From Bacteroidota bacterium (GTDB taxonomy: Bacteria > Bacteroidota > Bacteroidia > 2-12-FULL-35-15): a stretch of 64,000 nt of DNA. Shown here piece by piece: positions 1 to 64,000 of the stretch. Under the pieces are notes generated by a model. The model had not been told where the DNA came from. It saw nothing but the letters and a program-made list of their open reading frames with translations, and did not search any database. The stretch covers positions 1 through 64,000 of the forward strand of contig CANIQT010000001.1 of NCBI GenBank assembly GCA_947469885.1, in the 5' to 3' direction. Positions within the stretch are counted from its first letter, which is position 1; each line of letters begins with the position of its first letter. The position numbers and the translations under genes were made by a program.

Positions 1-619
1 AAGACAACAGACAACCGATGGTTACTAATAAACTAATTAAAACTAATTTACTAAATAGTTAAGGTTAATGTTTAAAATTGTAATTTGATTAGGTAATAAA
101 AAGTGTACTGATTGTTATTGTTTACTGTTGTAGGGGTGTTTTCATGCGGGTAGGGATTTCAGATTAATAGATTTCAGATTTAAGATTGTTGATTGAATTT
201 GATTAATCACTTTTTGTAGTTTTACGTAAGTTTTTGGAAAGGGTTTCAATTATTTTAAAGTTTTTTATTTGCTTTGTATTAATATGGCAATAATTGAAAA
301 AAGATACAGATTTTGTTGAAGTTTATTTTAAGACGATTGGGGGTGGGGAAAAGTTACAGGGAAGAAAATTATTTTTTTCTTTTTTCTTGAAAAAAAAGAA
401 ACAAAAATTCAAGCACGAAAACCAACCGCAAGCTTTTGTTGCCCTCAAAAGCCCAACGCCACACAGCTACAAAACTTGCGGTTTGCTCTTTTCGTGCACG
501 CCCACCGCACCGGAGAAGGAAGATTTACGCTTTGAATGGAGATTGTTGGTTAATATGGTTTAAAGCAGGATTCCGGTTAAAGGGGGGGCTGCAAATTTTT
601 TATCAACAAGGGCGAAAAA
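1..619. other. Non-coding left end with a large imperfect palindrome
   Basis: I see no convincing gene here. Short open frames inside it run through A/T tracts and repeat sequence and lack family features. Positions 1-16 carry a CAGACAAC-type intergenic word also seen near 5150-5185, and 159-193 carry degenerate GATTTCAGATT words. From about 369 to 497 there is an A/T-rich hairpin followed by a long imperfect palindrome, listed separately. The T9SS protein gene on the minus strand ends at 620. Confidence 0.6.
413..497. repeat. Long imperfect palindrome (REP-like)
   Basis: GCACGAAAA at 413-421 pairs with TTTTCGTGC at 489-497, and CCGCAAG at 426-432 pairs with CTTGCGG at 475-481, giving a two-part stem around a loop of about 40 bases. 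It is preceded at about 371-410 by a T-rich/A-rich arm pair ending in TCAAG. The layout resembles dispersed hairpin elements common between genes in Bacteroidota. No second copy is present in this window, so the dispersed nature is inferred. Confidence 0.6.
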
Positions 620-2035
620 TTATTGCAATATTATTTTTTTGTTGGTTGTTCCTTTATCTGTTTTTATTTCTACAAAGTAAATTCCTTTGGGTTGGTCTGA
701 TAAATCAATGGTTGTATTGTTTATGTTTTTTATTACTTCTCCTAAAATATTTGTGATTTTAATTTGTTTTATTTTCATTCCTTCGGAATGTATAGTAAAT
801 ATGCCTGTTGTGGGGATGGGGTAGATATTTATTTCTTCATAATTATTTATTTCATTTATACCGACTGGATTGTTACCCCAAACGGCTATACAACTTGCAG
901 GAACGCTGCCCCCAACTTGTGAAAAATACCCTCCAACATATAAGTTACTATCTTTTGCATAAAGTGCCCATACATCGTTGTTTGTTCCTCCTCCTACTTC
1001 TTGCCAATTTGAACCTGTCCATTCTGCTATTCGTTTAGCCTGTATGCCTAAACCTGTTTGTGTAAAACTGCCCCCTGCATATAATTTATTTTGTAAACTA
1101 TCAACATATAGAGTATAAACTGAATCATTCAGTCCTTCCCCAACTGCTAACCACTGGGTACCATTCCATTTAGCAACATGGTTAAGGGGAGTTAAATTAT
1201 CTCCTGTGGCTGTAAACGCACCACCTGCATATAATTCACCGTTGTAAACGGTTAAAGAGTGAACTGGTGCATTAAGACCAGTACTTAATGGAGACCAACT
1301 TGTATCATCCCATGCTGCTATAAAACTGTAGCTACCGTAAGTGCTGCCGTCTATTGAATTAAAAGCCCCTCCTGCTATCAATTTATTGTTATATACTTTT
1401 AAAGCCCAAAGCGAAGGCATACCTAGTACATGATTAGTTGTCATTATGCCGGGTGATGAAAATACTGTATCGTTCCATCTTGCTATGCCTTGTGAATAAA
1501 GAGCACCTGAACTATCAATAGTTTGTTGAAAATCCCCACCGATGTATAAATTATTATTATAAATAGAGCTACTGTATGCAAAAAAATCGAACCCTGAATA
1601 TATAGGATTAGAACATAGTGGAAACCAATCGCTCCCGTTCCATTTTGCAATATCACCAACTCTGTGAGTGGTATCTCCAACAAAACTACCACCTGCACCT
1701 AAAATATAGCCTATGATATATAACTTCGATTTGTAAAATGGGAAATTTGCGACATCCGCATCTTGGTTAGGAGAAGGCAGCCAAGCACCGATTCCCATAG
1801 GTTTCCAATGCTGACCGTCCCACTTTCCAATACTATTTAATATTGTTGAACCTGAAGTTTTAAATTGTCCTCCGATTATAATATTACCTTGAAAAGCATT
1901 GATAGTAAAAACATAAGGAGGATGACTAGGACTATTAACCCCGCCATCCATTGAATACCATTGTTGGCAAAACATTAGAGAAGGTAAAACAGAACCTAAT
2001 ATAAGTAATTTAATTTTTTTCATTTGCGATTGCAT
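620..2035 (-). CDS. Secreted repeat protein with T9SS type A sorting domain
   Basis: Predicted exported protein of unknown function. The N-terminus (MKKIKLLILG..SLMFCQQ) is a signal peptide; the ATG at 2023 is an equally plausible start, four codons inside the longest frame. The body consists of repeats of about 45-55 residues carrying a [LI]Y[AVI]GGxF core (for example LYAGGAF, LYVGGYF, LYIGGDF), which suggests a beta-propeller. The last ~75 residues (INIYPIPTTGIF ... KGIYFVEIKT) form a typical type A C-terminal sorting domain, so the protein is probably carried across the outer membrane by T9SS and attached or released there. The BRO-N gene lies 35 bp upstream on the same strand and I saw no clear promoter between them, so co-transcription is possible. 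Confidence 0.85.
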   Translation of the reverse strand: MQSQMKKIKLLILGSVLPSLMFCQQWYSMDGGVNSPSHPPYVFTINAFQGNIIIGGQFKTSGSTILNSIGKWDGQHWKPMGIGAWLPSPNQDADVANFPFYKSKLYIIGYILGAGGSFVGDTTHRVGDIAKWNGSDWFPLCSNPIYSGFDFFAYSSSIYNNNLYIGGDFQQTIDSSGALYSQGIARWNDTVFSSPGIMTTNHVLGMPSLWALKVYNNKLIAGGAFNSIDGSTYGSYSFIAAWDDTSWSPLSTGLNAPVHSLTVYNGELYAGGAFTATGDNLTPLNHVAKWNGTQWLAVGEGLNDSVYTLYVDSLQNKLYAGGSFTQTGLGIQAKRIAEWTGSNWQEVGGGTNNDVWALYAKDSNLYVGGYFSQVGGSVPASCIAVWGNNPVGINEINNYEEINIYPIPTTGIFTIHSEGMKIKQIKITNILGEVIKNINNTTIDLSDQPKGIYFVEIKTDKGTTNKKIILQ

Positions 2036-2070
2036 AGAAACCTATGCAGTTTTAATATCAGGTAAAAGTA

Positions 2071-2901
2071 TCATTTTAGCTTCTTCACTTCCTTTTTCTC
2101 CTGCAAAACTTTAGCATTCATTGGGCTAACTATTTTTTTGCCTGTTTTGGCTTCTATTTCTTTGCGGGTATTTCCGGCAATGGTTCCGCCTTGGTGAGCT
2201 ATGGTTTTGTTTTCTTCCAATGTGGCAGGTTTCTTTTCTTTAGATATTTCGGAAGTAGTGGCTTCGGCTAGCATATTAAGGACCAGTTCTAAGTTGGTCA
2301 TATTATCGCGGAGGTTTTCTTTTTTAAGATTTTTATGCTGTTTGTATTGTTTTACTGTCTTGCCACTCCATGCTTGTGTAATAATATCAGTAAGGGTTGC
2401 AAACTCCTGCCCCTTTTTTACACCCCTGCTCTCCCATTCATCGGTCAGTTCTTTTCTTACTTCAATACTTTTAAGCCTTTGGTTAATCCAATCCTTTGAG
2501 TAACCAAGCTTCATATAGTTTTCCATAGCCCTATCTATGCTCAGTTCAGGGTTTTGAGATTCTTCGATTCTATCATACCCAACTTTTGCCAGCCATTGTT
2601 TAAAAGGCTCTGCTTTGGGTGAAGGAATGGATTGAATTAAACGGAAGATTTGTTCAGTATCGGCTACATCCGTGTTATAAAATTTGCCGTCAGACGATTC
2701 CATTTTCAGTTGACTACAATTTGTAGCCAACTGACTTCCTTCCGCTTTTAGCCTTGTTTTTAAGACACTCCAATACTTTCTTGCATTAGTACTATCAGTT
2801 AATACTTCTATAGTATCCACTATAGAAAAATACCATTTTTCTTCTTCTTCGTTCCATGAAGAGCGGATTTTTTTGCTTTCAAATAATTTCAGGTTACTCA
2901 T
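2071..2901 (-). CDS. BRO-N domain protein
   Basis: A protein of about 276 residues. The N-terminal ~110 residues (MSNLKLFESKKIRSSW, EEKWYFSIVDTIEVLT, ARKYWSVLKTRL) match the BRO-N/antirepressor-like DNA-binding domain found in phage antirepressors and DinD-like proteins. The C-terminal part (WSGKTVKQYKQHK, LKKENLRDNMTNLELVLNML, GGTIAGNTRKEIE) is the conserved tail of the chromosomal Bacteroidota version. The frame stays open to 3009, but a full promoter at 2940-2969 lies inside that extension, so I place the start at 2901. It is divergent from rpsH and not part of any recognisable prophage. A regulatory or DNA-damage role is possible by family but not shown. Confidence 0.85.
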   Translation of the reverse strand: MSNLKLFESKKIRSSWNEEEEKWYFSIVDTIEVLTDSTNARKYWSVLKTRLKAEGSQLATNCSQLKMESSDGKFYNTDVADTEQIFRLIQSIPSPKAEPFKQWLAKVGYDRIEESQNPELSIDRAMENYMKLGYSKDWINQRLKSIEVRKELTDEWESRGVKKGQEFATLTDIITQAWSGKTVKQYKQHKNLKKENLRDNMTNLELVLNMLAEATTSEISKEKKPATLEENKTIAHQGGTIAGNTRKEIEAKTGKKIVSPMNAKVLQEKKEVKKLK

Positions 2902-2939
2902 ATAATATATAATATATGTGATTGTTTTATTAAGGTTTG

Positions 2940-2969
2940 CAAAAATAGATAGTGCAAAATTGGAATCAA
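2940..2969 (-). promoter_or_regulatory. Promoter of the BRO-N gene
   Basis: On the minus strand TTG (2967-2969) is followed after 19 bases by TATTTTTG (2940-2947), a full match to the Bacteroidota primary sigma pattern. Transcription should start near 2933, about 30 bases before the chosen ATG. It fixes the start of the gene at 2901. Confidence 0.75.
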
Positions 2970-3016
2970 AGATAAAACAAGGAATGTTATGAATAAAAAA
3001 TATTTTCACGCCTTTG

Positions 3017-3046
3017 TTGTTTATATTAAATAGTTTTTTACCTTTG
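3017..3046 (+). promoter_or_regulatory. Promoter of the rpsH-rplQ operon
   Basis: TTG at 3017-3019, a 19-base spacer and TACCTTTG at 3039-3046 match the Bacteroidota -33/-7 consensus exactly. Transcription should begin near 3053, giving a leader of about 95 bases before rpsH. It lies directly upstream of the point where the ribosomal cluster is interrupted and is back-to-back with the BRO-N promoter. Confidence 0.8.
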
Positions 3047-3147
3047 CCGTCCCTAAAAAAAATAATGTGGTGAAAAACGTTATGTTTTAGTGGATAGTAT
3101 TAATGTATAATTATCTTGCGTGCGGGATAAAATATAAACCAAAAAAA

Positions 3148-3543
3148 ATGACAGATACCATTGCGGATTATCTTACCAGAGTAAGAAATGCCATCAAAGC
3201 AAACCACAGAATTGTAGAAATTCCTGCATCAAATCTTAAGAAAGAAATCACTAAGATTTTATTAGAAAAAGGGTACATCCTAAGTTACAAATTTGAAGAT
3301 TCGACTGTTCAAGGCACCATCAAAATTGCGTTGAAGTATCATCCTATCAGCAAACAATCAGCTATTAAAAGCTTGCAAAGAGTTAGTTCACCGGGTTTAC
3401 GTCAGTATGCCGGGTCAACTGAGTTGCCAAGAGTTTTGAACGGTTTGGGTATTGCTATTATCTCTACATCTAAAGGTGTAATGACTGATAAAGAAGCAAA
3501 AACTCAGAAAGTAGGTGGTGAGGTTTTGTGTTACGTGTACTAG
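3148..3543 (+). CDS. rpsH: Ribosomal protein uS8
   Basis: A small-subunit protein that binds the central domain of 16S rRNA; 131 residues starting [15 protein letters not shown], which is the normal uS8 N-terminus. The frame is open 15 codons further upstream, but those residues have no match to the family, so the ATG at 3148 is used. The C-terminal signature ([29 protein letters not shown]) is intact. It is the first gene of the cluster here, whereas rplE and rpsN normally precede it. Confidence 0.97.
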
Positions 3544-3582
3544 AATCAAGAATTAAGAAACAAGAATTTAGAATTTAAAGAA

Positions 3583-4137
3583 ATGTCAAGAATAGGTAAA
3601 TTACCAATCTCACTTCCTAAGGGAGTAGAAGTAAGTGTTTCGGATAAAAATTTGGTGACTGTGAAAGGAGCTAAAGGAACCTTAACTCAGAATATGGATA
3701 CAGCAATAACATTGAAAAATGAAGATGGTATTGTTACAGTATCTCGTGCAACGGACCAAAAACGTCACAAAGCTATGCATGGTTTGTACCGCGCTTTGAT
3801 TGCATCTATGGTTAAAGGTGTTTCGGAAGGATATAAAACAGAGCAGGAATTAGTAGGTGTGGGTTACCGTGCCGCAAACAAAGGGCAATTGTTAGAGTTA
3901 ACTTTGGGTTATTCTCACAACGTATCTTTTGATTTGCCAAAAGAAATTAAGGTGACAACTGCTACCGAAAAAGGTAAAAATCCTACTATTATATTGGAGA
4001 GTGCAGACAAACAATTGATAGGAATGGTGGCTGCAAAAATACGCTCGTTGCGTAAACCTGAACCTTATAAGGGAAAAGGTATTAAGTTTACCGGTGAGAT
4101 ATTGAGAAGAAAAGCAGGTAAATCAGCTGGAAAGTAA
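3583..4137 (+). CDS. rplF: Ribosomal protein uL6
   Basis: Large-subunit protein of 184 residues near the base of the L7/L12 stalk. It starts MSRIGKLPISLPKGVEV and has the two tandem alpha/beta domains and the C-terminal family signature KPEPYKGKGIKFTGE. It lies 39 bp after rpsH; the gap is filled with degenerate AATTAAGAA words. No Shine-Dalgarno site is visible before the ATG. Confidence 0.98.
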   Translation: MSRIGKLPISLPKGVEVSVSDKNLVTVKGAKGTLTQNMDTAITLKNEDGIVTVSRATDQKRHKAMHGLYRALIASMVKGVSEGYKTEQELVGVGYRAANKGQLLELTLGYSHNVSFDLPKEIKVTTATEKGKNPTIILESADKQLIGMVAAKIRSLRKPEPYKGKGIKFTGEILRRKAGKSAGK

Positions 4138-4181
4138 TTAGGAATTAAGAATTAGAAATTAGGAATTAAGAATTAAATAAA

Positions 4182-4538
4182 ATGCCAGTAACAAAAGAAT
4201 TTAGAAGAAACAGAATCAAGCAACGTATCCGCAAGGTGGTTACAGGAGATGCCGGGAGTCCAAGACTTACTGTTTTTAGAAGCAATAAAGGAATTTATGT
4301 TCAGTTGATAGATGATGTAACAGGAAAAACTCTTGTGGCAGCAGGTTCGGCTGACAAAGGAATTGCTGATGCAAAAGTGAACAAAATGGACCAGGCTAAG
4401 ATGGTGGGTAAAGCAATAGCTGAAAAAGCAACTACAGCAGGTATATCATCAGTTCGTTTTGACAGAAACGGGTATTTATACCATGGTCGTGTTAAATCAT
4501 TGGCAGAAGGTGCGAGAGAAGCAGGCTTGAAATTCTAA
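4182..4538 (+). CDS. rplR: Ribosomal protein uL18
   Basis: A 5S rRNA-binding large-subunit protein of 118 residues. The basic N-terminus ([13 protein letters not shown]), the [18 protein letters not shown] core and the end ([20 protein letters not shown]) are all typical. The 44-bp spacer after rplF is made of AATTAAGAATTAG words. Confidence 0.97.
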
Positions 4539-4597
4539 AAGGCAATAGTTAATAGGCAATAGCCAATAGTGAAAATTAAAAGTAAAAAAGATAAATA

Positions 4598-5116
4598 ATG
4601 TCAAACGCAAACATAAAAAGAGTAAAATCGAGCGATATCGAATTAAAAGATAAGCTGGTAAGTATTCAACGTGTAACAAAGGTTACCAAAGGAGGTAGAA
4701 ACTTTACGTTTTCGGCTATTGTTGTAGTTGGTAACGAAAAAGGAATTGTTGGTTACGGTTTAGGAAAAGCAAAGGAGGTTACTGATGCAATTACTAAAGG
4801 TATTGACGATGCAAAAAAGAACTTAATAAAAGTGGCTATTGTAAAAGGTACTGTTCCTCACGAACAATACGGAAAATTTAGTGGTTCGCTTGTATTCCTT
4901 AAACCGGCAGCTCACGGTACAGGTGTTATTGCCGGTGGTGCGATGCGTGCAGTGCTGGAAAGTGTTGGTGTTACAGACGTATTGGCAAAGTCAAAAGGAT
5001 CTTCGAATCCTCACAACGTGGTGAAAGCTACAATGGATGCTTTGATTAAAATGCGTGATGCAGCAACTGTAGCTCAGCAAAGAGGTATTTCAATGGAAAA
5101 AGTATTTAACGGATAA
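4598..5116 (+). CDS. rpsE: Ribosomal protein uS5
   Basis: Small-subunit protein of 172 residues that helps maintain decoding accuracy. The N-terminal double-stranded RNA-binding-like domain ([30 protein letters not shown]) and the C-terminal S5 domain ([20 protein letters not shown]) are complete. It follows rplR after 59 bp that contain GGCAATAG words. Confidence 0.98.
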
Positions 5117-5192
5117 TAATTGTTATCAGTTGTGAGTTGTCGGTTATCAGAACAGACAACAGGCAACTGTAAACAGACAACTAAAAGAAAAA

Positions 5193-5369
5193 ATGGCAAC
5201 AATTAAATTAAAACAAACAAAAAGTGGTATCAACCGCCCGGAGCGTCAAAAACGTACTTTGAGAGCATTAGGTTTTACCAAAATGAATCAGGTTCTGGAT
5301 AAAGAAGCAACTCCTCAAATTTTGGGAATGTTGAAAAAAGTAGAACATTTAGTTACAGTTATAAAATAA
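5193..5369 (+). CDS. rpmD: Ribosomal protein uL30
   Basis: A short gene of 58 residues: MATIKLKQTKSGI, then RQKRTLRALGFTKM, then MLKKVEHLVTVIK. Length, the TLRALG core and the position between rpsE and rplO identify uL30. It is preceded by a spacer of GAGTTGT and CAGACAAC words (5120-5185), and followed by a CTTCGACAAGCTCAGGATGA element at about 5384-5404. Confidence 0.96.
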   Translation: MATIKLKQTKSGINRPERQKRTLRALGFTKMNQVLDKEATPQILGMLKKVEHLVTVIK

Positions 5370-5439
5370 TTTCGGATTTGGTCCTTCGACAAGCTCAGGA
5401 TGACAGATTTCGGATTAAGAAAAACAAAAAATAAATAAA

Positions 5440-5895
5440 ATGAATTTAAGTAATTTAAAACCAGCTGAAGGCTCTGTAAAGAATGCTAAAAAGCGTATAG
5501 GAAGAGGACAAGGTTCTGGTAAAGGCGGAACTTCAACAAAAGGTCATAAAGGGGCTCAGTCACGTTCGGGATACTCTGCAAAAAGAGGTTTTGAGGGAGG
5601 TCAGATGCCGTTACAAAGACGTGTTCCTAAATTTGGTTTCAAAAACATTAACCGTCAGGAGTATCGTGGTGTTAATTTGGATGTAGTTCAGAAACTAATT
5701 GATGATAACAAAATAAGTACAATTGATTGTGCTTTTTTGATTTCAAAAGGACTTGCACATAAAAACGATAAAGTAAAAATTCTTGGTCGTGGCGAATTAA
5801 AATCAAAAGTGGAAATCAAAGTTCATGCATTTTCGGCAACAGCTAAAACGGCAATTGAAGCACAAGGCGGAACGGCAGAAGAAATTAAAAATTAA
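5440..5895 (+). CDS. rplO: Ribosomal protein uL15
   Basis: Large-subunit protein of 151 residues. The glycine/lysine-rich N-terminal extension (RIGRGQGSGKGGTSTKGHKG) that threads into 23S rRNA and the GFEGGQMPLQRRVPKFGF motif are intact, followed by the globular C-terminal domain. secY starts 27 bp downstream. Confidence 0.98.
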   Translation: MNLSNLKPAEGSVKNAKKRIGRGQGSGKGGTSTKGHKGAQSRSGYSAKRGFEGGQMPLQRRVPKFGFKNINRQEYRGVNLDVVQKLIDDNKISTIDCAFLISKGLAHKNDKVKILGRGELKSKVEIKVHAFSATAKTAIEAQGGTAEEIKN

Positions 5896-5911
5896 TTCAA
5901 AAAGACTCCTT

Positions 5912-5917
5912 AGGAGG
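5912..5917 (+). promoter_or_regulatory. Canonical Shine-Dalgarno site of secY
   Basis: AGGAGG lies five bases before the secY ATG. The other genes of this operon start after A-rich stretches without such a site, so secY stands out. The preceding ACTCCT at 5905-5910 is complementary to it, but a hairpin there would have almost no loop. Confidence 0.7.
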
Positions 5918-5922
5918 ATTAT

Positions 5923-7263
5923 ATGAAAAAATTAATAGAAACATTACGTAACATTTGGAGAATTGAAGATTTAAGAACCAGAATTCTTAATACTCTTGGA
6001 TTTATTTTAATTTACCGTTTAGGATCTTATATCGTTCTTCCAGGTGTTAATGCTGATGCTTTGGCACAGGCAAATAAGGGAGCTAATGATGGTATTGTGG
6101 GGCTGATTAATATTTTTGCGGGTGGTGCGTTTTCTCGTGCTTCGGTATTTGGCTTGGGTATTATGCCTTATATTTCTGCATCTATTGTGGTTCAGTTATT
6201 AGGTATGGCATTGCCTTATTTCCGTAAATTACAACAAGGAGGAGAAAGCGGACGTAAAAAAATTAATCAAATTACACGTTTCTTAACCGTTGTTATTACT
6301 CTATTTCAAGCTCCGGGTTATATTGCTTCACAGGTTACTAACAAAGCAGGTGTTGTTACTGACCCAAGTTCTTTTTGGTGGATGCAATCAGTGTTGATAT
6401 TGGTTACGGGAACTATGTTTGTAATGTGGTTAGGAGAAAAAATTACTGATAAAGGAATTGGAAATGGTATATCTTTAATCATTATGATTGGTATCATTGC
6501 CCGTTTACCTTACGCTGTAACAACAGAGTTTGCTTCACGAGTAAATGATGAGGGAGGAGGTTTGATTATGTTATTAATTGAGATGGTTCTTTTATTATTA
6601 GTAATTGTTGGTTCTATTTTATTAGTTCAAGGTACAAGAAAAATACCTGTTCAGTTTGCTAAAAAAATTGTTGGAAATAAACAGGTAGGCGGAGTTCGTC
6701 AGTACATTCCTTTGAAAGTGAATGCTGCTGGGGTAATGCCAATCATTTTTGCTCAAGCAATCATGTTTATTCCTATTACTGTTGCACAAGCTTCGGGTTC
6801 AGAAAGTGTTGCCGGTTTTCTTGCCCCTATGGCTAATCATTACGGATTCTGGTACAATTTAGTTTTTGCATTATTGATAATTGTGTTTACTTATTTCTAT
6901 ACTGCTATTACTGTAAATCCAAACCAAATGGCAGAAGATATGAAGAAGAATGGTGGATTTGTACCGGGAGTGAAACCGGGCAAAAAAACTGCTGAATTTA
7001 TAGATTTAATTATGTCGCGTATTACTTTGCCTGGTTCTATTTTCCTTGCATTGATAGCTATTTTACCAGCATTTGCAATTAAACTAAACATACAACAGGA
7101 GTTCGCTCATTTTTATGGAGGAACATCGTTGTTGATTTTGGTTGGTGTTGTGTTGGATACATTACAGCAAATAGAAAGTCATTTATTGATGCGTCATTAC
7201 GATGGATTAATGAAATCGGGAAGAATAAAAGGTCGTTCTTCTATGAGCATGACTACGGCATAA
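5923..7263 (+). CDS. secY: Protein translocase subunit SecY
   Basis: Channel-forming inner-membrane subunit of the Sec translocon, 446 residues. Family landmarks run in order: the N-terminal LGFILIYRLGSYIVLPGVN, the plug region, GIMPYISASIVVQLL, the ITDKGIGNGISLIIMIGI segment and the cytoplasmic loop with QGTRKIPVQFAKK. About ten hydrophobic segments are visible. It lies between rplO and map as in most bacteria and has an unusually good ribosome binding site. Confidence 0.98.
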   Translation: MKKLIETLRNIWRIEDLRTRILNTLGFILIYRLGSYIVLPGVNADALAQANKGANDGIVGLINIFAGGAFSRASVFGLGIMPYISASIVVQLLGMALPYFRKLQQGGESGRKKINQITRFLTVVITLFQAPGYIASQVTNKAGVVTDPSSFWWMQSVLILVTGTMFVMWLGEKITDKGIGNGISLIIMIGIIARLPYAVTTEFASRVNDEGGGLIMLLIEMVLLLLVIVGSILLVQGTRKIPVQFAKKIVGNKQVGGVRQYIPLKVNAAGVMPIIFAQAIMFIPITVAQASGSESVAGFLAPMANHYGFWYNLVFALLIIVFTYFYTAITVNPNQMAEDMKKNGGFVPGVKPGKKTAEFIDLIMSRITLPGSIFLALIAILPAFAIKLNIQQEFAHFYGGTSLLILVGVVLDTLQQIESHLLMRHYDGLMKSGRIKGRSSMSMTTA

Positions 7264-7266
7264 AAA

Positions 7267-8073
7267 ATGTCAAGGAAAGGATTGTTTTATAAAACAAAGG
7301 AAGAGGTAGAATTAATAAGAGAAAGTTCTTTACTTGTTGGAAAAGCTTTAGCCGAAGTAGCAAAAGTTATTAGACCCGGAGTTACAACATTATCATTAGA
7401 TAAAGTTGCCTACGAGTTTATTAAAGATAACAATGCAGTTCCTGCTTTTTTGAATTACAATGGTTTTCCTAATTCATTGTGTATTTCAGTAAATGCAGCG
7501 GTGGTTCACGGAATACCGGGTAAATACGAATTAAGAGAGGGTGATATTGTTTCGGTTGATTGTGGAGTAGTTAAAAACAAATTTTTTGGAGACTCAGCTT
7601 ATACGTTTGCAATAGGAGAAGTTAAAGCTGAAATACTACATCTTTTAAAGATTACCGAAGAAAGCCTTTACAAAGGTATTGAAATGTCGGTTGTTGGTAA
7701 ACGAATAGGAGATGTGGCAAATGCGGTTCAAACATTGGCAGAGGCGAATGGTTATGGTGTAGTTAGAGAATTAGTAGGTCACGGAATAGGGCGAAGTCTG
7801 CACGAAGATCCTGAAGTACCAAATTACGGTAAACAAGGAAGTGGGTTGAAATTTCAGGAAGGGTTGGTGATTGCAATTGAGCCGATGATAAACATGGGAA
7901 CAAAAAGTGTAGTTCACGAAAGTGATGGATGGACAATAGTTACAAAGGATGGTTTGCCATCAGCACATTTTGAACACACGGTAGCAATAGGGAAAGAAAA
8001 AGCAGATATATTATCGTCTTTTAAAGAAATAGAAGAAGCATTAAAACAAAACCAGAACAGTTTAACAATTTAA
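7267..8073 (+). CDS. map: Methionine aminopeptidase type I
   Basis: Removes the initiator methionine from nascent proteins; 268 residues. By alignment with the family the metal ligands are D98 (SVDCGVV), D109 (FGDSAYT), H172 (GHGIG), E205 (AIEPM) and E236 (FEHTVA), with H81 in VVHGIPG. All are present, so the enzyme should be active. The gene begins 3 bp after secY and its stop codon abuts the infA start. Confidence 0.98.
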   Translation: MSRKGLFYKTKEEVELIRESSLLVGKALAEVAKVIRPGVTTLSLDKVAYEFIKDNNAVPAFLNYNGFPNSLCISVNAAVVHGIPGKYELREGDIVSVDCGVVKNKFFGDSAYTFAIGEVKAEILHLLKITEESLYKGIEMSVVGKRIGDVANAVQTLAEANGYGVVRELVGHGIGRSLHEDPEVPNYGKQGSGLKFQEGLVIAIEPMINMGTKSVVHESDGWTIVTKDGLPSAHFEHTVAIGKEKADILSSFKEIEEALKQNQNSLTI

Positions 8074-8292
8074 ATGGCAAAACAGGCGTCAATTGAGCAA
8101 GACGGAACAATTTTAGAATCATTGTCGAATGCAATGTTTAGGGTGGAGCTTGAAAATGGTCATGTGATTACAGCACATATTTCGGGCAAGATGAGGATGC
8201 ACTATATAAAAATATTAACAGGTGATAAAGTAAAAGTAGAAATGTCGCCTTATGATTTGACAAAAGGAAGGATTTCATACAGATATAAATAA
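8074..8292 (+). CDS. infA: Translation initiation factor IF-1
   Basis: A 72-residue OB-fold protein that binds the 30S A-site. The [20 protein letters not shown] and [19 protein letters not shown] motifs are the hallmarks of IF-1. The ATG follows the map stop codon directly (TAAATG), which points to translational coupling. Confidence 0.98.
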
Positions 8293-8310
8293 TAGTAAAA
8301 AGTAAATAAA

Positions 8311-8427
8311 ATGAAAGTTAGAGTATCAGTGAAAAAAAGAAGCGTGGATTGCAAAATCGTTCGCAGAAAAGGAGTCTTGTATGTAATTAACAAGAAGAAT
8401 CCTAAATTTAAACAAAGACAAAAATAA
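8311..8427 (+). CDS. rpmJ: Ribosomal protein bL36 (zinc-free type)
   Basis: A 38-residue protein ([20 protein letters not shown], then [18 protein letters not shown]). In the zinc-binding form, three cysteines and a histidine hold the metal. Here only one cysteine (C14) remains and the histidine position is phenylalanine, so it is the C-minus form, common in this phylum. It lies between infA and rpsM as expected. Confidence 0.96.
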
Positions 8428-8439
8428 AACAAAAATAAT

Positions 8440-8817
8440 ATGGCAAGGATTGCAGGTATTGATTTACCAAACAACAAAAGAGGCGAAATTGGCTTAACTT
8501 ATATTTTCGGAATAGGCAGGAGCACAGCGCGTAAAGTTTTAACAGAAGCTGGTATTGATTTCGATACCAAAGTTCAGGATTGGAATGATAAGCAATTGAC
8601 TGATATTCGTAACATTCTTACTGAAAAATATAAATTGGAAGGTTCTTTACGTTCGGAAGTTCAGTTAAACATCAAACGTTTGATGGATATTGGTTCTTAC
8701 AGAGGTATTCGTCATCGTTTAGGATTACCAGTTCGCGGACAAACTACAAAAAACAATGCACGTACCAGAAAAGGTAAACGTAAAACTGTTGCAAACAAGA
8801 AAAAAGTAACTAAATAA
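8440..8817 (+). CDS. rpsM: Ribosomal protein uS13
   Basis: Small-subunit head protein of 125 residues that contacts the P-site tRNA and the large subunit. The N-terminus [20 protein letters not shown], the helix-two-turn-helix region and the C-terminal [18 protein letters not shown] tail are all typical. It opens the alpha operon segment, 12 bp after rpmJ. Confidence 0.98.
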
Positions 8818-8821
8818 TAAG

Positions 8822-9232
8822 ATGGCAAAAACAAATCAGGCAACGACAGCAGTAAAAGCAGTTGCGAAAAAAAGAGTTGTAAAAGTAGATGCAGTGGGAG
8901 AAGCTCACATTAATGCTACATTTAATAATATTATTATTTCATTAACCAACACTTCTGGTCAGGTTATTTCCTGGTCAAGTGCTGGTAAAATGGGATTCCG
9001 TGGTTCGAAAAAAAACACACCTTATGCAGCACAGTTGGCAGCGCAAGATTGTGCTAAAGTGGCTCACGACTTGGGTTTAAGAAGAGTAAAAGTTTTTGTA
9101 AAAGGGCCAGGTGGTGGTCGTGAATCAGCAATCCGTACAATTGCAGGAGCGGGAATTGAAGTAAGTGAAATTATGGATATTACTCCGATACCTCATAACG
9201 GCTGTCGTCCTCCAAAAAGAAGAAGAGTATAG
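8822..9232 (+). CDS. rpsK: Ribosomal protein uS11
   Basis: Small-subunit platform protein of 136 residues. The conserved core ([33 protein letters not shown]) and the C-terminal [13 protein letters not shown] are intact. It follows rpsM by 4 bp. A CTTCGACAAGC-containing spacer of about 105 bp (element at about 9246-9270) separates it from rpsD. Confidence 0.98.
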
Positions 9233-9337
9233 GTTACGAATAACGCCCTTCGACAAGCTAAGGGGGTGACAAACGATTTTACGAAATAAGTTAGTTAAGA
9301 CAAAAGTCAAAAGAAATAAAATTCAAAAAACAACAAA

Positions 9338-9943
9338 ATGGCAAGATATATAGGCCCAAAATCAAGGATTGCAAGAAAATTTAAAGAACCAATTTTTGGT
9401 TACGATAAAGTATTAGAAAAAAAGAACTATCCTCCAGGAATGCATGGTTTGTCGAAAAAACGTGCTAAACAATCTGAGTATTCAGTTCAGTTGCAGGAAA
9501 AACAAAAAGCAAAATACACGTATGGTATTTTGGAACGTCAGTTTGAAAAAATTTATCACATGGCTCAGCGTGCACATGGTGTTACAGGTGAGGTATTGTT
9601 ACAACTAATCGAATCTCGTTTGGATAATGTAGTTTATCGTATGGGTATTGCTCCAACCCGCAGTGGCGCACGTCAGTTGGTTAGTCATCGTCACATTACA
9701 GTGAATGATAAAGTGGTAAATATACCTTCTTATATTTTGAAGGCAGGAGATGTGGTTGCAGTGCGTGAGCGTTCTAAAACAATGGAAGTAATAACTATAT
9801 CAGTTTCAAAAGCAGCAAACGTATACTCATGGATGGATTTTGATAAATCTGCTATGACAGGTAAGTTTATTGCAATTCCTGAAAGAGCGCAAATACCAGA
9901 AAACATTAAAGAACAACTTATTGTCGAGCTTTACTCTAAATAG
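9338..9943 (+). CDS. rpsD: Ribosomal protein uS4
   Basis: Primary 16S rRNA-binding protein of 201 residues. The N-terminal domain ([20 protein letters not shown]) lacks the zinc-binding cysteines, and the S4 RNA-binding fold ([20 protein letters not shown], then [18 protein letters not shown]) is complete. Position before rpoA is standard. Confidence 0.98.
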
Positions 9944-10013
9944 TGATTAGCGAATAGCAATACGAAATAGAAGATTTAAGAATTAACAATTTAACAAATA
10001 AAATAAATAAAAC

Positions 10014-11009
10014 ATGGCAATTTTAGCTTTTCAAAAACCGGATAAAGTAATAATGGTTAACTCAAATGACACAGAGGGTCAGTTTGAATTTCGTCCATTG
10101 GAACCGGGATATGGTATCACTGTAGGTAATGCACTAAGGAGAATTTTGTTGTCATCATTAGAAGGACATGCAATAACAACAATGCGTATTGATGGTGTTA
10201 GCCATGAGTTTTCAACGATAAAAGGTGTTACTGAAGATGTAACAGAAATAATTTTAAATTTAAAACAAATTCGTTTTAAAAAACAGATTGATGGTGGTGT
10301 TGATTTTGAAAAAGTAACAGTTAATGTTACTGGAAAAAACCAATTAACAGCTGGTGATATTGGTAAATTTACAAACGGCTACCAAGTATTGAATTCAGAT
10401 TTGGTTATTTGCAACATGGAATCAAGTGTAAAATTAAAAATTGAATTAACAATTGATAAGGGTCGTGGTTATGTTCCTGCAGAGGAAAATAAGCCAAACA
10501 GTGCACATGCAGGTGTTATCCCAATTGATTCGATTTATACTCCAATTAAAAATGTTCAGTACAGTATTGAAAATTACCGTGTGGAGCAAAAAACGGATTA
10601 TGAAAAATTGATTATGAACATTGTTACAGATGGTTCTATTAATCCAAAGGAAGCCTTGAAAGAAGCAGCTAAGATTTTGATTCACCACTTTATGTTGTTC
10701 TCAGACGAGCGCATTACCTTGGATACAGAAGAAAAAATGGCAACTGAAGAATTTGATGAAACATCGTTGCACATGCGTCAGTTATTAAAAACAAAATTAA
10801 CCGATATGGATTTATCGGTTCGTGCATTAAACTGTTTGAAAGCTGCTGATGTGGAAACACTGGCTCAATTGGTATCTTACCACAAAAATGATTTGTTGAA
10901 ATTCCGCAACTTTGGTAAAAAATCATTAACTGAATTAGAAGATTTAGTTCAAAACAAAGGATTGAACTTTGGAATGAACTTAGCGAAATATAAATTAGAT
11001 AGAGAATAA
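10014..11009 (+). CDS. rpoA: RNA polymerase subunit alpha
   Basis: 331 residues, normal length. The N-terminal assembly domain ([33 protein letters not shown]) fills roughly residues 1-230. After a linker comes the C-terminal DNA- and activator-binding domain ([34 protein letters not shown]). rplQ follows 7 bp downstream. Confidence 0.98.
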
Positions 11010-11016
11010 TAATAAA

Positions 11017-11511
11017 ATGAGACACGGAGATAAATTAAATAACTTAGGCAGAAAAACTGCTCATCGCAAGGCGATGCTGGCTAATATGGCTAGTTCATTA
11101 ATCATGCATAAACGCATTACAACTACAGTTGCTAAAGCAAAGGCATTAAGAATATATGTAGAGCCTCTTTTGACAAAATCAAAAACAGATTCGACTCATT
11201 CGCGTAGAACAGTGTTTTCTTACTTACAAAACAAAGAAGCTGTGGATATGTTGTTCAAAGAAGTATCAACCAAAATAGCGGACCGTCCAGGTGGGTATAC
11301 CCGTATTTTGAAAACTGGTGCTCGTATGGGTGACAATGCTGACATGTGTTTTATCGAGTTGGTTGACTATAACGAAAACATGGTTGGTGGAAAAACACCT
11401 GCTAAAGCAAAAGCTTCGAGACGTGGTGGAAAAAAGAAATCAACAACTATTGATGCTACAACTGTTGAACCTATTGATGAAACAAAAGACGACAGTGCAA
11501 AAAGTGAATAA
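11017..11511 (+). CDS. rplQ: Ribosomal protein bL17
   Basis: 164 residues. The conserved ~120-residue core ([40 protein letters not shown]) is followed by a lysine/alanine- then acid-rich tail of about 40 residues, as often seen in Bacteroidota. It is the last gene of the operon and is followed by a strong terminator. Confidence 0.97.
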
Positions 11512-11538
11512 ATTGTTGAACTAAAATTAGCGTTCTTT

Positions 11539-11572
11539 AAAAAGGATAAAGTATTTTTGCTTTATCCTTTTT
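11539..11572 (+). terminator. Terminator of the ribosomal operon
   Basis: A perfect 13-bp stem (AAAAAGGATAAAG at 11539-11551 with its complement at 11560-11572) with an 8-base loop runs into a T tract. It ends the rpsH-rplQ transcription unit and separates it from carA. Confidence 0.9.
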
Positions 11573-11647
11573 TTATGGAGTGACTTTACTATTAACTTAC
11601 TACCTCTGTTATTGTTCCAAATCCTGGCGGGGGTAAAAAAGAAAAAT

Positions 11648-12766
11648 ATGAAATATATAACAAAATCGCCTGCGATATTACTACTTGAAGATGGCAAAGT
11701 TTTTCACGGAAAAGCTGCAGGAACTATTGGCACAGCTACCGGTGAAATATGCTTTAATACCGGCATGACTGGCTACCAAGAAATTTTTACTGATCCTTCG
11801 TATTACGGACAAATAATAGTTACTACCAATGTACATATCGGAAATTATGGTGTAAACCAAGATGAAGTAGAATCGGATTCTATAAAAATTGCAGGACTAA
11901 TTTGTAAACAGTTTGAAGAATTTCATTCGCGAAAAAGAAGTGAAGGCTCGTTGAAAGATTATTTTATTGACAATTGCATTGTTGCTATTTCGGATGTTGA
12001 TACTCGTGCTATTGTTCGTTATATCAGAGATAAAGGTGCGATGAATTGTATCATCTCTTCCGAAACATTGGATATAGAAGTATTGAAAAAGAAACTTGCA
12101 AAAGTGCCATCTATGGCTGGTTTGGAGCTTTCGTCAAAAGTAAGTACAAAAGAATCTTATTTTGTGGGAGATAAAAATTCTGAACATAAGGTTGCAGTTC
12201 TTGATTTGGGTGTGAAGAAAAATATACTTCGCTCGCTTTTAGAGCGCGGCTGTTACTTACAAGTGTTTCCACAAAAAACTAGTTTGGAAGAAATGATGAA
12301 GTGGGAGCCTGATGGTTTTATGATTAGTAACGGACCAGGAGACCCCAGTGTTATGAAGGAAGAGGCTGCCACCATTAAAAAAATTATTAATTCAGGAGTT
12401 CCTACTTTTGGTATTTGCCTGGGACATCAACTTATTGCTGAAGCATCAGGCATTTCTACTTTTAAGATGCACAAAGGACACAGAGGAATTAACCATCCTG
12501 TAAAAAATTTGATAACCGGCAAAAGTGAAATCACATCTCAAAACCACGGCTTTGGAGTTAAAGCAGAAGATGTAGCAAAAATAAAAAATATGGAAGTGAC
12601 TCATATTAATCTGAATGATAATACCATAGAGGGTTTGCGTTATAACGACAGAAATGTTTTCTCTGTTCAATACCATCCGGAAGCTTGCCCTGGTCCTTAT
12701 GATGCTAGGTATTTATTTGATGATTTTATTGGGATGATGACCAATGTGAAATCATTCGTACATTAA
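11648..12766 (+). CDS. carA: Carbamoyl-phosphate synthase small subunit
   Basis: Glutamine amidotransferase subunit that supplies ammonia for carbamoyl phosphate (arginine and pyrimidine synthesis); 372 residues from the ATG at 11648 (MKYITKSPAILLLEDGKVF). The N-terminal CPSase_sm domain (GEICFNTGMTGYQEIFTDPS) precedes a class I amidotransferase domain with the nucleophile C257 in FGICLGHQL and H343/E345 in QYHPEA. The frame is open 12 codons upstream, but those residues are not family-like. No carB lies beside it. rplQ-carA neighbourhoods are known in Bacteroidota. Confidence 0.96.
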   Translation: MKYITKSPAILLLEDGKVFHGKAAGTIGTATGEICFNTGMTGYQEIFTDPSYYGQIIVTTNVHIGNYGVNQDEVESDSIKIAGLICKQFEEFHSRKRSEGSLKDYFIDNCIVAISDVDTRAIVRYIRDKGAMNCIISSETLDIEVLKKKLAKVPSMAGLELSSKVSTKESYFVGDKNSEHKVAVLDLGVKKNILRSLLERGCYLQVFPQKTSLEEMMKWEPDGFMISNGPGDPSVMKEEAATIKKIINSGVPTFGICLGHQLIAEASGISTFKMHKGHRGINHPVKNLITGKSEITSQNHGFGVKAEDVAKIKNMEVTHINLNDNTIEGLRYNDRNVFSVQYHPEACPGPYDARYLFDDFIGMMTNVKSFVH

Positions 12767-12776
12767 TTTCAAAAAC

Positions 12777-12808
12777 AAAAAACTCCCTTCGTTAAAAGGG
12801 AGTTTTTT
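12777..12808 (+). terminator. Terminator between carA and tRNA-His (usable both ways)
   Basis: A 13-bp stem (AAAACTCCCTT core) with a 6-base loop, flanked by A and T tracts on both sides, so it can stop carA on the plus strand and the tRNA transcript on the minus strand. Confidence 0.88.
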
Positions 12809-12817
12809 ATTCTTTAG

Positions 12818-12893
12818 GGTGGCTGATGGGACTCGAACCCACGACACTCGGTACCACAAACCGATGCTCTAACCAAACTGAACTACAGCCACC
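12818..12893 (-). tRNA. tRNA-His (anticodon GTG)
   Basis: A full cloverleaf on the minus strand: acceptor GTGGCTG/CAGCCAC, D-arm, anticodon stem TCGGT/ACCGA around the loop TTGTGGT (anticodon GTG), and T-arm with GTTCGAGTC. An encoded extra 5' G pairs with discriminator C73, the identity mark of tRNA-His. The CCA end is not encoded. A -7 box TATCTTTG lies just upstream at 12911-12918. Confidence 0.96.
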
Positions 12894-12946
12894 GTATTTT
12901 TTTGAGGGTGCAAAGATATGTTTTTTTATAAAACGTGGAAGAAATT

Positions 12947-13048
12947 AATTAGCTAATTGGTTAGTTTGCTGATTAGCTTATTGACGATGCGACTTACCAA
13001 ATTACGGAACAATTAGCTAATAAGCACATCAGCTAATCAGCTAATTAA
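12947..13048. repeat. Degenerate TTAGCTAAT / AGCTGATTAGC repeat block
   Basis: The gap between tRNA-His and copA is filled with diverged copies of TTAGCTAAT and TTAGCTGAT in both orientations (for example 12949-12965 and 13013-13048). It ends directly on the -7 box of copA. It belongs to the family of intergenic words described in the findings. Confidence 0.6.
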
Positions 13049-13049
13049 T

Positions 13050-13057
13050 TAACTTTG
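13050..13057 (+). promoter_or_regulatory. -7 box of the copA operon
   Basis: TAACTTTG is a full match to the Bacteroidota -7 element. It lies 10 bases before the copA ATG, so the leader would be only a few bases. No TTG is present at the -33 distance. Confidence 0.55.
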
Positions 13058-13067
13058 CCCCCGTAAA

Positions 13068-15221
13068 ATGGATACCACCACCAATACTATTCTTCATGTG
13101 GAAGGCATGGATTGCGCATCGTGCGCCATGGGCATCACCAAAAATCTTCAAAAAAACGGCATGGAAAACGTGTACGTTGACTTTACCACCGGTGAAGCTG
13201 TTTTTTTATTAAAAGATAAAACCAAACTTCAGAAAGCCATTGACGGAATCAACAGCATTGGCTACAAAGTGGTGAATAGTAACTACCGCGAACAACAGGA
13301 AGGCAAACTAACTCCCATCGAAAAACGATTTTATTTTACACTCCCGTTTACCATTGTTTTGTTTTTTAGTCACATGCTGTTGCCCCACAATTTTATTTTA
13401 AATCAATCATACATTCAATTAATTATTTGTTTGCCTGTATTTATTATTGGTATCATGCAGTTTGGCAAAGGTGCATGGGGAAGCCTCAAATCAGGTGTTC
13501 CCAATATGGATGTACTTATTTTTATTGGCTCCACATCTGCATTTATTTATAGTATAATAGGCATGTGGATATACAAAAACGACCTACACATGGCTCATAA
13601 TTACATGTTTTTTGAGACCACTGCCACTATCATTACGTTAGTTTTATTAGGCAATGTTTTCGAAGCACGTTCGGTAAAGCAAACCACCACTGCCATCCGC
13701 GAGTTGAGTGCGATGCAAGTTACCAGAGCAAAAATAGTTTCTTTGCAAATGGGCAAAGAAGTTATTTCCGAAATTGATTATAAAGACATTCTTGCTGGCG
13801 CAATACTTCAGGTAAACACCGGAGATAAAATAGCAGTGGATGGAGAAATTATTTCTGGTTATGCCACTATAGATGAATCAATGATTACAGGAGAAAGTAT
13901 TCCTGTTGAAAAAACAAACGGACACAAAATAATAGGCGGAACCATTGTAGTAAATGGCAATTTGCGCATGCGTACCGAAAGTGTGGGCAACGAAACAGTG
14001 CTTGCTAAAATTATTGAACTTGTTAAAAAGGCACAACAAAACAAACCTAATATTCAGAAGTTGGGAGATAAAATATCAGCCATATTTGTGCCCACCGTAT
14101 TAGCAATTTCCATCGTCACTTTTTTTGTCAATTACTTTTTTGTTCATTTCGAATCAGGATTTATTTTCCGCGAATCGATGATGCGGGCAATTGCTGTGAT
14201 GGTAATATCCTGTCCATGTGCAATGGGCTTAGCCACTCCAACAGCAGTAATGGTAGGCATTGGGCGGGCAGCTCGAAAAGGAATATTAATAAAAGGTGGA
14301 AGTACGTTGGAAGAATTTGCAAAAATTAAAAACATAGTTTTTGATAAAACAGGAACACTTACCACAGGAAATTTCAAAATAAAAAACATTACCACTTATA
14401 ATAATGCAACTGAAACGGAAGTCAAAGAATTAGTGTTTCAGCTTGAGCAGCATTCTTCACATCCCATAGCAAAATCAATAGTTATAGAGTTAAAGGGAAC
14501 AAACACAAACAAAATATTCACTAATATAAAGGAAGAAAAAGGTTTAGGCGTTTCGTGCAACGATGATGCGAATAACGAATATAAAATAGGCTCTTACAAA
14601 ATAGCAACCCACCTTACTTTAAGCGATATGCACTCGGTGTATGTAATTAAAAATAACGTGTTAATTGCAACCATTGATATGGAAGACGAAATAAAAACCA
14701 ATGCAAAACAACTCATCTCTAATCTTCATTATAGCGGTATCACTACCTTTATGCTTAGTGGGGATAATAAAATTAAATGCGAATCGATGGCTCAACAACT
14801 TTCTATTGATAAAGTGTACAGCGAACAACTGCCTTCACAAAAACTTGAACTTATTGATAAATTAGTGAAAGAAAATCCAACCGCTATGGTGGGCGATGGT
14901 GTAAACGATGCACCTGCGCTGGCCAAAGCTACAGTTGGTATTTCTTTGAGCAATGCCACTCAGGTTGCCATTCAGTCGGCACAGATTATTTTGTTAAAAA
15001 GCAATGATATGAATATTCTTACACATGCTCATCTTATAAGTAAACACACACTAATAACAATCAAACAAAATTTGTTCTGGGCATTTATTTACAACATTGT
15101 TGCCATACCGATTGCCGCAATGGGTTTTCTTAGTCCTGCAATGGGCGCATTAGCCATGGCGCTTTCTGATGTCATTGTAATCGGAAATTCTATTCGGTTA
15201 AAAACAAAAAAACTAAGTTAA
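13068..15221 (+). CDS. copA: Copper-exporting P-type ATPase
   Basis: P1B-type ATPase of 717 residues that pumps copper (probably Cu+) out of the cytoplasm. One N-terminal heavy-metal domain carries GMDCASC (residues 13-19). The actuator TGES is at 274-277, the membrane CPC metal site at 382-384, the phosphorylated aspartate in DKTGT at 426-430, and the hinge GDGVNDAP at 609-616. All catalytic motifs are intact. The metal domain and CPC fit Cu+ or Ag+. A glycosyltransferase starts 6 bp downstream, an unexpected operon partner. Confidence 0.95.
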   Translation: MDTTTNTILHVEGMDCASCAMGITKNLQKNGMENVYVDFTTGEAVFLLKDKTKLQKAIDGINSIGYKVVNSNYREQQEGKLTPIEKRFYFTLPFTIVLFFSHMLLPHNFILNQSYIQLIICLPVFIIGIMQFGKGAWGSLKSGVPNMDVLIFIGSTSAFIYSIIGMWIYKNDLHMAHNYMFFETTATIITLVLLGNVFEARSVKQTTTAIRELSAMQVTRAKIVSLQMGKEVISEIDYKDILAGAILQVNTGDKIAVDGEIISGYATIDESMITGESIPVEKTNGHKIIGGTIVVNGNLRMRTESVGNETVLAKIIELVKKAQQNKPNIQKLGDKISAIFVPTVLAISIVTFFVNYFFVHFESGFIFRESMMRAIAVMVISCPCAMGLATPTAVMVGIGRAARKGILIKGGSTLEEFAKIKNIVFDKTGTLTTGNFKIKNITTYNNATETEVKELVFQLEQHSSHPIAKSIVIELKGTNTNKIFTNIKEEKGLGVSCNDDANNEYKIGSYKIATHLTLSDMHSVYVIKNNVLIATIDMEDEIKTNAKQLISNLHYSGITTFMLSGDNKIKCESMAQQLSIDKVYSEQLPSQKLELIDKLVKENPTAMVGDGVNDAPALAKATVGISLSNATQVAIQSAQIILLKSNDMNILTHAHLISKHTLITIKQNLFWAFIYNIVAIPIAAMGFLSPAMGALAMALSDVIVIGNSIRLKTKKLS

Positions 15222-15227
15222 CCGATA

Positions 15228-16409
15228 GTGAGCGAAAAAAAATTAAACATCCTTTTTCTTTCCAGCTGGTATCCTAACAGGGTGTTGCCCACACTTGGAA
15301 ATTTTGTCCAAAAACATGCCGAAGCAGTTGCTTTGCAATCCAATGTAGCAGCACTTTATGTTTGCTCGGATGCAAATTGCAAACAAAAATATGAAGTTGT
15401 TCACTCGGTAATAAAAAACATTTTTACTGTAAATGTATATTACAAAAAGGTAGAACATTCTATTCCACTCCTTTCGCAAATTCAAAAACTCAATCGCTAC
15501 ATTCGGGCTCACTTAATGGGTTTAAAAGAGATTGACAAAAATTTCGGAGCAATAGATTTAGTTCATCACAATATTCTTTATCCTGCCGGAGCCATCGCTT
15601 TGTATCTGAAAAGAAAAAAAAATATCCCTTACATCATTACAGAAAACTGGACAGGGTATTTACCATCCAAAAAAATGAAATTTGGTTTTTTACAAACAAG
15701 ACTTTCAAAAAAAATTGCTCGTCATGCAAGTTATATCACTCCAGTTTCTCGCGATTTAAAAGAAGCAATGATTAATTTAGGTTTTAATTCCAATTATGAA
15801 ATTGTTTATAATGTAGTAGATACAAAATTATTTTATCCTCAACTAAATAAATCATCAAACCGAAAAATAAAGCTATTGCATATTTCCACCTTGGATGATG
15901 CACATAAAAACATTTCAGGAATGCTTCGTATAGTTGAAGAATTATCGAAGCAAAGAACTGATTTCGAAATGTGGTTTGTAGGAGATGGAGATACTTCTCC
16001 TCATATCAAAACTGCAATTGAATTGGGGATATTAAATTTGTTTGCCTTTTTTGATGGTGCTAAATCGACAAGTGAAGTTGCGGAAATAATGCGTAATGCA
16101 GATTGTTTTGTAATGTTCAGTAATTACGAAAACTTGCCTTGTGTAATTATTGAAGCACTTGCAAGTGGTCTGCCCATAGTATCTTCCACTGCAGGTGGAA
16201 TACCTGAACACATTACTGATAATCTTGGATATTTGGTTCAGCCTTTGGATGAAAACGGTTTATTAAAATCATTAAACAAGGCAATAGATAATATTAAGTC
16301 AGGAAAATACAATACAAATGAATTGTCAGATTATTCAAAAAATAATTTTAGTTACGAAAAAGTAAGTGAAAAATTTCATGAACTTTATCATCGAATTTTA
16401 AAAGATTAA
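15228..16409 (+). CDS. Glycosyltransferase family 4 (GT-B)
   Basis: 393 residues with a GTG start 6 bp after copA. The N-terminal GT-B half begins LNILFLSSWYPNRVLPTLGN, which is typical of family 4 enzymes with a G-N-F acceptor loop. The C-terminal half holds the nucleotide-sugar motif E-x7-E (NYENLPCVIIEALASGLP, IVSSTAGGIPE). The sugar donor and acceptor cannot be read from the sequence. The next gene, a methyltransferase, starts 4 bp later, which suggests a shared role in glycan or cell-surface modification. Confidence 0.92.
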   Translation: MSEKKLNILFLSSWYPNRVLPTLGNFVQKHAEAVALQSNVAALYVCSDANCKQKYEVVHSVIKNIFTVNVYYKKVEHSIPLLSQIQKLNRYIRAHLMGLKEIDKNFGAIDLVHHNILYPAGAIALYLKRKKNIPYIITENWTGYLPSKKMKFGFLQTRLSKKIARHASYITPVSRDLKEAMINLGFNSNYEIVYNVVDTKLFYPQLNKSSNRKIKLLHISTLDDAHKNISGMLRIVEELSKQRTDFEMWFVGDGDTSPHIKTAIELGILNLFAFFDGAKSTSEVAEIMRNADCFVMFSNYENLPCVIIEALASGLPIVSSTAGGIPEHITDNLGYLVQPLDENGLLKSLNKAIDNIKSGKYNTNELSDYSKNNFSYEKVSEKFHELYHRILKD

Positions 16410-16413
16410 ACTA

Positions 16414-17220
16414 ATGAGAAAAATATCTAAATTATTTAAAGCGATTTCATTAATTATAAAACAACCTGCGCTGCTAAACAAAGTGTTAGATGATGACAAC
16501 GTGAATAAACAACAAGTGATAGGACTATATAATTTGCCTGATGGACTAAAAACAATTGATATTCTTGATTTGATTCCTGCTTTTAACGAAACAGTGGAAC
16601 CTTATTGTGCCCTTGATGGTGGCTCTACTCCAATAGATTTGGCATTATTAAAAGCATTAGCAAAAAATAAAAAAGATTGTAATTATTTTGAAATAGGAAC
16701 ATGGCGTGGCGAAAGTGTTGCTAATGTGGCAAGTGTTGCTAAACAATGTGTAACACTAAATTTGCCTGACAAAACTATGTTGGAAATGGGACTAAATGCT
16801 AAATATGTTGGGTTGCATCGTTTCTTTTCAAAGGATTTAAAAAATGTAATCCACCTTCAGTCAAATTCTCAAACCTTTGATTTCAGTTCTCACCATAAGC
16901 AATTCGATTTGGTATTTATTGATGGCGACCATCATTACGAAAGTGTAAAAAAAGACACTCAAAATGCTTTCAAACTTTTGAAAGATGACAATTCAACTAT
17001 TGTATGGCACGACTATGGAAATACTCCCAATGACATTCGCTGGGATGTTTTTAGAGGAATTATGGATGGCACACCGTTCGAAAAAAGAAACTATTTGTAC
17101 AGAGTATCCAATACTTTATGTGCCATTTATACTTCTCAAACACAAAAATGTGAATTGATGAAGCCCTTTTCACCTCCATCAAAAAGTTTTTGCATTTCTG
17201 TGAAAACCAATAAAATATAA
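16414..17220 (+). CDS. Class I SAM-dependent methyltransferase
   Basis: 268 residues. Motif I for S-adenosylmethionine binding is NYFEIGTWRGES, and the acidic motif with a metal-like HDYGN follows FDLVFIDGDHHYESVKKD. This pattern belongs to the Methyltransf_24 group, often found in polysaccharide or glycan loci. It lies 4 bp after the glycosyltransferase and probably acts on the same product. Confidence 0.9.
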   Translation: MRKISKLFKAISLIIKQPALLNKVLDDDNVNKQQVIGLYNLPDGLKTIDILDLIPAFNETVEPYCALDGGSTPIDLALLKALAKNKKDCNYFEIGTWRGESVANVASVAKQCVTLNLPDKTMLEMGLNAKYVGLHRFFSKDLKNVIHLQSNSQTFDFSSHHKQFDLVFIDGDHHYESVKKDTQNAFKLLKDDNSTIVWHDYGNTPNDIRWDVFRGIMDGTPFEKRNYLYRVSNTLCAIYTSQTQKCELMKPFSPPSKSFCISVKTNKI

Positions 17221-17256
17221 GCCACTATGGCGTTTTAATAATTCTACTCAATTTTT

Positions 17257-17287
17257 TTGGTTTGCATGTTTCATTTATTTACATTTG
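17257..17287 (+). promoter_or_regulatory. Promoter of the T9SS BNR-type protein
   Basis: TTG (17257-17259), a 20-base spacer and TACATTTG (17280-17287) match the Bacteroidota consensus. Transcription should start near 17294, about 36 bases before the ATG. Confidence 0.78.
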
Positions 17288-17329
17288 TGCTTCAAAAAAA
17301 AATACAACTAACTAAAATTAAATAATGCT

Positions 17330-19306
17330 ATGAAAAAACAATTACTATTAGGTATTACAATTGGTATCAGTGCTTTTGCTTTTGGGCAAAACTCTTCAAC
17401 ATTGCCAACAGGTTTAAAACCACCAAAAATTAATCCGGTTGCTGCAAATCTTGCAAAACCGTATGAGAAAAATCAAATGCTTGGAGGTAATTCTTTCGAA
17501 ACAATGGTAAACAGCCTTACAGCTAATCCACATCAAAACCAATCAAAATCAGTTACTACTACACCAATAGGAACAACCCAATACCAATTGCAAACCAATT
17601 CATCTATTTGTAATAGGATGATATTAAATTCGGACAGAACTATTTCTGCAACTTGGACTATGGCTCAAGACCCTGCATGGGCGGACAGAGGAACTGGTTA
17701 TAACTATTATAATGGCTCTTCTTGGGGCGCACAACCCACTGCAAGAATAGAGAGTGTGAGAACAGGATTTACAAACATAGGTGTTACCAATACTGGTGAA
17801 GAAATAATAGTTTGTCACGAAGCACCTGCTGGTGGTGGTTTTGGAAACATTCACGTTGATTCAAGACCTGCAAAAGGTACTGGTACATGGACAGAAAGCG
17901 CTTTAGGTTTTTCTGATGTGTGGGCTCGTATGTCGGTTGGAGGTTCTAATGGCCATTCTATACATGTTATCTCCAGTTCAGGACTTGGCGGAGGTGCTGC
18001 ATTAATTAATTACCATGGACAAACGGGCGCGATTACTTACTCCCGCTCTTTAGATGGAGGTGTTACTTGGGATAAATTAAGAACTATTATTCCTTGTATT
18101 GATTCGTCTCATTATCTAGGTTTTGGAGGTGATGCATATGCATTAGATGCTAAAGGTGATACAATTGTTATTGTAGCAGGCGGTTTTGATGTGGATGTGG
18201 TACTTGCTAAATCTGTTGATAATGGTGATACGTGGACAAGCACTGTAATAAAACAATTCCCAATACCTATGTACGATGGAGCTACTATGATTACTGATAC
18301 TAATGGAGATACAGTGGCAGATACTTTAGAAACTAATGATGCGTCATTAGAAGTATTACTTGATAATACTGGAATGGCTCATGTATGGTATGGTAAGATG
18401 AAAGTGCTTGAGGAAGCAGGAGGTACTGCATTGTCTTACTTTCCTTATACTCAAGGCTTGATGTATTGGAACGAAAGCATGGGTGCTGCTGCTCCTGTAA
18501 TGATTGCTGCTGTGCTTGACCTTGATTATGTTGGTCATCCTGCTGACGGAGTATTGAATGTTGACTTCGAAAATCCCGCAGCAACAGGTTTGTTAGGTAT
18601 GGGTACTTATCAAGTTTCTTTAACCTCTCATCCAAGTGCAGGGATAGATGCGTCAGGAAAAATTTATCTTTCCTATAGTGGAATATTTGAAGGAACGAAT
18701 GAACAAGGTACGCCCGTACCGGGAGTTGGAAGTACAAATCCAGGTCATAGCTATAGACATACTTATGTAATGCGCTCTGATGATAACGGTGCTACATGGT
18801 GTCCACAAATTGATATTACGGACCCAGATATTGTATCTGGAACTTACGATTATATTGAAGGTGTATATGGTGCAATGGCAAAAGATGTAAACGATACTGT
18901 ACATATCATTGTTCAAGATGATGCAACTGCAGGACACGGTGTTTCTACAGCAACAACTCCTGATCCGCAAACTGGACCTGCAACCATTAATTATTATAAA
19001 ATACCTGCAGCTGATTTAGCTTGCGGTGTTGGCGTAAACGACAAACCAGCTTCTAATGTTGCTATAAATTTATTTCCCAATCCTGCAACAAGTTCGGTTA
19101 GTTTGAAATTTAATGTAAATAAAACTTCTAACGGTGTTGTAAAAATATACAATGTAATGAGCCAGGAAGTGGCTAGTTTCGATAATCAATCTATTGCAAA
19201 CGGAACTATCTTAACTGTAAATCTAGCCAGCTATAAATCAGGAATTTATTTTGTAAATACTTTGATTGATGGTAAAAACTACTCTCAAAAATTAGTTGTA
19301 GAATAA
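17330..19306 (+). CDS. Secreted BNR/sialidase-like repeat protein with T9SS sorting domain
   Basis: 658 residues. A signal peptide (MKKQLLLGITIGISAFAFGQ) leads into a region with Asp-box motifs (SRSLDGGVTW, SVDNGDTW, SDDNGATW), as in sialidase-like beta-propellers. I see no set of sialidase catalytic arginines, so enzymatic activity is not claimed. The last ~75 residues (INLFPNPATSSVSL ... YKSGIYFVNTLIDG) are a type A T9SS sorting domain. It has its own promoter and terminator, so it is a single-gene unit. Confidence 0.88.
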   Translation: MKKQLLLGITIGISAFAFGQNSSTLPTGLKPPKINPVAANLAKPYEKNQMLGGNSFETMVNSLTANPHQNQSKSVTTTPIGTTQYQLQTNSSICNRMILNSDRTISATWTMAQDPAWADRGTGYNYYNGSSWGAQPTARIESVRTGFTNIGVTNTGEEIIVCHEAPAGGGFGNIHVDSRPAKGTGTWTESALGFSDVWARMSVGGSNGHSIHVISSSGLGGGAALINYHGQTGAITYSRSLDGGVTWDKLRTIIPCIDSSHYLGFGGDAYALDAKGDTIVIVAGGFDVDVVLAKSVDNGDTWTSTVIKQFPIPMYDGATMITDTNGDTVADTLETNDASLEVLLDNTGMAHVWYGKMKVLEEAGGTALSYFPYTQGLMYWNESMGAAAPVMIAAVLDLDYVGHPADGVLNVDFENPAATGLLGMGTYQVSLTSHPSAGIDASGKIYLSYSGIFEGTNEQGTPVPGVGSTNPGHSYRHTYVMRSDDNGATWCPQIDITDPDIVSGTYDYIEGVYGAMAKDVNDTVHIIVQDDATAGHGVSTATTPDPQTGPATINYYKIPAADLACGVGVNDKPASNVAINLFPNPATSSVSLKFNVNKTSNGVVKIYNVMSQEVASFDNQSIANGTILTVNLASYKSGIYFVNTLIDGKNYSQKLVVE

Positions 19307-19321
19307 TAATTTTAATAAAAA

Positions 19322-19352
19322 AAGCTCCGGTAAAAATTACCGGAGTTTTTTT
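19322..19352 (+). terminator. Terminator of the BNR-type T9SS gene
   Basis: CTCCGGTAA (19325-19333) pairs with TTACCGGAG (19337-19345) around a 3-base loop, followed by seven T residues. Confidence 0.9.
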
Positions 19353-19379
19353 GTTCCTTACAATTTAAAAGTTAAAGTA

Positions 19380-19793
19380 ATGTTACGAAATATCCTATCA
19401 GTTATAGCAGGCTTAGTAGTAAGCTTTATTGTAATTGTGGTGGGCGAAGGAATAACACATAACATGTTTCCCCTGCCTTCAAACATTAATATGAATGACC
19501 CCGAATCAATAAAAACATTTATTACCACTGCTCCTGCTTCATTTCATTTGGCTATATTAATAATTTATGCTCTTGCAAGTTTACTAGGTAGTTTTATTGC
19601 TTCAATCATTACGCTTACAAATAAAATGTCGAAAGCAATTACCGTTGGTGGAATATTAATGGGGCTTGGAATTTTTAATTTAGTTTCACTTTCTCATCCA
19701 GTTTGGGCAATTGTTTGCGGCTTGTTTGTTTTTATTCCTTTTGCATATCTTGGAGGTTTTGTGGGAATAAAAATCTCTTCCAAAAAGAAATAA
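19380..19793 (+). CDS. Small membrane protein of unknown function
   Basis: 137 residues with four predicted membrane segments (LSVIAGLVVSFIVIVVG; LAILIIYALASLLGSFIASI; ITVGGILMGLGIFNLVSL; WAIVCGLFVFIPFAYLGGFV) and a basic cytoplasmic tail. I do not recognise a named family. It sits between two strong terminators and convergently faces lolA. Confidence 0.75.
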   Translation: MLRNILSVIAGLVVSFIVIVVGEGITHNMFPLPSNINMNDPESIKTFITTAPASFHLAILIIYALASLLGSFIASIITLTNKMSKAITVGGILMGLGIFNLVSLSHPVWAIVCGLFVFIPFAYLGGFVGIKISSKKK

Positions 19794-19810
19794 AAAATCA
19801 TTGCAAAAAA

Positions 19811-19842
19811 AATCGGATACAGTATTTTTACTGTATCCGATT
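19811..19842. terminator. Bidirectional terminator
   Basis: A perfect 14-bp stem (AATCGGATACAGTA / TACTGTATCCGATT) with a 4-base loop, preceded by A residues and followed by T residues. It serves the small membrane protein gene on the plus strand and lolA on the minus strand. Confidence 0.9.
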
Positions 19843-19859
19843 TTTTTATGCCAATAATT

Positions 19860-20498
19860 TTATCTTAAATCTTCAACCGAAATTCCCGGATGTGCTTTTG
19901 CATTGAAAGTAAAATCAGTATCAGGGATTACTGCATTGGCTTCAAATGTTTTTATGGTATAGGTTTGTGTACTTCCATCTTTCATCATCATCTTCACACT
20001 CGAAATTTGTTTCTTAATTTTATCAACAAATAATTTAGCAGTATGATATTTTTTCTTGTCAGGATTTTCAGGAAATAAACTGATGGTTTGGGTAGTAGCA
20101 TCTTCTCCGTCAAATTTATATTTGAAACCTTTTTCATAGATAGTAAAAATAGTAGATGGATTCACTGCATCATCCCCTCCTTTTTCCATTTCTTTTATCT
20201 GAACTTCGTTAGCATCTTTAATAAAATCCCAAACAGTTTTTCCATCACAATAAATTTCGTGCCCCGGAATTTCTAATTTATACTTTACTCCTTTGGTTTG
20301 AATTTTTCCGTTTTGAGTATCCTTTGTTTTATCTTTCTTCTCTTGAGTAAAAGAAAACTCTGCTTTAATAGTGGTGTATGCTTTTGTTTTAGCACTCAAT
20401 TCATCCAATATTTTTTTTGCCTGAGCATCGTTTTGTGCATTGGTAATAATTGTACCAAGCGTTAAAAATAATACTACCGCTAATTTTTTAGTAAACAT
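19860..20498 (-). CDS. lolA: LolA-family outer-membrane lipoprotein carrier
   Basis: Periplasmic chaperone that ferries lipoproteins from the inner to the outer membrane; 212 residues. The signal peptide (MFTKKLAVVLFLTLGTIITN) ends at AQ. The body shows the LolA pattern (TIKAEFSFTQEKKD, GKIQTKGVKYKLEIPGHEIY, CDGKTVWDFIKDANEVQI). It lies downstream of ftsK on the same strand, an arrangement found in other Bacteroidota. Confidence 0.9.
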   Translation of the reverse strand: MFTKKLAVVLFLTLGTIITNAQNDAQAKKILDELSAKTKAYTTIKAEFSFTQEKKDKTKDTQNGKIQTKGVKYKLEIPGHEIYCDGKTVWDFIKDANEVQIKEMEKGGDDAVNPSTIFTIYEKGFKYKFDGEDATTQTISLFPENPDKKKYHTAKLFVDKIKKQISSVKMMMKDGSTQTYTIKTFEANAVIPDTDFTFNAKAHPGISVEDLR

Positions 20499-20526
20499 TT
20501 TATTTGTTTTATATTTATGAATATTA

Positions 20527-20569
20527 TTCTATTGCCTTTTCCCTATTCGCTATTGCCTTTTTTTATTTC
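20527..20569. repeat. CTATTGCC / CTATTCGC intergenic words
   Basis: The gap between ftsK and lolA consists largely of CTATTGCCTTTTC, CTATTCGCTATTGCC and related pieces, the complement of the GGCAATAG words seen at 4541, 23105 and 61821. Confidence 0.6.
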
Positions 20570-23080
20570 CTATTTACCATCTTTCAAAAACTGTTCCAAA
20601 GATAACATATCTTTTATTAGCACCTCCCTTGCCTTCGAACCTTCGAATGGACCGATGATTCCAGCAGACTCTAATTGGTCAACAATTCTACCGGCACGGT
20701 TATATCCAAGCTTCAATCTTCGTTGTAATAAAGATGCTGAACCTTGTTGTGTCTGCACCACAATTTCTGCAGCCTGTTTAAAGAAACTATCTCTTTGACT
20801 TGGGTCATCTTCTTTTGCGCTTCCTTCACCGTTTTCATCAACGTATTCAGGCAACATAAAAGCAGTAGGGTAGCTTCTCTGACTTCCAATAAAATCGCAA
20901 ATTTTATCCACTTCAGGAGTATCCACAAAGGCGCATTGCAAACGAATTAAATCATTGCCTGTTGACAGTAGCATATCTCCTCTCCCAATTAACTGGTCTG
21001 CTCCGCCTGAATCAAGAATAGTTCTTGAGTCAATTTTTGAAGTAACTCGGAAAGCAATACGGGCAGGGAAATTGGCTTTAATTGTTCCAGTAATAATATT
21101 TACTGATGGTCGTTGTGTGGCAATAATTAAATGTATTCCAATTGCTCTTGCCAATTGTGCCAATCTGGCTATAGGTGTTTCCACCTCTTTCCCAGCTGTC
21201 ATAATTAAATCTGCAAACTCATCCACAACCAAAACAATATAAGGTAAAAATTTATGTCCATTATTTGGATTTAGTTTTCGGGCTATAAACTTTGCATTGT
21301 ATTCTTTTATATTTCTTACTTCAGCATCTTTCAATAAATCATAGCGCTGGTCCATTTCAATGCACAATGAATTAAGAGTATGCACCACTTTCTTTGTATC
21401 TGTAATAATTGCATCCGAATCGTCAGGAAGTTTGGCAAGAAAATGTCGTTCAATTTTATTGAACAATGTTAACTCCACTTTTTTAGGGTCAACCAAAACA
21501 AATTTTATTTGTGAAGGATGTTTTTTGTAAAGCAAAGAAACCAACACTGCATTTAATCCAACCGACTTACCTTGCCCTGTAGCACCAGCCATCAACAAGT
21601 GAGGCATCTTGGTTAAATCAGTAATAAATGTTTCGTTGCTGATTGTTTTTCCTAAAGCAATAGGCAGTTCCATGGTGGTGTTCTGAAATTTTTCGGAAGC
21701 CAATAAAGCTCGCATCGGAACCATTTCAGGATTTAAGTTTGGAACTTCAATTCCAATTGTTCCTTTGCCCGGAATAGGAGCAATGATACGGATTCCGAGT
21801 GCAGATAAACTCAACGCAATATCATCTTCTAGGTTTTTTATTTTTGAAATACGAACACCAGCAGCTGGAATAATTTCATACAAAGTAACAGTTGGTCCAA
21901 CGGTTGCAAGTATCTTGGTTATCTCTATCCCATAATCACCAAGGGTTTTAAGAATTCGGTCTTTATTGGCAGTGAGTTCTTCAGTATTAATCACAATATC
22001 TTTTGAACCACCATAATCTTCCAATAAATCTATTGTAGGAAACTGATAAGAAGATAAATCTAGAGTGGGATCATATTCTCCCACTTGGGCTTTTAGGGCT
22101 TCTGCTATTTCTTCGGAAGAAAGTTCTGGTTCTTTGTTTTCAATGATAGCAGCATTTTCCAATGTAAAAGGAACCGCATCTTCTTCGCCAGATAAAACCA
22201 AAGGCACGTTTTCAATTGGTTTTTCAATCTCTTCAACTATGTCATGTTTTGTATCGTTTGTTATTTCAAATGTATTGCTTGCTGCTGCGTTTATATTTTC
22301 TTCGTCACTTGCTTTAAAAACATTTTTTGGAATTTCTTTTTCTTCTACTTCTGCAGTGGGTTCGGGCGTTTTATCTTCCTCCACGTTTTCTTTTTTACTT
22401 AAATCAATAGCAAACTTGAATGCAGCCACAAGAAAAACAAGAAAAGAAAATGCAAGTAAAACTGCTGTTCCTATAGAGCCTAAATAGGCATTCAACAAAT
22501 TACCCATTGTAAATCCAAATGCACCACCTAGATAAAACAAATCGTCATGAAAAATATATCCTAACGTGATGGAAGTAAAGATTAACAGAAAAAACGAATA
22601 GGAATAAGCCTTTCGGAGGTTTAATAATTCGAGATTAAAGAATATTCTGAATCCCGTGAGGAAAGAAAGAAATGCAAAAATATATGATGCCGCCCCAAAC
22701 CACTTATGAATAAAGATGTGTGAAAGCAATGCTCCAAATTTACCTAACCAGTTTTCTACTTTTATTTCGGGAGAAAATAAATTGCCAAGCACTTTGCTTT
22801 GGTCTTGCTGCCAGGTAAAAGCAAAGGATGTAAAGGCAATGGCAAGGTAAGCGGAGAATAATAAAAGTGTTAAACCAAAGATACGTTGAAACTGTGGATT
22901 GTTTAAAAACGAAAAAAATAAATTTATTTTATTTTTAAAACCACTTTCTTCTTTCGCAGTTTCCGATTTCTCTTTTTCCTTTCCTTTCTCTTTCTTCGCT
23001 TTTGTTTCCAAAGGTTTTGCTTCTTCGGGTTTCGATTCTTTTAAGGTATTTTTTAAAGTATTCTTTTTTGGCTCAGCCAT
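20570..23080 (-). CDS. ftsK: DNA translocase FtsK
   Basis: Septal DNA pump that sorts chromosome ends and activates XerCD recombination; 836 residues. The N-terminal ~230 residues hold a lysine/glutamate-rich start and four membrane segments, followed by an acidic linker. The motor has Walker A GATGQGKS (about residues 499-506) and Walker B (YIVLVVDEFADL). The C-terminal gamma winged-helix domain (SASLLQRRLKLGYNRAGRIV, DQLESAGIIGPFEGSKAR) for KOPS recognition is present. GGCAATAG words lie upstream at about 23090-23118. Confidence 0.97.
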   Translation of the reverse strand: MAEPKKNTLKNTLKESKPEEAKPLETKAKKEKGKEKEKSETAKEESGFKNKINLFFSFLNNPQFQRIFGLTLLLFSAYLAIAFTSFAFTWQQDQSKVLGNLFSPEIKVENWLGKFGALLSHIFIHKWFGAASYIFAFLSFLTGFRIFFNLELLNLRKAYSYSFFLLIFTSITLGYIFHDDLFYLGGAFGFTMGNLLNAYLGSIGTAVLLAFSFLVFLVAAFKFAIDLSKKENVEEDKTPEPTAEVEEKEIPKNVFKASDEENINAAASNTFEITNDTKHDIVEEIEKPIENVPLVLSGEEDAVPFTLENAAIIENKEPELSSEEIAEALKAQVGEYDPTLDLSSYQFPTIDLLEDYGGSKDIVINTEELTANKDRILKTLGDYGIEITKILATVGPTVTLYEIIPAAGVRISKIKNLEDDIALSLSALGIRIIAPIPGKGTIGIEVPNLNPEMVPMRALLASEKFQNTTMELPIALGKTISNETFITDLTKMPHLLMAGATGQGKSVGLNAVLVSLLYKKHPSQIKFVLVDPKKVELTLFNKIERHFLAKLPDDSDAIITDTKKVVHTLNSLCIEMDQRYDLLKDAEVRNIKEYNAKFIARKLNPNNGHKFLPYIVLVVDEFADLIMTAGKEVETPIARLAQLARAIGIHLIIATQRPSVNIITGTIKANFPARIAFRVTSKIDSRTILDSGGADQLIGRGDMLLSTGNDLIRLQCAFVDTPEVDKICDFIGSQRSYPTAFMLPEYVDENGEGSAKEDDPSQRDSFFKQAAEIVVQTQQGSASLLQRRLKLGYNRAGRIVDQLESAGIIGPFEGSKAREVLIKDMLSLEQFLKDGK

Positions 23081-23325
23081 TTTTATTGGTTAATAGTGAT
23101 TTGCGAATAGGCAATAGAGCTGATTCGTTTTATTTAAAAATCGAAATTAGTAATAATGAAAGGCTGTAAATTGGGGGGAGAGATAATATTATAAACTTTG
23201 GATTGTGAATAAAGATGGGAATTATTTCTCGCAAAGACGCAAAATTCGCAAAGAAAAAAATGAAACGTGAATAGCATGATTGTTAAGATAAAAAACGATA
23301 CTTCAGCATGACACTGAACTATAAG

Positions 23326-23446
23326 AAACGGAGCGTGAGGGATTGTAACGGAAATCCTTTTTTGTTGCGTTGGAATAAGTGGCGGGGCGACAAAAAAGAT
23401 TGTAGTGGAAAGCCCGACCCCCGATTCTTCATCGAGGGGCACGCCC
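23326..23446 (+). repeat. Inverted ~120-bp repeat, left copy (A)
   Basis: It begins AAACGGAGCGTGAGGGATTG and ends near GGGGCACGCCC. It matches the reverse complement of 24707-24823 along nearly its whole length with a few substitutions and small indels. Internally it holds two GATTGTAxYGGAAA blocks separated by TTTTTTGT ... ACAAAAAA arms, plus a CCCCCGATTC / ATCGxGGGG hairpin. A third, more diverged copy lies at 58361-58440. No open frame in it looks like a gene. Confidence 0.88.
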
Positions 23447-23557
23447 AACTACAAAATATTATAATTTTAGGCGTTTCTGTTTCATCAACTAGTCAAATCA
23501 AATCAAAATTTAACGGAACAAAAGAAGCAATACCTGTTGTAAATCCTCCAAAACCCA

Positions 23558-23912
23558 TTTCTTTTCATGCAAAACCTGTTTCATTTTCAACAAAACTCAT
23601 TGTTTTTCATCCAAAGTTCATGACATATCTTTCATCATTCCCATCTTTTCATCGAAAACCTGAACCTTTTGAACAAAAGTTGATTAAGTTTATTTAAAAG
23701 TTAATCAACTTTCTTGTAAACTTCCCACCTTTTGGCTAAAAGTTCGGAATTTTTGCGAAAAAGCCTGGAACTTTGAACAAAACATTGGGAACTTTGGGTG
23801 AAAAGCAAGGAAGAATTGTAGAAAAGTCGGGAAGATTTGAACAAAAGTTCTGGATTTTGATAAAAACTTAATCAACTATTCCAAAAAGTTAATCAAGTTA
23901 TTAAAATAACTT
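23558..23912. repeat. 21-bp-periodic palindromic array 1
   Basis: About 17 diverged units in tandem, each with a T3-4 tract, a central NGNNC-like core and an A3-4 tract (for example CCTTTTGAACAAAAGTT at about 664-680 of the 23,000s). Unit centres fall at about 23568, 589, 610, 631, 652, 673, 694, 715, 736, 756, 777, 798, 819, 840, 861, 882 and 902, a spacing of 21 bp throughout. Reading frames across it hit repeated stop codons or unsupported starts. It ends against the -7 box of the following gene. Confidence 0.85.
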
Positions 23913-23915
23913 ATA

Positions 23916-23923
23916 TATCTTTG
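23916..23923 (+). promoter_or_regulatory. -7 box before the 224-residue unknown gene
   Basis: TATCTTTG matches the Bacteroidota -7 element, 37 bases before the ATG. No TTG occurs at the -33 distance, where the last array units lie instead. Confidence 0.5.
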
Positions 23924-23960
23924 TGATAACATAATCATCCATTAATAAAAACCAACTGAT

Positions 23961-24635
23961 ATGAAACAAACTATAAATTGTCTTCGAGAATATCCCGGGC
24001 TTCCGGAAGCAGAAAAACCAACTTACCTTGTAAAACATGGCGACTTTATAACAACCAACGCGTCCGTTTTTCCAGACATCCCTTATGATGGAGCAACAAT
24101 TACAAGTAATGGCATGACGCTATTTACTTTATCTGCCCGAAAAGACAGCAGCGATGAAGGAAGAAATGCATACAACACACAAGCAAAACTGTGCGAAAAC
24201 ATGATGGAAGAAAATTATGATTATGTAGATTTGATAGCCAAGGGCAATAAGGATATTGTAGCAAAAGCAGGTGTGAAGGGCACAAGCGCAAACACAACTC
24301 GAACAAAACCTCCATCCACTCCTTCCAATCTTCGATATATTTTGCAAGGCTCGGTTGCCGGAGAAATGAAGATGGCTTACAAAGCAGACAAGCTGGCATG
24401 GGGGGCTATCATCGTTTCGTTTTACGATGAAAATGTAAACGTGACGTATAACGACAGTCATCAATTGAAAATAAAAGTGGGCGAAGTAGAAGTATTGGTA
24501 GATGTTTCGACCACAGTAAGAACGATGATTAAAAAATTAAAGCGAGGAGAAAAATTAAATTCGGTGGTTGCGTTGTTTAATCCAAATGGTTTGTCGCCCG
24601 TTGAAAGCCCCGCATCTATTATTGTTCCAAGATAG
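23961..24635 (+). CDS. Protein of unknown function inside the inverted-repeat cassette
   Basis: 224 residues without signal peptide or membrane segment. The N-terminal ~110 residues (FITTNASVFPDIPYDGATIT, NTQAKLCENMMEENYDYVDL, GNKDIVAKAGVKGT) are mixed and probably helical in the middle. After a threonine/proline linker (TRTKPPSTPSNLRY) the rest is beta-rich and reminiscent of a fibronectin III-like fold (GSVAGEMKMAYKADK, ending NPNGLSPVESPASIIVPR). I do not recognise a named family. It is the only gene between the inverted repeats and lies directly after array 1. Confidence 0.72.
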   Translation: MKQTINCLREYPGLPEAEKPTYLVKHGDFITTNASVFPDIPYDGATITSNGMTLFTLSARKDSSDEGRNAYNTQAKLCENMMEENYDYVDLIAKGNKDIVAKAGVKGTSANTTRTKPPSTPSNLRYILQGSVAGEMKMAYKADKLAWGAIIVSFYDENVNVTYNDSHQLKIKVGEVEVLVDVSTTVRTMIKKLKRGEKLNSVVALFNPNGLSPVESPASIIVPR

Positions 24636-24706
24636 TTTCGGAAACAATAAATTATGAATGCAAAACAATTTTTTTAAAATTTTTTAAAACTTTTTAATTA
24701 AAATTT

Positions 24707-24823
24707 GGGCGTGCCCCCCGATGAAGAATCGGGGGTCGGGCTTTCCGCTACAATCTTTTTTGTCGCCCCGCCAATGCAAAACAACAAAAAAGGATTTTCG
24801 CTACAATCCCTCACGCTCCGTTT
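24707..24823 (-). repeat. Inverted ~120-bp repeat, right copy (B)
   Basis: The reverse complement reads AAACGGAGCGTGAGGGATTG at its start and GGGGCACGCCC at its end, as copy A does. The two copies point away from each other's inner ends and enclose 23447-24706. The hairpin CCCCCGAT/ATCGGGGG is perfect in this copy. The longest open frame over this copy is only the upstream extension of the next gene and has its own promoter excluded from it. Confidence 0.88.
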
Positions 24824-24843
24824 TTCATAGCAAGCATCGTGCT

Positions 24844-24874
24844 TTGTTTCATACCAAAATAATTTTTACTTTTG
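24844..24874 (+). promoter_or_regulatory. Promoter of the 130-residue gene
   Basis: TTG (24844-24846), a 20-base spacer and TACTTTTG (24867-24874) match the Bacteroidota consensus. It lies just outside repeat copy B and supports the ATG at 24898. Confidence 0.75.
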
Positions 24875-24897
24875 AAATCAAATCAATCCAAACACTT

Positions 24898-25290
24898 ATG
24901 CCAATAACAGACGAAACAAAAAAAGAAATTGTAAAAATAATTTCTAATGTATTTTTAAAATCATGCCCACCAATGGTTGTGGCTTCGCAAAGCGAAAACG
25001 GAATGCAACTGATGGGAAACAAAGAAGTGCCTTACGGAAGCACAAAAAAACTAGTGCCCGGAATGTTTTTTGTTTCGGTGATTACAGGAAAAAATATGGT
25101 GAGTTTTCACTTTTTCCCAATGTATTATAGAGAAAAAACATTTGCTCCGCTTGCACCTAATTCAATGAAATACTTAAAAGGAAAAACTTGTTTTAATTAC
25201 ACCAAGCCCGAACAAGTGGATACCAAAGAACTTGAAGTGATTCTTAAAAAAGAATTGGAGATTTGGAAAAACGAGGGGTATATGAAGTAA
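24898..25290 (+). CDS. Small cytoplasmic protein, possibly DUF1801-like
   Basis: 130 residues starting MPITDETKKEIVKIISNVFL. The middle (PGMFFVSVITGKNMVSFHFF) and end (KYLKGKTCFNYTKPEQVDTK, then a lysine-rich helix) recall the DUF1801/YdhG fold in pattern only, so this is a weak guess. The longer open frame from 24721 is rejected because it runs through repeat B and the promoter. A CCCTGTCAGGG hairpin follows. Confidence 0.7.
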   Translation: MPITDETKKEIVKIISNVFLKSCPPMVVASQSENGMQLMGNKEVPYGSTKKLVPGMFFVSVITGKNMVSFHFFPMYYREKTFAPLAPNSMKYLKGKTCFNYTKPEQVDTKELEVILKKELEIWKNEGYMK

Positions 25291-25299
25291 ATATTTTAG

Positions 25300-25328
25300 C
25301 CCTGTCAGGGTTTAGAACCCTGACAGGG
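25300..25328. repeat. CCCTGTCAGGGTT hairpin
   Basis: A perfect 13-bp stem (CCCTGTCAGGGTT / AACCCTGACAGGG) around a 3-base loop, between two convergent genes. No T tract follows, so a classic terminator role is doubtful. A near-identical hairpin lies at 42398-42425, also between convergent genes. Confidence 0.8.
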
Positions 25329-25349
25329 GTAGAAAGTAAAATTAATTAA

Positions 25350-26408
25350 TTAATGTAATATTTTAAATACCATTTCCTTCAAAAGCTCACCATTAGAAGC
25401 CGAACCACTGTCCACACCTTTTGATTTTAAATCATATTCACGAAGATAACCAAATATTTTTTTCAGTTTAGGCATCGGATAATTTGCCCCTGCAATTTTA
25501 TAATCCTCAATAAAGTTGAACGAAATTCCCAAACCCGACATCACTGTTTTGCCTTGTTTGTCGGGCAAGTAATGATACAACATTAACTTATAAAAATATC
25601 CAAACAAAACAGCCAACGTCATTGGCAACGGATGGTCTCTTTCGTTTGCAGCAAAATAATTAATGATTCTATTTGCTTTCAGCACCTCTTTTTTGCCTAA
25701 CGCATTTTGCAATTCAAAAATATTATAATCTTTTGAAATTCCAATGTTGGTTTGAATAATGTCCAAAGTTATTTCTGCTTTCGCAGGAAGATTAATCATT
25801 AGTTTATCCAACTCATTGGTAACTTTACTTAAACTTGTTCCCAAACTTTCGGCCAAAACAGAACTTGCTTTTGGACCCACGGTATATCCTCTTCCCTTAA
25901 TATAATTATCAATCCAAGCTGCTACTTGGTTGTCATACAATTTTTTTGAATCAAGCAAAACTGCTTTCTTTTCAAGTTGTTTGTAAAGTGCCTTTCGTTT
26001 GTCAACTCTTTTGTATTTATAACATATTACCAGAATAGTTGATTTTAATGGATTGTCAAGGTATAATTCAATTGGATATTTTATTTTCTCCGCATCCTTT
26101 TTTTCTTTCTCTCCTTCCCCTTCTTTTTCTTTTCCTGCTATATTTTTTATGTTCTGAGCTTCTTTAACAATAATAACTTGATATTCACTCATCATCGGAA
26201 ACCGTTTGGCAGCACCAAACACATCATCGGCTGTAACATCAGCGCCATATAAAACTGTTTGATTAAACTCCTTTTCCGAATCATCCAGCACTTTAGTTTC
26301 TATATAATCCGAAATCATATCAATAAAGTAAGGCTCATCTCCCATTAAAAAATAAATAGGGTGATACACCTTACTTTTTAATTCCGTCATTATTTGATTA
26401 AAATCCAT
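25350..26408 (-). CDS. holA: DNA polymerase III delta subunit
   Basis: Clamp-loader subunit that opens the beta sliding clamp; 352 residues. The family N-terminus (HPIYFLMGDEPYFIDMISDY), the AAA-like core (ADDVFGAAKRFPMMSEYQVI) and C-terminal collar domain (KKEVLKANRIINYF, LAVLFGYFYKLM) are present. A lysine/glutamate-rich insert lies at about residues 90-105. amn ends 3 bp upstream, so the two form one unit. Confidence 0.93.
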   Translation of the reverse strand: MDFNQIMTELKSKVYHPIYFLMGDEPYFIDMISDYIETKVLDDSEKEFNQTVLYGADVTADDVFGAAKRFPMMSEYQVIIVKEAQNIKNIAGKEKEGEGEKEKKDAEKIKYPIELYLDNPLKSTILVICYKYKRVDKRKALYKQLEKKAVLLDSKKLYDNQVAAWIDNYIKGRGYTVGPKASSVLAESLGTSLSKVTNELDKLMINLPAKAEITLDIIQTNIGISKDYNIFELQNALGKKEVLKANRIINYFAANERDHPLPMTLAVLFGYFYKLMLYHYLPDKQGKTVMSGLGISFNFIEDYKIAGANYPMPKLKKIFGYLREYDLKSKGVDSGSASNGELLKEMVFKILH

Positions 26409-26411
26409 ATT

Positions 26412-27182
26412 CTAAAACCGAAGATGTTTTGCTGTCAAACCTTTATGAATAAGTTCATTCAATGAATCAATACCAATCTTTAAATGTTCTTCCACAAAGT
26501 TGGTAGTAACTATTTTATCCGATTCAACAGTCTTCACTCCTTCCACCACCATTGGTTGGTCACTTACTAATAGTAATGCTCCTGTAGGAATTTCATTAAA
26601 GAAACCAGTTGTAAAAATAGTAGCTGTTTCCATATCAATACCCATCACTCTAATTTTACGAAGATAATCTTTAAACTCATTATCATGTTCCCAAACTCTT
26701 CGGTTGGTAGTATATACAGTACCTGTCCAATAATCTTTGTTATGATTTCTGATGGTTGTTGAAATAGCTTTCTGCAAACTAAACGCAGGCAATGCAGGTA
26801 CTTCAGGAGGAAAATAATCGTTCGAAGTCCCCTCCCCTCTTATGGCAGCAATGGGAAGAATTAAATCTCCCAACGAATTTTTCTTTTTTAATCCTCCACA
26901 TTTTCCAAGAAACAAAACCGCTTCAGGTTCTATTGCACCAAGCAAATCCATTACCGTTGCAGCATTTGCACTTCCCATTCCAAAGTTGATAATAGTAATA
27001 CCGTTGGCAGTAGCATTAGGCATTGGCATTTCTGCCCCTTTCACTTCTACTGCATTCCATTGAGCAAACATTTTTACATACGTTCCAAAGTTGGTAAGCA
27101 ATATATATTTCCCAAATTCATTAAGGGGAGTGCCTGTGTAACGGGGCAACCAGTTTTTTATTATTTCTTCTTTACTTTTCAT
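26412..27182 (-). CDS. amn: AMP nucleosidase
   Basis: Hydrolyses AMP to adenine and ribose 5-phosphate, or a related nucleotide/nucleoside; 256 residues of the short form without the long N-terminal domain of the E. coli enzyme. The phosphorylase-fold motifs are ITIINFGMGSANAATVMDLL, VLFLGKCGG and the catalytic-region IDMETATIFTTGF. The gene precedes holA by 3 bp. An intergenic ATTACAAAT word with a TATATTTG -7 box (minus strand, 27205-27212) lies upstream. Confidence 0.9.
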   Translation of the reverse strand: MKSKEEIIKNWLPRYTGTPLNEFGKYILLTNFGTYVKMFAQWNAVEVKGAEMPMPNATANGITIINFGMGSANAATVMDLLGAIEPEAVLFLGKCGGLKKKNSLGDLILPIAAIRGEGTSNDYFPPEVPALPAFSLQKAISTTIRNHNKDYWTGTVYTTNRRVWEHDNEFKDYLRKIRVMGIDMETATIFTTGFFNEIPTGALLLVSDQPMVVEGVKTVESDKIVTTNFVEEHLKIGIDSLNELIHKGLTAKHLRF

Positions 27183-27204
27183 GTTTACGAATTACAAATT
27201 TTTA

Positions 27205-27212
27205 CAAATATA
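27205..27212 (-). promoter_or_regulatory. -7 box of amn-holA within an ATTACAAAT word
   Basis: On the minus strand the box reads TATATTTG, a full -7 match, 22 bases before the amn ATG. The surrounding sequence (ATTACAAATTTTTACAAAT) resembles that at 47883-47916 before the RRM gene. Confidence 0.5.
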
Positions 27213-27225
27213 CAAAAGAAATATT

Positions 27226-29037
27226 TTAAGGATGAAGTTCATAACTTGGGTCGGTAGTAATAAATTCAATCTTCACATCATCTATAAAAGTGTTCCCTCC
27301 CTTATCATCCCAGAAATAAAATTTCAAACTGTCAGTAACTGCTGAAACGTTATCTGGTATGGTTAACCCGAACTCAACTTTTGTCCAATTATTGTTGTGA
27401 ATAAAATTATTTAACTCAAAACCATTATAACTACTAGACTTCCCTGAACGAATAAAATCAAGAACTAATGTAGGTTTCCCTTTTCCAGGTTCAGCTTTTA
27501 TCATTGCACTTGCTCTTATTTTTGAAACCCCATCAGTTTTTATATAAGCAGGAATAGCAATTAAACTACCTGCACTGTATTGATTACCTTTATTTGTAAA
27601 TGTAGAATTGCTTCCAGAATAATGTTCAGCATTAGTTATAGGTTGCGGACTACCGGGAGCATCAAAATTAAATTCCTGTTTTGTGTAATTCACAATTATA
27701 TCTTTAGGAATAGGATAAATAGCAATTGATTTTGTTTTGAAGAAATTAGAAAAGTAATTTTCCGCTGAGTTATAATCGCATGGCATGATGCCATTTCTAA
27801 ACTGATAGGTTTGCAACATACTGATTAAACAAAGCAACACAATAATAAATCTTGTTATGTAAATCATTTTTTTATTTTTAATACTTTCAAGCAGAAAACC
27901 CAAAAGCAAAGCAGGAATAAAATAATAATCAACCATTGGTCGCTGACTATAAGAAGTTGGTCCGTAGGTCCAACTCCACCAGCAACTATTAATGAAAACA
28001 ACTAATACAAGAAACAGAAAAACATTTAATGCTTTTAATTTATTGGGAATAAAAAACAAACCGAATAAACTTACTCCAATTAAAGGAGTATATAATAACC
28101 AGCCTTTGCGGAAAGAAAATAAAGCTTCTATAAAATGTGGATGATTAAAATAATAATGTTCACCAGTGTATGGGTTCAGATAAAATCTTCCCGTTTGAAT
28201 GTACCATAGAATAGGAACAATAGAAATGATAACAATACAAATCAATAATGCAAGCCAAAATTGTTTTTGTTTTATATTTATTGCAACTATTGATTTTACC
28301 TTTGAAAACGTAGCACCAAAGAAAGGAAGTAATATTAAGAAAAGCACATCTTGCGGTCGGGTAATTACAATTAATGAAAGTAAAATCATCACTTTTATTA
28401 ACGCAGATTTATTTTCTGTTTCATCAAACAATATCATTAAATAATAAGAAGCAGCAGTAATTAAAAAGAAAAGAAAAACATGAGAAGCACTAGAATAATA
28501 AATAGTTTGATAGAATAAATTTGTTCCAATAAAAATAGAAATAATAACTCCAAAAATTGTAGAAGAACCAAAATTAAAACGAAGTAATATTTTTCTTAAA
28601 AATAATAAACCTAACCAACAATAAAATATGGCGGCCAGCCCTATAGAATACTGATAAATGGACGAGTAGCCATCAGTAGGATAGCCAAACACATGCGCAA
28701 GGACATGAGCAGCAAAGAAAAAAGGAATACACAATACAGCTACACCCGGAAAATATTTATTTACTTTAATTCCATCAAAATCATTCAGGAAATTTCGTGT
28801 TGGAGGATTATATCCGGGAGGATAATATTTTGGTTGAACATCGTTGAAAAAAGAAAAAGATAAATCTTGATAAATAAATGTTGCCGGTAGATAGACATAA
28901 TAACCTGTTCCATCAGCAGTAATCATTTTATCCCATCCTATATTAATATCACGAGTTGTGAATAATAAAATTATAGCCAACAATAAAACTATTCTGGTAG
29001 CATACAATTGAACTATTTTCCAAATAATGGTTTTCAT
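27226..29037 (-). CDS. Polytopic membrane protein, GT-C-like, with C-terminal beta domain
   Basis: 603 residues. About eleven membrane segments fill residues 1-400. The first extracytoplasmic loop carries TADGTGYYVYLPATF, a D-x-x-x-YY-x-YLP pattern seen in GT-C glycosyltransferases (GT39/ArnT-like). The soluble C-terminal ~170 residues (YSAGSLIAIPAYIKTDGVSK; NTFIDDVKIEF) resemble a carbohydrate-binding jelly roll. A sugar-transfer role from a lipid donor is plausible but unproven. It is a single-gene unit on the minus strand. Confidence 0.8.
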   Translation of the reverse strand: MKTIIWKIVQLYATRIVLLLAIILLFTTRDINIGWDKMITADGTGYYVYLPATFIYQDLSFSFFNDVQPKYYPPGYNPPTRNFLNDFDGIKVNKYFPGVAVLCIPFFFAAHVLAHVFGYPTDGYSSIYQYSIGLAAIFYCWLGLLFLRKILLRFNFGSSTIFGVIISIFIGTNLFYQTIYYSSASHVFLFFLITAASYYLMILFDETENKSALIKVMILLSLIVITRPQDVLFLILLPFFGATFSKVKSIVAINIKQKQFWLALLICIVIISIVPILWYIQTGRFYLNPYTGEHYYFNHPHFIEALFSFRKGWLLYTPLIGVSLFGLFFIPNKLKALNVFLFLVLVVFINSCWWSWTYGPTSYSQRPMVDYYFIPALLLGFLLESIKNKKMIYITRFIIVLLCLISMLQTYQFRNGIMPCDYNSAENYFSNFFKTKSIAIYPIPKDIIVNYTKQEFNFDAPGSPQPITNAEHYSGSNSTFTNKGNQYSAGSLIAIPAYIKTDGVSKIRASAMIKAEPGKGKPTLVLDFIRSGKSSSYNGFELNNFIHNNNWTKVEFGLTIPDNVSAVTDSLKFYFWDDKGGNTFIDDVKIEFITTDPSYELHP

Positions 29038-29141
29038 ATATTAATATTGATTGGAAAGATAGAAATAAAAATTCGAACTCCTTAAACATATTATTGTTTT
29101 CAATCTTCATTTCGTACTTTCGTACCGAATATTAAATAAAA

Positions 29142-29585
29142 ATGCAGCGGCTGAATTTACCTGAATATGAATTTAAACTTCGAAAGAATGGGATCAACAA
29201 TGAAATATTTGATGCCTTCCGTAAGAAATATGTTGTGCTCACGCCCGAGGAATGGGTAAGACAAAACATACTGCAATTTCTGATCAGAGAAAGAAACTTT
29301 CCATCCTCATTAATTGCAGTGGAAATAGGTTTAAAGTACAATCAAATGCAAAAAAGAGCGGATATACTAGCTTATGATAAACAAGGACAACCATATCTAT
29401 TAGTTGAATGCAAAGCTCCTGAAGTAAAAATTACGCAAGAAACATTTCATCAGATTGCACGATACAACATGACTTTTAAAGTAAAATATTTAGTGGTTAC
29501 AAATGGAATAAATCATTTTTGTTGTTTAATGGATTATAATAAAAATACTTTTGCATATTTAGAAACAATACCTTTATTTGAATAA
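29142..29585 (+). CDS. HsdR N-terminal-like nuclease-fold protein (HSDR_N_2)
   Basis: 147 residues resembling only the N-terminal nuclease domain of type I restriction R subunits. The PD-(D/E)xK-type motif is visible as QKRADILAYDKQGQPYLLVE followed by CKAP. No helicase, HsdM or HsdS gene is nearby, so it is a stand-alone family member. Such proteins occur next to holA in other Bacteroidota and are probably not part of a restriction system. A near-consensus promoter (TTG-N18-TACTTTCG, 29094-29122) precedes it. Confidence 0.88.
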   Translation: MQRLNLPEYEFKLRKNGINNEIFDAFRKKYVVLTPEEWVRQNILQFLIRERNFPSSLIAVEIGLKYNQMQKRADILAYDKQGQPYLLVECKAPEVKITQETFHQIARYNMTFKVKYLVVTNGINHFCCLMDYNKNTFAYLETIPLFE

Positions 29586-29654
29586 CTATTGAATAATAAG
29601 GTGTAGCTTTAAACATTTCAGTTTGTTTGGTTCGGTATTTGCTTTAATTTTTTT

Positions 29655-30218
29655 ATGATGAAAAATATTTTACTTCTCTTACTTATATTTCTGTCAACTT
29701 CATTTACCCATGATGATATCGAAGATAAAATTTCCTGGACAAAAGAGTATAAATTAACCTGGAGCGATTTCAAAGGCAAGCCAAATAAATCCAGTAAAAA
29801 CTTTGCAGCAACTGATTCAGGCTTTGGATTTAAAACCGGGACTATAACTAAAGATTCATGCACTATCATCGTAGAAAACAATTTCTTCAAAAAAAGTTCC
29901 TGGGTAAAAAAGGATAAAGGGTCAAATAAATTATTGGCACATGAACAGTGTCATTTTGATATTACAGAAGTTTGTACCCGCAAAGCAAGAAAAACATTAA
30001 GTCTTGTAAAATTTGATTTTAAAACAATACAGAAAACTCTAGACGAGATATTTAAAAATGAACATTCAGATTGGATAAAAATGCAAACTTTATATGACAA
30101 GGAAACAGAGCATTCCATTGCTATTGAAAAACAGCAGGAATGGGAAAAGAAAGTTGCTAAAAAACTAAATGAGTTGAAAAATTATTCAGAGCTAACGATA
30201 AGAATACTAAAACAGTAA
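29655..30218 (+). CDS. Exported DUF922 protein (putative zinc protease)
   Basis: 187 residues with a signal peptide (MMKNILLLLLIFLSTSFT). The motif LAHEQCHFDITEV carries the HEQxH metal-site pattern of the DUF922 family, which is thought to be zinc-dependent. The SWTKEYKLTWSDFKGKP start of the mature domain is also typical. Substrate unknown. It begins a plus-strand run of four closely spaced genes up to 32041. Confidence 0.88.
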   Translation: MMKNILLLLLIFLSTSFTHDDIEDKISWTKEYKLTWSDFKGKPNKSSKNFAATDSGFGFKTGTITKDSCTIIVENNFFKKSSWVKKDKGSNKLLAHEQCHFDITEVCTRKARKTLSLVKFDFKTIQKTLDEIFKNEHSDWIKMQTLYDKETEHSIAIEKQQEWEKKVAKKLNELKNYSELTIRILKQ

Positions 30219-30233
30219 AATAAAAATTGGAAT

Positions 30234-30893
30234 ATGATTAGAGCAATTATAACTGGTTCCACCGGAATGGTTGGCGAAGGAGTGTTACACGAATGTTTAT
30301 TAAGTTCTGATGTAGAGAAGGTAATAGTTATAAACAGAAAGCCCTGCGGGGTTACACATCCAAAACTAAAAGAAATTATCCATAAAGATTTTTACAATCT
30401 TTCTTCGATTGAAGGCGATCTTACAAATTACAATGCCTGTTTTTATTGTTTGGGAATAACTTCACTAAGAATGAAAGAGGAGGACTATTATAAACTTACA
30501 TACACTATGACCGTTAATTTTGCAGAAACACTTTTAAGGTATAACAAAGAAATGACATTCTGTTATATTTCTGGTGCAGGAACTGATAATACAGGTAAGG
30601 CGAAAAATATGTGGATAAGAGTAAAAGGTGCAACGGAAGCAAAACTATTAAGTTTGCCATTTAAAAGAGCATATATGTTTCGCCCAGGACTTATGAAACC
30701 TACAAAAGGATTAAAAAACACTTTGACGATATATAAAATGCTAGGGTTGTTAATTCCTGTTTTGTGTTTTCTGTTTCCAAAATTTGTTTGTACACTAAAG
30801 GAAGTCGGAATTGCAATGATTAATGCAGCAAACAAGGGGTATGAAAAATCAGTTTTGGAAGTAAAAGATATTGTACTTTTAGCAAAAAAATAA
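30234..30893 (+). CDS. NAD(P)-binding SDR/epimerase-like protein
   Basis: 219 residues with a Rossmann start ITGSTGMVGEGVLHECLL and VIVINRKP. The reduced length and lack of a clear YxxxK motif put it in the atypical short-chain group. The substrate is unknown. It lies 15 bp after the DUF922 gene. Confidence 0.85.
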   Translation: MIRAIITGSTGMVGEGVLHECLLSSDVEKVIVINRKPCGVTHPKLKEIIHKDFYNLSSIEGDLTNYNACFYCLGITSLRMKEEDYYKLTYTMTVNFAETLLRYNKEMTFCYISGAGTDNTGKAKNMWIRVKGATEAKLLSLPFKRAYMFRPGLMKPTKGLKNTLTIYKMLGLLIPVLCFLFPKFVCTLKEVGIAMINAANKGYEKSVLEVKDIVLLAKK

Positions 30894-30926
30894 TTCATAA
30901 AATTTCTTATCGCAAAACTTAATTAA

Positions 30927-31109
30927 ATGAAAAGCAGAAAAATAATAATTCGAGTATCTTCAATAATGCTGATAATTAGTCTAGGCAACTTCTTCAGAAT
31001 AATCTCCGACCATAATATAAGAGCCGTTGACTTTGTTTCCATATTTACTATTGGAATAATAGCTGGTGTTTTGATTAGCCACTTAATCGGAACAAAAAAG
31101 GAAGAATAA
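30927..31109 (+). CDS. Small two-segment membrane protein
   Basis: 60 residues with two hydrophobic segments (SSIMLIISLGNFFRII; VSIFTIGIIAGVLISHLIG) and a charged tail. It has an ATG, stays in line with its neighbours and ends 2 bp before the hydrolase start, so it is probably real. Function unknown. Confidence 0.6.
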   Translation: MKSRKIIIRVSSIMLIISLGNFFRIISDHNIRAVDFVSIFTIGIIAGVLISHLIGTKKEE

Positions 31110-31111
31110 AA

Positions 31112-32041
31112 TTGAAAATCAAATTAACTTTAATTTTAACCTTACTCTTTTTTAATTCGTGTAGTGTGTATAATATAGCTAACAAACATATTTATCATAT
31201 CCTCAATAAAAACGGACTCACCTATCAATCCATCCAATTAAATAATTACACCATAAACTATTGGGATTCTGAAAATGAAAAACCTGTTTTAATTCTTTTG
31301 CATGGATTTGGAGCAACTACAGAATTTCAATGGTACAAGCAGGTAAAAGATTTATCAGTTAATTACAGGTTAATTTTGCCAAACCTTCTTTATTTCGGAG
31401 GTAGTACATCTACTATTCCTTCTTATTCAATAAAAAATCAGTTGGAAGCAATGCAATTATTAATTGATAAACTCAATGTTAAAACATTTGATTTATGTGG
31501 CGTTTCGTATGGCGGGGTTGTAGCTGCTGAATTAGCTTTAGCAAATCAAAGTAAAGTTAAAAAATTAATTCTTGTAGATAGTCCGGTCAAATATTTTAAT
31601 GATGCAGATATTAAATCAATTAATGAAAAATTTAAAGTATCAGGTTTGATTGATTTGCTTGCCCCGAACACTTATAAAGGTTTAAAAACTTTATTGGAAA
31701 TAGCTTTCGTAAAACCACCATTGGCTCCCACATTCATTCTCAAGGATATGTTTAATAATATGTATAATAAACAGGTGGAGGACAAAAAAGGGTTATTGAA
31801 TTCTGTAGATAACGAAAAAGAATTTTATGCAAATCAAAATTATCCGTTTCAGTTTCCTGTAATGCTTATTTGGGGTGCAGAAGATAAATTAATCCCGTTG
31901 CATATTGGAAAACAATTACAAGAACATATTGGAGAAAATGCACAATTGGTAATAATTCCAAAAGCTGCTCACATGCCAGTACTTGAACAAGCCAAAGTGT
32001 TTAATAAAATTGTTTTGGAATTTTTGAAAACGGGAAATTAA
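31112..32041 (+). CDS. Alpha/beta hydrolase lipoprotein
   Basis: 309 residues from a TTG start 2 bp after the previous stop. The N-terminus MKIKLTLILTLLFFNSC is a lipoprotein signal with the lipobox cysteine. The fold motifs are LLHGFGATTEFQW (oxyanion), the nucleophile elbow CGVSYGG, the acidic residue in WGAEDKLIP and the histidine in KAAHMPVLEQ, so the catalytic triad is complete. Substrate unknown. It ends just before the 3' end of the convergent RNase P RNA gene. Confidence 0.87.
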   Translation: MKIKLTLILTLLFFNSCSVYNIANKHIYHILNKNGLTYQSIQLNNYTINYWDSENEKPVLILLHGFGATTEFQWYKQVKDLSVNYRLILPNLLYFGGSTSTIPSYSIKNQLEAMQLLIDKLNVKTFDLCGVSYGGVVAAELALANQSKVKKLILVDSPVKYFNDADIKSINEKFKVSGLIDLLAPNTYKGLKTLLEIAFVKPPLAPTFILKDMFNNMYNKQVEDKKGLLNSVDNEKEFYANQNYPFQFPVMLIWGAEDKLIPLHIGKQLQEHIGENAQLVIIPKAAHMPVLEQAKVFNKIVLEFLKTGN

Positions 32042-32045
32042 GATA

Positions 32046-32414
32046 AGCAAGTCTATAAGCCGGGTTCTGTATTCTTCCGCAAGCGGAAGAACTTCTATCA
32101 TTTATCTAGGTTCGTTGTCACCAACAAACTCAAGCAACCTACCCTCCGAAATTGAGCGAGCAACTCTTAAGCTTCGGTTTATTTGGTCTTTCAACTCCCA
32201 AGGTTTACCCGAAATAATTGTCACCAACTATCTCCGTGAGCTCTTACCTCACATTTTCACCATCACTAAGTATTGCTACAAAGCTGTAATTTTCTGTGGC
32301 ACTGGCTGTCTTCATATTGCTATGAATCCTTCCTGTTAGGAAGTGGGATGCTCTGCGTTGCCCGGACTTTCCTCCCCCTTTCAATAAATCAGAAAGGCAG
32401 CGATAGAACGACTT
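32046..32414 (-). ncRNA. rnpB: RNase P RNA (class A)
   Basis: Catalytic RNA that matures tRNA 5' ends. On the minus strand the universal 5' core GAGGAAAGTCCGGGC lies at 32360-32374 and the universal 3' core ACAGAACCCGGCTTA at 32056-32070. AAGTC at the 5' end can pair with GACTT at the 3' end as helix P1. The ends are set from P1 and from the promoter box and may shift by a few bases. Open frames on this stretch are incidental. Confidence 0.95.
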
Positions 32415-32420
32415 GCAGTG

Positions 32421-32428
32421 CAAAGGTA
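32421..32428 (-). promoter_or_regulatory. -7 box of rnpB
   Basis: The minus strand reads TACCTTTG, a full match, seven bases before the inferred RNA 5' end. It lies 5 bp after the stop codon of the upstream Smr gene, so the -33 region is inside that gene. Confidence 0.65.
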
Positions 32429-32433
32429 GTAAT

Positions 32434-33453
32434 TTAACTGATAATAATTTCTGTAGCACCAAAGCCATACTTAGCGTAGGAGGCATCGTACACCTGAACA
32501 TTGTCATATGCAGAAAGAAGATTACGAACTTCTTGTTTCAATCGCAATTTACCGACTCCATGAATGACGATTAGTTTTCTGTAATGCTCTGTAATAGCAG
32601 TATCCAAAGCGTTTTGAAAACATTTCAATTGCACTTTAATTATTTCGGAATTGCTCAAATGATTATAGTCTTCTAACAACTCCTCTATATGAATATCAAT
32701 TTCCATTTCATTTCCAAAATTATGAGGTTTTGACATCTTTGCTGTTTCAGTAATTGTTTTTTTCTGAAATAAAAGCTTAGATAAATCAGAAATTGGAAAA
32801 GAAATATTTTTTTCATTTTCAAACTCACTAAGGTATGATATAGGTATCATATAGGCGTCTTCAGCTATAAAATCATTTTCCTCAAAAGCATTTTCTTTAT
32901 AAAGTTTTACTACTTTCAGCTTCTTAATTTCACTTACAGGATATTGGTATGGGTGTTCTTTTTCATCAAAAAACAATACATCAATTTTAAAATTGGATAA
33001 ACTTTCAATCTGTTTTTTGGCAATAGTTTCAATTAAAATGGATTCATATGCTTTTGTACTTCCGGCTTCCAGAGTAATTAATTTTTGACTTTTTAATAAT
33101 GAAAACGTAAATAAAGTTTGATAAGGGGAATGATTAATAAACCAAACATTCATGTTGGAATTTTCAATGTCATTTGGTTTATCTGGAGAAAGGGCAATAT
33201 AGATTCCTTCTTTTATATTATTATCTGAATGAATTATAGGTTCCAAAATAGTTTGAATTACCTGTTGATTTTCAGCCTTGGAAGTTATTTCTCGAGAGGT
33301 TTCGTCCTGAATTAAGATTAAATCAGAAACCAAACAGGGAATTTCAAAATCATCAATAGTTACTTCAACCGAAGTAGTATTAATTATTCTGTTTACAATT
33401 CCTTCTCCCTTTTCATTTAGGAATCTTACTTTATCACCTGGTTTGAATTTCAT
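32434..33453 (-). CDS. DUF2027 and Smr domain protein
   Basis: 339 residues. The N-terminal KOW/tudor-like start (MKFKPGDKVRFLNEKGEGIV) and following domain match DUF2027. The C-terminal Smr domain (MutS2-type) carries LIVIHGVGKLRLKQEVRNLL and GFGATEIII. In most Smr domains the motif is HGxGxG; here it reads HGVGKL. Smr domains bind or nick nucleic acids. A -7 box only 4 bases before the ATG suggests a leaderless mRNA. Confidence 0.9.
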   Translation of the reverse strand: MKFKPGDKVRFLNEKGEGIVNRIINTTSVEVTIDDFEIPCLVSDLILIQDETSREITSKAENQQVIQTILEPIIHSDNNIKEGIYIALSPDKPNDIENSNMNVWFINHSPYQTLFTFSLLKSQKLITLEAGSTKAYESILIETIAKKQIESLSNFKIDVLFFDEKEHPYQYPVSEIKKLKVVKLYKENAFEENDFIAEDAYMIPISYLSEFENEKNISFPISDLSKLLFQKKTITETAKMSKPHNFGNEMEIDIHIEELLEDYNHLSNSEIIKVQLKCFQNALDTAITEHYRKLIVIHGVGKLRLKQEVRNLLSAYDNVQVYDASYAKYGFGATEIIIS

Positions 33454-33457
33454 TTTT

Positions 33458-33494
33458 CAAAAGTAAAAAGATTAAATCTATTTTCTTACTTTTG
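33458..33494. promoter_or_regulatory. Back-to-back divergent -7 boxes
   Basis: CAAAAGTAA (33458-33466) and TTACTTTTG (33486-33494) form an inverted repeat of two TACTTTTG -7 boxes pointing outward. The minus-strand box ends 4 bases before the ATG of the Smr gene and the plus-strand box 5 bases before the ATG of the phosphatase gene. Neither has a TTG at the -33 distance. Confidence 0.6.
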
Positions 33495-33499
33495 TTTTA

Positions 33500-34447
33500 A
33501 TGAAATTAAAATTAAAATTATCCGTTTTAGTCACTACAGTTTCGATTGGAATTATTTATTGGGGTTGTAACAAAGATGTCCCTTCAACTAATTATAAAAC
33601 TAGAAATGTCATTATAGTAGTAGTCGATGGCGCAAGATATACCGAAACATGGGGGGAGCCGACACATCATTTTATACCCCATTGTTCAGAATTATTACAA
33701 CAAGGTACCTTTTGTGATAGATTTTATAATAATGGGGTAACTGTAACTAATCCAGGTCACACAGCAATGTGTACCGGAGTTTATCAAAATATTAACAATT
33801 CAGGGATGGAATACCCAACCAACCCTTCTATTTTTCAATGTTGGCTGAAAGATTAAAAACGGCCAAGCTCAGAAGCATGGATTGTAACAACAAAAGACAA
33901 GTTGGCTGTACTTTCAAATTGTACAAATTCAGAATGGAAGAACACATATCAACCAATGACTGACTGTGGGATAAATGGACTTGGAACAGGTTATCGAGAA
34001 GATAGTACAGCGGTGAGGAAAGTGAAAAACATATTAGCGAACTATCACCCCCGATTAATGATTGTAAATTTCAAACAACCAGATGCAGCAGGTCATACAA
34101 ACGATTCTGCAGCATATCTTCAAGGTATTGTTGACACAGATAATTATATTTATCAAATCTGGAATCAAATTCAAAGTGATGATTTTTACAAAGACAGAAC
34201 AACATTGATTGTTACAAATGATCATGGCAGACACACCGCAGGTCATTTAGATGGATTTGTTTCCCACGGGGACGAATGCGATGGTTGCAAACACATTGAG
34301 TTTTTAGGTCTTGGCCCTGATTTCAAACAAAACTTTGTTTGTTCACAATCTTACGAACAAATAGATATTGCAAGTACTGTTGCAGAATTAATGGCATTTA
34401 ATGTGCCTTATGCTCATGGTAAAGTAATGAAAGGACTTTTTAAATAA
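33500..34447 (+). pseudogene. Alkaline-phosphatase-superfamily lipoprotein interrupted by an in-frame TAA
   Basis: One continuous frame of about 315 codons with a single TAA at 33854-33856; no shift is needed to join the parts. The first part has a lipoprotein signal ending YWGC, the metal-binding VVVDGARYTETW and the nucleophile-region NPGHTAM. The second part carries QPDAAGHTND, VTNDHGRHT and FVSHGDEC, which complete the usual metal-site set. All expected motifs survive, so the stop is either recent, a sequence error, or read through. A TTG at 33902 could restart translation of the second half. Confidence 0.75.
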
Positions 34448-34448
34448 T

Positions 34449-36566
34449 TTACAAATCCACAACCAAAGCGCCCATATCCGAAACGGAATAAAATGGTTGA
34501 TTTAGTTTTACACATTCAGTTTTCCATTTATTAACATGATATAGCGAGTTGGATGAATCAAACACAATTTCTTTTGCATTATATAATTCAAGAACATCCT
34601 CTATTTTTACTTTTGGATTTCCTGAAACAATGAGGTAATCAACTTCAATAGGTTTGATTATTATTTTATTCATTTCCGAAAAAACATTCGACCTATTAAT
34701 AATTGCCATTCGTTTCTCATAAAACTGAATAAAATTGTTTCTAATAAAAAGCATATTAGTTTGCGTATCTTTTGATATGATTGTTGATTCACTCAATCCC
34801 AGCTCCCACCAATTATGTTTTATATGAAAAAGTAATTTACTTTCGTCTTTAGCAAAAACAGTATCAGTGAATAACACATTTGTTTTTGCACTTACAAAAT
34901 CAATTGCAGAAGTTTTTGGTATATTGTAAATTATTAATTTCTTTTGCCTGTATTCATTATACTGTTCAATTGTTAAAGAAGATAATAAAACAATGCAAGC
35001 ATTTAAAGCATAAACCAAATATTTGTACCGCCTTGATGAAAAATAATAAACAAATAAAATAATGATTAAGTAAATTAACCATGTCTCAAAAACAGTAATA
35101 GAAACACCTTGTATCAAAGAATGGGGCAGTTTTTCAATAATTCTTATTGATGAATTTAATAACCAGATAGAGAGATTAAATAAAAGTGCTAAGAATTTTA
35201 CCAAAAACGGTACTTTGTAAAAAACAAAAACAGAAATTCCTATAAACATGATACCAAATGAAATAGGAATAACAACATAATTGGAGAGAAGGAAATAATT
35301 AGGAAACTGATGAAAATAATGCAAACCGAGTGGAAATGTAGCAATTTGAGCTGCAAAGGAAACTGCTGTAAGTTCCCACCATTTCCTGACAAACCAATTA
35401 TACTTTTCAGCATTTTTCTTGTCATAAAACTTCGGTTGCAAAAACACGATACCAATAACTGCAATATACGAAAGTTGAAAACCAACATCCATTATAAAAT
35501 AAGGATTAAATAAGAGCAATAGAAAAACAGAAGCAGCCAGTGTATTATAAATGTTATTGTTCTGGTTGGTAGCCTTAGCAATGATTATAAAACTAAGCAT
35601 AGCAGCTGACCTGAGCACTGCAGGTGATAAACCAGTAAGCATTGCGTAAAACCAAATAAACAGAAGCAATATTACTGCCTTAACTAGATGACCATGTTTA
35701 ATTCTATCAATAAAAAATAATAACCAAACCATTGCAACATATATTATGCTAAGATGTAAACCTGATACAGATAAAACGTGCAAAGCACCTGTACTTGCGT
35801 AGGCTTGAATAATAACAGCATCCAATTTATCTACATAACCTAACAATAGCGCTGCACCTACTGCAAATTCATCTCCCTGTAAATGGTTTTGTGTTAAGAC
35901 ATCCAAAAATGTTTTTTGCATTTTATTGGCATATAAATAAAATAAATTTCCAGAGTTTCTTCCTGATTTTACCCATGCTCCACTTTTTATATAAGTTTGG
36001 TGAAAGACATTGTGAAACGAAAGAAACCTTTTGTAATTAAATTCTCCAGGGTTTGAAGGCTGGGGTACTTCTTTAAAATTCATCTTCATCATCAATTCAT
36101 CCCCATATATTAATTGTCTTGAAAACCTATCTTTCTGCAATATAATCATTGCCTTCCCGGAAGTATTTTTCCATTCATTGCCATATTTAACTGCAAGTAC
36201 TTCCATAACCACTTTTACTGATTTAGGTTTTTCAAGTGGTGGGTCATTGAGTCGTGCATATACGTATTGAACACTGTCTTTTGCATATTTCGAAAAATGC
36301 AACGGAGAAAACTTTTCCGTTTTTAAAATGGTAAACTGATAGGCGAATAAAAATATAGTCAACATTAGTAATAACCCATGCCACCAAGTATTTTTATAGG
36401 TGAAATTATATTTTGAGATTAGGGTAATTATTGCGATAACAATAAACAGAATAATAATTATGACATTGGTATATTTCCAATCAAACGGGAAATAAATAGC
36501 AGTAATTATCCCGGCAATAAAAGGAAGAATTAATCTAACAAGAGGAATAGATGACCACGTGAACAT
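34449..36566 (-). CDS. ComEC/Rec2-family competence membrane protein
   Basis: 705 residues. The N-terminal membrane pair and DUF4131 domain are followed by the Competence domain with VLSVSGLHLSIIYV and GLSPAVLRSAAML, the core of the DNA-uptake channel. The C-terminal ~180 residues sit where the metallo-beta-lactamase-type domain belongs but show no HxHxDH motif (the equivalent stretch reads VDYLIVSGNPKVKIED). So it could form a channel but probably lacks nuclease activity. It converges on the phosphatase gene, separated by 1 bp. Confidence 0.9.
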   Translation of the reverse strand: MFTWSSIPLVRLILPFIAGIITAIYFPFDWKYTNVIIIILFIVIAIITLISKYNFTYKNTWWHGLLLMLTIFLFAYQFTILKTEKFSPLHFSKYAKDSVQYVYARLNDPPLEKPKSVKVVMEVLAVKYGNEWKNTSGKAMIILQKDRFSRQLIYGDELMMKMNFKEVPQPSNPGEFNYKRFLSFHNVFHQTYIKSGAWVKSGRNSGNLFYLYANKMQKTFLDVLTQNHLQGDEFAVGAALLLGYVDKLDAVIIQAYASTGALHVLSVSGLHLSIIYVAMVWLLFFIDRIKHGHLVKAVILLLFIWFYAMLTGLSPAVLRSAAMLSFIIIAKATNQNNNIYNTLAASVFLLLLFNPYFIMDVGFQLSYIAVIGIVFLQPKFYDKKNAEKYNWFVRKWWELTAVSFAAQIATFPLGLHYFHQFPNYFLLSNYVVIPISFGIMFIGISVFVFYKVPFLVKFLALLFNLSIWLLNSSIRIIEKLPHSLIQGVSITVFETWLIYLIIILFVYYFSSRRYKYLVYALNACIVLLSSLTIEQYNEYRQKKLIIYNIPKTSAIDFVSAKTNVLFTDTVFAKDESKLLFHIKHNWWELGLSESTIISKDTQTNMLFIRNNFIQFYEKRMAIINRSNVFSEMNKIIIKPIEVDYLIVSGNPKVKIEDVLELYNAKEIVFDSSNSLYHVNKWKTECVKLNQPFYSVSDMGALVVDL

Positions 36567-36664
36567 TATAAATTGTTAACAAATTATAGTGTAAAAATAA
36601 TTTATTTATTCTATTGCTCTTTATAATTATTACTTTTATTGAAAAATAAATTAAAAGAAATAAG

Positions 36665-37450
36665 GTGAATTTAACGCAGGTTGAACTAAAAGAATTTCTG
36701 GAAGAAAAATACTACCAATACAATTGCGTTGATTTTATTCATTCCGACCCTGTTTCAATTCCTCACCAATTTGATAAAAAAGAAGACATTGAAATCGCAG
36801 GATTCCTTACAGCAACTATCGCCTGGGGGCAACGTGTTACTATCATTAATAATGCAAACAAACTGATGAAACTAATGAATAACAATCCGCACGACTTTAT
36901 ATTAAATGCAAAAGCAAAAGATCTAAATCGGTTGGATGGTTTTGTTCACCGTACTTTCAACAAAGTGGATGTGGTTTTTTTTATCAAATCCTTGCAAAAC
37001 ATATATCTAAAGCATGGCGGGTTGCAAAAAGTATTTACCCCTATACAATCTGCTGATTTAAACAACCAATGTTTACGATCAATTACAAATTTTAGAAAAA
37101 AAATTTTTTCTATTCCACATCCCTTGAGAGCTACAAAACACATTTCAAATCCATCTAAAAATTCTTCTTCTAAAAGATTATGTATGTATTTAAGATGGAT
37201 GGTAAGAAAAGATAAACATGGTGTTGATTTTGGTTTATGGAAGAATATAGAGTTTGACTCTTCTCATTTAATGTGCCCTTTGGATGTTCATTCAGGCAAC
37301 GTAGCTCGAAAACTTGGTTTACTTACCCGAACTCAAAACGACTGGAAAGCAGTTACCGAACTCACCGAAAATCTCAAATTAATTTCTCCCTCAGACCCTG
37401 TGAAATATGATTTTGCTCTCTTCGGCCTGGGCGTTTTTGAGGGGTTTTAA
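36665..37450 (+). CDS. TIGR02757/DUF2400 family protein
   Basis: 261 residues with a GTG start. The sequence (FIHSDPVSIPHQFDKKEDIE, GFLTATIAWGQRVTIINNAN, PLDVHSGNVARKLGLLTR, DPVKYDFALFGLGVFE) matches the conserved TIGR02757 family. Its fold resembles helix-hairpin-helix DNA glycosylases, but its function is not established. It converges with the next gene, 4 bp away. Confidence 0.92.
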   Translation: MNLTQVELKEFLEEKYYQYNCVDFIHSDPVSIPHQFDKKEDIEIAGFLTATIAWGQRVTIINNANKLMKLMNNNPHDFILNAKAKDLNRLDGFVHRTFNKVDVVFFIKSLQNIYLKHGGLQKVFTPIQSADLNNQCLRSITNFRKKIFSIPHPLRATKHISNPSKNSSSKRLCMYLRWMVRKDKHGVDFGLWKNIEFDSSHLMCPLDVHSGNVARKLGLLTRTQNDWKAVTELTENLKLISPSDPVKYDFALFGLGVFEGF

Positions 37451-37454
37451 AGAT

Positions 37455-38609
37455 TTATTCTTTTATTAATTTTTTAACTATTCTTAAATCTCCCGATTGA
37501 ATAGCACAAAAATATATTCCTGATGTTAGCTTTGAAAGATCTATTGTAATTTCCGAATTACCTTCAATCTTTTTAACATTAACCTCTCCGCCAATATCAT
37601 TGAATAACTTTACATTTACAAAAACCAGTGTTGTGTTTTTAATAATCAAATAATCAGACGCAGGGTTTGGATAAAATACTATTTCACCGCCTTCAATATT
37701 TAAAATCCCTGATGAAACTACATTGTAAGGCATAAACGAATAAGCGAACCATTGATAACCCATTAAATTGATGTATTGTTTCCATGTCCCGGTTTCGTTG
37801 GTTAATGCAGTTTGTATATCGTTATAGGTTGTCAATACATTGTGTGTACTCAACCAAGGACCCATGAAAGAAGGCTCTGCAGAAAAAATAGGGATAACAT
37901 TTGTCAAGACATTTCTTCCTGCAATTAATTGTAATCTTGGTTGAATGTAACTGTAAAGTCCTGCATAATTGCTGATGTAATCGTGCAATAAAATCCTATC
38001 TACAGTATTACCAATTGTTATTGCCTGCCCCTGATTGAACCACCCTACATAAGTTTCGCTAATAACACCAGCTATGTTCGCAATTGAATCTACTTTAAAA
38101 ATTAGTCGTTTAAAATAATTGAATGCGCCAGCCGTATCACAGGAATAACCGCCTGGTTGAAGATAAGTAGTGCAGTAATAATTTCCTGCCGAAACATTAT
38201 TAGTATTCCAAAATTCAAATTCAACATTATATACATCAAATTTCTGAAGAGTTACATGCTGTTGATTATAAATCTTTATCACATTATTAAAGAAAAAGAA
38301 ATTTTCTCCAACCGCACCAACTTGTAAAATACCAAAATTCTGTTTTGCCCTTTGAATGAAATTGGCAAGTACGGTGCATGTACCTGAAGTAGTAAGATTA
38401 TAAGTGGTATGTACTGTCCATAAATCATACAAAGCGAGATAATTAAAGCCATTGTATTGTGCATAATTTAAAAGACTATCCTCGGTAATAGTAATGCCAA
38501 GTATGGAACTGAAACCATCCACATATAAACCCTTCACACTTTGTGATTTGATAGGGTGGCAAGTAAATAATAAAATACTTAATTGAAAAACTATATGCTT
38601 TTTTTTCAT
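37455..38609 (-). CDS. Secreted protein with T9SS sorting domain
   Basis: 384 residues. Signal peptide MKKKHIVFQLSILLFTCHPI; a central ~260-residue domain (GFNYLALYDLWTVH, GVISETYVGWFNQGQ, NLMGYQWFAYSFMP) that may be a glycosidase-like barrel, although no catalytic signature can be named. The last ~75 residues (IVFYPNPASDYLII ... LTSGIYFCAIQSG) are a type A T9SS sorting domain. Its ATG overlaps the stop of the upstream permease gene by one base (TGATG), which indicates coupled translation. Confidence 0.85.
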   Translation of the reverse strand: MKKKHIVFQLSILLFTCHPIKSQSVKGLYVDGFSSILGITITEDSLLNYAQYNGFNYLALYDLWTVHTTYNLTTSGTCTVLANFIQRAKQNFGILQVGAVGENFFFFNNVIKIYNQQHVTLQKFDVYNVEFEFWNTNNVSAGNYYCTTYLQPGGYSCDTAGAFNYFKRLIFKVDSIANIAGVISETYVGWFNQGQAITIGNTVDRILLHDYISNYAGLYSYIQPRLQLIAGRNVLTNVIPIFSAEPSFMGPWLSTHNVLTTYNDIQTALTNETGTWKQYINLMGYQWFAYSFMPYNVVSSGILNIEGGEIVFYPNPASDYLIIKNTTLVFVNVKLFNDIGGEVNVKKIEGNSEITIDLSKLTSGIYFCAIQSGDLRIVKKLIKE

Positions 38610-39859
38610 CAGCTATACCTAATGGCTTTAATGGGTGTGATTTTAGAAACAATAAAACTTGGTAGAATAAGCATTAGTAAACAACAAACTATAGTCCCTA
38701 TATTCAGCAAAAGCAATGTCCATATATTAATATCAATCGGGATAACTGACATATAATACTGCGACTTATCTAATTTAAAAACTCCAAAAAGCTTTTGTAA
38801 TAATGCTAAGCCGATACCCAAAATGTTTCCCCACAACATGCCTTTACTTATTAAATACATTGCATTGTACATAAATATTTTTTGAATGCTAAAATTCGAT
38901 GCTCCTAATGCCTTTAATATTCCAATCATGTTGGTTCTTTCTAAAATTAATATTAGTAAGGCAGAAATCATATTTATGCACGCAACAAGAATAATAAAAG
39001 TTATTACAATAATTGCGTTTATATCAAATAAATCTAACCATGCAAATATAGCGGGATTCGTTTGTTTGATAGTTTGTGAAATTAATCCTTGACCAATAAG
39101 CCTATCTACATCATCATTTACATCATCTAAATTTTTCATATTTTTAATAGCAATTTCAAAACCACCAATCTGATTTTCGTTCCAGTAATTCAACCTTTGA
39201 AGCTGTCTAATGTCAACAAATGTAAGCTTATCATCAATTTCAGAAAACCCGGTTTCATAAATTCCTGAGATATAAAATACTTTTACACGTTGTTCATAGT
39301 TACTGTTTGTAGTATCCTTTGTTTTGGTAAGAAAACAAACAACTATTTTATCATTTAGTTTCAATTCAAGTTTATCAGATAAGCTTTTTGAAACAACAAT
39401 ATCACGCGACAAACCGGTGTCGTTAAAAGTGACAGCCCTACCCAAAAACATATTATCATTAATAAATTTCCAATCGTATTCTTTTCCAATGCCCTTCAAA
39501 ACCACTTCTTCGTTTACTGTTTGGGTTTTTGCAATTCCAACTTTAGTCGAATAAATCTGTATGTGGCTTATTTCAAGATTTGATTTTAAATCATTCAAGA
39601 AAGATTGTTGTTTACTGATAGGTTGAGGCTCATTGCTCACATTGCAGTCGTAATTAGTAATGGAAATATGCGAACCAAATCCAATCACCTTTGATTTAAT
39701 TTCATTCTGAAAACCAACAACAATGCACAATGTCAAAATCATTACCGCCAGACCTAGAGTAATTCCAAGTAAAGAAATCTGAACTATGGGGCGCGAAAAA
39801 CGATTAAAATTTTCTGAGCCTATCATGATTCGTTTGGCTATAAAACGTTCTATGTTCAA
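38609..39859 (-). CDS. FtsX-type ABC transporter permease (LolC/E-like)
   Basis: 416 residues: N-terminal membrane helix (ISLLGITLGLAVMILTLCIV), a periplasmic MacB-like domain of about 220 residues, and three C-terminal helices (IIVITFIILVACINMISALL; ...). The N-terminus FIAKRIM and the overall plan fit the lipoprotein-releasing LolC/E family. The ATPase partner is not adjacent. NamZ is divergent, with outward -7 boxes at 39867-39874 (TAGCTTTG, plus) and 39898-39905 (TATTTTTG, minus) that overlap in position. Confidence 0.9.
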   Translation of the reverse strand: MNIERFIAKRIMIGSENFNRFSRPIVQISLLGITLGLAVMILTLCIVVGFQNEIKSKVIGFGSHISITNYDCNVSNEPQPISKQQSFLNDLKSNLEISHIQIYSTKVGIAKTQTVNEEVVLKGIGKEYDWKFINDNMFLGRAVTFNDTGLSRDIVVSKSLSDKLELKLNDKIVVCFLTKTKDTTNSNYEQRVKVFYISGIYETGFSEIDDKLTFVDIRQLQRLNYWNENQIGGFEIAIKNMKNLDDVNDDVDRLIGQGLISQTIKQTNPAIFAWLDLFDINAIIVITFIILVACINMISALLILILERTNMIGILKALGASNFSIQKIFMYNAMYLISKGMLWGNILGIGLALLQKLFGVFKLDKSQYYMSVIPIDINIWTLLLLNIGTIVCCLLMLILPSFIVSKITPIKAIRYS

Positions 39860-39915
39860 AATTTATTAGCTTTGCGTTCAATTAAAAAATAAGAATACAA
39901 AAATACTATTTTACA

Positions 39916-41133
39916 GTGAAGTTTTGGAGTTATAAAAGTTTTTTGCTATTATCATTTGTTTTGTTTACCCTCAAAATTAATGCCCAGGGTATTATTCCTA
40001 TTGACAATAAAACAAAAACAATTAATGATTTAAAAGTTGGTGCCTATCGCACATCTGAGTACCTTCCTTTATTGAAAGGCAAATCGATAGCAGTCGTTGC
40101 TAATCAGGCATCAATGATTAATAGTACTCATCTAGTTGATAGCCTGATTACATTGAGAGTTTCCATCAAAAAAGTATTTTGCCCTGAACACGGATTTAGA
40201 GGATTGGTGGATGCAGGAGAGCGTGTGAAGTCAGAAACGGATGATAAAACAGGTTTGCGTATAATAACTCTTTATGGAGAAAACAAAAAACCAACACCTG
40301 TTGATTTAAAAGATGTGGATGTGATTGTTTTTGATATTCAGGATGTAGGTGTTAGGTTTTACACTTACATATCTACTTTACACTATGTAATGGAAGCCTG
40401 TGCAGAAAACAAAAAAGAATTAATTGTGCTTGACCGACCTAACCCTAATGGTTATTTTATTGACGGACCTGTAATGGAGGATAAATATAAATCGTTTTTA
40501 GGAATGCATTCAGTACCCATTGTTTATGGTATGACAATTGGTGAATTTGCACAAATGATAAATGGAGAAGGCTGGTTAAAAGGCGGAATAAAATGTAATT
40601 TAAAAGTAATTTCCCTTACGGATTACGAGCACAAAGATTTTTATCAATTACCAGTTAAACCATCGCCAAACCTGCCAAATATGGCATCTGTTTATTTATA
40701 CCCTAGTCTAGGTTTGTTCGAAGGCACTGTGGTTGCGGTAGGCAGAGGAACTGATTTACCGTTTCAATGTATTGGTTTCCCAACTTTACAAAAAGCAAAT
40801 TACACATTTACACCACAACCAAAAATTGGTGCTATGGATCCAAAATATAACGGACAAACATGTAAGGGATATAATCTTGCAGATTTCGGAAAAGAGTTTA
40901 TGAAAGATTATAAAAAATTATATTTGTTCTGGCTAATCGGCACCTATAAAAATGCACCAGACAAAACGAATTATTTTGATGATAATTTTAATTACCATGT
41001 TGGCAATGCCACTCTGAAACAACAAATCATTGATGGGAAATCTGAAGATGAAATTCGGGCTACTTGGCAGGACGGAATTAAAAAGTTCAAAGGAATCCGT
41101 AAGAAATATTTGCTGTATAAAGATTTTGAATAA
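39916..41133 (+). CDS. namZ: Exo-beta-N-acetylmuramidase NamZ-like (DUF1343)
   Basis: 405 residues, GTG start. Signal peptide (MKFWSYKSFLLLSFVLFTLK) ending NAQ. The DUF1343 family signatures GKSIAVVANQASMI, VFCPEHGFRG, VDVIVFDIQDVGVRFYTYIS, LDRPNPNGYFIDGP and GRGTDLPFQ are intact. Members characterised as NamZ (GH171) remove MurNAc from peptidoglycan ends; I infer a role in cell-wall recycling. The esterase gene downstream overlaps it by 8 bp. Confidence 0.9.
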   Translation: MKFWSYKSFLLLSFVLFTLKINAQGIIPIDNKTKTINDLKVGAYRTSEYLPLLKGKSIAVVANQASMINSTHLVDSLITLRVSIKKVFCPEHGFRGLVDAGERVKSETDDKTGLRIITLYGENKKPTPVDLKDVDVIVFDIQDVGVRFYTYISTLHYVMEACAENKKELIVLDRPNPNGYFIDGPVMEDKYKSFLGMHSVPIVYGMTIGEFAQMINGEGWLKGGIKCNLKVISLTDYEHKDFYQLPVKPSPNLPNMASVYLYPSLGLFEGTVVAVGRGTDLPFQCIGFPTLQKANYTFTPQPKIGAMDPKYNGQTCKGYNLADFGKEFMKDYKKLYLFWLIGTYKNAPDKTNYFDDNFNYHVGNATLKQQIIDGKSEDEIRATWQDGIKKFKGIRKKYLLYKDFE

Positions 41134-42379
41134 AACCATTACCATATCTCTTTTCTTTTCTTCTAAAAAAATAATTTCTCTTTTTCTTATTTTTTCACTC
41201 CTTTTCAATTCTGCTAACTCACAAAAGTTAATTCGTGTAAAACATTTTGGTAAAAACAAAGGACACTTGAAAATGTATGTTCATGTTCCTGCCAATGTGG
41301 ACATAACAAAACCGTTACCAATGGTGGTAATGCTGCATGGTTGTTTGCAGTGTGCTAAAAAAGCTTCTGCACAAACAGGATGGAGCAAACTGGGAGATGA
41401 AAACAATTTTTATGTTTTGTATCCACAGCAACGGAGGATTAATAATCCGATGCGATGCTTCAAATTTCATAAGCGAAGGCATAACAATAAAAACAGAGGA
41501 GAAAATTATTCGATTGCTCAGATGATAGAGTATATGAAAAAGAATTACGCAATCAATGATAAAGAGGTATATATTACAGGACTTTCGGCTGGAGCAGCTT
41601 TTAGTGTAGTGATGATGGCAGATTATCCTGAAACATTTAAATCAGGAGCTATATTTGCAGGAGGTGCCTATAAAATGGGAAATGGATACATCAGTGCAGC
41701 AATGGGTATGCTTGGATGGAGAATAAAATCAGCAGAAAAGTGGGGAAGCATTGTGAGAAAACAAAACCCTGATTTTAAAGGAGAATATCCCCAACTCATC
41801 ATTTACCAGGGAAATAAAGATATGGTGGTGAACCGAAGAAATGGTATAGAGCTTATGAAACAATGGACTAATATCCGTAATGCTCCAATGACACCTTCAG
41901 AAACCATAAACAGTTTTGTAAATGTAAATGATATTCAACGAAATGTTTACAGAGATGGAAACAACAAAGAAGCTGTTATTTTTTATAAAATTAATAAATT
42001 AAATCATGCATTATTAGTTGACCCAGGGAAGTGCCCGATGCAGGGTGGCAAGAGGGGTTTCTTTTCAAAAGACAAAAATTATTTCTCTACTCTTTGGACT
42101 GCTTATGATTTTGGATTGATTGCTACCCCTGTTATCATTGGAAAAACAGAAGTGACTAAACATGAGCAAGGTATCACTTACACTGTTCCGCTTTCAGCAA
42201 ATAGTAAATACGAATGGATATACCCAAATAATTGTACTGCTGTGAAAAATGACAATTCAAATACTATTACTTTAAATTGGGGAGATTCGTCTGGAAATAT
42301 TAATGTTACTGAAATTGATTTTTCGGGATGCAGGAAACAATTTAAAACACTTTTTGTAAATATTAAACAAGAGCACTAA
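41126..42379 (+). CDS. PHB-depolymerase-family secreted esterase
   Basis: About 417 residues from the TTG at 41126; further open sequence upstream lies inside namZ and is not used. The signal peptide is IISLFLIFSLLFNSANSQ. The esterase domain has VVMLHGCLQCAKK (oxyanion hole), the nucleophile elbow TGLSAGAAFS, and DMVV and LNHALL as candidate Asp and His. The C-terminal ~80 residues form a small beta domain (EQGITYTVPLSANSKYEW). The substrate is not determined, since the family includes PHB depolymerases and feruloyl/acetyl-xylan esterases. Confidence 0.85.
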   Translation: MNKTITISLFFSSKKIISLFLIFSLLFNSANSQKLIRVKHFGKNKGHLKMYVHVPANVDITKPLPMVVMLHGCLQCAKKASAQTGWSKLGDENNFYVLYPQQRRINNPMRCFKFHKRRHNNKNRGENYSIAQMIEYMKKNYAINDKEVYITGLSAGAAFSVVMMADYPETFKSGAIFAGGAYKMGNGYISAAMGMLGWRIKSAEKWGSIVRKQNPDFKGEYPQLIIYQGNKDMVVNRRNGIELMKQWTNIRNAPMTPSETINSFVNVNDIQRNVYRDGNNKEAVIFYKINKLNHALLVDPGKCPMQGGKRGFFSKDKNYFSTLWTAYDFGLIATPVIIGKTEVTKHEQGITYTVPLSANSKYEWIYPNNCTAVKNDNSNTITLNWGDSSGNINVTEIDFSGCRKQFKTLFVNIKQEH

Positions 42380-42397
42380 TTTAATAGAAACATTTTC

Positions 42398-42425
42398 CCT
42401 GTCAGGGTTTCGAACCATGACAGGG
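42398..42425. repeat. CCCTGTCAGGGTT hairpin, second copy
   Basis: CCCTGTCAGGGTT pairs with AACCATGACAGGG around a short loop with one mismatch. Sequence and setting (between convergent genes) match the hairpin at 25300-25328. Confidence 0.78.
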
Positions 42426-42444
42426 TAAGGGATATTCTTACAAA

Positions 42445-44220
42445 TTAATTTGCATTTGCCAATTGAATTTTTCTCTCACTATGTCTTTCTCCAATCTGCT
42501 GACGCCACATAGCATAATACAACCCTTTCTGAGAAAGTAATTCATCGTGTTTGCCCTGCTCAATTATATTTCCCTTTTCAAGAACAAATATTTTATCAGC
42601 ATGCATAATGGTGCTTAATCTGTGCGCGATGATAATAGTTACCTGATTTTGTCCTTTCGATAATTCACGAATAGTTTTACTAATTTCTTCTTCAGTAATT
42701 GAATCCAAAGAAGATGTAGCCTCATCAAAAACCAATAAAGATGGTTTACGAAGCAAAGCCCTAGCAATAGACAATCGTTGTTTTTCTCCACCAGAAACTT
42801 TTACCCCCCCCTCCCCTATCATGGTATCAATTCCTTTATCAGCCCTTGCTAATAAACTTTGACAAGCTGATTTGTTGAGTACATCCAAACATTCAGCATC
42901 GGTTGCGTTGGGTGCAACAAATAATAAATTTTCTTTAATTGTTCCTGCAAACAATTGTGTATCCTGCGTTACAAAACCCATTTGGGAGCGTAACTGGTCA
43001 AGATCAATTGCTTTTCCACTGTGTCCGTTATAAAGAATTTCTCCTTCCTGTGGATGATATAATCCAACTAATAATTTTACCAATGTAGTTTTACCTGATC
43101 CTGAAGGACCAACAAACGCAATGGTTTCAACATTCTTTGTAGTGAACGAAATATTATCTAATGCCTTGTTACTGGCAGTTTGATGTTTGAAACTCACATT
43201 CTCAAATTCTAAAGTTTGTATTCCATTAACAAGAATTGGATTTTGAGGTTTTACTTCTTTCGGAGTATTTAATATGGCATTAAAATTATCCAGCGAAACT
43301 TCTGCTTCTCTATAAGTATTAATTATATTACCTAATTCCTGAAGGGGACCAAAAATAAAGAAGGAATAAATCTGTAATGAAAACAAATCGCCAAGGGTGA
43401 GCGTGTCAGCAAAAATTAAAAACAATAATAAAAATAAAATACTGCTCCGCAAAAGGTTGACAAAGGTACCTTGTATAAAACTTATACTGCGAATGTATCT
43501 TACTTTCTTTAATTCCAAACCAAGAATTTTCAGGGTAGTTCCATTCAATCGGTTTATTTCCTGATCGGCTAAACCAAGACTTTTTACTAATTCAATATTT
43601 CGCAATGACTCGGTGGTAGAGCCTGCCAATGCTGTTGTTTCACCAACTATTTTTTTTTGAATTACTTTTATTCGCTTACTCAATACTGATGTAACATAAC
43701 CCAAAACAGGAACAGAAGAAAAATAAACCACTGCAATTGACCAATGAATATTGATTGCATATATCATTACAAATACAACTCCTACAAGTGATGTAAATAA
43801 AATACTGATAAATGCCATTATTAACTTTTCTACATCAGTTCTTACTTTTTGCAATTTACCAAGTGTTTCACCACTTCGCTGGTCTTCGAATACCTGGTAT
43901 GGCAATTCCAATGAATGTTTTAATCCATCAGAATATATCTGCGCTCCCAGCTTTTGAGTAATGACATTCACAAAATAATCCTGAAAGTTTTTTGCAATAC
44001 GCGATACCATTGCAAATCCCATAGAAAGAAGAATAAGTAAACCTACTCCTTTGATAAATTCGGCTTTTGTAAAATCCCTGAAATGAGTAGCATATTTATC
44101 CACAATTTGTCGGAACACCAACGGGTCAATGAGTGAAAACATTTGGTTGATAGTGGCGAGCAATAATGCCAATGCAACTAATCCTTTATATCTCTTGAGG
44201 TAACTTAATAATAATTTCAT
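42445..44220 (-). CDS. ABC exporter, fused permease and ATPase (MsbA-type)
   Basis: 591 residues. Six membrane helices in residues 1-320 are followed by an ATPase domain: Walker A GPSGSGKT at about 371-378, the Q-loop in MGFVTQDTQLFAG, the signature VSGGEKQRLSIARALL, Walker B LLVFDEATSSLD and the H-loop in IIIAHRLSTI. All are intact. It would work as a homodimer; lipid or drug export is possible, but the substrate cannot be read. A -7 box TACTTTTG (minus, 44235-44242) lies 14 bases before the ATG. Confidence 0.93.
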   Translation of the reverse strand: MKLLLSYLKRYKGLVALALLLATINQMFSLIDPLVFRQIVDKYATHFRDFTKAEFIKGVGLLILLSMGFAMVSRIAKNFQDYFVNVITQKLGAQIYSDGLKHSLELPYQVFEDQRSGETLGKLQKVRTDVEKLIMAFISILFTSLVGVVFVMIYAINIHWSIAVVYFSSVPVLGYVTSVLSKRIKVIQKKIVGETTALAGSTTESLRNIELVKSLGLADQEINRLNGTTLKILGLELKKVRYIRSISFIQGTFVNLLRSSILFLLLFLIFADTLTLGDLFSLQIYSFFIFGPLQELGNIINTYREAEVSLDNFNAILNTPKEVKPQNPILVNGIQTLEFENVSFKHQTASNKALDNISFTTKNVETIAFVGPSGSGKTTLVKLLVGLYHPQEGEILYNGHSGKAIDLDQLRSQMGFVTQDTQLFAGTIKENLLFVAPNATDAECLDVLNKSACQSLLARADKGIDTMIGEGGVKVSGGEKQRLSIARALLRKPSLLVFDEATSSLDSITEEEISKTIRELSKGQNQVTIIIAHRLSTIMHADKIFVLEKGNIIEQGKHDELLSQKGLYYAMWRQQIGERHSERKIQLANAN

Positions 44221-44301
44221 CTTTATTTTTTTTGCAAAAGTACATTATTATACGTTTAACCTAATTTGATTTTTAATTCTATCCGCAAATAAAAAAACTT
44301 T

Positions 44302-44309
44302 TACATTTG
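44302..44309 (+). promoter_or_regulatory. -7 box of the SRPBCC/GyrI gene
   Basis: TACATTTG, a full -7 match, 38 bases before the ATG at 44348. A TTG at the expected -33 distance is missing. Confidence 0.5.
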
Positions 44310-44347
44310 CTCCACAAATAATATAATTTAACCCAAACAATAAAATC

Positions 44348-45379
44348 ATGAAAATCATTAAAAAAATCTTGAAATGGATAGGAATCCTTATCCTACTTCT
44401 TATTCTAGTATCTTTCTTTTTACCTTCCCGTTCGCATGTAGAGCGTTCGATAGTTATGAATGCTAGTACTGAAATTGCTTTTGCACAAGTCAACACCCTG
44501 AAAAACTGGGAAAAATGGTCGCCTTGGCATCATATTGATACTGCCATGCAACTGAGTTATGATGGTCCTGAATCAGGTCCTAATGCCAAATACAATTGGA
44601 AAAGTGAGAACCCAAATGTTGGAGAAGGAAGCCTGACAATCGTTTCTGTTGTACCGAATGATTCCATTCATTGCAAAATGGAATTTACTGGGATGGGAAT
44701 TTCTTATTCTTCTTATAAATTTAGGAAAGAAGAAAATGGTACAAAAGTGACATGGGCAATGGATGGGGATGGAGAAGGTATGCCTTGGTATTGGAAAGTG
44801 CCTTCTAAATATATGTGTTTGTTTATGGATAAAATGGTGGGTCCTGATTTTGAAAAGGGCTTAAACAGCATGAAGGAAGTTGCTGAAAAAGCTGCTACTG
44901 AAACTCCTGCAACTAAAACAGAATTGGTAATTGAAGCTACTACCACTACTGCTCAAACTATTGCTTCGTACAGAATGATGACATCAGAGAAAACTATTTC
45001 GGGAGATATAGGTAACAGTTATGCGCGCATCGGGATGTTTATGAAAAAAAACAAGTTGAATCAGAATGGCGCTGTATTGGCTATTTACCATAGTTATGAT
45101 GCAACTAAAATAGATATGGAATGTGCCGTTCAGCTAGATAAAACTGCAAAAGGGGAAGGGGAAATAAAAGTAAGTGAAATGAAAGCAGGGAATGCTGTAG
45201 TGGCTCATTATTATGGTGCATACGAAAAAACAAACACTGCCCATGATGCTTTGCACAAATGGATAGGTGATAATAAAAAGAAAATAATTGGAGACCCTTG
45301 GGAAGTTTATGTTACCGATCCAATGAATGAAAAAGATACTGCTAAATGGTTAACGGAGATTTATTATCCCGTAGAATAA
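44348..45379 (+). CDS. Membrane-anchored SRPBCC and GyrI-like domain protein
   Basis: 343 residues. One N-terminal membrane segment (ILKWIGILILLLILVSFFLP) precedes a SRPBCC (START-like) ligand-binding domain (VERSIVMNASTEIAFAQVNT, NWEKWSPWHHID). After an alanine/threonine linker comes a GyrI-like effector-binding domain (MMTSEKTISGDIGNSYARIG, GNAVVAHYYGAYEKTNTAHD, EVYVTDPMNEKD). The pairing suggests small-molecule sensing or sequestration, but the ligand is unknown. Confidence 0.88.
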   Translation: MKIIKKILKWIGILILLLILVSFFLPSRSHVERSIVMNASTEIAFAQVNTLKNWEKWSPWHHIDTAMQLSYDGPESGPNAKYNWKSENPNVGEGSLTIVSVVPNDSIHCKMEFTGMGISYSSYKFRKEENGTKVTWAMDGDGEGMPWYWKVPSKYMCLFMDKMVGPDFEKGLNSMKEVAEKAATETPATKTELVIEATTTTAQTIASYRMMTSEKTISGDIGNSYARIGMFMKKNKLNQNGAVLAIYHSYDATKIDMECAVQLDKTAKGEGEIKVSEMKAGNAVVAHYYGAYEKTNTAHDALHKWIGDNKKKIIGDPWEVYVTDPMNEKDTAKWLTEIYYPVE

Positions 45380-45403
45380 CTTTTCAAAATTCTAAAATAA
45401 AAA

Positions 45404-45430
45404 AATCCTGTTCTTTTTAAGAACAGGATT
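45404..45430. terminator. Terminator between convergent genes
   Basis: A 12-bp stem AATCCTGTTCTT / AAGAACAGGATT with a 3-base loop, flanked by A and T tracts. It can stop both the SRPBCC gene and the lipoprotein gene. Confidence 0.9.
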
Positions 45431-45475
45431 TTTTTTGACTTAATATTTTGTACTTCGTACTTATTACTTTATTCT

Positions 45476-46327
45476 TTATTCCACCACAATTACTAAATAC
45501 TTTGAAGCACTCCAGAAATCTTCTGCATTAAGTATAGTAAGCTTTTCAGCTTTACCATCCGCTCCTTCTATTTTATACGAACTGCTAGGATGAGTGGTTA
45601 TCAATTTTGCTTTTTTAGCACCCAATACAATTGAATTGGTTGTTGAAACATCAATTTTCGTAAAATAATCTTTATTAAAATCAGATTTTAACTTTTGATT
45701 TTTACCAATGCCAATAAATCCTCCTTCTTTAGTCAATACATTATTTTTAATTAATTCTTTTGCAGAACCAAAAGCATAAAAAGCTGTGTTTAGCTTTTCT
45801 GTTTTTACTGATGATTCCTGTTGAACTTCTGTATAGTTAGTGTTTAGAGTAGCCATAGCCACATTCATTTGTTCCAATTGAGTTTTCAAATCTTCAATCT
45901 GAATATTTTTTGCATCCAAATCAGCAGTTAACCGGGTAATGAATTTTTCGAGCACTTCATTCTTTTTATTCGAATCGCCTAATTTAGCTTTCATTGCTGC
46001 AAGGCGTTGCTTGTTTTTGTTCATCATGTCGTACATTGCCTGAATGTCGTCCACAATTTGTTCTTGTTTGGTTTTACGCATTTCAGCATCTTTGCTGTTT
46101 GCCGTCACCATTTTTTCTTTATCTTTAATTAAATCCAGATTATCTTGAATTTCGTTAAACCCGCGAATGAACGACTGGATACTTGAATCCTGGTCGTGAA
46201 TACGCACCGACTGCCCACCAGAAACAGCTCTTAAACTATCTTCAGCAGATAATACACCTTCTTTGTTATCACCACCGCAACCAATTGCAAATGGTAAAAG
46301 CAACATTAAATAAAATAATTTTTTCAT
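45476..46327 (-). CDS. Coiled-coil lipoprotein
   Basis: 283 residues. Lipoprotein signal MKKLFYLMLLLPFAIGC with lipobox cysteine 17. Residues ~60-165 form a long coiled coil (heptads in MYDMMNKNKQRLAAMKAKLG, IQIEDLKTQLEQMNVAMATL). The C-terminal ~110 residues are beta-rich (NVLTKEGGFIGIGKNQKLKS). The plan resembles Bacteroidota lipoproteins named after a collagen-binding adhesin (Cbp1), but I cannot confirm that. A TATCTTTG box (minus, 46359-46366) lies upstream. Confidence 0.82.
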   Translation of the reverse strand: MKKLFYLMLLLPFAIGCGGDNKEGVLSAEDSLRAVSGGQSVRIHDQDSSIQSFIRGFNEIQDNLDLIKDKEKMVTANSKDAEMRKTKQEQIVDDIQAMYDMMNKNKQRLAAMKAKLGDSNKKNEVLEKFITRLTADLDAKNIQIEDLKTQLEQMNVAMATLNTNYTEVQQESSVKTEKLNTAFYAFGSAKELIKNNVLTKEGGFIGIGKNQKLKSDFNKDYFTKIDVSTTNSIVLGAKKAKLITTHPSSSYKIEGADGKAEKLTILNAEDFWSASKYLVIVVE

Positions 46328-46377
46328 TTTAATTTTTGATTAGTTTTTAAATTTTTCGCAAAGATAAGGATTTGAAA

Positions 46378-47616
46378 TTAATCACCCATTCCTTCATCAA
46401 CTGCCTCAGAAGTCGTATTTAAAATTGGCAAAACATCTTTGATTTGATACGCCATGCGGTTATCTCGGTTGGATAAAATAATAATAGTAGTCTGGTCGTT
46501 TAGTCTTCTAAAAAACTCACTGTTGTATCCGTGCCACCAGCCATTGTGGTACACCACTTTATTACTATTTCCGTTATCTATCATTCTCCAACCGTACCCA
46601 TAATTACGTTTGCCTTTGTGCTCGTTGCTGTATCCTACAAAGGACTCTTCGATGGTTTCTTTGTTCAATAATTTTTCGGAATAAAGTGATTGGTCCCATT
46701 TAAACATATCCTCCACGGTTGAATAAATTCCTTTATCACCTACCACATCATCAGCAAATACTGTTTTTTCAAGACTACCTGAACCGTTATGACCCACCGT
46801 TACATTTTTATGAAGCGAATCGGTTTGAGGATTGTGCACCCATGTATTATTCATCCCTAAAGGTTGAAATATGTATTTTAACATGTACTCTTCAAAACTC
46901 ATTCCGGTAACCTTCTCAATTATCAGTGGCAATAAGGCATAATTGGTATTGCAGTATTCAAATTTTTTGTTAGGCAGATAATATATTTTTGGTTTTTTTG
47001 CAATTAAAATATCGAGCATTGCTTTATTATTAAACGTGGAACCATTATAAAGATTAGGTTTTTGACAGTACGGTTCACAATCATATACATAATAACTCAA
47101 ACCCGAACGATGGGTGAGCAACATTTTGATATTGATATGGTGATACGGAAAATTGGGAATGTACTGCTGAATGCTGTCGGTTAGTTTTAATTTTCCTTGT
47201 TGTTCGAGCAGCATGATGGCTGCTGCTGTGAGTGTTTTGGAAGATGATGATAATTGAAATACTGAATTTAGTCTTAATGAATCTTTGGTTTTGATGTTAG
47301 AATAACCAAATGCTTTTTCGTAAATAACCTGCCCGCGCTGTGCAATTAATACTACACCGTTAAACCCTTTTAATTTTGCTTCCTCATTAAATACAACATC
47401 TAATAATTTTGCTTTTCCAACAACATTAATTTCTTTTCTTAATTTGTTTATGCTGTCTGTGTTTTGAGTATCGGTAATAGCAATGCTTATTTGCTGGGGC
47501 GATTTGGCAGATGTGTTGGTGCAATTGTTACAAAACAAAACCAACAGTAATGCAACAAACAATGAAATGCTTTTAATAAAATAATTCGTATTTATTTTAA
47601 AATTCAATTTGTGCAA
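46378..47616 (-). CDS. Serine hydrolase, class C beta-lactamase family
   Basis: 412 residues. Lipoprotein-like N-terminus (SLFVALLLVLFCNNC). The penicillin-binding-type fold has the S-x-x-K motif in QLSSSSKTLTAAAIMLLEQQ and the Y-x-N motif in EYCNTNYALLPLI; a histidine-rich HNGWWHGYNS replaces KTG. Such proteins act as peptidases or esterases, and resistance should not be assumed. It follows the RRM gene by 18 bp and may share its transcript. Confidence 0.9.
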   Translation of the reverse strand: MHKLNFKINTNYFIKSISLFVALLLVLFCNNCTNTSAKSPQQISIAITDTQNTDSINKLRKEINVVGKAKLLDVVFNEEAKLKGFNGVVLIAQRGQVIYEKAFGYSNIKTKDSLRLNSVFQLSSSSKTLTAAAIMLLEQQGKLKLTDSIQQYIPNFPYHHINIKMLLTHRSGLSYYVYDCEPYCQKPNLYNGSTFNNKAMLDILIAKKPKIYYLPNKKFEYCNTNYALLPLIIEKVTGMSFEEYMLKYIFQPLGMNNTWVHNPQTDSLHKNVTVGHNGSGSLEKTVFADDVVGDKGIYSTVEDMFKWDQSLYSEKLLNKETIEESFVGYSNEHKGKRNYGYGWRMIDNGNSNKVVYHNGWWHGYNSEFFRRLNDQTTIIILSNRDNRMAYQIKDVLPILNTTSEAVDEGMGD

Positions 47617-47634
47617 ATTATAGATTAAGTGGTG

Positions 47635-47883
47635 CTATCTTGGTTTTTCGAGTGCTACTTCTACACTCAGTGCCCTACCTTTTAATTCTTTTCCGTTCAG
47701 TGCATCAATGGCTTTGTAAGCATCTGTTTTTTTTCCCATCTCTACAAACCCAAAGCCTTTGGATTCCCAAGTAATTTTATCGTACACAATTTTGGTAGAA
47801 ACAACTTCTCCGTGTTGTGCAAACAAACTTTCGAGTTGTGCTTCGTTAATATCTCTGTCTATATTTTTTACAAATAATTTCAT
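47635..47883 (-). CDS. Small RRM RNA-binding protein
   Basis: 82 residues, a single RNA-recognition motif: RNP2 is KLFVKNI and RNP1 is SKGFGFVEM. Nothing else is present apart from a short basic tail. These proteins are common in Bacteroidota and likely bind mRNA. The upstream gap carries an ATTACAAAT word with a TAAATTTG -7 box (minus, 47905-47912). Confidence 0.95.
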   Translation of the reverse strand: MKLFVKNIDRDINEAQLESLFAQHGEVVSTKIVYDKITWESKGFGFVEMGKKTDAYKAIDALNGKELKGRALSVEVALEKPR

Positions 47884-47904
47884 GTTACAAATTACGAATG
47901 ATTA

Positions 47905-47912
47905 CAAATTTA
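47905..47912 (-). promoter_or_regulatory. -7 box of the RRM gene inside a repeat word
   Basis: The minus strand reads TAAATTTG, 22 bases before the ATG at 47883, the same distance as the box before amn. It lies in sequence shared with the region before amn (27183-27212). Confidence 0.5.
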
Positions 47913-47968
47913 CAAATAAGCGATTGTTACTTTATTTTACAAAAATAGAGGTTTAAATGTTTTTTATC

Positions 47969-47976
47969 TAACTTTG
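47969..47976 (+). promoter_or_regulatory. -7 box of the secreted 217-residue protein
   Basis: TAACTTTG, a full match, 18 bases before the ATG at 47995. It overlaps an alternative TTG codon at 47974, which can therefore not be the start. Confidence 0.55.
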
Positions 47977-47994
47977 TTCAACAATTTATCAAGA

Positions 47995-48648
47995 ATGAAA
48001 AAGTTAATAACCTTTATTTGTATTTTGTTTTTTGCTTCCTCTGTGATTTCACAAACTGTGAGTGATGATTATTATTCTCCTGCAAAAAAGAAATTATTTT
48101 CGAAAGATAGAGTAATAACTTCGTTAAGTATGGGCACAAGCATGATTTTTTTAAACTCTTCGCAAACCACTGGTATTGCTACTTTAATTGCTCCTAAAAT
48201 TGGTTACCAGTTAACTGATAAATTTCAGTTGAATGTGGGATTGATGCACTATACCTTAACGGGAAATACGTTTATGCCACTCAATAATAATGAGGCACTT
48301 TATCATTCGGGTAATAAAAATGTTTCGGGAAATTTAATTTTTGCTGAAGGGCAATATAAATTGAATAAAAAATTGGTGATGACTGGTGCGGTGATGATGG
48401 ATGCAAATGGGTTTAATAACAAACAAAATAATTACAAAGCAATTTCGTTAGGTTTAAATTATAAAGTATCAGAACATTCGTACATTGGTATTAGCGGAAC
48501 ACTTTCGCAGGGCAATAGCGAAAATTATATTTTCAATGCTAAAAACAATTCGTATGAATATAGTCCTCACAACGACCTGTTTTTTCCAGGTTTAATGTCT
48601 GGTTTAGGGAAATGTACGGTAAGTGCCTTGAATGAATTAGTAAAATAA
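47995..48648 (+). CDS. Secreted protein, probably outer-membrane beta-barrel type
   Basis: 217 residues from the ATG at 47995. Signal peptide MKKLITFICILFFASSVISQ. The rest has alternating polar/hydrophobic strands (YQLTDKFQLNVGLMHYTLTG, GNLIFAEGQYKLNKKLVMTG, GLNYKVSEHSYIGISGTLSQ), which suggests a small outer-membrane barrel. No family could be named and the C-terminus lacks a T9SS domain. Confidence 0.78.
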   Translation: MKKLITFICILFFASSVISQTVSDDYYSPAKKKLFSKDRVITSLSMGTSMIFLNSSQTTGIATLIAPKIGYQLTDKFQLNVGLMHYTLTGNTFMPLNNNEALYHSGNKNVSGNLIFAEGQYKLNKKLVMTGAVMMDANGFNNKQNNYKAISLGLNYKVSEHSYIGISGTLSQGNSENYIFNAKNNSYEYSPHNDLFFPGLMSGLGKCTVSALNELVK

Positions 48649-48656
48649 TTTATTTC

Positions 48657-49703
48657 TTAAAACTCCTGATCGAAATAGAGTTTATAAAATTTTCTTCCAT
48701 CTGGCTCTTCTCCTTTTTCAATCATTTCGCGGTTTCCATGAATGTACACATGAAAGTTTTTATCTAATTTCAAAATTGACTTGAATACTTTTGCTTGCTT
48801 CTTTACTGCTTGCGAAGAAATATCAAAGTTATCGTCTAGCTCTATTTCGTTTTCTTTGCGATATAATCCATCAAAGTTTTGAAATGATTTTATCATGTTT
48901 TTATCCTGAAAAACTTCTTTTTCAAATTCATCTTTATCAAAGGTTTCGTTTGATTTAAAATAATTAACTGAACGATTGAGCAAATCTATTTTATCGGCTT
49001 TGCTTAAATCAAACTCTTCTGAAAGTTGCTCGGTGACATAGTTTTTGGTGATGTTCATAAATTGTTTTGTAAAATGATAATCATCACTGCATGGTTTTAT
49101 TTGCAAAAAGGAATCGACCCAATATTGCGCTTCGCCTGCTTTGTTCGACTTATCTACAATACATATTTTGTATCCTTTTTCGCGGTCGGTATTAAAGATT
49201 AAACATCCTTTATCGAGCTTTTCGACACTTATTCCATCATCGTAATGCAACGAAAAGTTTTCTGACTTTGCATCCACTTTCAAAAATTCCTGACGGTTTT
49301 CGGATTTAAAAATTCCGATTGCATTGGTTACTTCGTCTCCAATGTTGATGTTTGAAAAATAAGCAACAAACAAATCGCCCGATTTTATGTTTGGATGAAT
49401 GGATAGTTCGTACAGGTGTTTTGCAATATTTATGGTATTGGGATGAAACAAATTGGGACTATCAAATACTTGAGAAACGTAACTATACAAGGGGTTTAAT
49501 TCAAAATTTTCGTTCGAAAAAGTGAAGTTGTAAAACTCTGGAGTGGAGAATGGGTGCAGAAAAAACTTTTTTAGCAAGCGGTGCAATTTATCGTCTGAAG
49601 CATCGAGCGGAGCTTTTGAAAATTTAATTAATTCGCCATTGGTTTTGTTTCCTACTTGATGAACGGAAACTTTTTGAATGGATGTATTTGAATAATCGAG
49701 CAT
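48657..49703 (-). CDS. Nucleoid-associated protein (NdpA/YejK family)
   Basis: 348 residues matching the 37-kDa nucleoid-associated protein family: SIQKVSVHQVGNKTNGE at the start, LHRLLKKFFLHPFSTPEFYN, SGDLFVAYFSNINIGDEVTN in the middle, and a basic C-terminus. No membrane or signal segment, so cytoplasmic DNA binding is expected. The upstream region contains GAGTTATGA words and the 21-bp array 2. Confidence 0.9.
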   Translation of the reverse strand: MLDYSNTSIQKVSVHQVGNKTNGELIKFSKAPLDASDDKLHRLLKKFFLHPFSTPEFYNFTFSNENFELNPLYSYVSQVFDSPNLFHPNTINIAKHLYELSIHPNIKSGDLFVAYFSNINIGDEVTNAIGIFKSENRQEFLKVDAKSENFSLHYDDGISVEKLDKGCLIFNTDREKGYKICIVDKSNKAGEAQYWVDSFLQIKPCSDDYHFTKQFMNITKNYVTEQLSEEFDLSKADKIDLLNRSVNYFKSNETFDKDEFEKEVFQDKNMIKSFQNFDGLYRKENEIELDDNFDISSQAVKKQAKVFKSILKLDKNFHVYIHGNREMIEKGEEPDGRKFYKLYFDQEF

Positions 49704-49735
49704 GTTTTGAGTTATGAGTTTTGAGTTATGAGTTA
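49703..49735. repeat. GAGTTATGA intergenic words
   Basis: Diverged tandem copies of GAGTTATGA / GAGTTTTGA immediately before the start of the nucleoid-associated protein gene (minus strand). The same word forms the block before pyrG at 51918-51950. Confidence 0.65.
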
Positions 49736-49854
49736 ATTTTTGGAAGTAAATATAGTTTAAAAAATAAACGGAAAGAATAATTTTATCAGCGTACTATTTT
49801 CTATTCCACATAAATCAGAGTAACACCAATGTAAAAACCTCAAAAAAGGCACTT

Positions 49855-50065
49855 CCTATTTTTTCCAAAAAGAAAGCCTTCTTTTCCATAAATATTGCTT
49901 TATAAATCAAAAAGAAAGGGAACTACGACTTAAAGTTCCCTAAGTTTGTCTGAAATTTCCCAAATTTTGTCCAAAATTTCCCAAATTTTGCCGAAACTTC
50001 CCGAATTTTACGTTTAATGTTCCTTTCTTTTCCTCTTCATTTGCTTTCTTTTCCGAAAAGAAAGG
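49855..50065. repeat. 21-bp-periodic palindromic array 2
   Basis: About ten diverged units with centres near 49865, 886, 907, 929, 950, 971, 991, 50012, 033 and 054, again spaced 21 bp. Typical cores are AAATTTTGTCCAAAATTT and CTTTCTTTTCCGAAAAGAAA, both close to palindromic. The sequence is unrelated to arrays 1 and 3 in base order. Weaker units may continue to about 50100. The flanking 49736-49854 and 50101-50148 hold nothing recognisable. Confidence 0.82.
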
Positions 50066-50148
50066 AATAAAAACGGAAAAAGTCCCTTTGTCCGAAAAAA
50101 CAGTTTTCTAGCTCCCTTTTTTAGTTGTTTTCTATTTTTATTGCCAAT

Positions 50149-50274
50149 GAAGATTGGAAATCAAAACTGGCACCTTATCGCACCATCCGCAATTCAGAAA
50201 AACTTTTGAAAATGAAATTTGATTACGGAAGAATGCCTGACGGTACCGGCTGGATAGCGAAAAGACTGAAATAG
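50149..50274 (+). pseudogene. Possible remnant of a coding sequence
   Basis: One frame from about 50149 to the TAG at 50272-50274 reads EDWKSKLAPYRTIRNSEKLL followed by KMKFDYGRMPDGTGWIAKRL and K. Its base and codon use look coding, unlike the adjacent array, but there is no start at the left end apart from an ATG at 50212 (20 codons). I do not recognise the family. Confidence 0.35.
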
Positions 50275-50296
50275 AAAATTGGAAATTCAATTTCCT

Positions 50297-51950
<1,654 letters not shown>

Positions 51951-52024
51951 TAATTCATAATTTTTTTAGTCCTTAACCAAAGGAAGTTTTATCGGTTGGG
52001 CAAAAATAAGAATAATTATTTAAT

Positions 52025-54382
52025 CTAAAACGTCATTACAAAACTAAGAGTTGGGAGAATTGGTAACTGATCCACTCGCTTGTAAAGAACTCGGTCGAAG
52101 TAAAACACATTTTTACGGCTGTAAACATTGGTGGCTCCGGCAGCTACTTCGAGCTTGGTGTTGGCAAATAAACGGAAGGTGCGTTTAATATTAATATCCA
52201 AGCGGTGATACCATGGCAGTTCTTTTACTTGGGTTTCGTCAAAGAAATAATTTAATTGGCCGTTGGTGTTGGTGTAACTAGTATTGATACCTTGTTGAAA
52301 ATCTAAGTCTTCGTAAAATCCTCCTGTTGGTTTGAAAGGGAAGCCAGAACCAAGATTCCAACGGGCATCAAATTCCCAGTTTTTGTTTTTGCCAAAGGTG
52401 TAGGATGCTACAAGGTTGAGATTGTGTCGTCTGTCGTAATGGGTGCGGTAGTTGACGATGCCATCCCAGTGGTTGATGTAACCCAAAGAATAAACAAACC
52501 AGAAATAAAGTCGTTTGTAATCATATTTTAACACTACATCCAGCCCTTGTGCTTTGCCTGTTTCGATAATAAAATCTTTTTTATAAATTTCCGGTTTGTC
52601 TGCATTTTCGGGTAGGGTTTCGTCATAAATTTTGTAAGGATTGATATTGGAAAGTTGTGTAAAATCTTTGCGATATACCTCAACATTCAAATCTAAATGT
52701 TTTGCTAAGTCAATTTCGAAACCGGCAATAAAGTGATTTGCTTTTTGCAATTTTGAATTTACTTTTTCGGGTTCATGATTTTCGTCACGGGTGTATTGTG
52801 TAGGTAAATTATCAGGACCGGAAAGGAAACCATAAAACAAGTTTACTACTTCGCGGTCGGTATTGGTTGCAATTAGGTTTTGTGAATACATACCTGTTGC
52901 AAATTTTAAACGGATTTTGCGAGTTACATTCCATTTTAAACTAAGCCGTGGTTCGGGCGAGAATTCAGAAAGAGAAGCATAATACTGCACACGTACACTT
53001 GGCTCGATAAGTAATTTACGGTGTTTCGAAATCCATTTGTATTTGAGGTATCCGCCAATTTCGGTGGTGTAATCGTTTTGAGAAATGTGACGATTTAATG
53101 AATTATAAAAATCGAAGAAGGTGCTGAAACCATCCACATCCAATCCGTAATTCAATTCGTTTTTACTCATAAAATAAGTAAACATCATGCCCATGTTAAA
53201 TCCTTTGATGGTGCTGGTTTTTTCGGGTTGCCCTTCGGGTTTCATTTTAATTCCATATTGAGAATAAGCAAAATTACCGTTTACTAGTATAGGTGAATTT
53301 TGCGGTACCAAAAGGAAATTACCACCTCCACCATACGATGTCCAATTCATATCTTGCAACGATTGATAGCTAACTTTATCATTAAAATTGAAACCGAATA
53401 AATTTAATTTACTTCCGTTGGTGCTGTTGAATGATACTTTACCATAATAATCGTTGAAGCTAAATGGTAAGCCATTTGGGTCGACATAACTGTAAAGCAA
53501 CTTTGAAGTAGTAGGTAAATAAGATGTTTTGGCAGATAGAATAAATGAGGAGGTACCGCTATTTCCTTCTTTGTATTTTTTTAGAGGTCCTTCTGCCAGT
53601 ACTTTGGCACCAAATGGAGAAACTGCAATTTTGCCAGCTACTCGTTTTTTATTTCCTTCTCTGGTGGTAATGTCCATGATGGAAGAAATTCTGCCTCCGT
53701 ACTCAGCACCAAAACCACCGCTATATACATCGGCATTACGAATAATATCAGCATCAAAAACAGAGAACAAACCAATGGAGTGAAACGGATTGTAAATTAT
53801 CATTCCATCGAGCAGTACTTTGTTTTGAATGGGTGAGCCTCCCCGGATATAAAGCTGTCCGCCTTGGTCGCCTGTAAAAATAACACCTGGCAATACCTGT
53901 AAGTATTGCGCTAAATCGGGCTCCCCTCCTACTGTTGGTAATTTTTTGATGGCAATAGGGTCAATCTTGTTTACCGAAACTTGTGTTTCTGTTTCTTTGG
54001 CTTCCTGACTAGCCGATACTTCTACTTCATTTAATTTTACATCTCCCTTTACCATAAATAATTTTTGATTCAATATTTCTCCAGCTTTCACGGTAATGGG
54101 TAGCATTAAGGTATCGTAACCCATCACCGAAGAAACCATGATGGTATAATTTCCAGCTGGAATTTTTGTTATGGAAAAATATCCGTTTACATCTGTAGCA
54201 TTGCCAATAGTGGTTCCTTTTAGCACCACATTGGTGAACAGCACAGGCTCACCGGTTTCTTTAAGGTAAACAAAACCTCTGACTGTTCCGGTGGATGATT
54301 GTGAAAATGCCATTGCAGAACCGAAAATGCAAAGCATGAAAAATATAGATTTTATGAATGATTGACGCATGTTTGATTGCAT
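52025..54382 (-). CDS. TonB-dependent receptor with carboxypeptidase-like N-terminal domain
   Basis: 785 residues. A signal peptide (FIKSIFFMLCIFGSAMAFSQ) precedes a CarboxypepD_reg-like beta domain (GTVRGFVYLKETGEPVLFTN, DVNGYFSITKIPAGNYTI), the plug (GGEPDLAQYLQVLPGVIFTG, LYIRGGSPIQNKVLLDGM) and the barrel, ending in an aromatic residue (LSFVMTF). It imports a large ligand across the outer membrane using TonB energy; no SusD partner is adjacent, so polysaccharide uptake is not indicated. Starts at 54382 or 54370 are both possible. A TACTTTTG box lies at 54410-54417 (minus). Confidence 0.93.
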   Translation of the reverse strand: MQSNMRQSFIKSIFFMLCIFGSAMAFSQSSTGTVRGFVYLKETGEPVLFTNVVLKGTTIGNATDVNGYFSITKIPAGNYTIMVSSVMGYDTLMLPITVKAGEILNQKLFMVKGDVKLNEVEVSASQEAKETETQVSVNKIDPIAIKKLPTVGGEPDLAQYLQVLPGVIFTGDQGGQLYIRGGSPIQNKVLLDGMIIYNPFHSIGLFSVFDADIIRNADVYSGGFGAEYGGRISSIMDITTREGNKKRVAGKIAVSPFGAKVLAEGPLKKYKEGNSGTSSFILSAKTSYLPTTSKLLYSYVDPNGLPFSFNDYYGKVSFNSTNGSKLNLFGFNFNDKVSYQSLQDMNWTSYGGGGNFLLVPQNSPILVNGNFAYSQYGIKMKPEGQPEKTSTIKGFNMGMMFTYFMSKNELNYGLDVDGFSTFFDFYNSLNRHISQNDYTTEIGGYLKYKWISKHRKLLIEPSVRVQYYASLSEFSPEPRLSLKWNVTRKIRLKFATGMYSQNLIATNTDREVVNLFYGFLSGPDNLPTQYTRDENHEPEKVNSKLQKANHFIAGFEIDLAKHLDLNVEVYRKDFTQLSNINPYKIYDETLPENADKPEIYKKDFIIETGKAQGLDVVLKYDYKRLYFWFVYSLGYINHWDGIVNYRTHYDRRHNLNLVASYTFGKNKNWEFDARWNLGSGFPFKPTGGFYEDLDFQQGINTSYTNTNGQLNYFFDETQVKELPWYHRLDINIKRTFRLFANTKLEVAAGATNVYSRKNVFYFDRVLYKRVDQLPILPTLSFVMTF

Positions 54383-54409
54383 AATTTTTTATACCGTTTT
54401 TAAAACGTG

Positions 54410-54417
54410 CAAAAGTA
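54410..54417 (-). promoter_or_regulatory. -7 box of the TonB receptor gene
   Basis: The minus strand reads TACTTTTG, a full match, 27 bases before the ATG at 54382, in the short gap after the EVE gene. Confidence 0.55.
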
Positions 54418-54437
54418 AGAAATAAAAGGGTTATGGA

Positions 54438-54851
54438 TTATATTTTTGTTCCTGACATTGCCAATACCTTTTCGAACTCTTCGGGAGTTACTACTGATAC
54501 TGATAAACGGCTGAGGCGGACAATCTGCATGTTGGATAAATGTTTATCGGCTTTGAGTGATGACAAAGTTACCGGATTTTTGAGTTCTTTAAAAGGTGCT
54601 ATTTCTATAGCGCTCCAAGCAATATCAATAGTAGTTGGGTCTTGAAAGGCTTCGCGTGCTACTTTGGCAATGCCAACAATGGCGAGCCCTTCGTTACTAT
54701 GATAGAAGAAGCACAAATCTCCTTTTTTCATGGCGCGGAGGTTGTTTCGGGCAGCATAGTTGCGAACGCCATCCCATACTGCTTTTTTTTCTTTTACTAA
54801 TTTCTCCCAACTATAAGTGGAAGGCTCTGATTTTACTAACCAATAATTCAT
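54438..54851 (-). CDS. EVE domain protein
   Basis: 137 residues, a single PUA-like EVE domain: start MNYWLVKSEPSTYSWEKLVK, then VWDGVRNYAARNNLRAMKKG and DLCFFYHSNEGLAIVGIAKV. EVE domains bind modified bases in nucleic acids in some studied members; here only the domain is certain. No defence genes are adjacent. Confidence 0.94.
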   Translation of the reverse strand: MNYWLVKSEPSTYSWEKLVKEKKAVWDGVRNYAARNNLRAMKKGDLCFFYHSNEGLAIVGIAKVAREAFQDPTTIDIAWSAIEIAPFKELKNPVTLSSLKADKHLSNMQIVRLSRLSVSVVTPEEFEKVLAMSGTKI

Positions 54852-54892
54852 GTTGTGATTGTTGATTTTTGATTGGTGGTTGTTGAATTAAA

Positions 54893-55861
54893 CTATTGAA
54901 CTAATAACTTTTCGATGTGAAGTATTAATCCACTTTCATCTTTTACTTTTATAAAATAAATTCCTTTTGCTTTATCAGATATATTAATTTCGTTAACAAT
55001 GGATTGCTCTTTTATTTTTTCTCCCAACACATTTATTACTTCCACTGTATAATTTTGGTTGTTTATTTTATCAGCTGAAGAAATGGTAAATCTTCCGTTT
55101 GATGGGTTGGGGTATATTGTAAATACTGGTGTTTGGTTAAGCTCATTAATTCCTGCGGAAGAAAACAAGGAGGTATCGTTTACATAAATATCATCAAAAT
55201 AATAAAAAGCAGTGCCGGTGGTGGCGGGCGATGTAAACACAGCACTTGAATTTGCACTCAACGCAAAATTACCAATAGTTATGTAATGTTCGCCTCCGGC
55301 AGCAACAAAACTTCCCTGCACCAATGTCCATCCTGCAGTATCGGTAACTACGGTGGTGCTGTTCACTTCCGGGGTAATGCTTCCGTTTGTAGGATTTGAC
55401 GGAACGATGGAAGTGGAAGTAAACTTTATGCCTGGACCTTTGGTTGCATAATCAGATGTATTGGTACGGGAAATATAATAACTCACATAGTAGGTGGTTC
55501 CAGCTGTTAACGTGCCGTTGAGCATCACCTGCATGTATTCTCTTAAATTAGTAACTGCTGCAAAATTAAAATAGGTAAACAATCCAGCATAGCCATGCCC
55601 AGTATGTGGTTGCTGAAAACCATTGTTGTTAGCCGGAATGCCCATACCACTTCCGTTGGAACTAGCACATGTTTGAAACAAATCGGAGGAAGTAGCTCCC
55701 GGGTCGGACCAAGGTATGGCATAATTTATTTGTCCGTCAGTGGTTGGGCAGGTGGTTATGTTTTCGAATCCGGGATTAGGAACCATGTTTTGTGCGGATG
55801 TATTGTTTGAAATAAACTGATTTGAAACAATGAAAAAGAAAAAGAGTAATTTTTTATTCAT
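54893..55861 (-). CDS. Secreted protein with CBM-like domain and T9SS sorting domain
   Basis: 322 residues. After a signal peptide ending SAQ, residues ~25-240 form a beta-sandwich of the kind found in carbohydrate-binding or 'gliding motility-associated' secreted proteins (NPGFENITTCPTTDGQINYA, GTTYYVSYYISRTNTSDYAT). The C-terminal ~75 residues (FTIYPNPSNGRFTI ... KGIYFIKVKDES) are a type A T9SS domain. A -7 box TATATTTG lies at 55897-55904 (minus). Confidence 0.86.
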   Translation of the reverse strand: MNKKLLFFFFIVSNQFISNNTSAQNMVPNPGFENITTCPTTDGQINYAIPWSDPGATSSDLFQTCASSNGSGMGIPANNNGFQQPHTGHGYAGLFTYFNFAAVTNLREYMQVMLNGTLTAGTTYYVSYYISRTNTSDYATKGPGIKFTSTSIVPSNPTNGSITPEVNSTTVVTDTAGWTLVQGSFVAAGGEHYITIGNFALSANSSAVFTSPATTGTAFYYFDDIYVNDTSLFSSAGINELNQTPVFTIYPNPSNGRFTISSADKINNQNYTVEVINVLGEKIKEQSIVNEINISDKAKGIYFIKVKDESGLILHIEKLLVQ

Positions 55862-55937
55862 GAGTTTGAGTTTTAGTATTTATTTTTATTGGTGAACAAA
55901 TATAAGATTTTGTTTTGATTGCGCGTTTAACAATAAA

Positions 55938-55972
55938 AAAAGCCCTGCTCCGATAAATGGAGCAGGGCTTTT
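55938..55972 (-). terminator. Terminator of the 527-residue secreted protein gene
   Basis: A 14-bp stem (AAAAGCCCTGCTCC / GGAGCAGGGCTTTT) with a 7-base loop. On the minus strand it follows the stop codon at 55988 and runs into seven T residues. Confidence 0.9.
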
Positions 55973-55987
55973 CTGAATTACCAATTT

Positions 55988-57571
55988 TTATTTCAACGGT
56001 ATCTCTAAACGGAACACCTTTGAATTTTTTTTATCTTCTCTCAAACGGTCAATAATTAAATTATCATTCACCGAAGTAAAACCGGAAGGGTCAAGCCTTA
56101 CGTCTTGTTCTTTTGAATCGAAAATATATTGTTTACTCATTTTACCATTTTCATCGAGTTTTACACAAGCAAGAAATCCTCCAGCACCAGCCAAGTGAGC
56201 TGCAGGTGGTTGATTAAGTGCAAGGTTTTGATTTTTTTTGTTGTCGAGATAGAAAAAATAATACTGCCCTTTTATCTGGTGAAAATGGAAACCTAGCCCA
56301 ATGGTGGTATTATTACCCGTCTGAAATTTCGGGATTTTAGTACACCATTTTGTTTTTCCATCCTTATCCACCATCATTGCAAGTATTTCATTGTAATAAT
56401 AAGTATAGGTGGTATAGGTCATATTGCCACTCGTATGGGTTTGCACTGTATAATAATATTCTTCACCAACTATTAAAACACTTCCATCATCATTAAACTC
56501 CAGGTCGCGCAGGGTAAGGTGGGATGCTTCCAATACACCTTTATCTTCTTTCTTTTCCATTTTACGTTTGGTCCTTTCGCTTTCGTACGATTCAAGAACT
56601 TCTTTTGGGAAATCGCAATAAGTAGTTTTCAATCCTTTGATGGTTCCATTATCATTCATATCAAGGCGGATAAGGTATGCTCCATTTACTCCCCCACTTC
56701 TTTGGTTGTTTGAGTAATATCCTGTTATTACCAAATCATGTTTCCGGTCTTCCTGCAACAATACACTGTGTACAAATTTATTGTCCAACGTAATTTTGGT
56801 TGCCTCCATTTTATTTGTTTTTTTGTTGATCATATTCAATTCGTAACGGATGGCATTTTTTACGTCCGAATTGTCTTTCCCCTCCACCGCATTGTTTAAT
56901 TTTACAGAAGTTAGCATGTAAATATTTCCTTTTGCATCCACTTCATAATCCAAATTGTCCATATCAGCTGCGCTGTAAGGCATTTCAATTTCGGCAGCAT
57001 AAAGCAGTTTCATATTGTTGTCGTAAAGGTTAAAACCTATTACATCAATAATATTTTTTTGTCTTCTTTCGGTTGGTTTCACACGGTAAGTTACCAGCAA
57101 CATACTTGTGTCGGTAGAATAATTATAGGTGTATTTACCAGTACCCATTAAACTAGCCAGCTTGCTGGTTTCAATCATTTTTACAGGAGACCCTTCAAAA
57201 TCCATACTTTTTTTGTTGAACGGAAGGGCAAACAATCTTTCTAATTGTGCATCACGGTCCCAGGTAGCATAAAACCAGTACATTTTGTTTTTAAGAGAAT
57301 GGATACCTTCGTTTCCTGCTTTTTCAGTTTCCTCAGGTAGTTTCACTGTTTCCTGACTTCTCAGTTTTTGAAATTTGTCGTCAAAGGTTTGGAAAATCAT
57401 TCCTTCGCCTTTGCGGTAGTACAAATCAGCATACGTTTTATTGTCTAATTTGCGGAAGCCGAGTTCCTGATATTTTTTTACAGTTTCAAATTCATCGCTG
57501 AAACTAAATTTGATGGTTTGCGCCTGTAGTGCTGATACAAACAGGGTAGCAACAAGTAATAGTTTTTTCAT
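55988..57571 (-). CDS. Secreted protein of unknown function
   Basis: 527 residues from the ATG at 57571. Signal peptide MKKLLLVATLFVSALQAQ. The body is rich in beta strands with recurring aromatic/aspartate patterns (NIYMLTSVKLNNAV, LVITGYYSNNQRSGG, SVLIVGEEYYYTVQTHTSGN), compatible with a beta-propeller, but no family is recognised. There is no T9SS domain at the end. The frame is open to 57601, but a TACTTTTG box at 57599-57606 (minus) lies there, so the longer start is excluded. Confidence 0.8.
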   Translation of the reverse strand: MKKLLLVATLFVSALQAQTIKFSFSDEFETVKKYQELGFRKLDNKTYADLYYRKGEGMIFQTFDDKFQKLRSQETVKLPEETEKAGNEGIHSLKNKMYWFYATWDRDAQLERLFALPFNKKSMDFEGSPVKMIETSKLASLMGTGKYTYNYSTDTSMLLVTYRVKPTERRQKNIIDVIGFNLYDNNMKLLYAAEIEMPYSAADMDNLDYEVDAKGNIYMLTSVKLNNAVEGKDNSDVKNAIRYELNMINKKTNKMEATKITLDNKFVHSVLLQEDRKHDLVITGYYSNNQRSGGVNGAYLIRLDMNDNGTIKGLKTTYCDFPKEVLESYESERTKRKMEKKEDKGVLEASHLTLRDLEFNDDGSVLIVGEEYYYTVQTHTSGNMTYTTYTYYYNEILAMMVDKDGKTKWCTKIPKFQTGNNTTIGLGFHFHQIKGQYYFFYLDNKKNQNLALNQPPAAHLAGAGGFLACVKLDENGKMSKQYIFDSKEQDVRLDPSGFTSVNDNLIIDRLREDKKNSKVFRLEIPLK

Positions 57572-57598
57572 TTTAGTTGATTTTTTAAGTTTAGGCGT

Positions 57599-57606
57599 CA
57601 AAAGTA
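57599..57606 (-). promoter_or_regulatory. -7 box of the 527-residue secreted protein gene
   Basis: The minus strand reads TACTTTTG, 27 bases before the ATG at 57571, the same distance as before the TonB receptor gene. Confidence 0.55.
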
Positions 57607-57855
57607 GTTTTTATTTTGGAGAATAAACACCATTCCGGAAATAAATAATTCAGGGAGTTTTTTTGTTTTAGTGTTATGCAATTACAATTTTCAACCTAAG
57701 CCTTACCGCACATTTCTACACTTCAGCTTACTCGTAAGAGGTGTGTCCCGGTTTTCATTTTTTCAAGCAGGTCTATTATAATGTGAGATATTTTACCATT
57801 TTTCTTGTTTTTGTGTTAAATTGATGATTATTAGGCTCTTATGTAATTTTTGGGC
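57607..57855. other. Intergenic stretch with no recognised feature
   Basis: About 250 bp between the promoter of the secreted protein gene and array 3. I see no gene, RNA signature or strong hairpin in it. Confidence 0.6.
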
Positions 57856-57856
57856 T

Positions 57857-58085
57857 TAAAAATAGTACTATTTGAAATCCAAATAGTACTATTTGAACTT
57901 TAAATAGTACTATTTAAAGTCTGAATAGTACTATTTAAACTTTGAATAGTGGTATTGAAACCTCCCGATAGCGGTATTTTTATTTTCAAAAGCACTATTC
58001 AAAGTTTGTTAAGTGGTATCGAAACTTTGAAAAGTACTGTTTAAACTTTGCGGAGTGGTATGTAAAGTTTGCATGTCGGAAATTA
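57857..58085. repeat. 21-bp-periodic palindromic array 3
   Basis: About eleven units. The core AGTAC/AGTGG occurs at 57864, 885, 906, 927, 948, 970, 991, 58012, 033 and 054, a period of 21 bp with a single 22-bp step. The first four units carry the perfect 14-bp palindrome AAATAGTACTATTT (G in place of the first A in the fourth); later ones drift (for example ATAGCGGTAT, AAGTGGTATC). The rest of each unit is an AAACTTT-like linker. Translation of either strand runs into repeated stops or lacks any protein features. Confidence 0.88.
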
Positions 58086-58360
58086 AATTCCGAAAACCGA
58101 ACCTTTTCTTCTTTTGGAAGAATACTATTATATATAAGAAGGAATTTAGTTAACTGATAAAAGTAATATATAAACGGAAATGCGGTTTTCAGAAGATTTG
58201 TAATAAATAAGTAGTTTTTTACTCGCATTTTATTTTACTTTTTTGCGCGTTAAATAATCGGTTTGGTTCGACATAGTAAATAAATCTAATTTTTAAAAGC
58301 AAATTTATTTTTTGGGAAATTACTTAAACGGTTGCCCGAAGAAATGCGCTGTCAAACTAA

Positions 58361-58440
58361 ACCCGATTGTAGTGGAAATCCTTTTTTGTGTGTTTGCTTT
58401 TGAGGGGGAGGGAAAAAGATTGGAATGTAAAGCGGGAAAG
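58361..58440 (+). repeat. Third, diverged copy (C) of the ~120-bp repeat
   Basis: CGATTGTAGTGGAAATCC followed by TTTTTTGTG, then a G-rich middle, AAAAAGATTG and AAAGCGGGAAAG corresponds piece by piece to copy A at 23326-23446, but the middle and the CCCCCGATTC end are changed or missing. It lies about 275 bp from array 3. No gene lies in the surrounding 58086-58513, apart from an open frame that copies the periodic sequence. Confidence 0.65.
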
Positions 58441-58513
58441 CAGTGATGTGCAATGCTGTAAGCGTTCTTTCCAACTAATTTTTATTTTTTTGAATAATTT
58501 GTGTGCAAAAAGT

Positions 58514-61500
58514 TTACAGCCTCACCCCAATCACCAGTATATCGTCCACCTGCTCCAAGTTGCCTTTCCAGTTTTCCATGGTGGAATGAAGAATTTCTTT
58601 TTGTTCGTCCATGCCTAAATCCTGAACCGAAAGCAGGAGTTCTTTGAACGGAGGGTATTTAAACTTTTTGCCTTTGGAGCCTCCAAACTGGTCGGCATAG
58701 CCATCGGTAAAAATATAAAACGAATCGCCCGGCTGAAGTTCGATCACATTGTTTTTGAAATCGCGTAAATTATCGCTTATGGAAACGGGCATTTTATCAG
58801 GTGCAATTTCTTCGAGCACCGACTGGCTCCCTTGTCGGACAATGTACATAGAGTTGTTGGCTCCGGCATATTCGAGAATTATTTTGTCTTCTTTAAATCG
58901 TAAACTTATTAATCCTATATCCATTCCGTCTTTTTGTCCTCCGGTTTTTACAGTCTGTTTGAGGCTTTGAATAATTCCCCGTCTTACTTCGTTTAATATT
59001 TGTGCAGGCTCAATTATCTTTTTTTCGTTCACGGTTTCGTTTAGCAATGACGAGTTAATCATACTCATAAACGCACCCGGCACACCATGCCCAGTGCAAT
59101 CTGCTGCTGCAAGAAGATAAACGGGTTCACCATTTTCGCTTGCTTCGTTGTACCAGTAAAAATCACCACTCACAATATCTCTTGGTTGAAAGAAAATAAA
59201 CGACTGAGGCAATGCACTGCGAATGTGTTCGAGCTGAGGAAGTATGGCTTGTTGAATCCGCTCCGCATAATTGATACTGTCGGTTATGTCTTTGTTTTTT
59301 TCTTCAATCATTTCTTTTTGCAATTCGAGTTCGTGTTTTTGCTTTGTCACCTCAGCAGTTCGCTCCACCACTTTTTCTTCGAGAATATTTTTTTCAATTA
59401 TTAAATTTCGTTCTCTTCTTTTGATGAAAGAAAAAATAAGAATGATAACAAGTATTGCTACAATGCCGTAAAACCAATACGTGCGGTACCATGGAGGGGT
59501 AATGGTAAAAGTAAAAGTGCAGGGTTCCGAATTCCAGATACCATTTGCTCCAATAGAAGAAACTTTGAAAGTATATGTTCCTGGAGGCAACACGGGGTAA
59601 TCGCGCTCGTTGGCAGCTGTTGGCAACGACCATTCCTGTTCCCATCCTTCCAACAAATATTTATACCGTAACTTTTGAGGATTGTCCATAGAGATAGCCG
59701 ATACGCTGAAGCTAATGTGATTTTCGTTGTACTTCAACGTTAACCCTAATGGCAAATTGAACCATGGCGAAACCGAATCGGATTTGGTAGTCCAGTCCAC
59801 ATCTTTGTTAAATAATTTGATGGAAGTAATATGCGTGAGGGGTGGTCGCTGATTTATTTTTTCTAAAGAAGGTGTGTATTTGGTTAAGCCCTTCACATTG
59901 CCAAACCAGATGTTTCCTTTGCTGTCTTTGAACGAAGCGTTATCATTACACTCCACTCCCAGAAAACCATCGGAAGCATTGTAGTTGCGAACGTCAACCA
60001 CTTTGTATTTATCGTTCAACGTAATTTTATCAAAGCCTTTATCGGTAGCAGCTATGAGGGTATATTCATTTTCAAAAATAAGCGAACGAATGGAATTGGA
60101 ACTTAAACCCGAAGCATCGTTGACAATGCGTTTGATTTTTACTTTATCTTTACTATGCACATCGAGCATAAAAATACCACCATTGCGTGTTCCCATCCAT
60201 ATATTTCCCTGAGGTCCTTCGGCAAGCGATAGCACCGCTAAGTTGGTTAATCCTTCGGCAGTATCGAAACTGGAAATATTACCATCTCCCGTATATTTTA
60301 TTAAACCCCCATTGGAAGCAAACCAAAGATTTTCTTCTTTGTCCTGAATAACAGTGTTTACATCTTTTTCGGTAATGTTCAGGGTTTCTTCCAATTTTAT
60401 GACAATAAATTTTACCCCGTCCCATCGGCTGATACCTCTTTTGGAGCCACACCAAACTACCCCATGTTTGTCAACAAAAACACAATAGGCACTGTTGTCT
60501 AAGAGCCCATCGCTCTCAGCAGTAAAACTGGTAAATTTTTTTCCATTAAATTTTGATAAGCCACCATCTTTAACCACGGTCCAAATATTATGATTGTTAA
60601 AAGCTTTTCCGGCAGATACTGATAAAGTAGCATTACCCGACAAACCATCTTTAGTAGTGTAACTTTTAAACACAGGCTGGTCGGCTTCCATTTTAAAATT
60701 TAATAATCCACCTCCACTGCTAGCCAACCACAAATCGCCCACTGAGTCTTGGTCAATGCCTTCTACTTTGTTGCTTATCAATCCGTCTTTATCAGTAAAA
60801 TGCGAAAACTTGTCGCCCATAAATTTGCTCAACCCATCACCATTAGTGCCAATCCACATGTTGCCGGTATTGTCCTCAAACAACGACATAATGTTTTTGC
60901 CCGGCAAACCTTCCTTATCCGTGTAATGTTCGAAAACATATTTTGATGGCATTGAATCAATAGTGATAGAAGCATTTCGTTGGCGAACAATACCATCTTC
61001 GATGGATGCAAACCAAAGTTCGTTGCTGGACGAAAGAAAAATTTTCCAGATTCGTTTTGCATTAAATCCGTTTGTTTCGTTATACACTTTCACTTTTCTT
61101 GAAATTAAATCCAACTGAAAATCGGTGTTCGAAAATTTTATTTTTTGAGGAGCAATGGTAAACACACCTTCCTCGTGCGTTCCAAACCATAACTTGCCGG
61201 TGGCATCTTCTGCTATGGAAGCAATGGATTCAGAAGGGATATCACGTGGATAAAGCAACAAATTAATTTTTACCGAATCGCCCGAAAGAGTCAAAACGCT
61301 TATTCCTTGGTAGGTTGCCAACCATATATGCCCTTGTCTGTCCTGATGAATATCAAAAACTGATTTGTTACTCAGTCCTTTTTCTTCGTCAAACACCTGT
61401 ACACTAAAGGAATCTGCAGCAACTTGCCGTATTCTGTTCACTCCTCCATCATCCGTTCCTGCCCATATTGCTCCATCTTTATCTTCCATAATGGAAAGCA

Positions 61501-61906
61501 CGGTGGAACCATGCAATCCTTCTTTTTTTCCAATGTTTTTGAAGGTACGTCCATCAAACATAATGACTCCTTCACCACTTGTACCAGCCCATATTCTTCC
61601 TTTGCTATCTTGTATCAACGCACGAACTACATCAGCATTAAATCCATCTTTTCTGTCAAATGTTTTGAAATTAATTCCATCAAATCGGCACAGGCCGCTG
61701 CCTTCCATACCTAACCAAAGATATCCGCGTTTGTCTTGGGTAATGCAATAAATAGTAGATTGTGGTAAATGTTGTGCTAATGTATAAGTCTGAAAATTGT
61801 TTCGCTGCGCAGAAAGGGCTGTAGGCAATAGGAAACAGGCAATAGGCAATAGATAGCTGGCAAAATTAACGAATAGATAAGAAAGAAGTTGTTTTATTTT
61901 TTTCAT
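58514..61906 (-). CDS. Reg_prop beta-propeller sensor with SpoIIE-type phosphatase domain
   Basis: 1130 residues from the ATG at 61906. After a signal peptide comes a periplasmic pair of seven-bladed propellers made of Reg_prop repeats (GYLWLGMEGSGLCRFDG, IWAGTSGEGVIMFDG and similar, each G-x-x-W-x-G-T), then a Y_Y_Y domain (LPPGTYTFKVSSIGANGIWN). One membrane helix (YGIVAILVIILIFSFIKRR) leads into a coiled coil and a PP2C/SpoIIE phosphatase (SGDFYWYNEASENGEPVYLL, AADCTGHGVPGAFMSMI, DGMDIGL). No kinase or DNA-binding domain is present. It probably controls an anti-sigma or similar Ser/Thr switch. The signal peptide is encoded by GGCAATAG words. Confidence 0.9.
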   Translation of the reverse strand: MKKIKQLLSYLFVNFASYLLPIACFLLPTALSAQRNNFQTYTLAQHLPQSTIYCITQDKRGYLWLGMEGSGLCRFDGINFKTFDRKDGFNADVVRALIQDSKGRIWAGTSGEGVIMFDGRTFKNIGKKEGLHGSTVLSIMEDKDGAIWAGTDDGGVNRIRQVAADSFSVQVFDEEKGLSNKSVFDIHQDRQGHIWLATYQGISVLTLSGDSVKINLLLYPRDIPSESIASIAEDATGKLWFGTHEEGVFTIAPQKIKFSNTDFQLDLISRKVKVYNETNGFNAKRIWKIFLSSSNELWFASIEDGIVRQRNASITIDSMPSKYVFEHYTDKEGLPGKNIMSLFEDNTGNMWIGTNGDGLSKFMGDKFSHFTDKDGLISNKVEGIDQDSVGDLWLASSGGGLLNFKMEADQPVFKSYTTKDGLSGNATLSVSAGKAFNNHNIWTVVKDGGLSKFNGKKFTSFTAESDGLLDNSAYCVFVDKHGVVWCGSKRGISRWDGVKFIVIKLEETLNITEKDVNTVIQDKEENLWFASNGGLIKYTGDGNISSFDTAEGLTNLAVLSLAEGPQGNIWMGTRNGGIFMLDVHSKDKVKIKRIVNDASGLSSNSIRSLIFENEYTLIAATDKGFDKITLNDKYKVVDVRNYNASDGFLGVECNDNASFKDSKGNIWFGNVKGLTKYTPSLEKINQRPPLTHITSIKLFNKDVDWTTKSDSVSPWFNLPLGLTLKYNENHISFSVSAISMDNPQKLRYKYLLEGWEQEWSLPTAANERDYPVLPPGTYTFKVSSIGANGIWNSEPCTFTFTITPPWYRTYWFYGIVAILVIILIFSFIKRRERNLIIEKNILEEKVVERTAEVTKQKHELELQKEMIEEKNKDITDSINYAERIQQAILPQLEHIRSALPQSFIFFQPRDIVSGDFYWYNEASENGEPVYLLAAADCTGHGVPGAFMSMINSSLLNETVNEKKIIEPAQILNEVRRGIIQSLKQTVKTGGQKDGMDIGLISLRFKEDKIILEYAGANNSMYIVRQGSQSVLEEIAPDKMPVSISDNLRDFKNNVIELQPGDSFYIFTDGYADQFGGSKGKKFKYPPFKELLLSVQDLGMDEQKEILHSTMENWKGNLEQVDDILVIGVRL
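61821..61856. repeat. GGCAATAG words used as signal-peptide codons
   Basis: On the minus strand three copies of CTATTGCC-type words encode YLLPIACFLLPTA, the hydrophobic core of the signal peptide of the sensor phosphatase. The same word is non-coding at 4541-4571, 20527-20569 and 23090-23118. Confidence 0.75.
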
Positions 61907-61946
61907 TACACTTTTGTTACAACAAATCAGATGTAAAGAAAACAAA

Positions 61947-61972
61947 AAAACCTGACATAATCGTCAGGTTTT
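61947..61972 (-). terminator. Terminator of the WD40-caspase gene
   Basis: AAAACCTGAC pairs with GTCAGGTTTT around a 6-base loop; on the minus strand it lies 26 bp after the stop codon and is followed by T residues. It separates the caspase gene from the sensor phosphatase downstream. Confidence 0.85.
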
Positions 61973-61997
61973 AAAATATGATAGTGAAATAATTTTT

Positions 61998-64000
61998 TTA
62001 TTTCTTTATAAACAGAAACTGTCCCCCTTCATCACCTGTATTTTTTACAGGAGCAAGTTTCGGGCTTTGTTCCGAATTATTAATAACAGGAATTTTTATT
62101 TTGTTGAACAATTGTCCAGCATCAAAATATTTGTTGTCGTTATCAGTTAATGTTTTCAGAAAATAATAAGCAAAAACAGAGTGACCGTCTTTTCCTCCAT
62201 CCATTACTGGTTCCAGCCCTCCTGATGTCATTGCCTGGCGCGAAGGCAAACCATGAACTTCTTTATAATATTTTTCTGATTCCTCAAATGGAACGGAAAC
62301 AGTAGTTCCTCTAAATATATCTCCACTAAAACACGCATCAGCAACCAACAATGTATGTTTTGATTTTATACCCCCTAGATACGTTTGTATATCCGCATTC
62401 GAAAGATAGTTAGCTGTTGAGTTAGTTGTTGCATCTATCGGAACCCAAAAACCTTTGTTCAAATCTTTTTTGTATTCGCCATGCCCTGAGTAATAAATAA
62501 AAACATTGTCCTGCTCTTTTGCAGTAGCCACCAGTGCTTCCAGTTCGCCAATAATACTTGAACGGGTTGCCTGCTCGTTATAAAGTGTTTTAAATTTATC
62601 GAATTTATATTTCCCTTTCAGCATCGTTTCAATTGCTTTTGCATCATTCACCGCATTTTTGAGAGAAGGCCAGGTGCCTTTGTAATTGTCAATTCCAATG
62701 ATAAGCGCGTAATAGCTTCCTATCACCATCTCTTTCGATTTGGTTACGTTAAGTCCTTTCAACGGGTCGCCACTACCACGATACATAGGCTTTTCAGGAA
62801 GTTCCACCTGTGCCATCACCTGTGCCACTGCAATTTCGGTGGTAGGCAATGGTTCGTTCATTTTCACTTCAATCAGCATATCATTAGCATTGGTATAAAC
62901 ACCTTCCAGGTTAACCCCAATATTCATTTTTGGTTTATTGAATTCTTTATTTGAATAAAATTCCACACTCACTTCCTTTTCTTCGCCTGGTGCCATTGTT
63001 GGAATCAATTCAGAAAGTTTATTTACAGCAAGTACATTTGGAGGAAACACATAATTTACTTTTACGTTTTTCGCATCACCGCTCGAAGTGTTTTTCAATT
63101 TTAGTTTTAATGTAATAGGCGCACCTATTTCAGCTTTCCCAGTCCCTGAACTAAATGCCTGACTCATCACCATCACATAACTATAACTCACTCCTCCGCG
63201 GGTTTGAAAACTTTGGGTAAGTGGAGCAGGATTAAATCCGTTTGCTTCTTCAATCTGAATCGTAAATGTTCCGCTGGTTGTTTCCAAAGATGTATCTGTA
63301 GATAACGGAATTGTAACTGTCATGTATTTATCTGCCTCCATATTTCCAATTTGCAACTCTTTATCATAATGCAAACCAACCACCGTATTATCCAACGAAA
63401 CTTTTGCAATCAAATTATAGGCTTGTCCTTTTCCCGAATTTTTAATAATAAAACTTATAGTTGGTTTCTCAGGGTTTTCAATTATGCCATTGTGATTATC
63501 ATCTTTCAGTGCTAGTCCGGTAACAGATAATTTAGGGTCTGCGGCATTTTTCATAAATTTCTTTTTGCCAATTTTCAAATTAGTCACATCCCATATTTTC
63601 AAACCTGCATCTTTACTCACCGAAACAAAAAGACTTCCTTTATCACTGAAAGCAATGGAAGTAACATCTTTATCATGTGCATCAAATTCTTTTATCAGTT
63701 CTTTTGTTTCAATATTCCAAATAGCAATTTTCTTACTTGCGCCTGCCACTGCAAAATACTGCACATCGGGACTGATGGAAATACTATTGATATGATTTTT
63801 GAAATTTGTTTCTGCAATTTTAGTTCCTGATGCTGCTTCCCATATTCCTACTGCACCTTCCGAACCACCACTTACAATATATTTTCCATCTGCACTCCAT
63901 ACGAGTGCGGTTACTTCTTTGGAATTTGCATCTAACGAATTTTTCATTACTCCTGTTGCAGCATCCCATAACTTTATGGTATTATCCGAAGAACCCGTAG
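61998..64000 (-). CDS. WD40-caspase protein (partial, runs off the window)
   Basis: At least 667 residues; the 5' end lies beyond 64000, because the frame is open to the edge and continues WD40 sequence (SSDNTIKLWDAATG). Order: several WD40 blades (VTALVWSADGKYIVSGGSEG), two CARDB-like beta domains (VTGLALKDDNHNGIIENPEK), then a caspase/peptidase C14 domain with the histidine in YYSGHGEYK (codon at 62481-62483) and the cysteine in VADACFSGD (codon at 62331-62333). Both catalytic residues are present. The C-terminus GGQFLFIKK ends the gene. Confidence 0.9.
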   Translation of the reverse strand, partial: TGSSDNTIKLWDAATGVMKNSLDANSKEVTALVWSADGKYIVSGGSEGAVGIWEAASGTKIAETNFKNHINSISISPDVQYFAVAGASKKIAIWNIETKELIKEFDAHDKDVTSIAFSDKGSLFVSVSKDAGLKIWDVTNLKIGKKKFMKNAADPKLSVTGLALKDDNHNGIIENPEKPTISFIIKNSGKGQAYNLIAKVSLDNTVVGLHYDKELQIGNMEADKYMTVTIPLSTDTSLETTSGTFTIQIEEANGFNPAPLTQSFQTRGGVSYSYVMVMSQAFSSGTGKAEIGAPITLKLKLKNTSSGDAKNVKVNYVFPPNVLAVNKLSELIPTMAPGEEKEVSVEFYSNKEFNKPKMNIGVNLEGVYTNANDMLIEVKMNEPLPTTEIAVAQVMAQVELPEKPMYRGSGDPLKGLNVTKSKEMVIGSYYALIIGIDNYKGTWPSLKNAVNDAKAIETMLKGKYKFDKFKTLYNEQATRSSIIGELEALVATAKEQDNVFIYYSGHGEYKKDLNKGFWVPIDATTNSTANYLSNADIQTYLGGIKSKHTLLVADACFSGDIFRGTTVSVPFEESEKYYKEVHGLPSRQAMTSGGLEPVMDGGKDGHSVFAYYFLKTLTDNDNKYFDAGQLFNKIKIPVINNSEQSPKLAPVKNTGDEGGQFLFIKK

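Follow-up and report, generated by a model that had tools for sequence, protein, structure and literature searches.

Helically phased direct repeats beside a gene are found in plasmid iteron and centromere arrays (Rep iterons, ParR-parC) and in phased operator arrays, all of which are plausibly bound cooperatively by a protein. The nearest named layout to the locus reported here is that of the type III toxin-antitoxin (TA) systems (ToxIN, CptIN, TenpIN), which likewise have a locus-specific tandem array directly upstream of a small gene and carry a hairpin terminator between the repeats and the gene (PMC8860590). Also similar are the BrickBuilt MITE of Porphyromonas gingivalis, an intergenic, multi-copy set of tandem direct repeats in a Bacteroidota genome that is composed of one 23-nt repeat family with a leader, a tail and terminal inverted repeats (PMC4596501), and the clustered extragenic palindromic units of REP/BIME elements (PMC3733652).

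The locus lies in a window of 64,000 nucleotides (the whole stretch of DNA analysed) from the genome of a Bacteroidota bacterium. The features of the window are as follows.

23555..23912 (no strand): array of about 17 units at a 21-bp pitch, two dyads per unit, consensus like GAACTTTTGnnCAAAAGTTCG, defined by autocorrelation, dyad folding and per-phase profile
23916..23923 (+): TAnnTTTG sequence (TATCTTTG) between array and gene, a candidate -7 promoter element of the Bacteroidota type
23961..24635 (+): superfamily gene encoding a 224-aa protein with N-terminal helices and a C-terminal FN3-like sandwich, in no curated family
49903..50007 (no strand): second array at a 21-bp pitch, short (AAATTTCCCAAATTTTGTCCG); no superfamily gene recognised
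57857..58067 (no strand): third array at a 21-bp pitch, of about 10 units (AATAGTACTATTTAAACTTTG); no superfamily gene recognised
23328-23423 (+), 24730-24821 (-) and 58355-58443 (+): copies of the Flavo-1 RNA (RF01705)

The first-pass annotation of this DNA had described a 21-bp array of palindromic units, and the period survived a shuffle test. Self-identity of the window array at lag 21 was 0.54 versus 0.29 expected (z = 9.7), a value reached by none of 1000 dinucleotide shuffles of the 355 bp tested. Autocorrelation was also raised at lags 42, 63, 84 and 105, and TRF detects parts of the array. The best folding period of the dyad scores was again 21 bp (0.45; the top of 200 shuffles was 0.41). 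The phasing over two helical turns proposed in the annotation is upheld, as is the 21-bp pitch of the centres, but its single symmetric centre per unit is not: each unit of the window array has two dyads, 10.5 bp apart at phases 9.5 and 20.0, and thus symmetric centres recur at each helical turn. Irregularities consist of one or two poorly matching units near 23621-23645 and a few shifts of +/-1. The array is non-coding, as had been claimed, with at least six stop codons in every frame, and the possibility that it lies inside a protein gene in relatives was tested and does not apply. A coding origin of the arrays was rejected, given that the window frames are all stopped and that open frames elsewhere fall on either strand. 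In the array at C2:132143 one frame reads heptad-like (NKTTELI), which is not general. A CRISPR array was rejected because the units are contiguous and lack spacers.

The genome was scanned for arrays as stretches, first over 464 kb and then over 1.24 Mb of the 4.07 Mb, with array boundaries set by simple profile extension and good to about one unit. About 50 arrays of exact 21-bp period were found in the 1.24 Mb, usually with 5-18 units and with a unit sequence peculiar to each locus. A search of the whole genome and of relatives had been proposed in the first-pass annotation, and dozens of arrays came of it; what that reading missed is that the window array is one of these dozens and is placed upstream of a superfamily gene. 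In 273 intergenic gaps that were 180 bp or longer, the best strong tandem period was lag 21 in 41 and another lag (10-40) in 6; 21 bp is essentially the sole intergenic tandem period in the scanned DNA of this genome. The arrays are alike in pitch and symmetry and not in sequence, the units being unrelated between most loci. Symmetry exceeded that of column-permuted versions at p < 0.05 in 20 of 47 arrays.

The third window array (57857-58067) and a distant array, L011:1152-1380 (C2:21153-21383), have nearly the same unit (AATAGTACTATTTAAACTTT), and a Flavo-1 copy lies near each, as would result from the duplication of a larger segment. The array at L017:12591-12842 (C3:12586-12837) has an inner 10-bp part of its unit in both orientations with the pitch kept, and resembles the outcome of inverting segments that lie between dyads. 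Alternating units giving a higher-order period of 42 or 84 bp were seen at L157:2012-2361, at L231:4401-4749 and in the upstream region of L260, indicating growth by block duplication. A separate repeat class consists of many short intergenic 7-bp repeats (GTTATGA, TTGGTCA), which occur at 49704-49735 and 51919-51950 of the window and at many other loci, for example C2:278000-282000. Two oppositely oriented Flavo-1 copies flank the window array and its gene. Flavo-1 RNA has 19 copies genome-wide, and it was rejected as an array partner because most copies are not near arrays.

The pairing of array and gene is well supported. A 21-bp-period array lies upstream of 50 of the 50 superfamily homologues that have enough flanking DNA (a count that admits off-by-one multiples of 21 bp and leaves out one partial gene match), and an array was found downstream of 1 of 49. 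Under a strict rule, applied to loci that take in two further subfamilies (the third, of 221 aa, and the fourth), the upstream array was present at 46 of 51 superfamily loci, the controls being 79 of 915 ordinary genes in the same genome and 1 of 520 windows taken from genomes without arrays. Of the five loci that this rule left out, four had best lags of 83, 83, 85 and a weak 84, and the fifth was the partial gene match (lag 14). Homologues with upstream arrays range from this genus to other classes of Bacteroidota. Those of the 224-aa gene, inside and outside the genus, are immediately preceded by an array wherever the upstream DNA is intact. The second subfamily (205 aa) is preceded by one at all nine places; these, like the loci of the two further subfamilies, took in contigs and genera new to the analysis and gave a blind confirmation. 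The 221-aa subfamily is present in eight genomes of the genus and missing from the sampled array-less genomes. A similar search with FN3 domains embedded in large proteins gave no arrays. In the reverse test, genes found only by following an array matched the family profiles (C1:82493 at 1.7e-9, C3:228017 at 6.5e-11 and C1:102056 at 1.4e-5). For around half of the arrays detected de novo no superfamily gene was recognised, and such arrays may stand alone, be partners of more diverged members, or be relics. The data throughout are sequences only, mostly from metagenome-assembled genomes.

Given 61 array-gene loci, we determined the common anatomy. The arrays have a median of 11 units (usually 10-13), and the step from unit to unit is exactly 21 bp at 570 of 591 junctions. 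Symmetric sites are spaced regularly along the helix of duplex DNA, as in phased operator and iteron arrays, and dyad symmetry reached p < 0.05 in 33 of the 61 arrays. The median distance from array end to open frame is 155 bp (usually 100-250 bp), and the window array ends about 50 bp before its 224-aa gene. The candidate -7 element in that gap, TAnnTTTG, is also present at the corresponding place in a related genome, G026; this promoter was seen at only a few loci and is not general.

The linked proteins are about 205-250 aa long, and for the subfamilies tested no Pfam, PHROG or NCBIfam family reached its cut-off. For the 224-aa protein AlphaFold predicts, at low confidence (pLDDT 64), a helical N-terminal part plus an FN3-like sandwich, and for the 221-aa subfamily a matching architecture at high confidence (pLDDT 92). 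Foldseek matches of the C-terminal part are FN3 domains. Of the two domains predicted, none is known as a DNA-binding fold. At C2:132143 a CarboxypepD_reg beta domain replaces the FN3-like one. The unity of the superfamily across subfamilies is taken from shared size, layout and weak profile matches, with no single strong alignment. Small XRE-type HTH genes adjoin arrays or superfamily genes at C3:80508, C3:136414, C3:228384, C12:93552 and C5:74676, and their products are possible array-binding regulators.

The more alike two linked proteins are, the more alike are their arrays (Mantel p = 0.002), and hence array and gene are co-inherited. At relative protein scores below about 0.3-0.4 the array sequences are unrelated, which rules out one sequence-specific reader common to all loci. 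In genome G026 an orthologous array is flanked by the same genes, is 67% identical and keeps the 21-bp pitch. The interspecies footprint in the window array is formed by the half-sites: the dyad flanks (TTTT...AAAAGT) are conserved and the dyad centre is spared. MAFFT alignment of the window and G026 arrays gave 1 indel per 118 substitutions, and blastn gave 9 per 94 for all arrays in the compared C1 stretch, the comparison values being 136 per 794 for intergenic and 205 per 10500 for coding DNA. Since the scarcity of indels in the array varies with the aligner, a constraint on pitch drawn from this pair is suggestive only. Compensatory change at dyads was not above control between the window and G026, and compensatory covariation was rejected, only one of four ortholog comparisons being suggestive of it. 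Upstream of ftsK other relatives have a different 21-bp array or none. G026 and G004 have similar array densities, and five other genomes of the genus (40 kb each) gave no multi-unit 21-bp array.

Pairing, upstream-only placement, fixed pitch, dyads and the lack of RNA-type signals (below) all come from direct computation. The best explanation, which we hold tentatively and infer from sequence data, is that the array is a cis-acting, helically phased operator array through which an oligomeric, dyad-reading protein controls the linked gene. The array would be the cis-acting half of a two-part locus, the gene that follows it, for a helical bundle plus FN3-like domain, being the other. An oligomeric DNA-binding protein would read half-sites that all face the same side of the duplex, with a dyad at each helical turn, and assemble cooperatively along the array. 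The bound assembly would then set how the linked gene is transcribed from a promoter in the intervening DNA. Putative cooperative binding by a symmetric protein, a role suggested for a dimeric one in the first-pass annotation, remains the best reading of the array. As indels would break the helical phasing, the pitch would be kept while the letters drift with the gene. Candidate binders are the linked protein, the obvious choice given the strict pairing, an XRE-type regulator, or another cellular protein. A broader proposal, possible but more doubtful, is a phylum-wide, highly multi-copy system in which each member of the fast-diverging superfamily assembles on, or is controlled via, its own co-inherited phased array. 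Pitch and dyad symmetry would be selected and sequence left free at each locus, possibly for conflict or self-recognition.

An unlikely alternative to the operator array is a selfish or mutational minisatellite, in which block duplication creates and homogenises the arrays and the link to the gene is one of inheritance only. Since duplication copies whole units, 21 bp would be kept, and such growth fits the higher-order periods of 42, 63 and 84 bp, the near-identical units of some arrays, the arrays that lack superfamily genes and the doubly oriented inner segments at C3:12586. However, drift alone predicts neither a single period (41 of 47 periodic gaps) nor dyads in unrelated sequences, nor the upstream placement at 50/50 homologues across the phylum.

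It is likewise improbable that the locus is type III TA-like, with the array transcribed into repeat RNAs that bind and restrain the linked protein. The tandem array directly 5' of one small gene (50/50 homologues) has that layout, each locus has its own repeat that drifts with the protein, array RNA folds more stably than shuffles and the sense strand of the arrays is slightly purine-rich. Yet a terminator-like hairpin between array and gene was found at 0 of 61 loci, the units of the window array are too dissimilar to yield equivalent RNAs, and just upstream of the array identity between the window and G026 is 49%, with no promoter conservation there. Moreover, the architecture of the linked protein is not an endoribonuclease fold: there is no Pfam match of the ToxN, CptN or TenpN type, and the prediction is a helical bundle plus FN3. 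The dyads also lack a G-U signature, mismatches at dyad pairs being depleted alike (G-T 0.72 and A-C 0.78 of control), and folding showed no sense/antisense bias (32/61, p = 0.62). Given this equal depletion and the lack of a strand preference in folding, the symmetry seems to belong to duplex DNA, which we favour over RNA hairpins. The transcribed row of hairpins offered in the first-pass annotation is disfavoured on the same grounds, G-T showing no excess over A-C.

Very doubtful is a purely structural role, in which a 21-bp repeat, being coherently curved, would serve as bent DNA for upstream activation or for organising the nucleoid, with no sequence-specific binding. A pitch of two helical turns, free sequence and a place upstream of genes agree with this, but predicted curvature was not significantly above that of column-permuted arrays (mean z 0.34, t = 1.76, from wedge parameters), and the dyads and gene-family specificity would be left unexplained. 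Equally doubtful is a recombination or mobility site that moves or shuffles linked genes as cassettes: the copies are dispersed, their distribution inside the genus is patchy and the array upstream of ftsK differs or is absent in relatives, but the arrays of different loci share no sequence, an unsystematic inspection noticed no terminal repeats or integrase, and two proteins tried had no match in plasmids, phages or viral contigs, by which a phage or plasmid origin was rejected.

In agreement with the first-pass annotation, which gave no named family for this design, searches of Rfam, Pfam, PHROGs, NCBIfam and open-access papers gave neither a family nor a prior description of such arrays. 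Ordinary motif searches miss a cis element that is set by pitch and symmetry and not by its sequence. This one precedes every tested superfamily member across the phylum, with dozens of loci in some genomes, and hence gives a direct handle on the function of an uncharacterised superfamily. It is also a natural test case for DNA sites that keep helical phasing during sequence turnover.

Despite the likeness in layout, the arrays differ from type III TA loci in having 21-bp dyad units, no terminator, no RNA signature, a helical plus FN3-like protein and dozens of loci per genome, usually of 10-13 units. As two defining type III TA features are lacking, the array locus was not filed as such. Unlike iterons and ParR-parC, the arrays are chromosomal, occupy tens of loci with unrelated units and have no linked replication or partition gene. 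Unlike BrickBuilt, they have 21-bp units of many unrelated sequences and a linked gene superfamily. Flavo-1 RNA, although found on both sides of the window array and gene, has a different structure. REPs share sequence genome-wide (PMC3733652), whereas the arrays described here share only pitch and symmetry. Their placement just before the genes of one superfamily in many Bacteroidota, with letters that vary by locus and a two-turn spacing that hardly ever varies, points to an undescribed DNA element tied to that superfamily.
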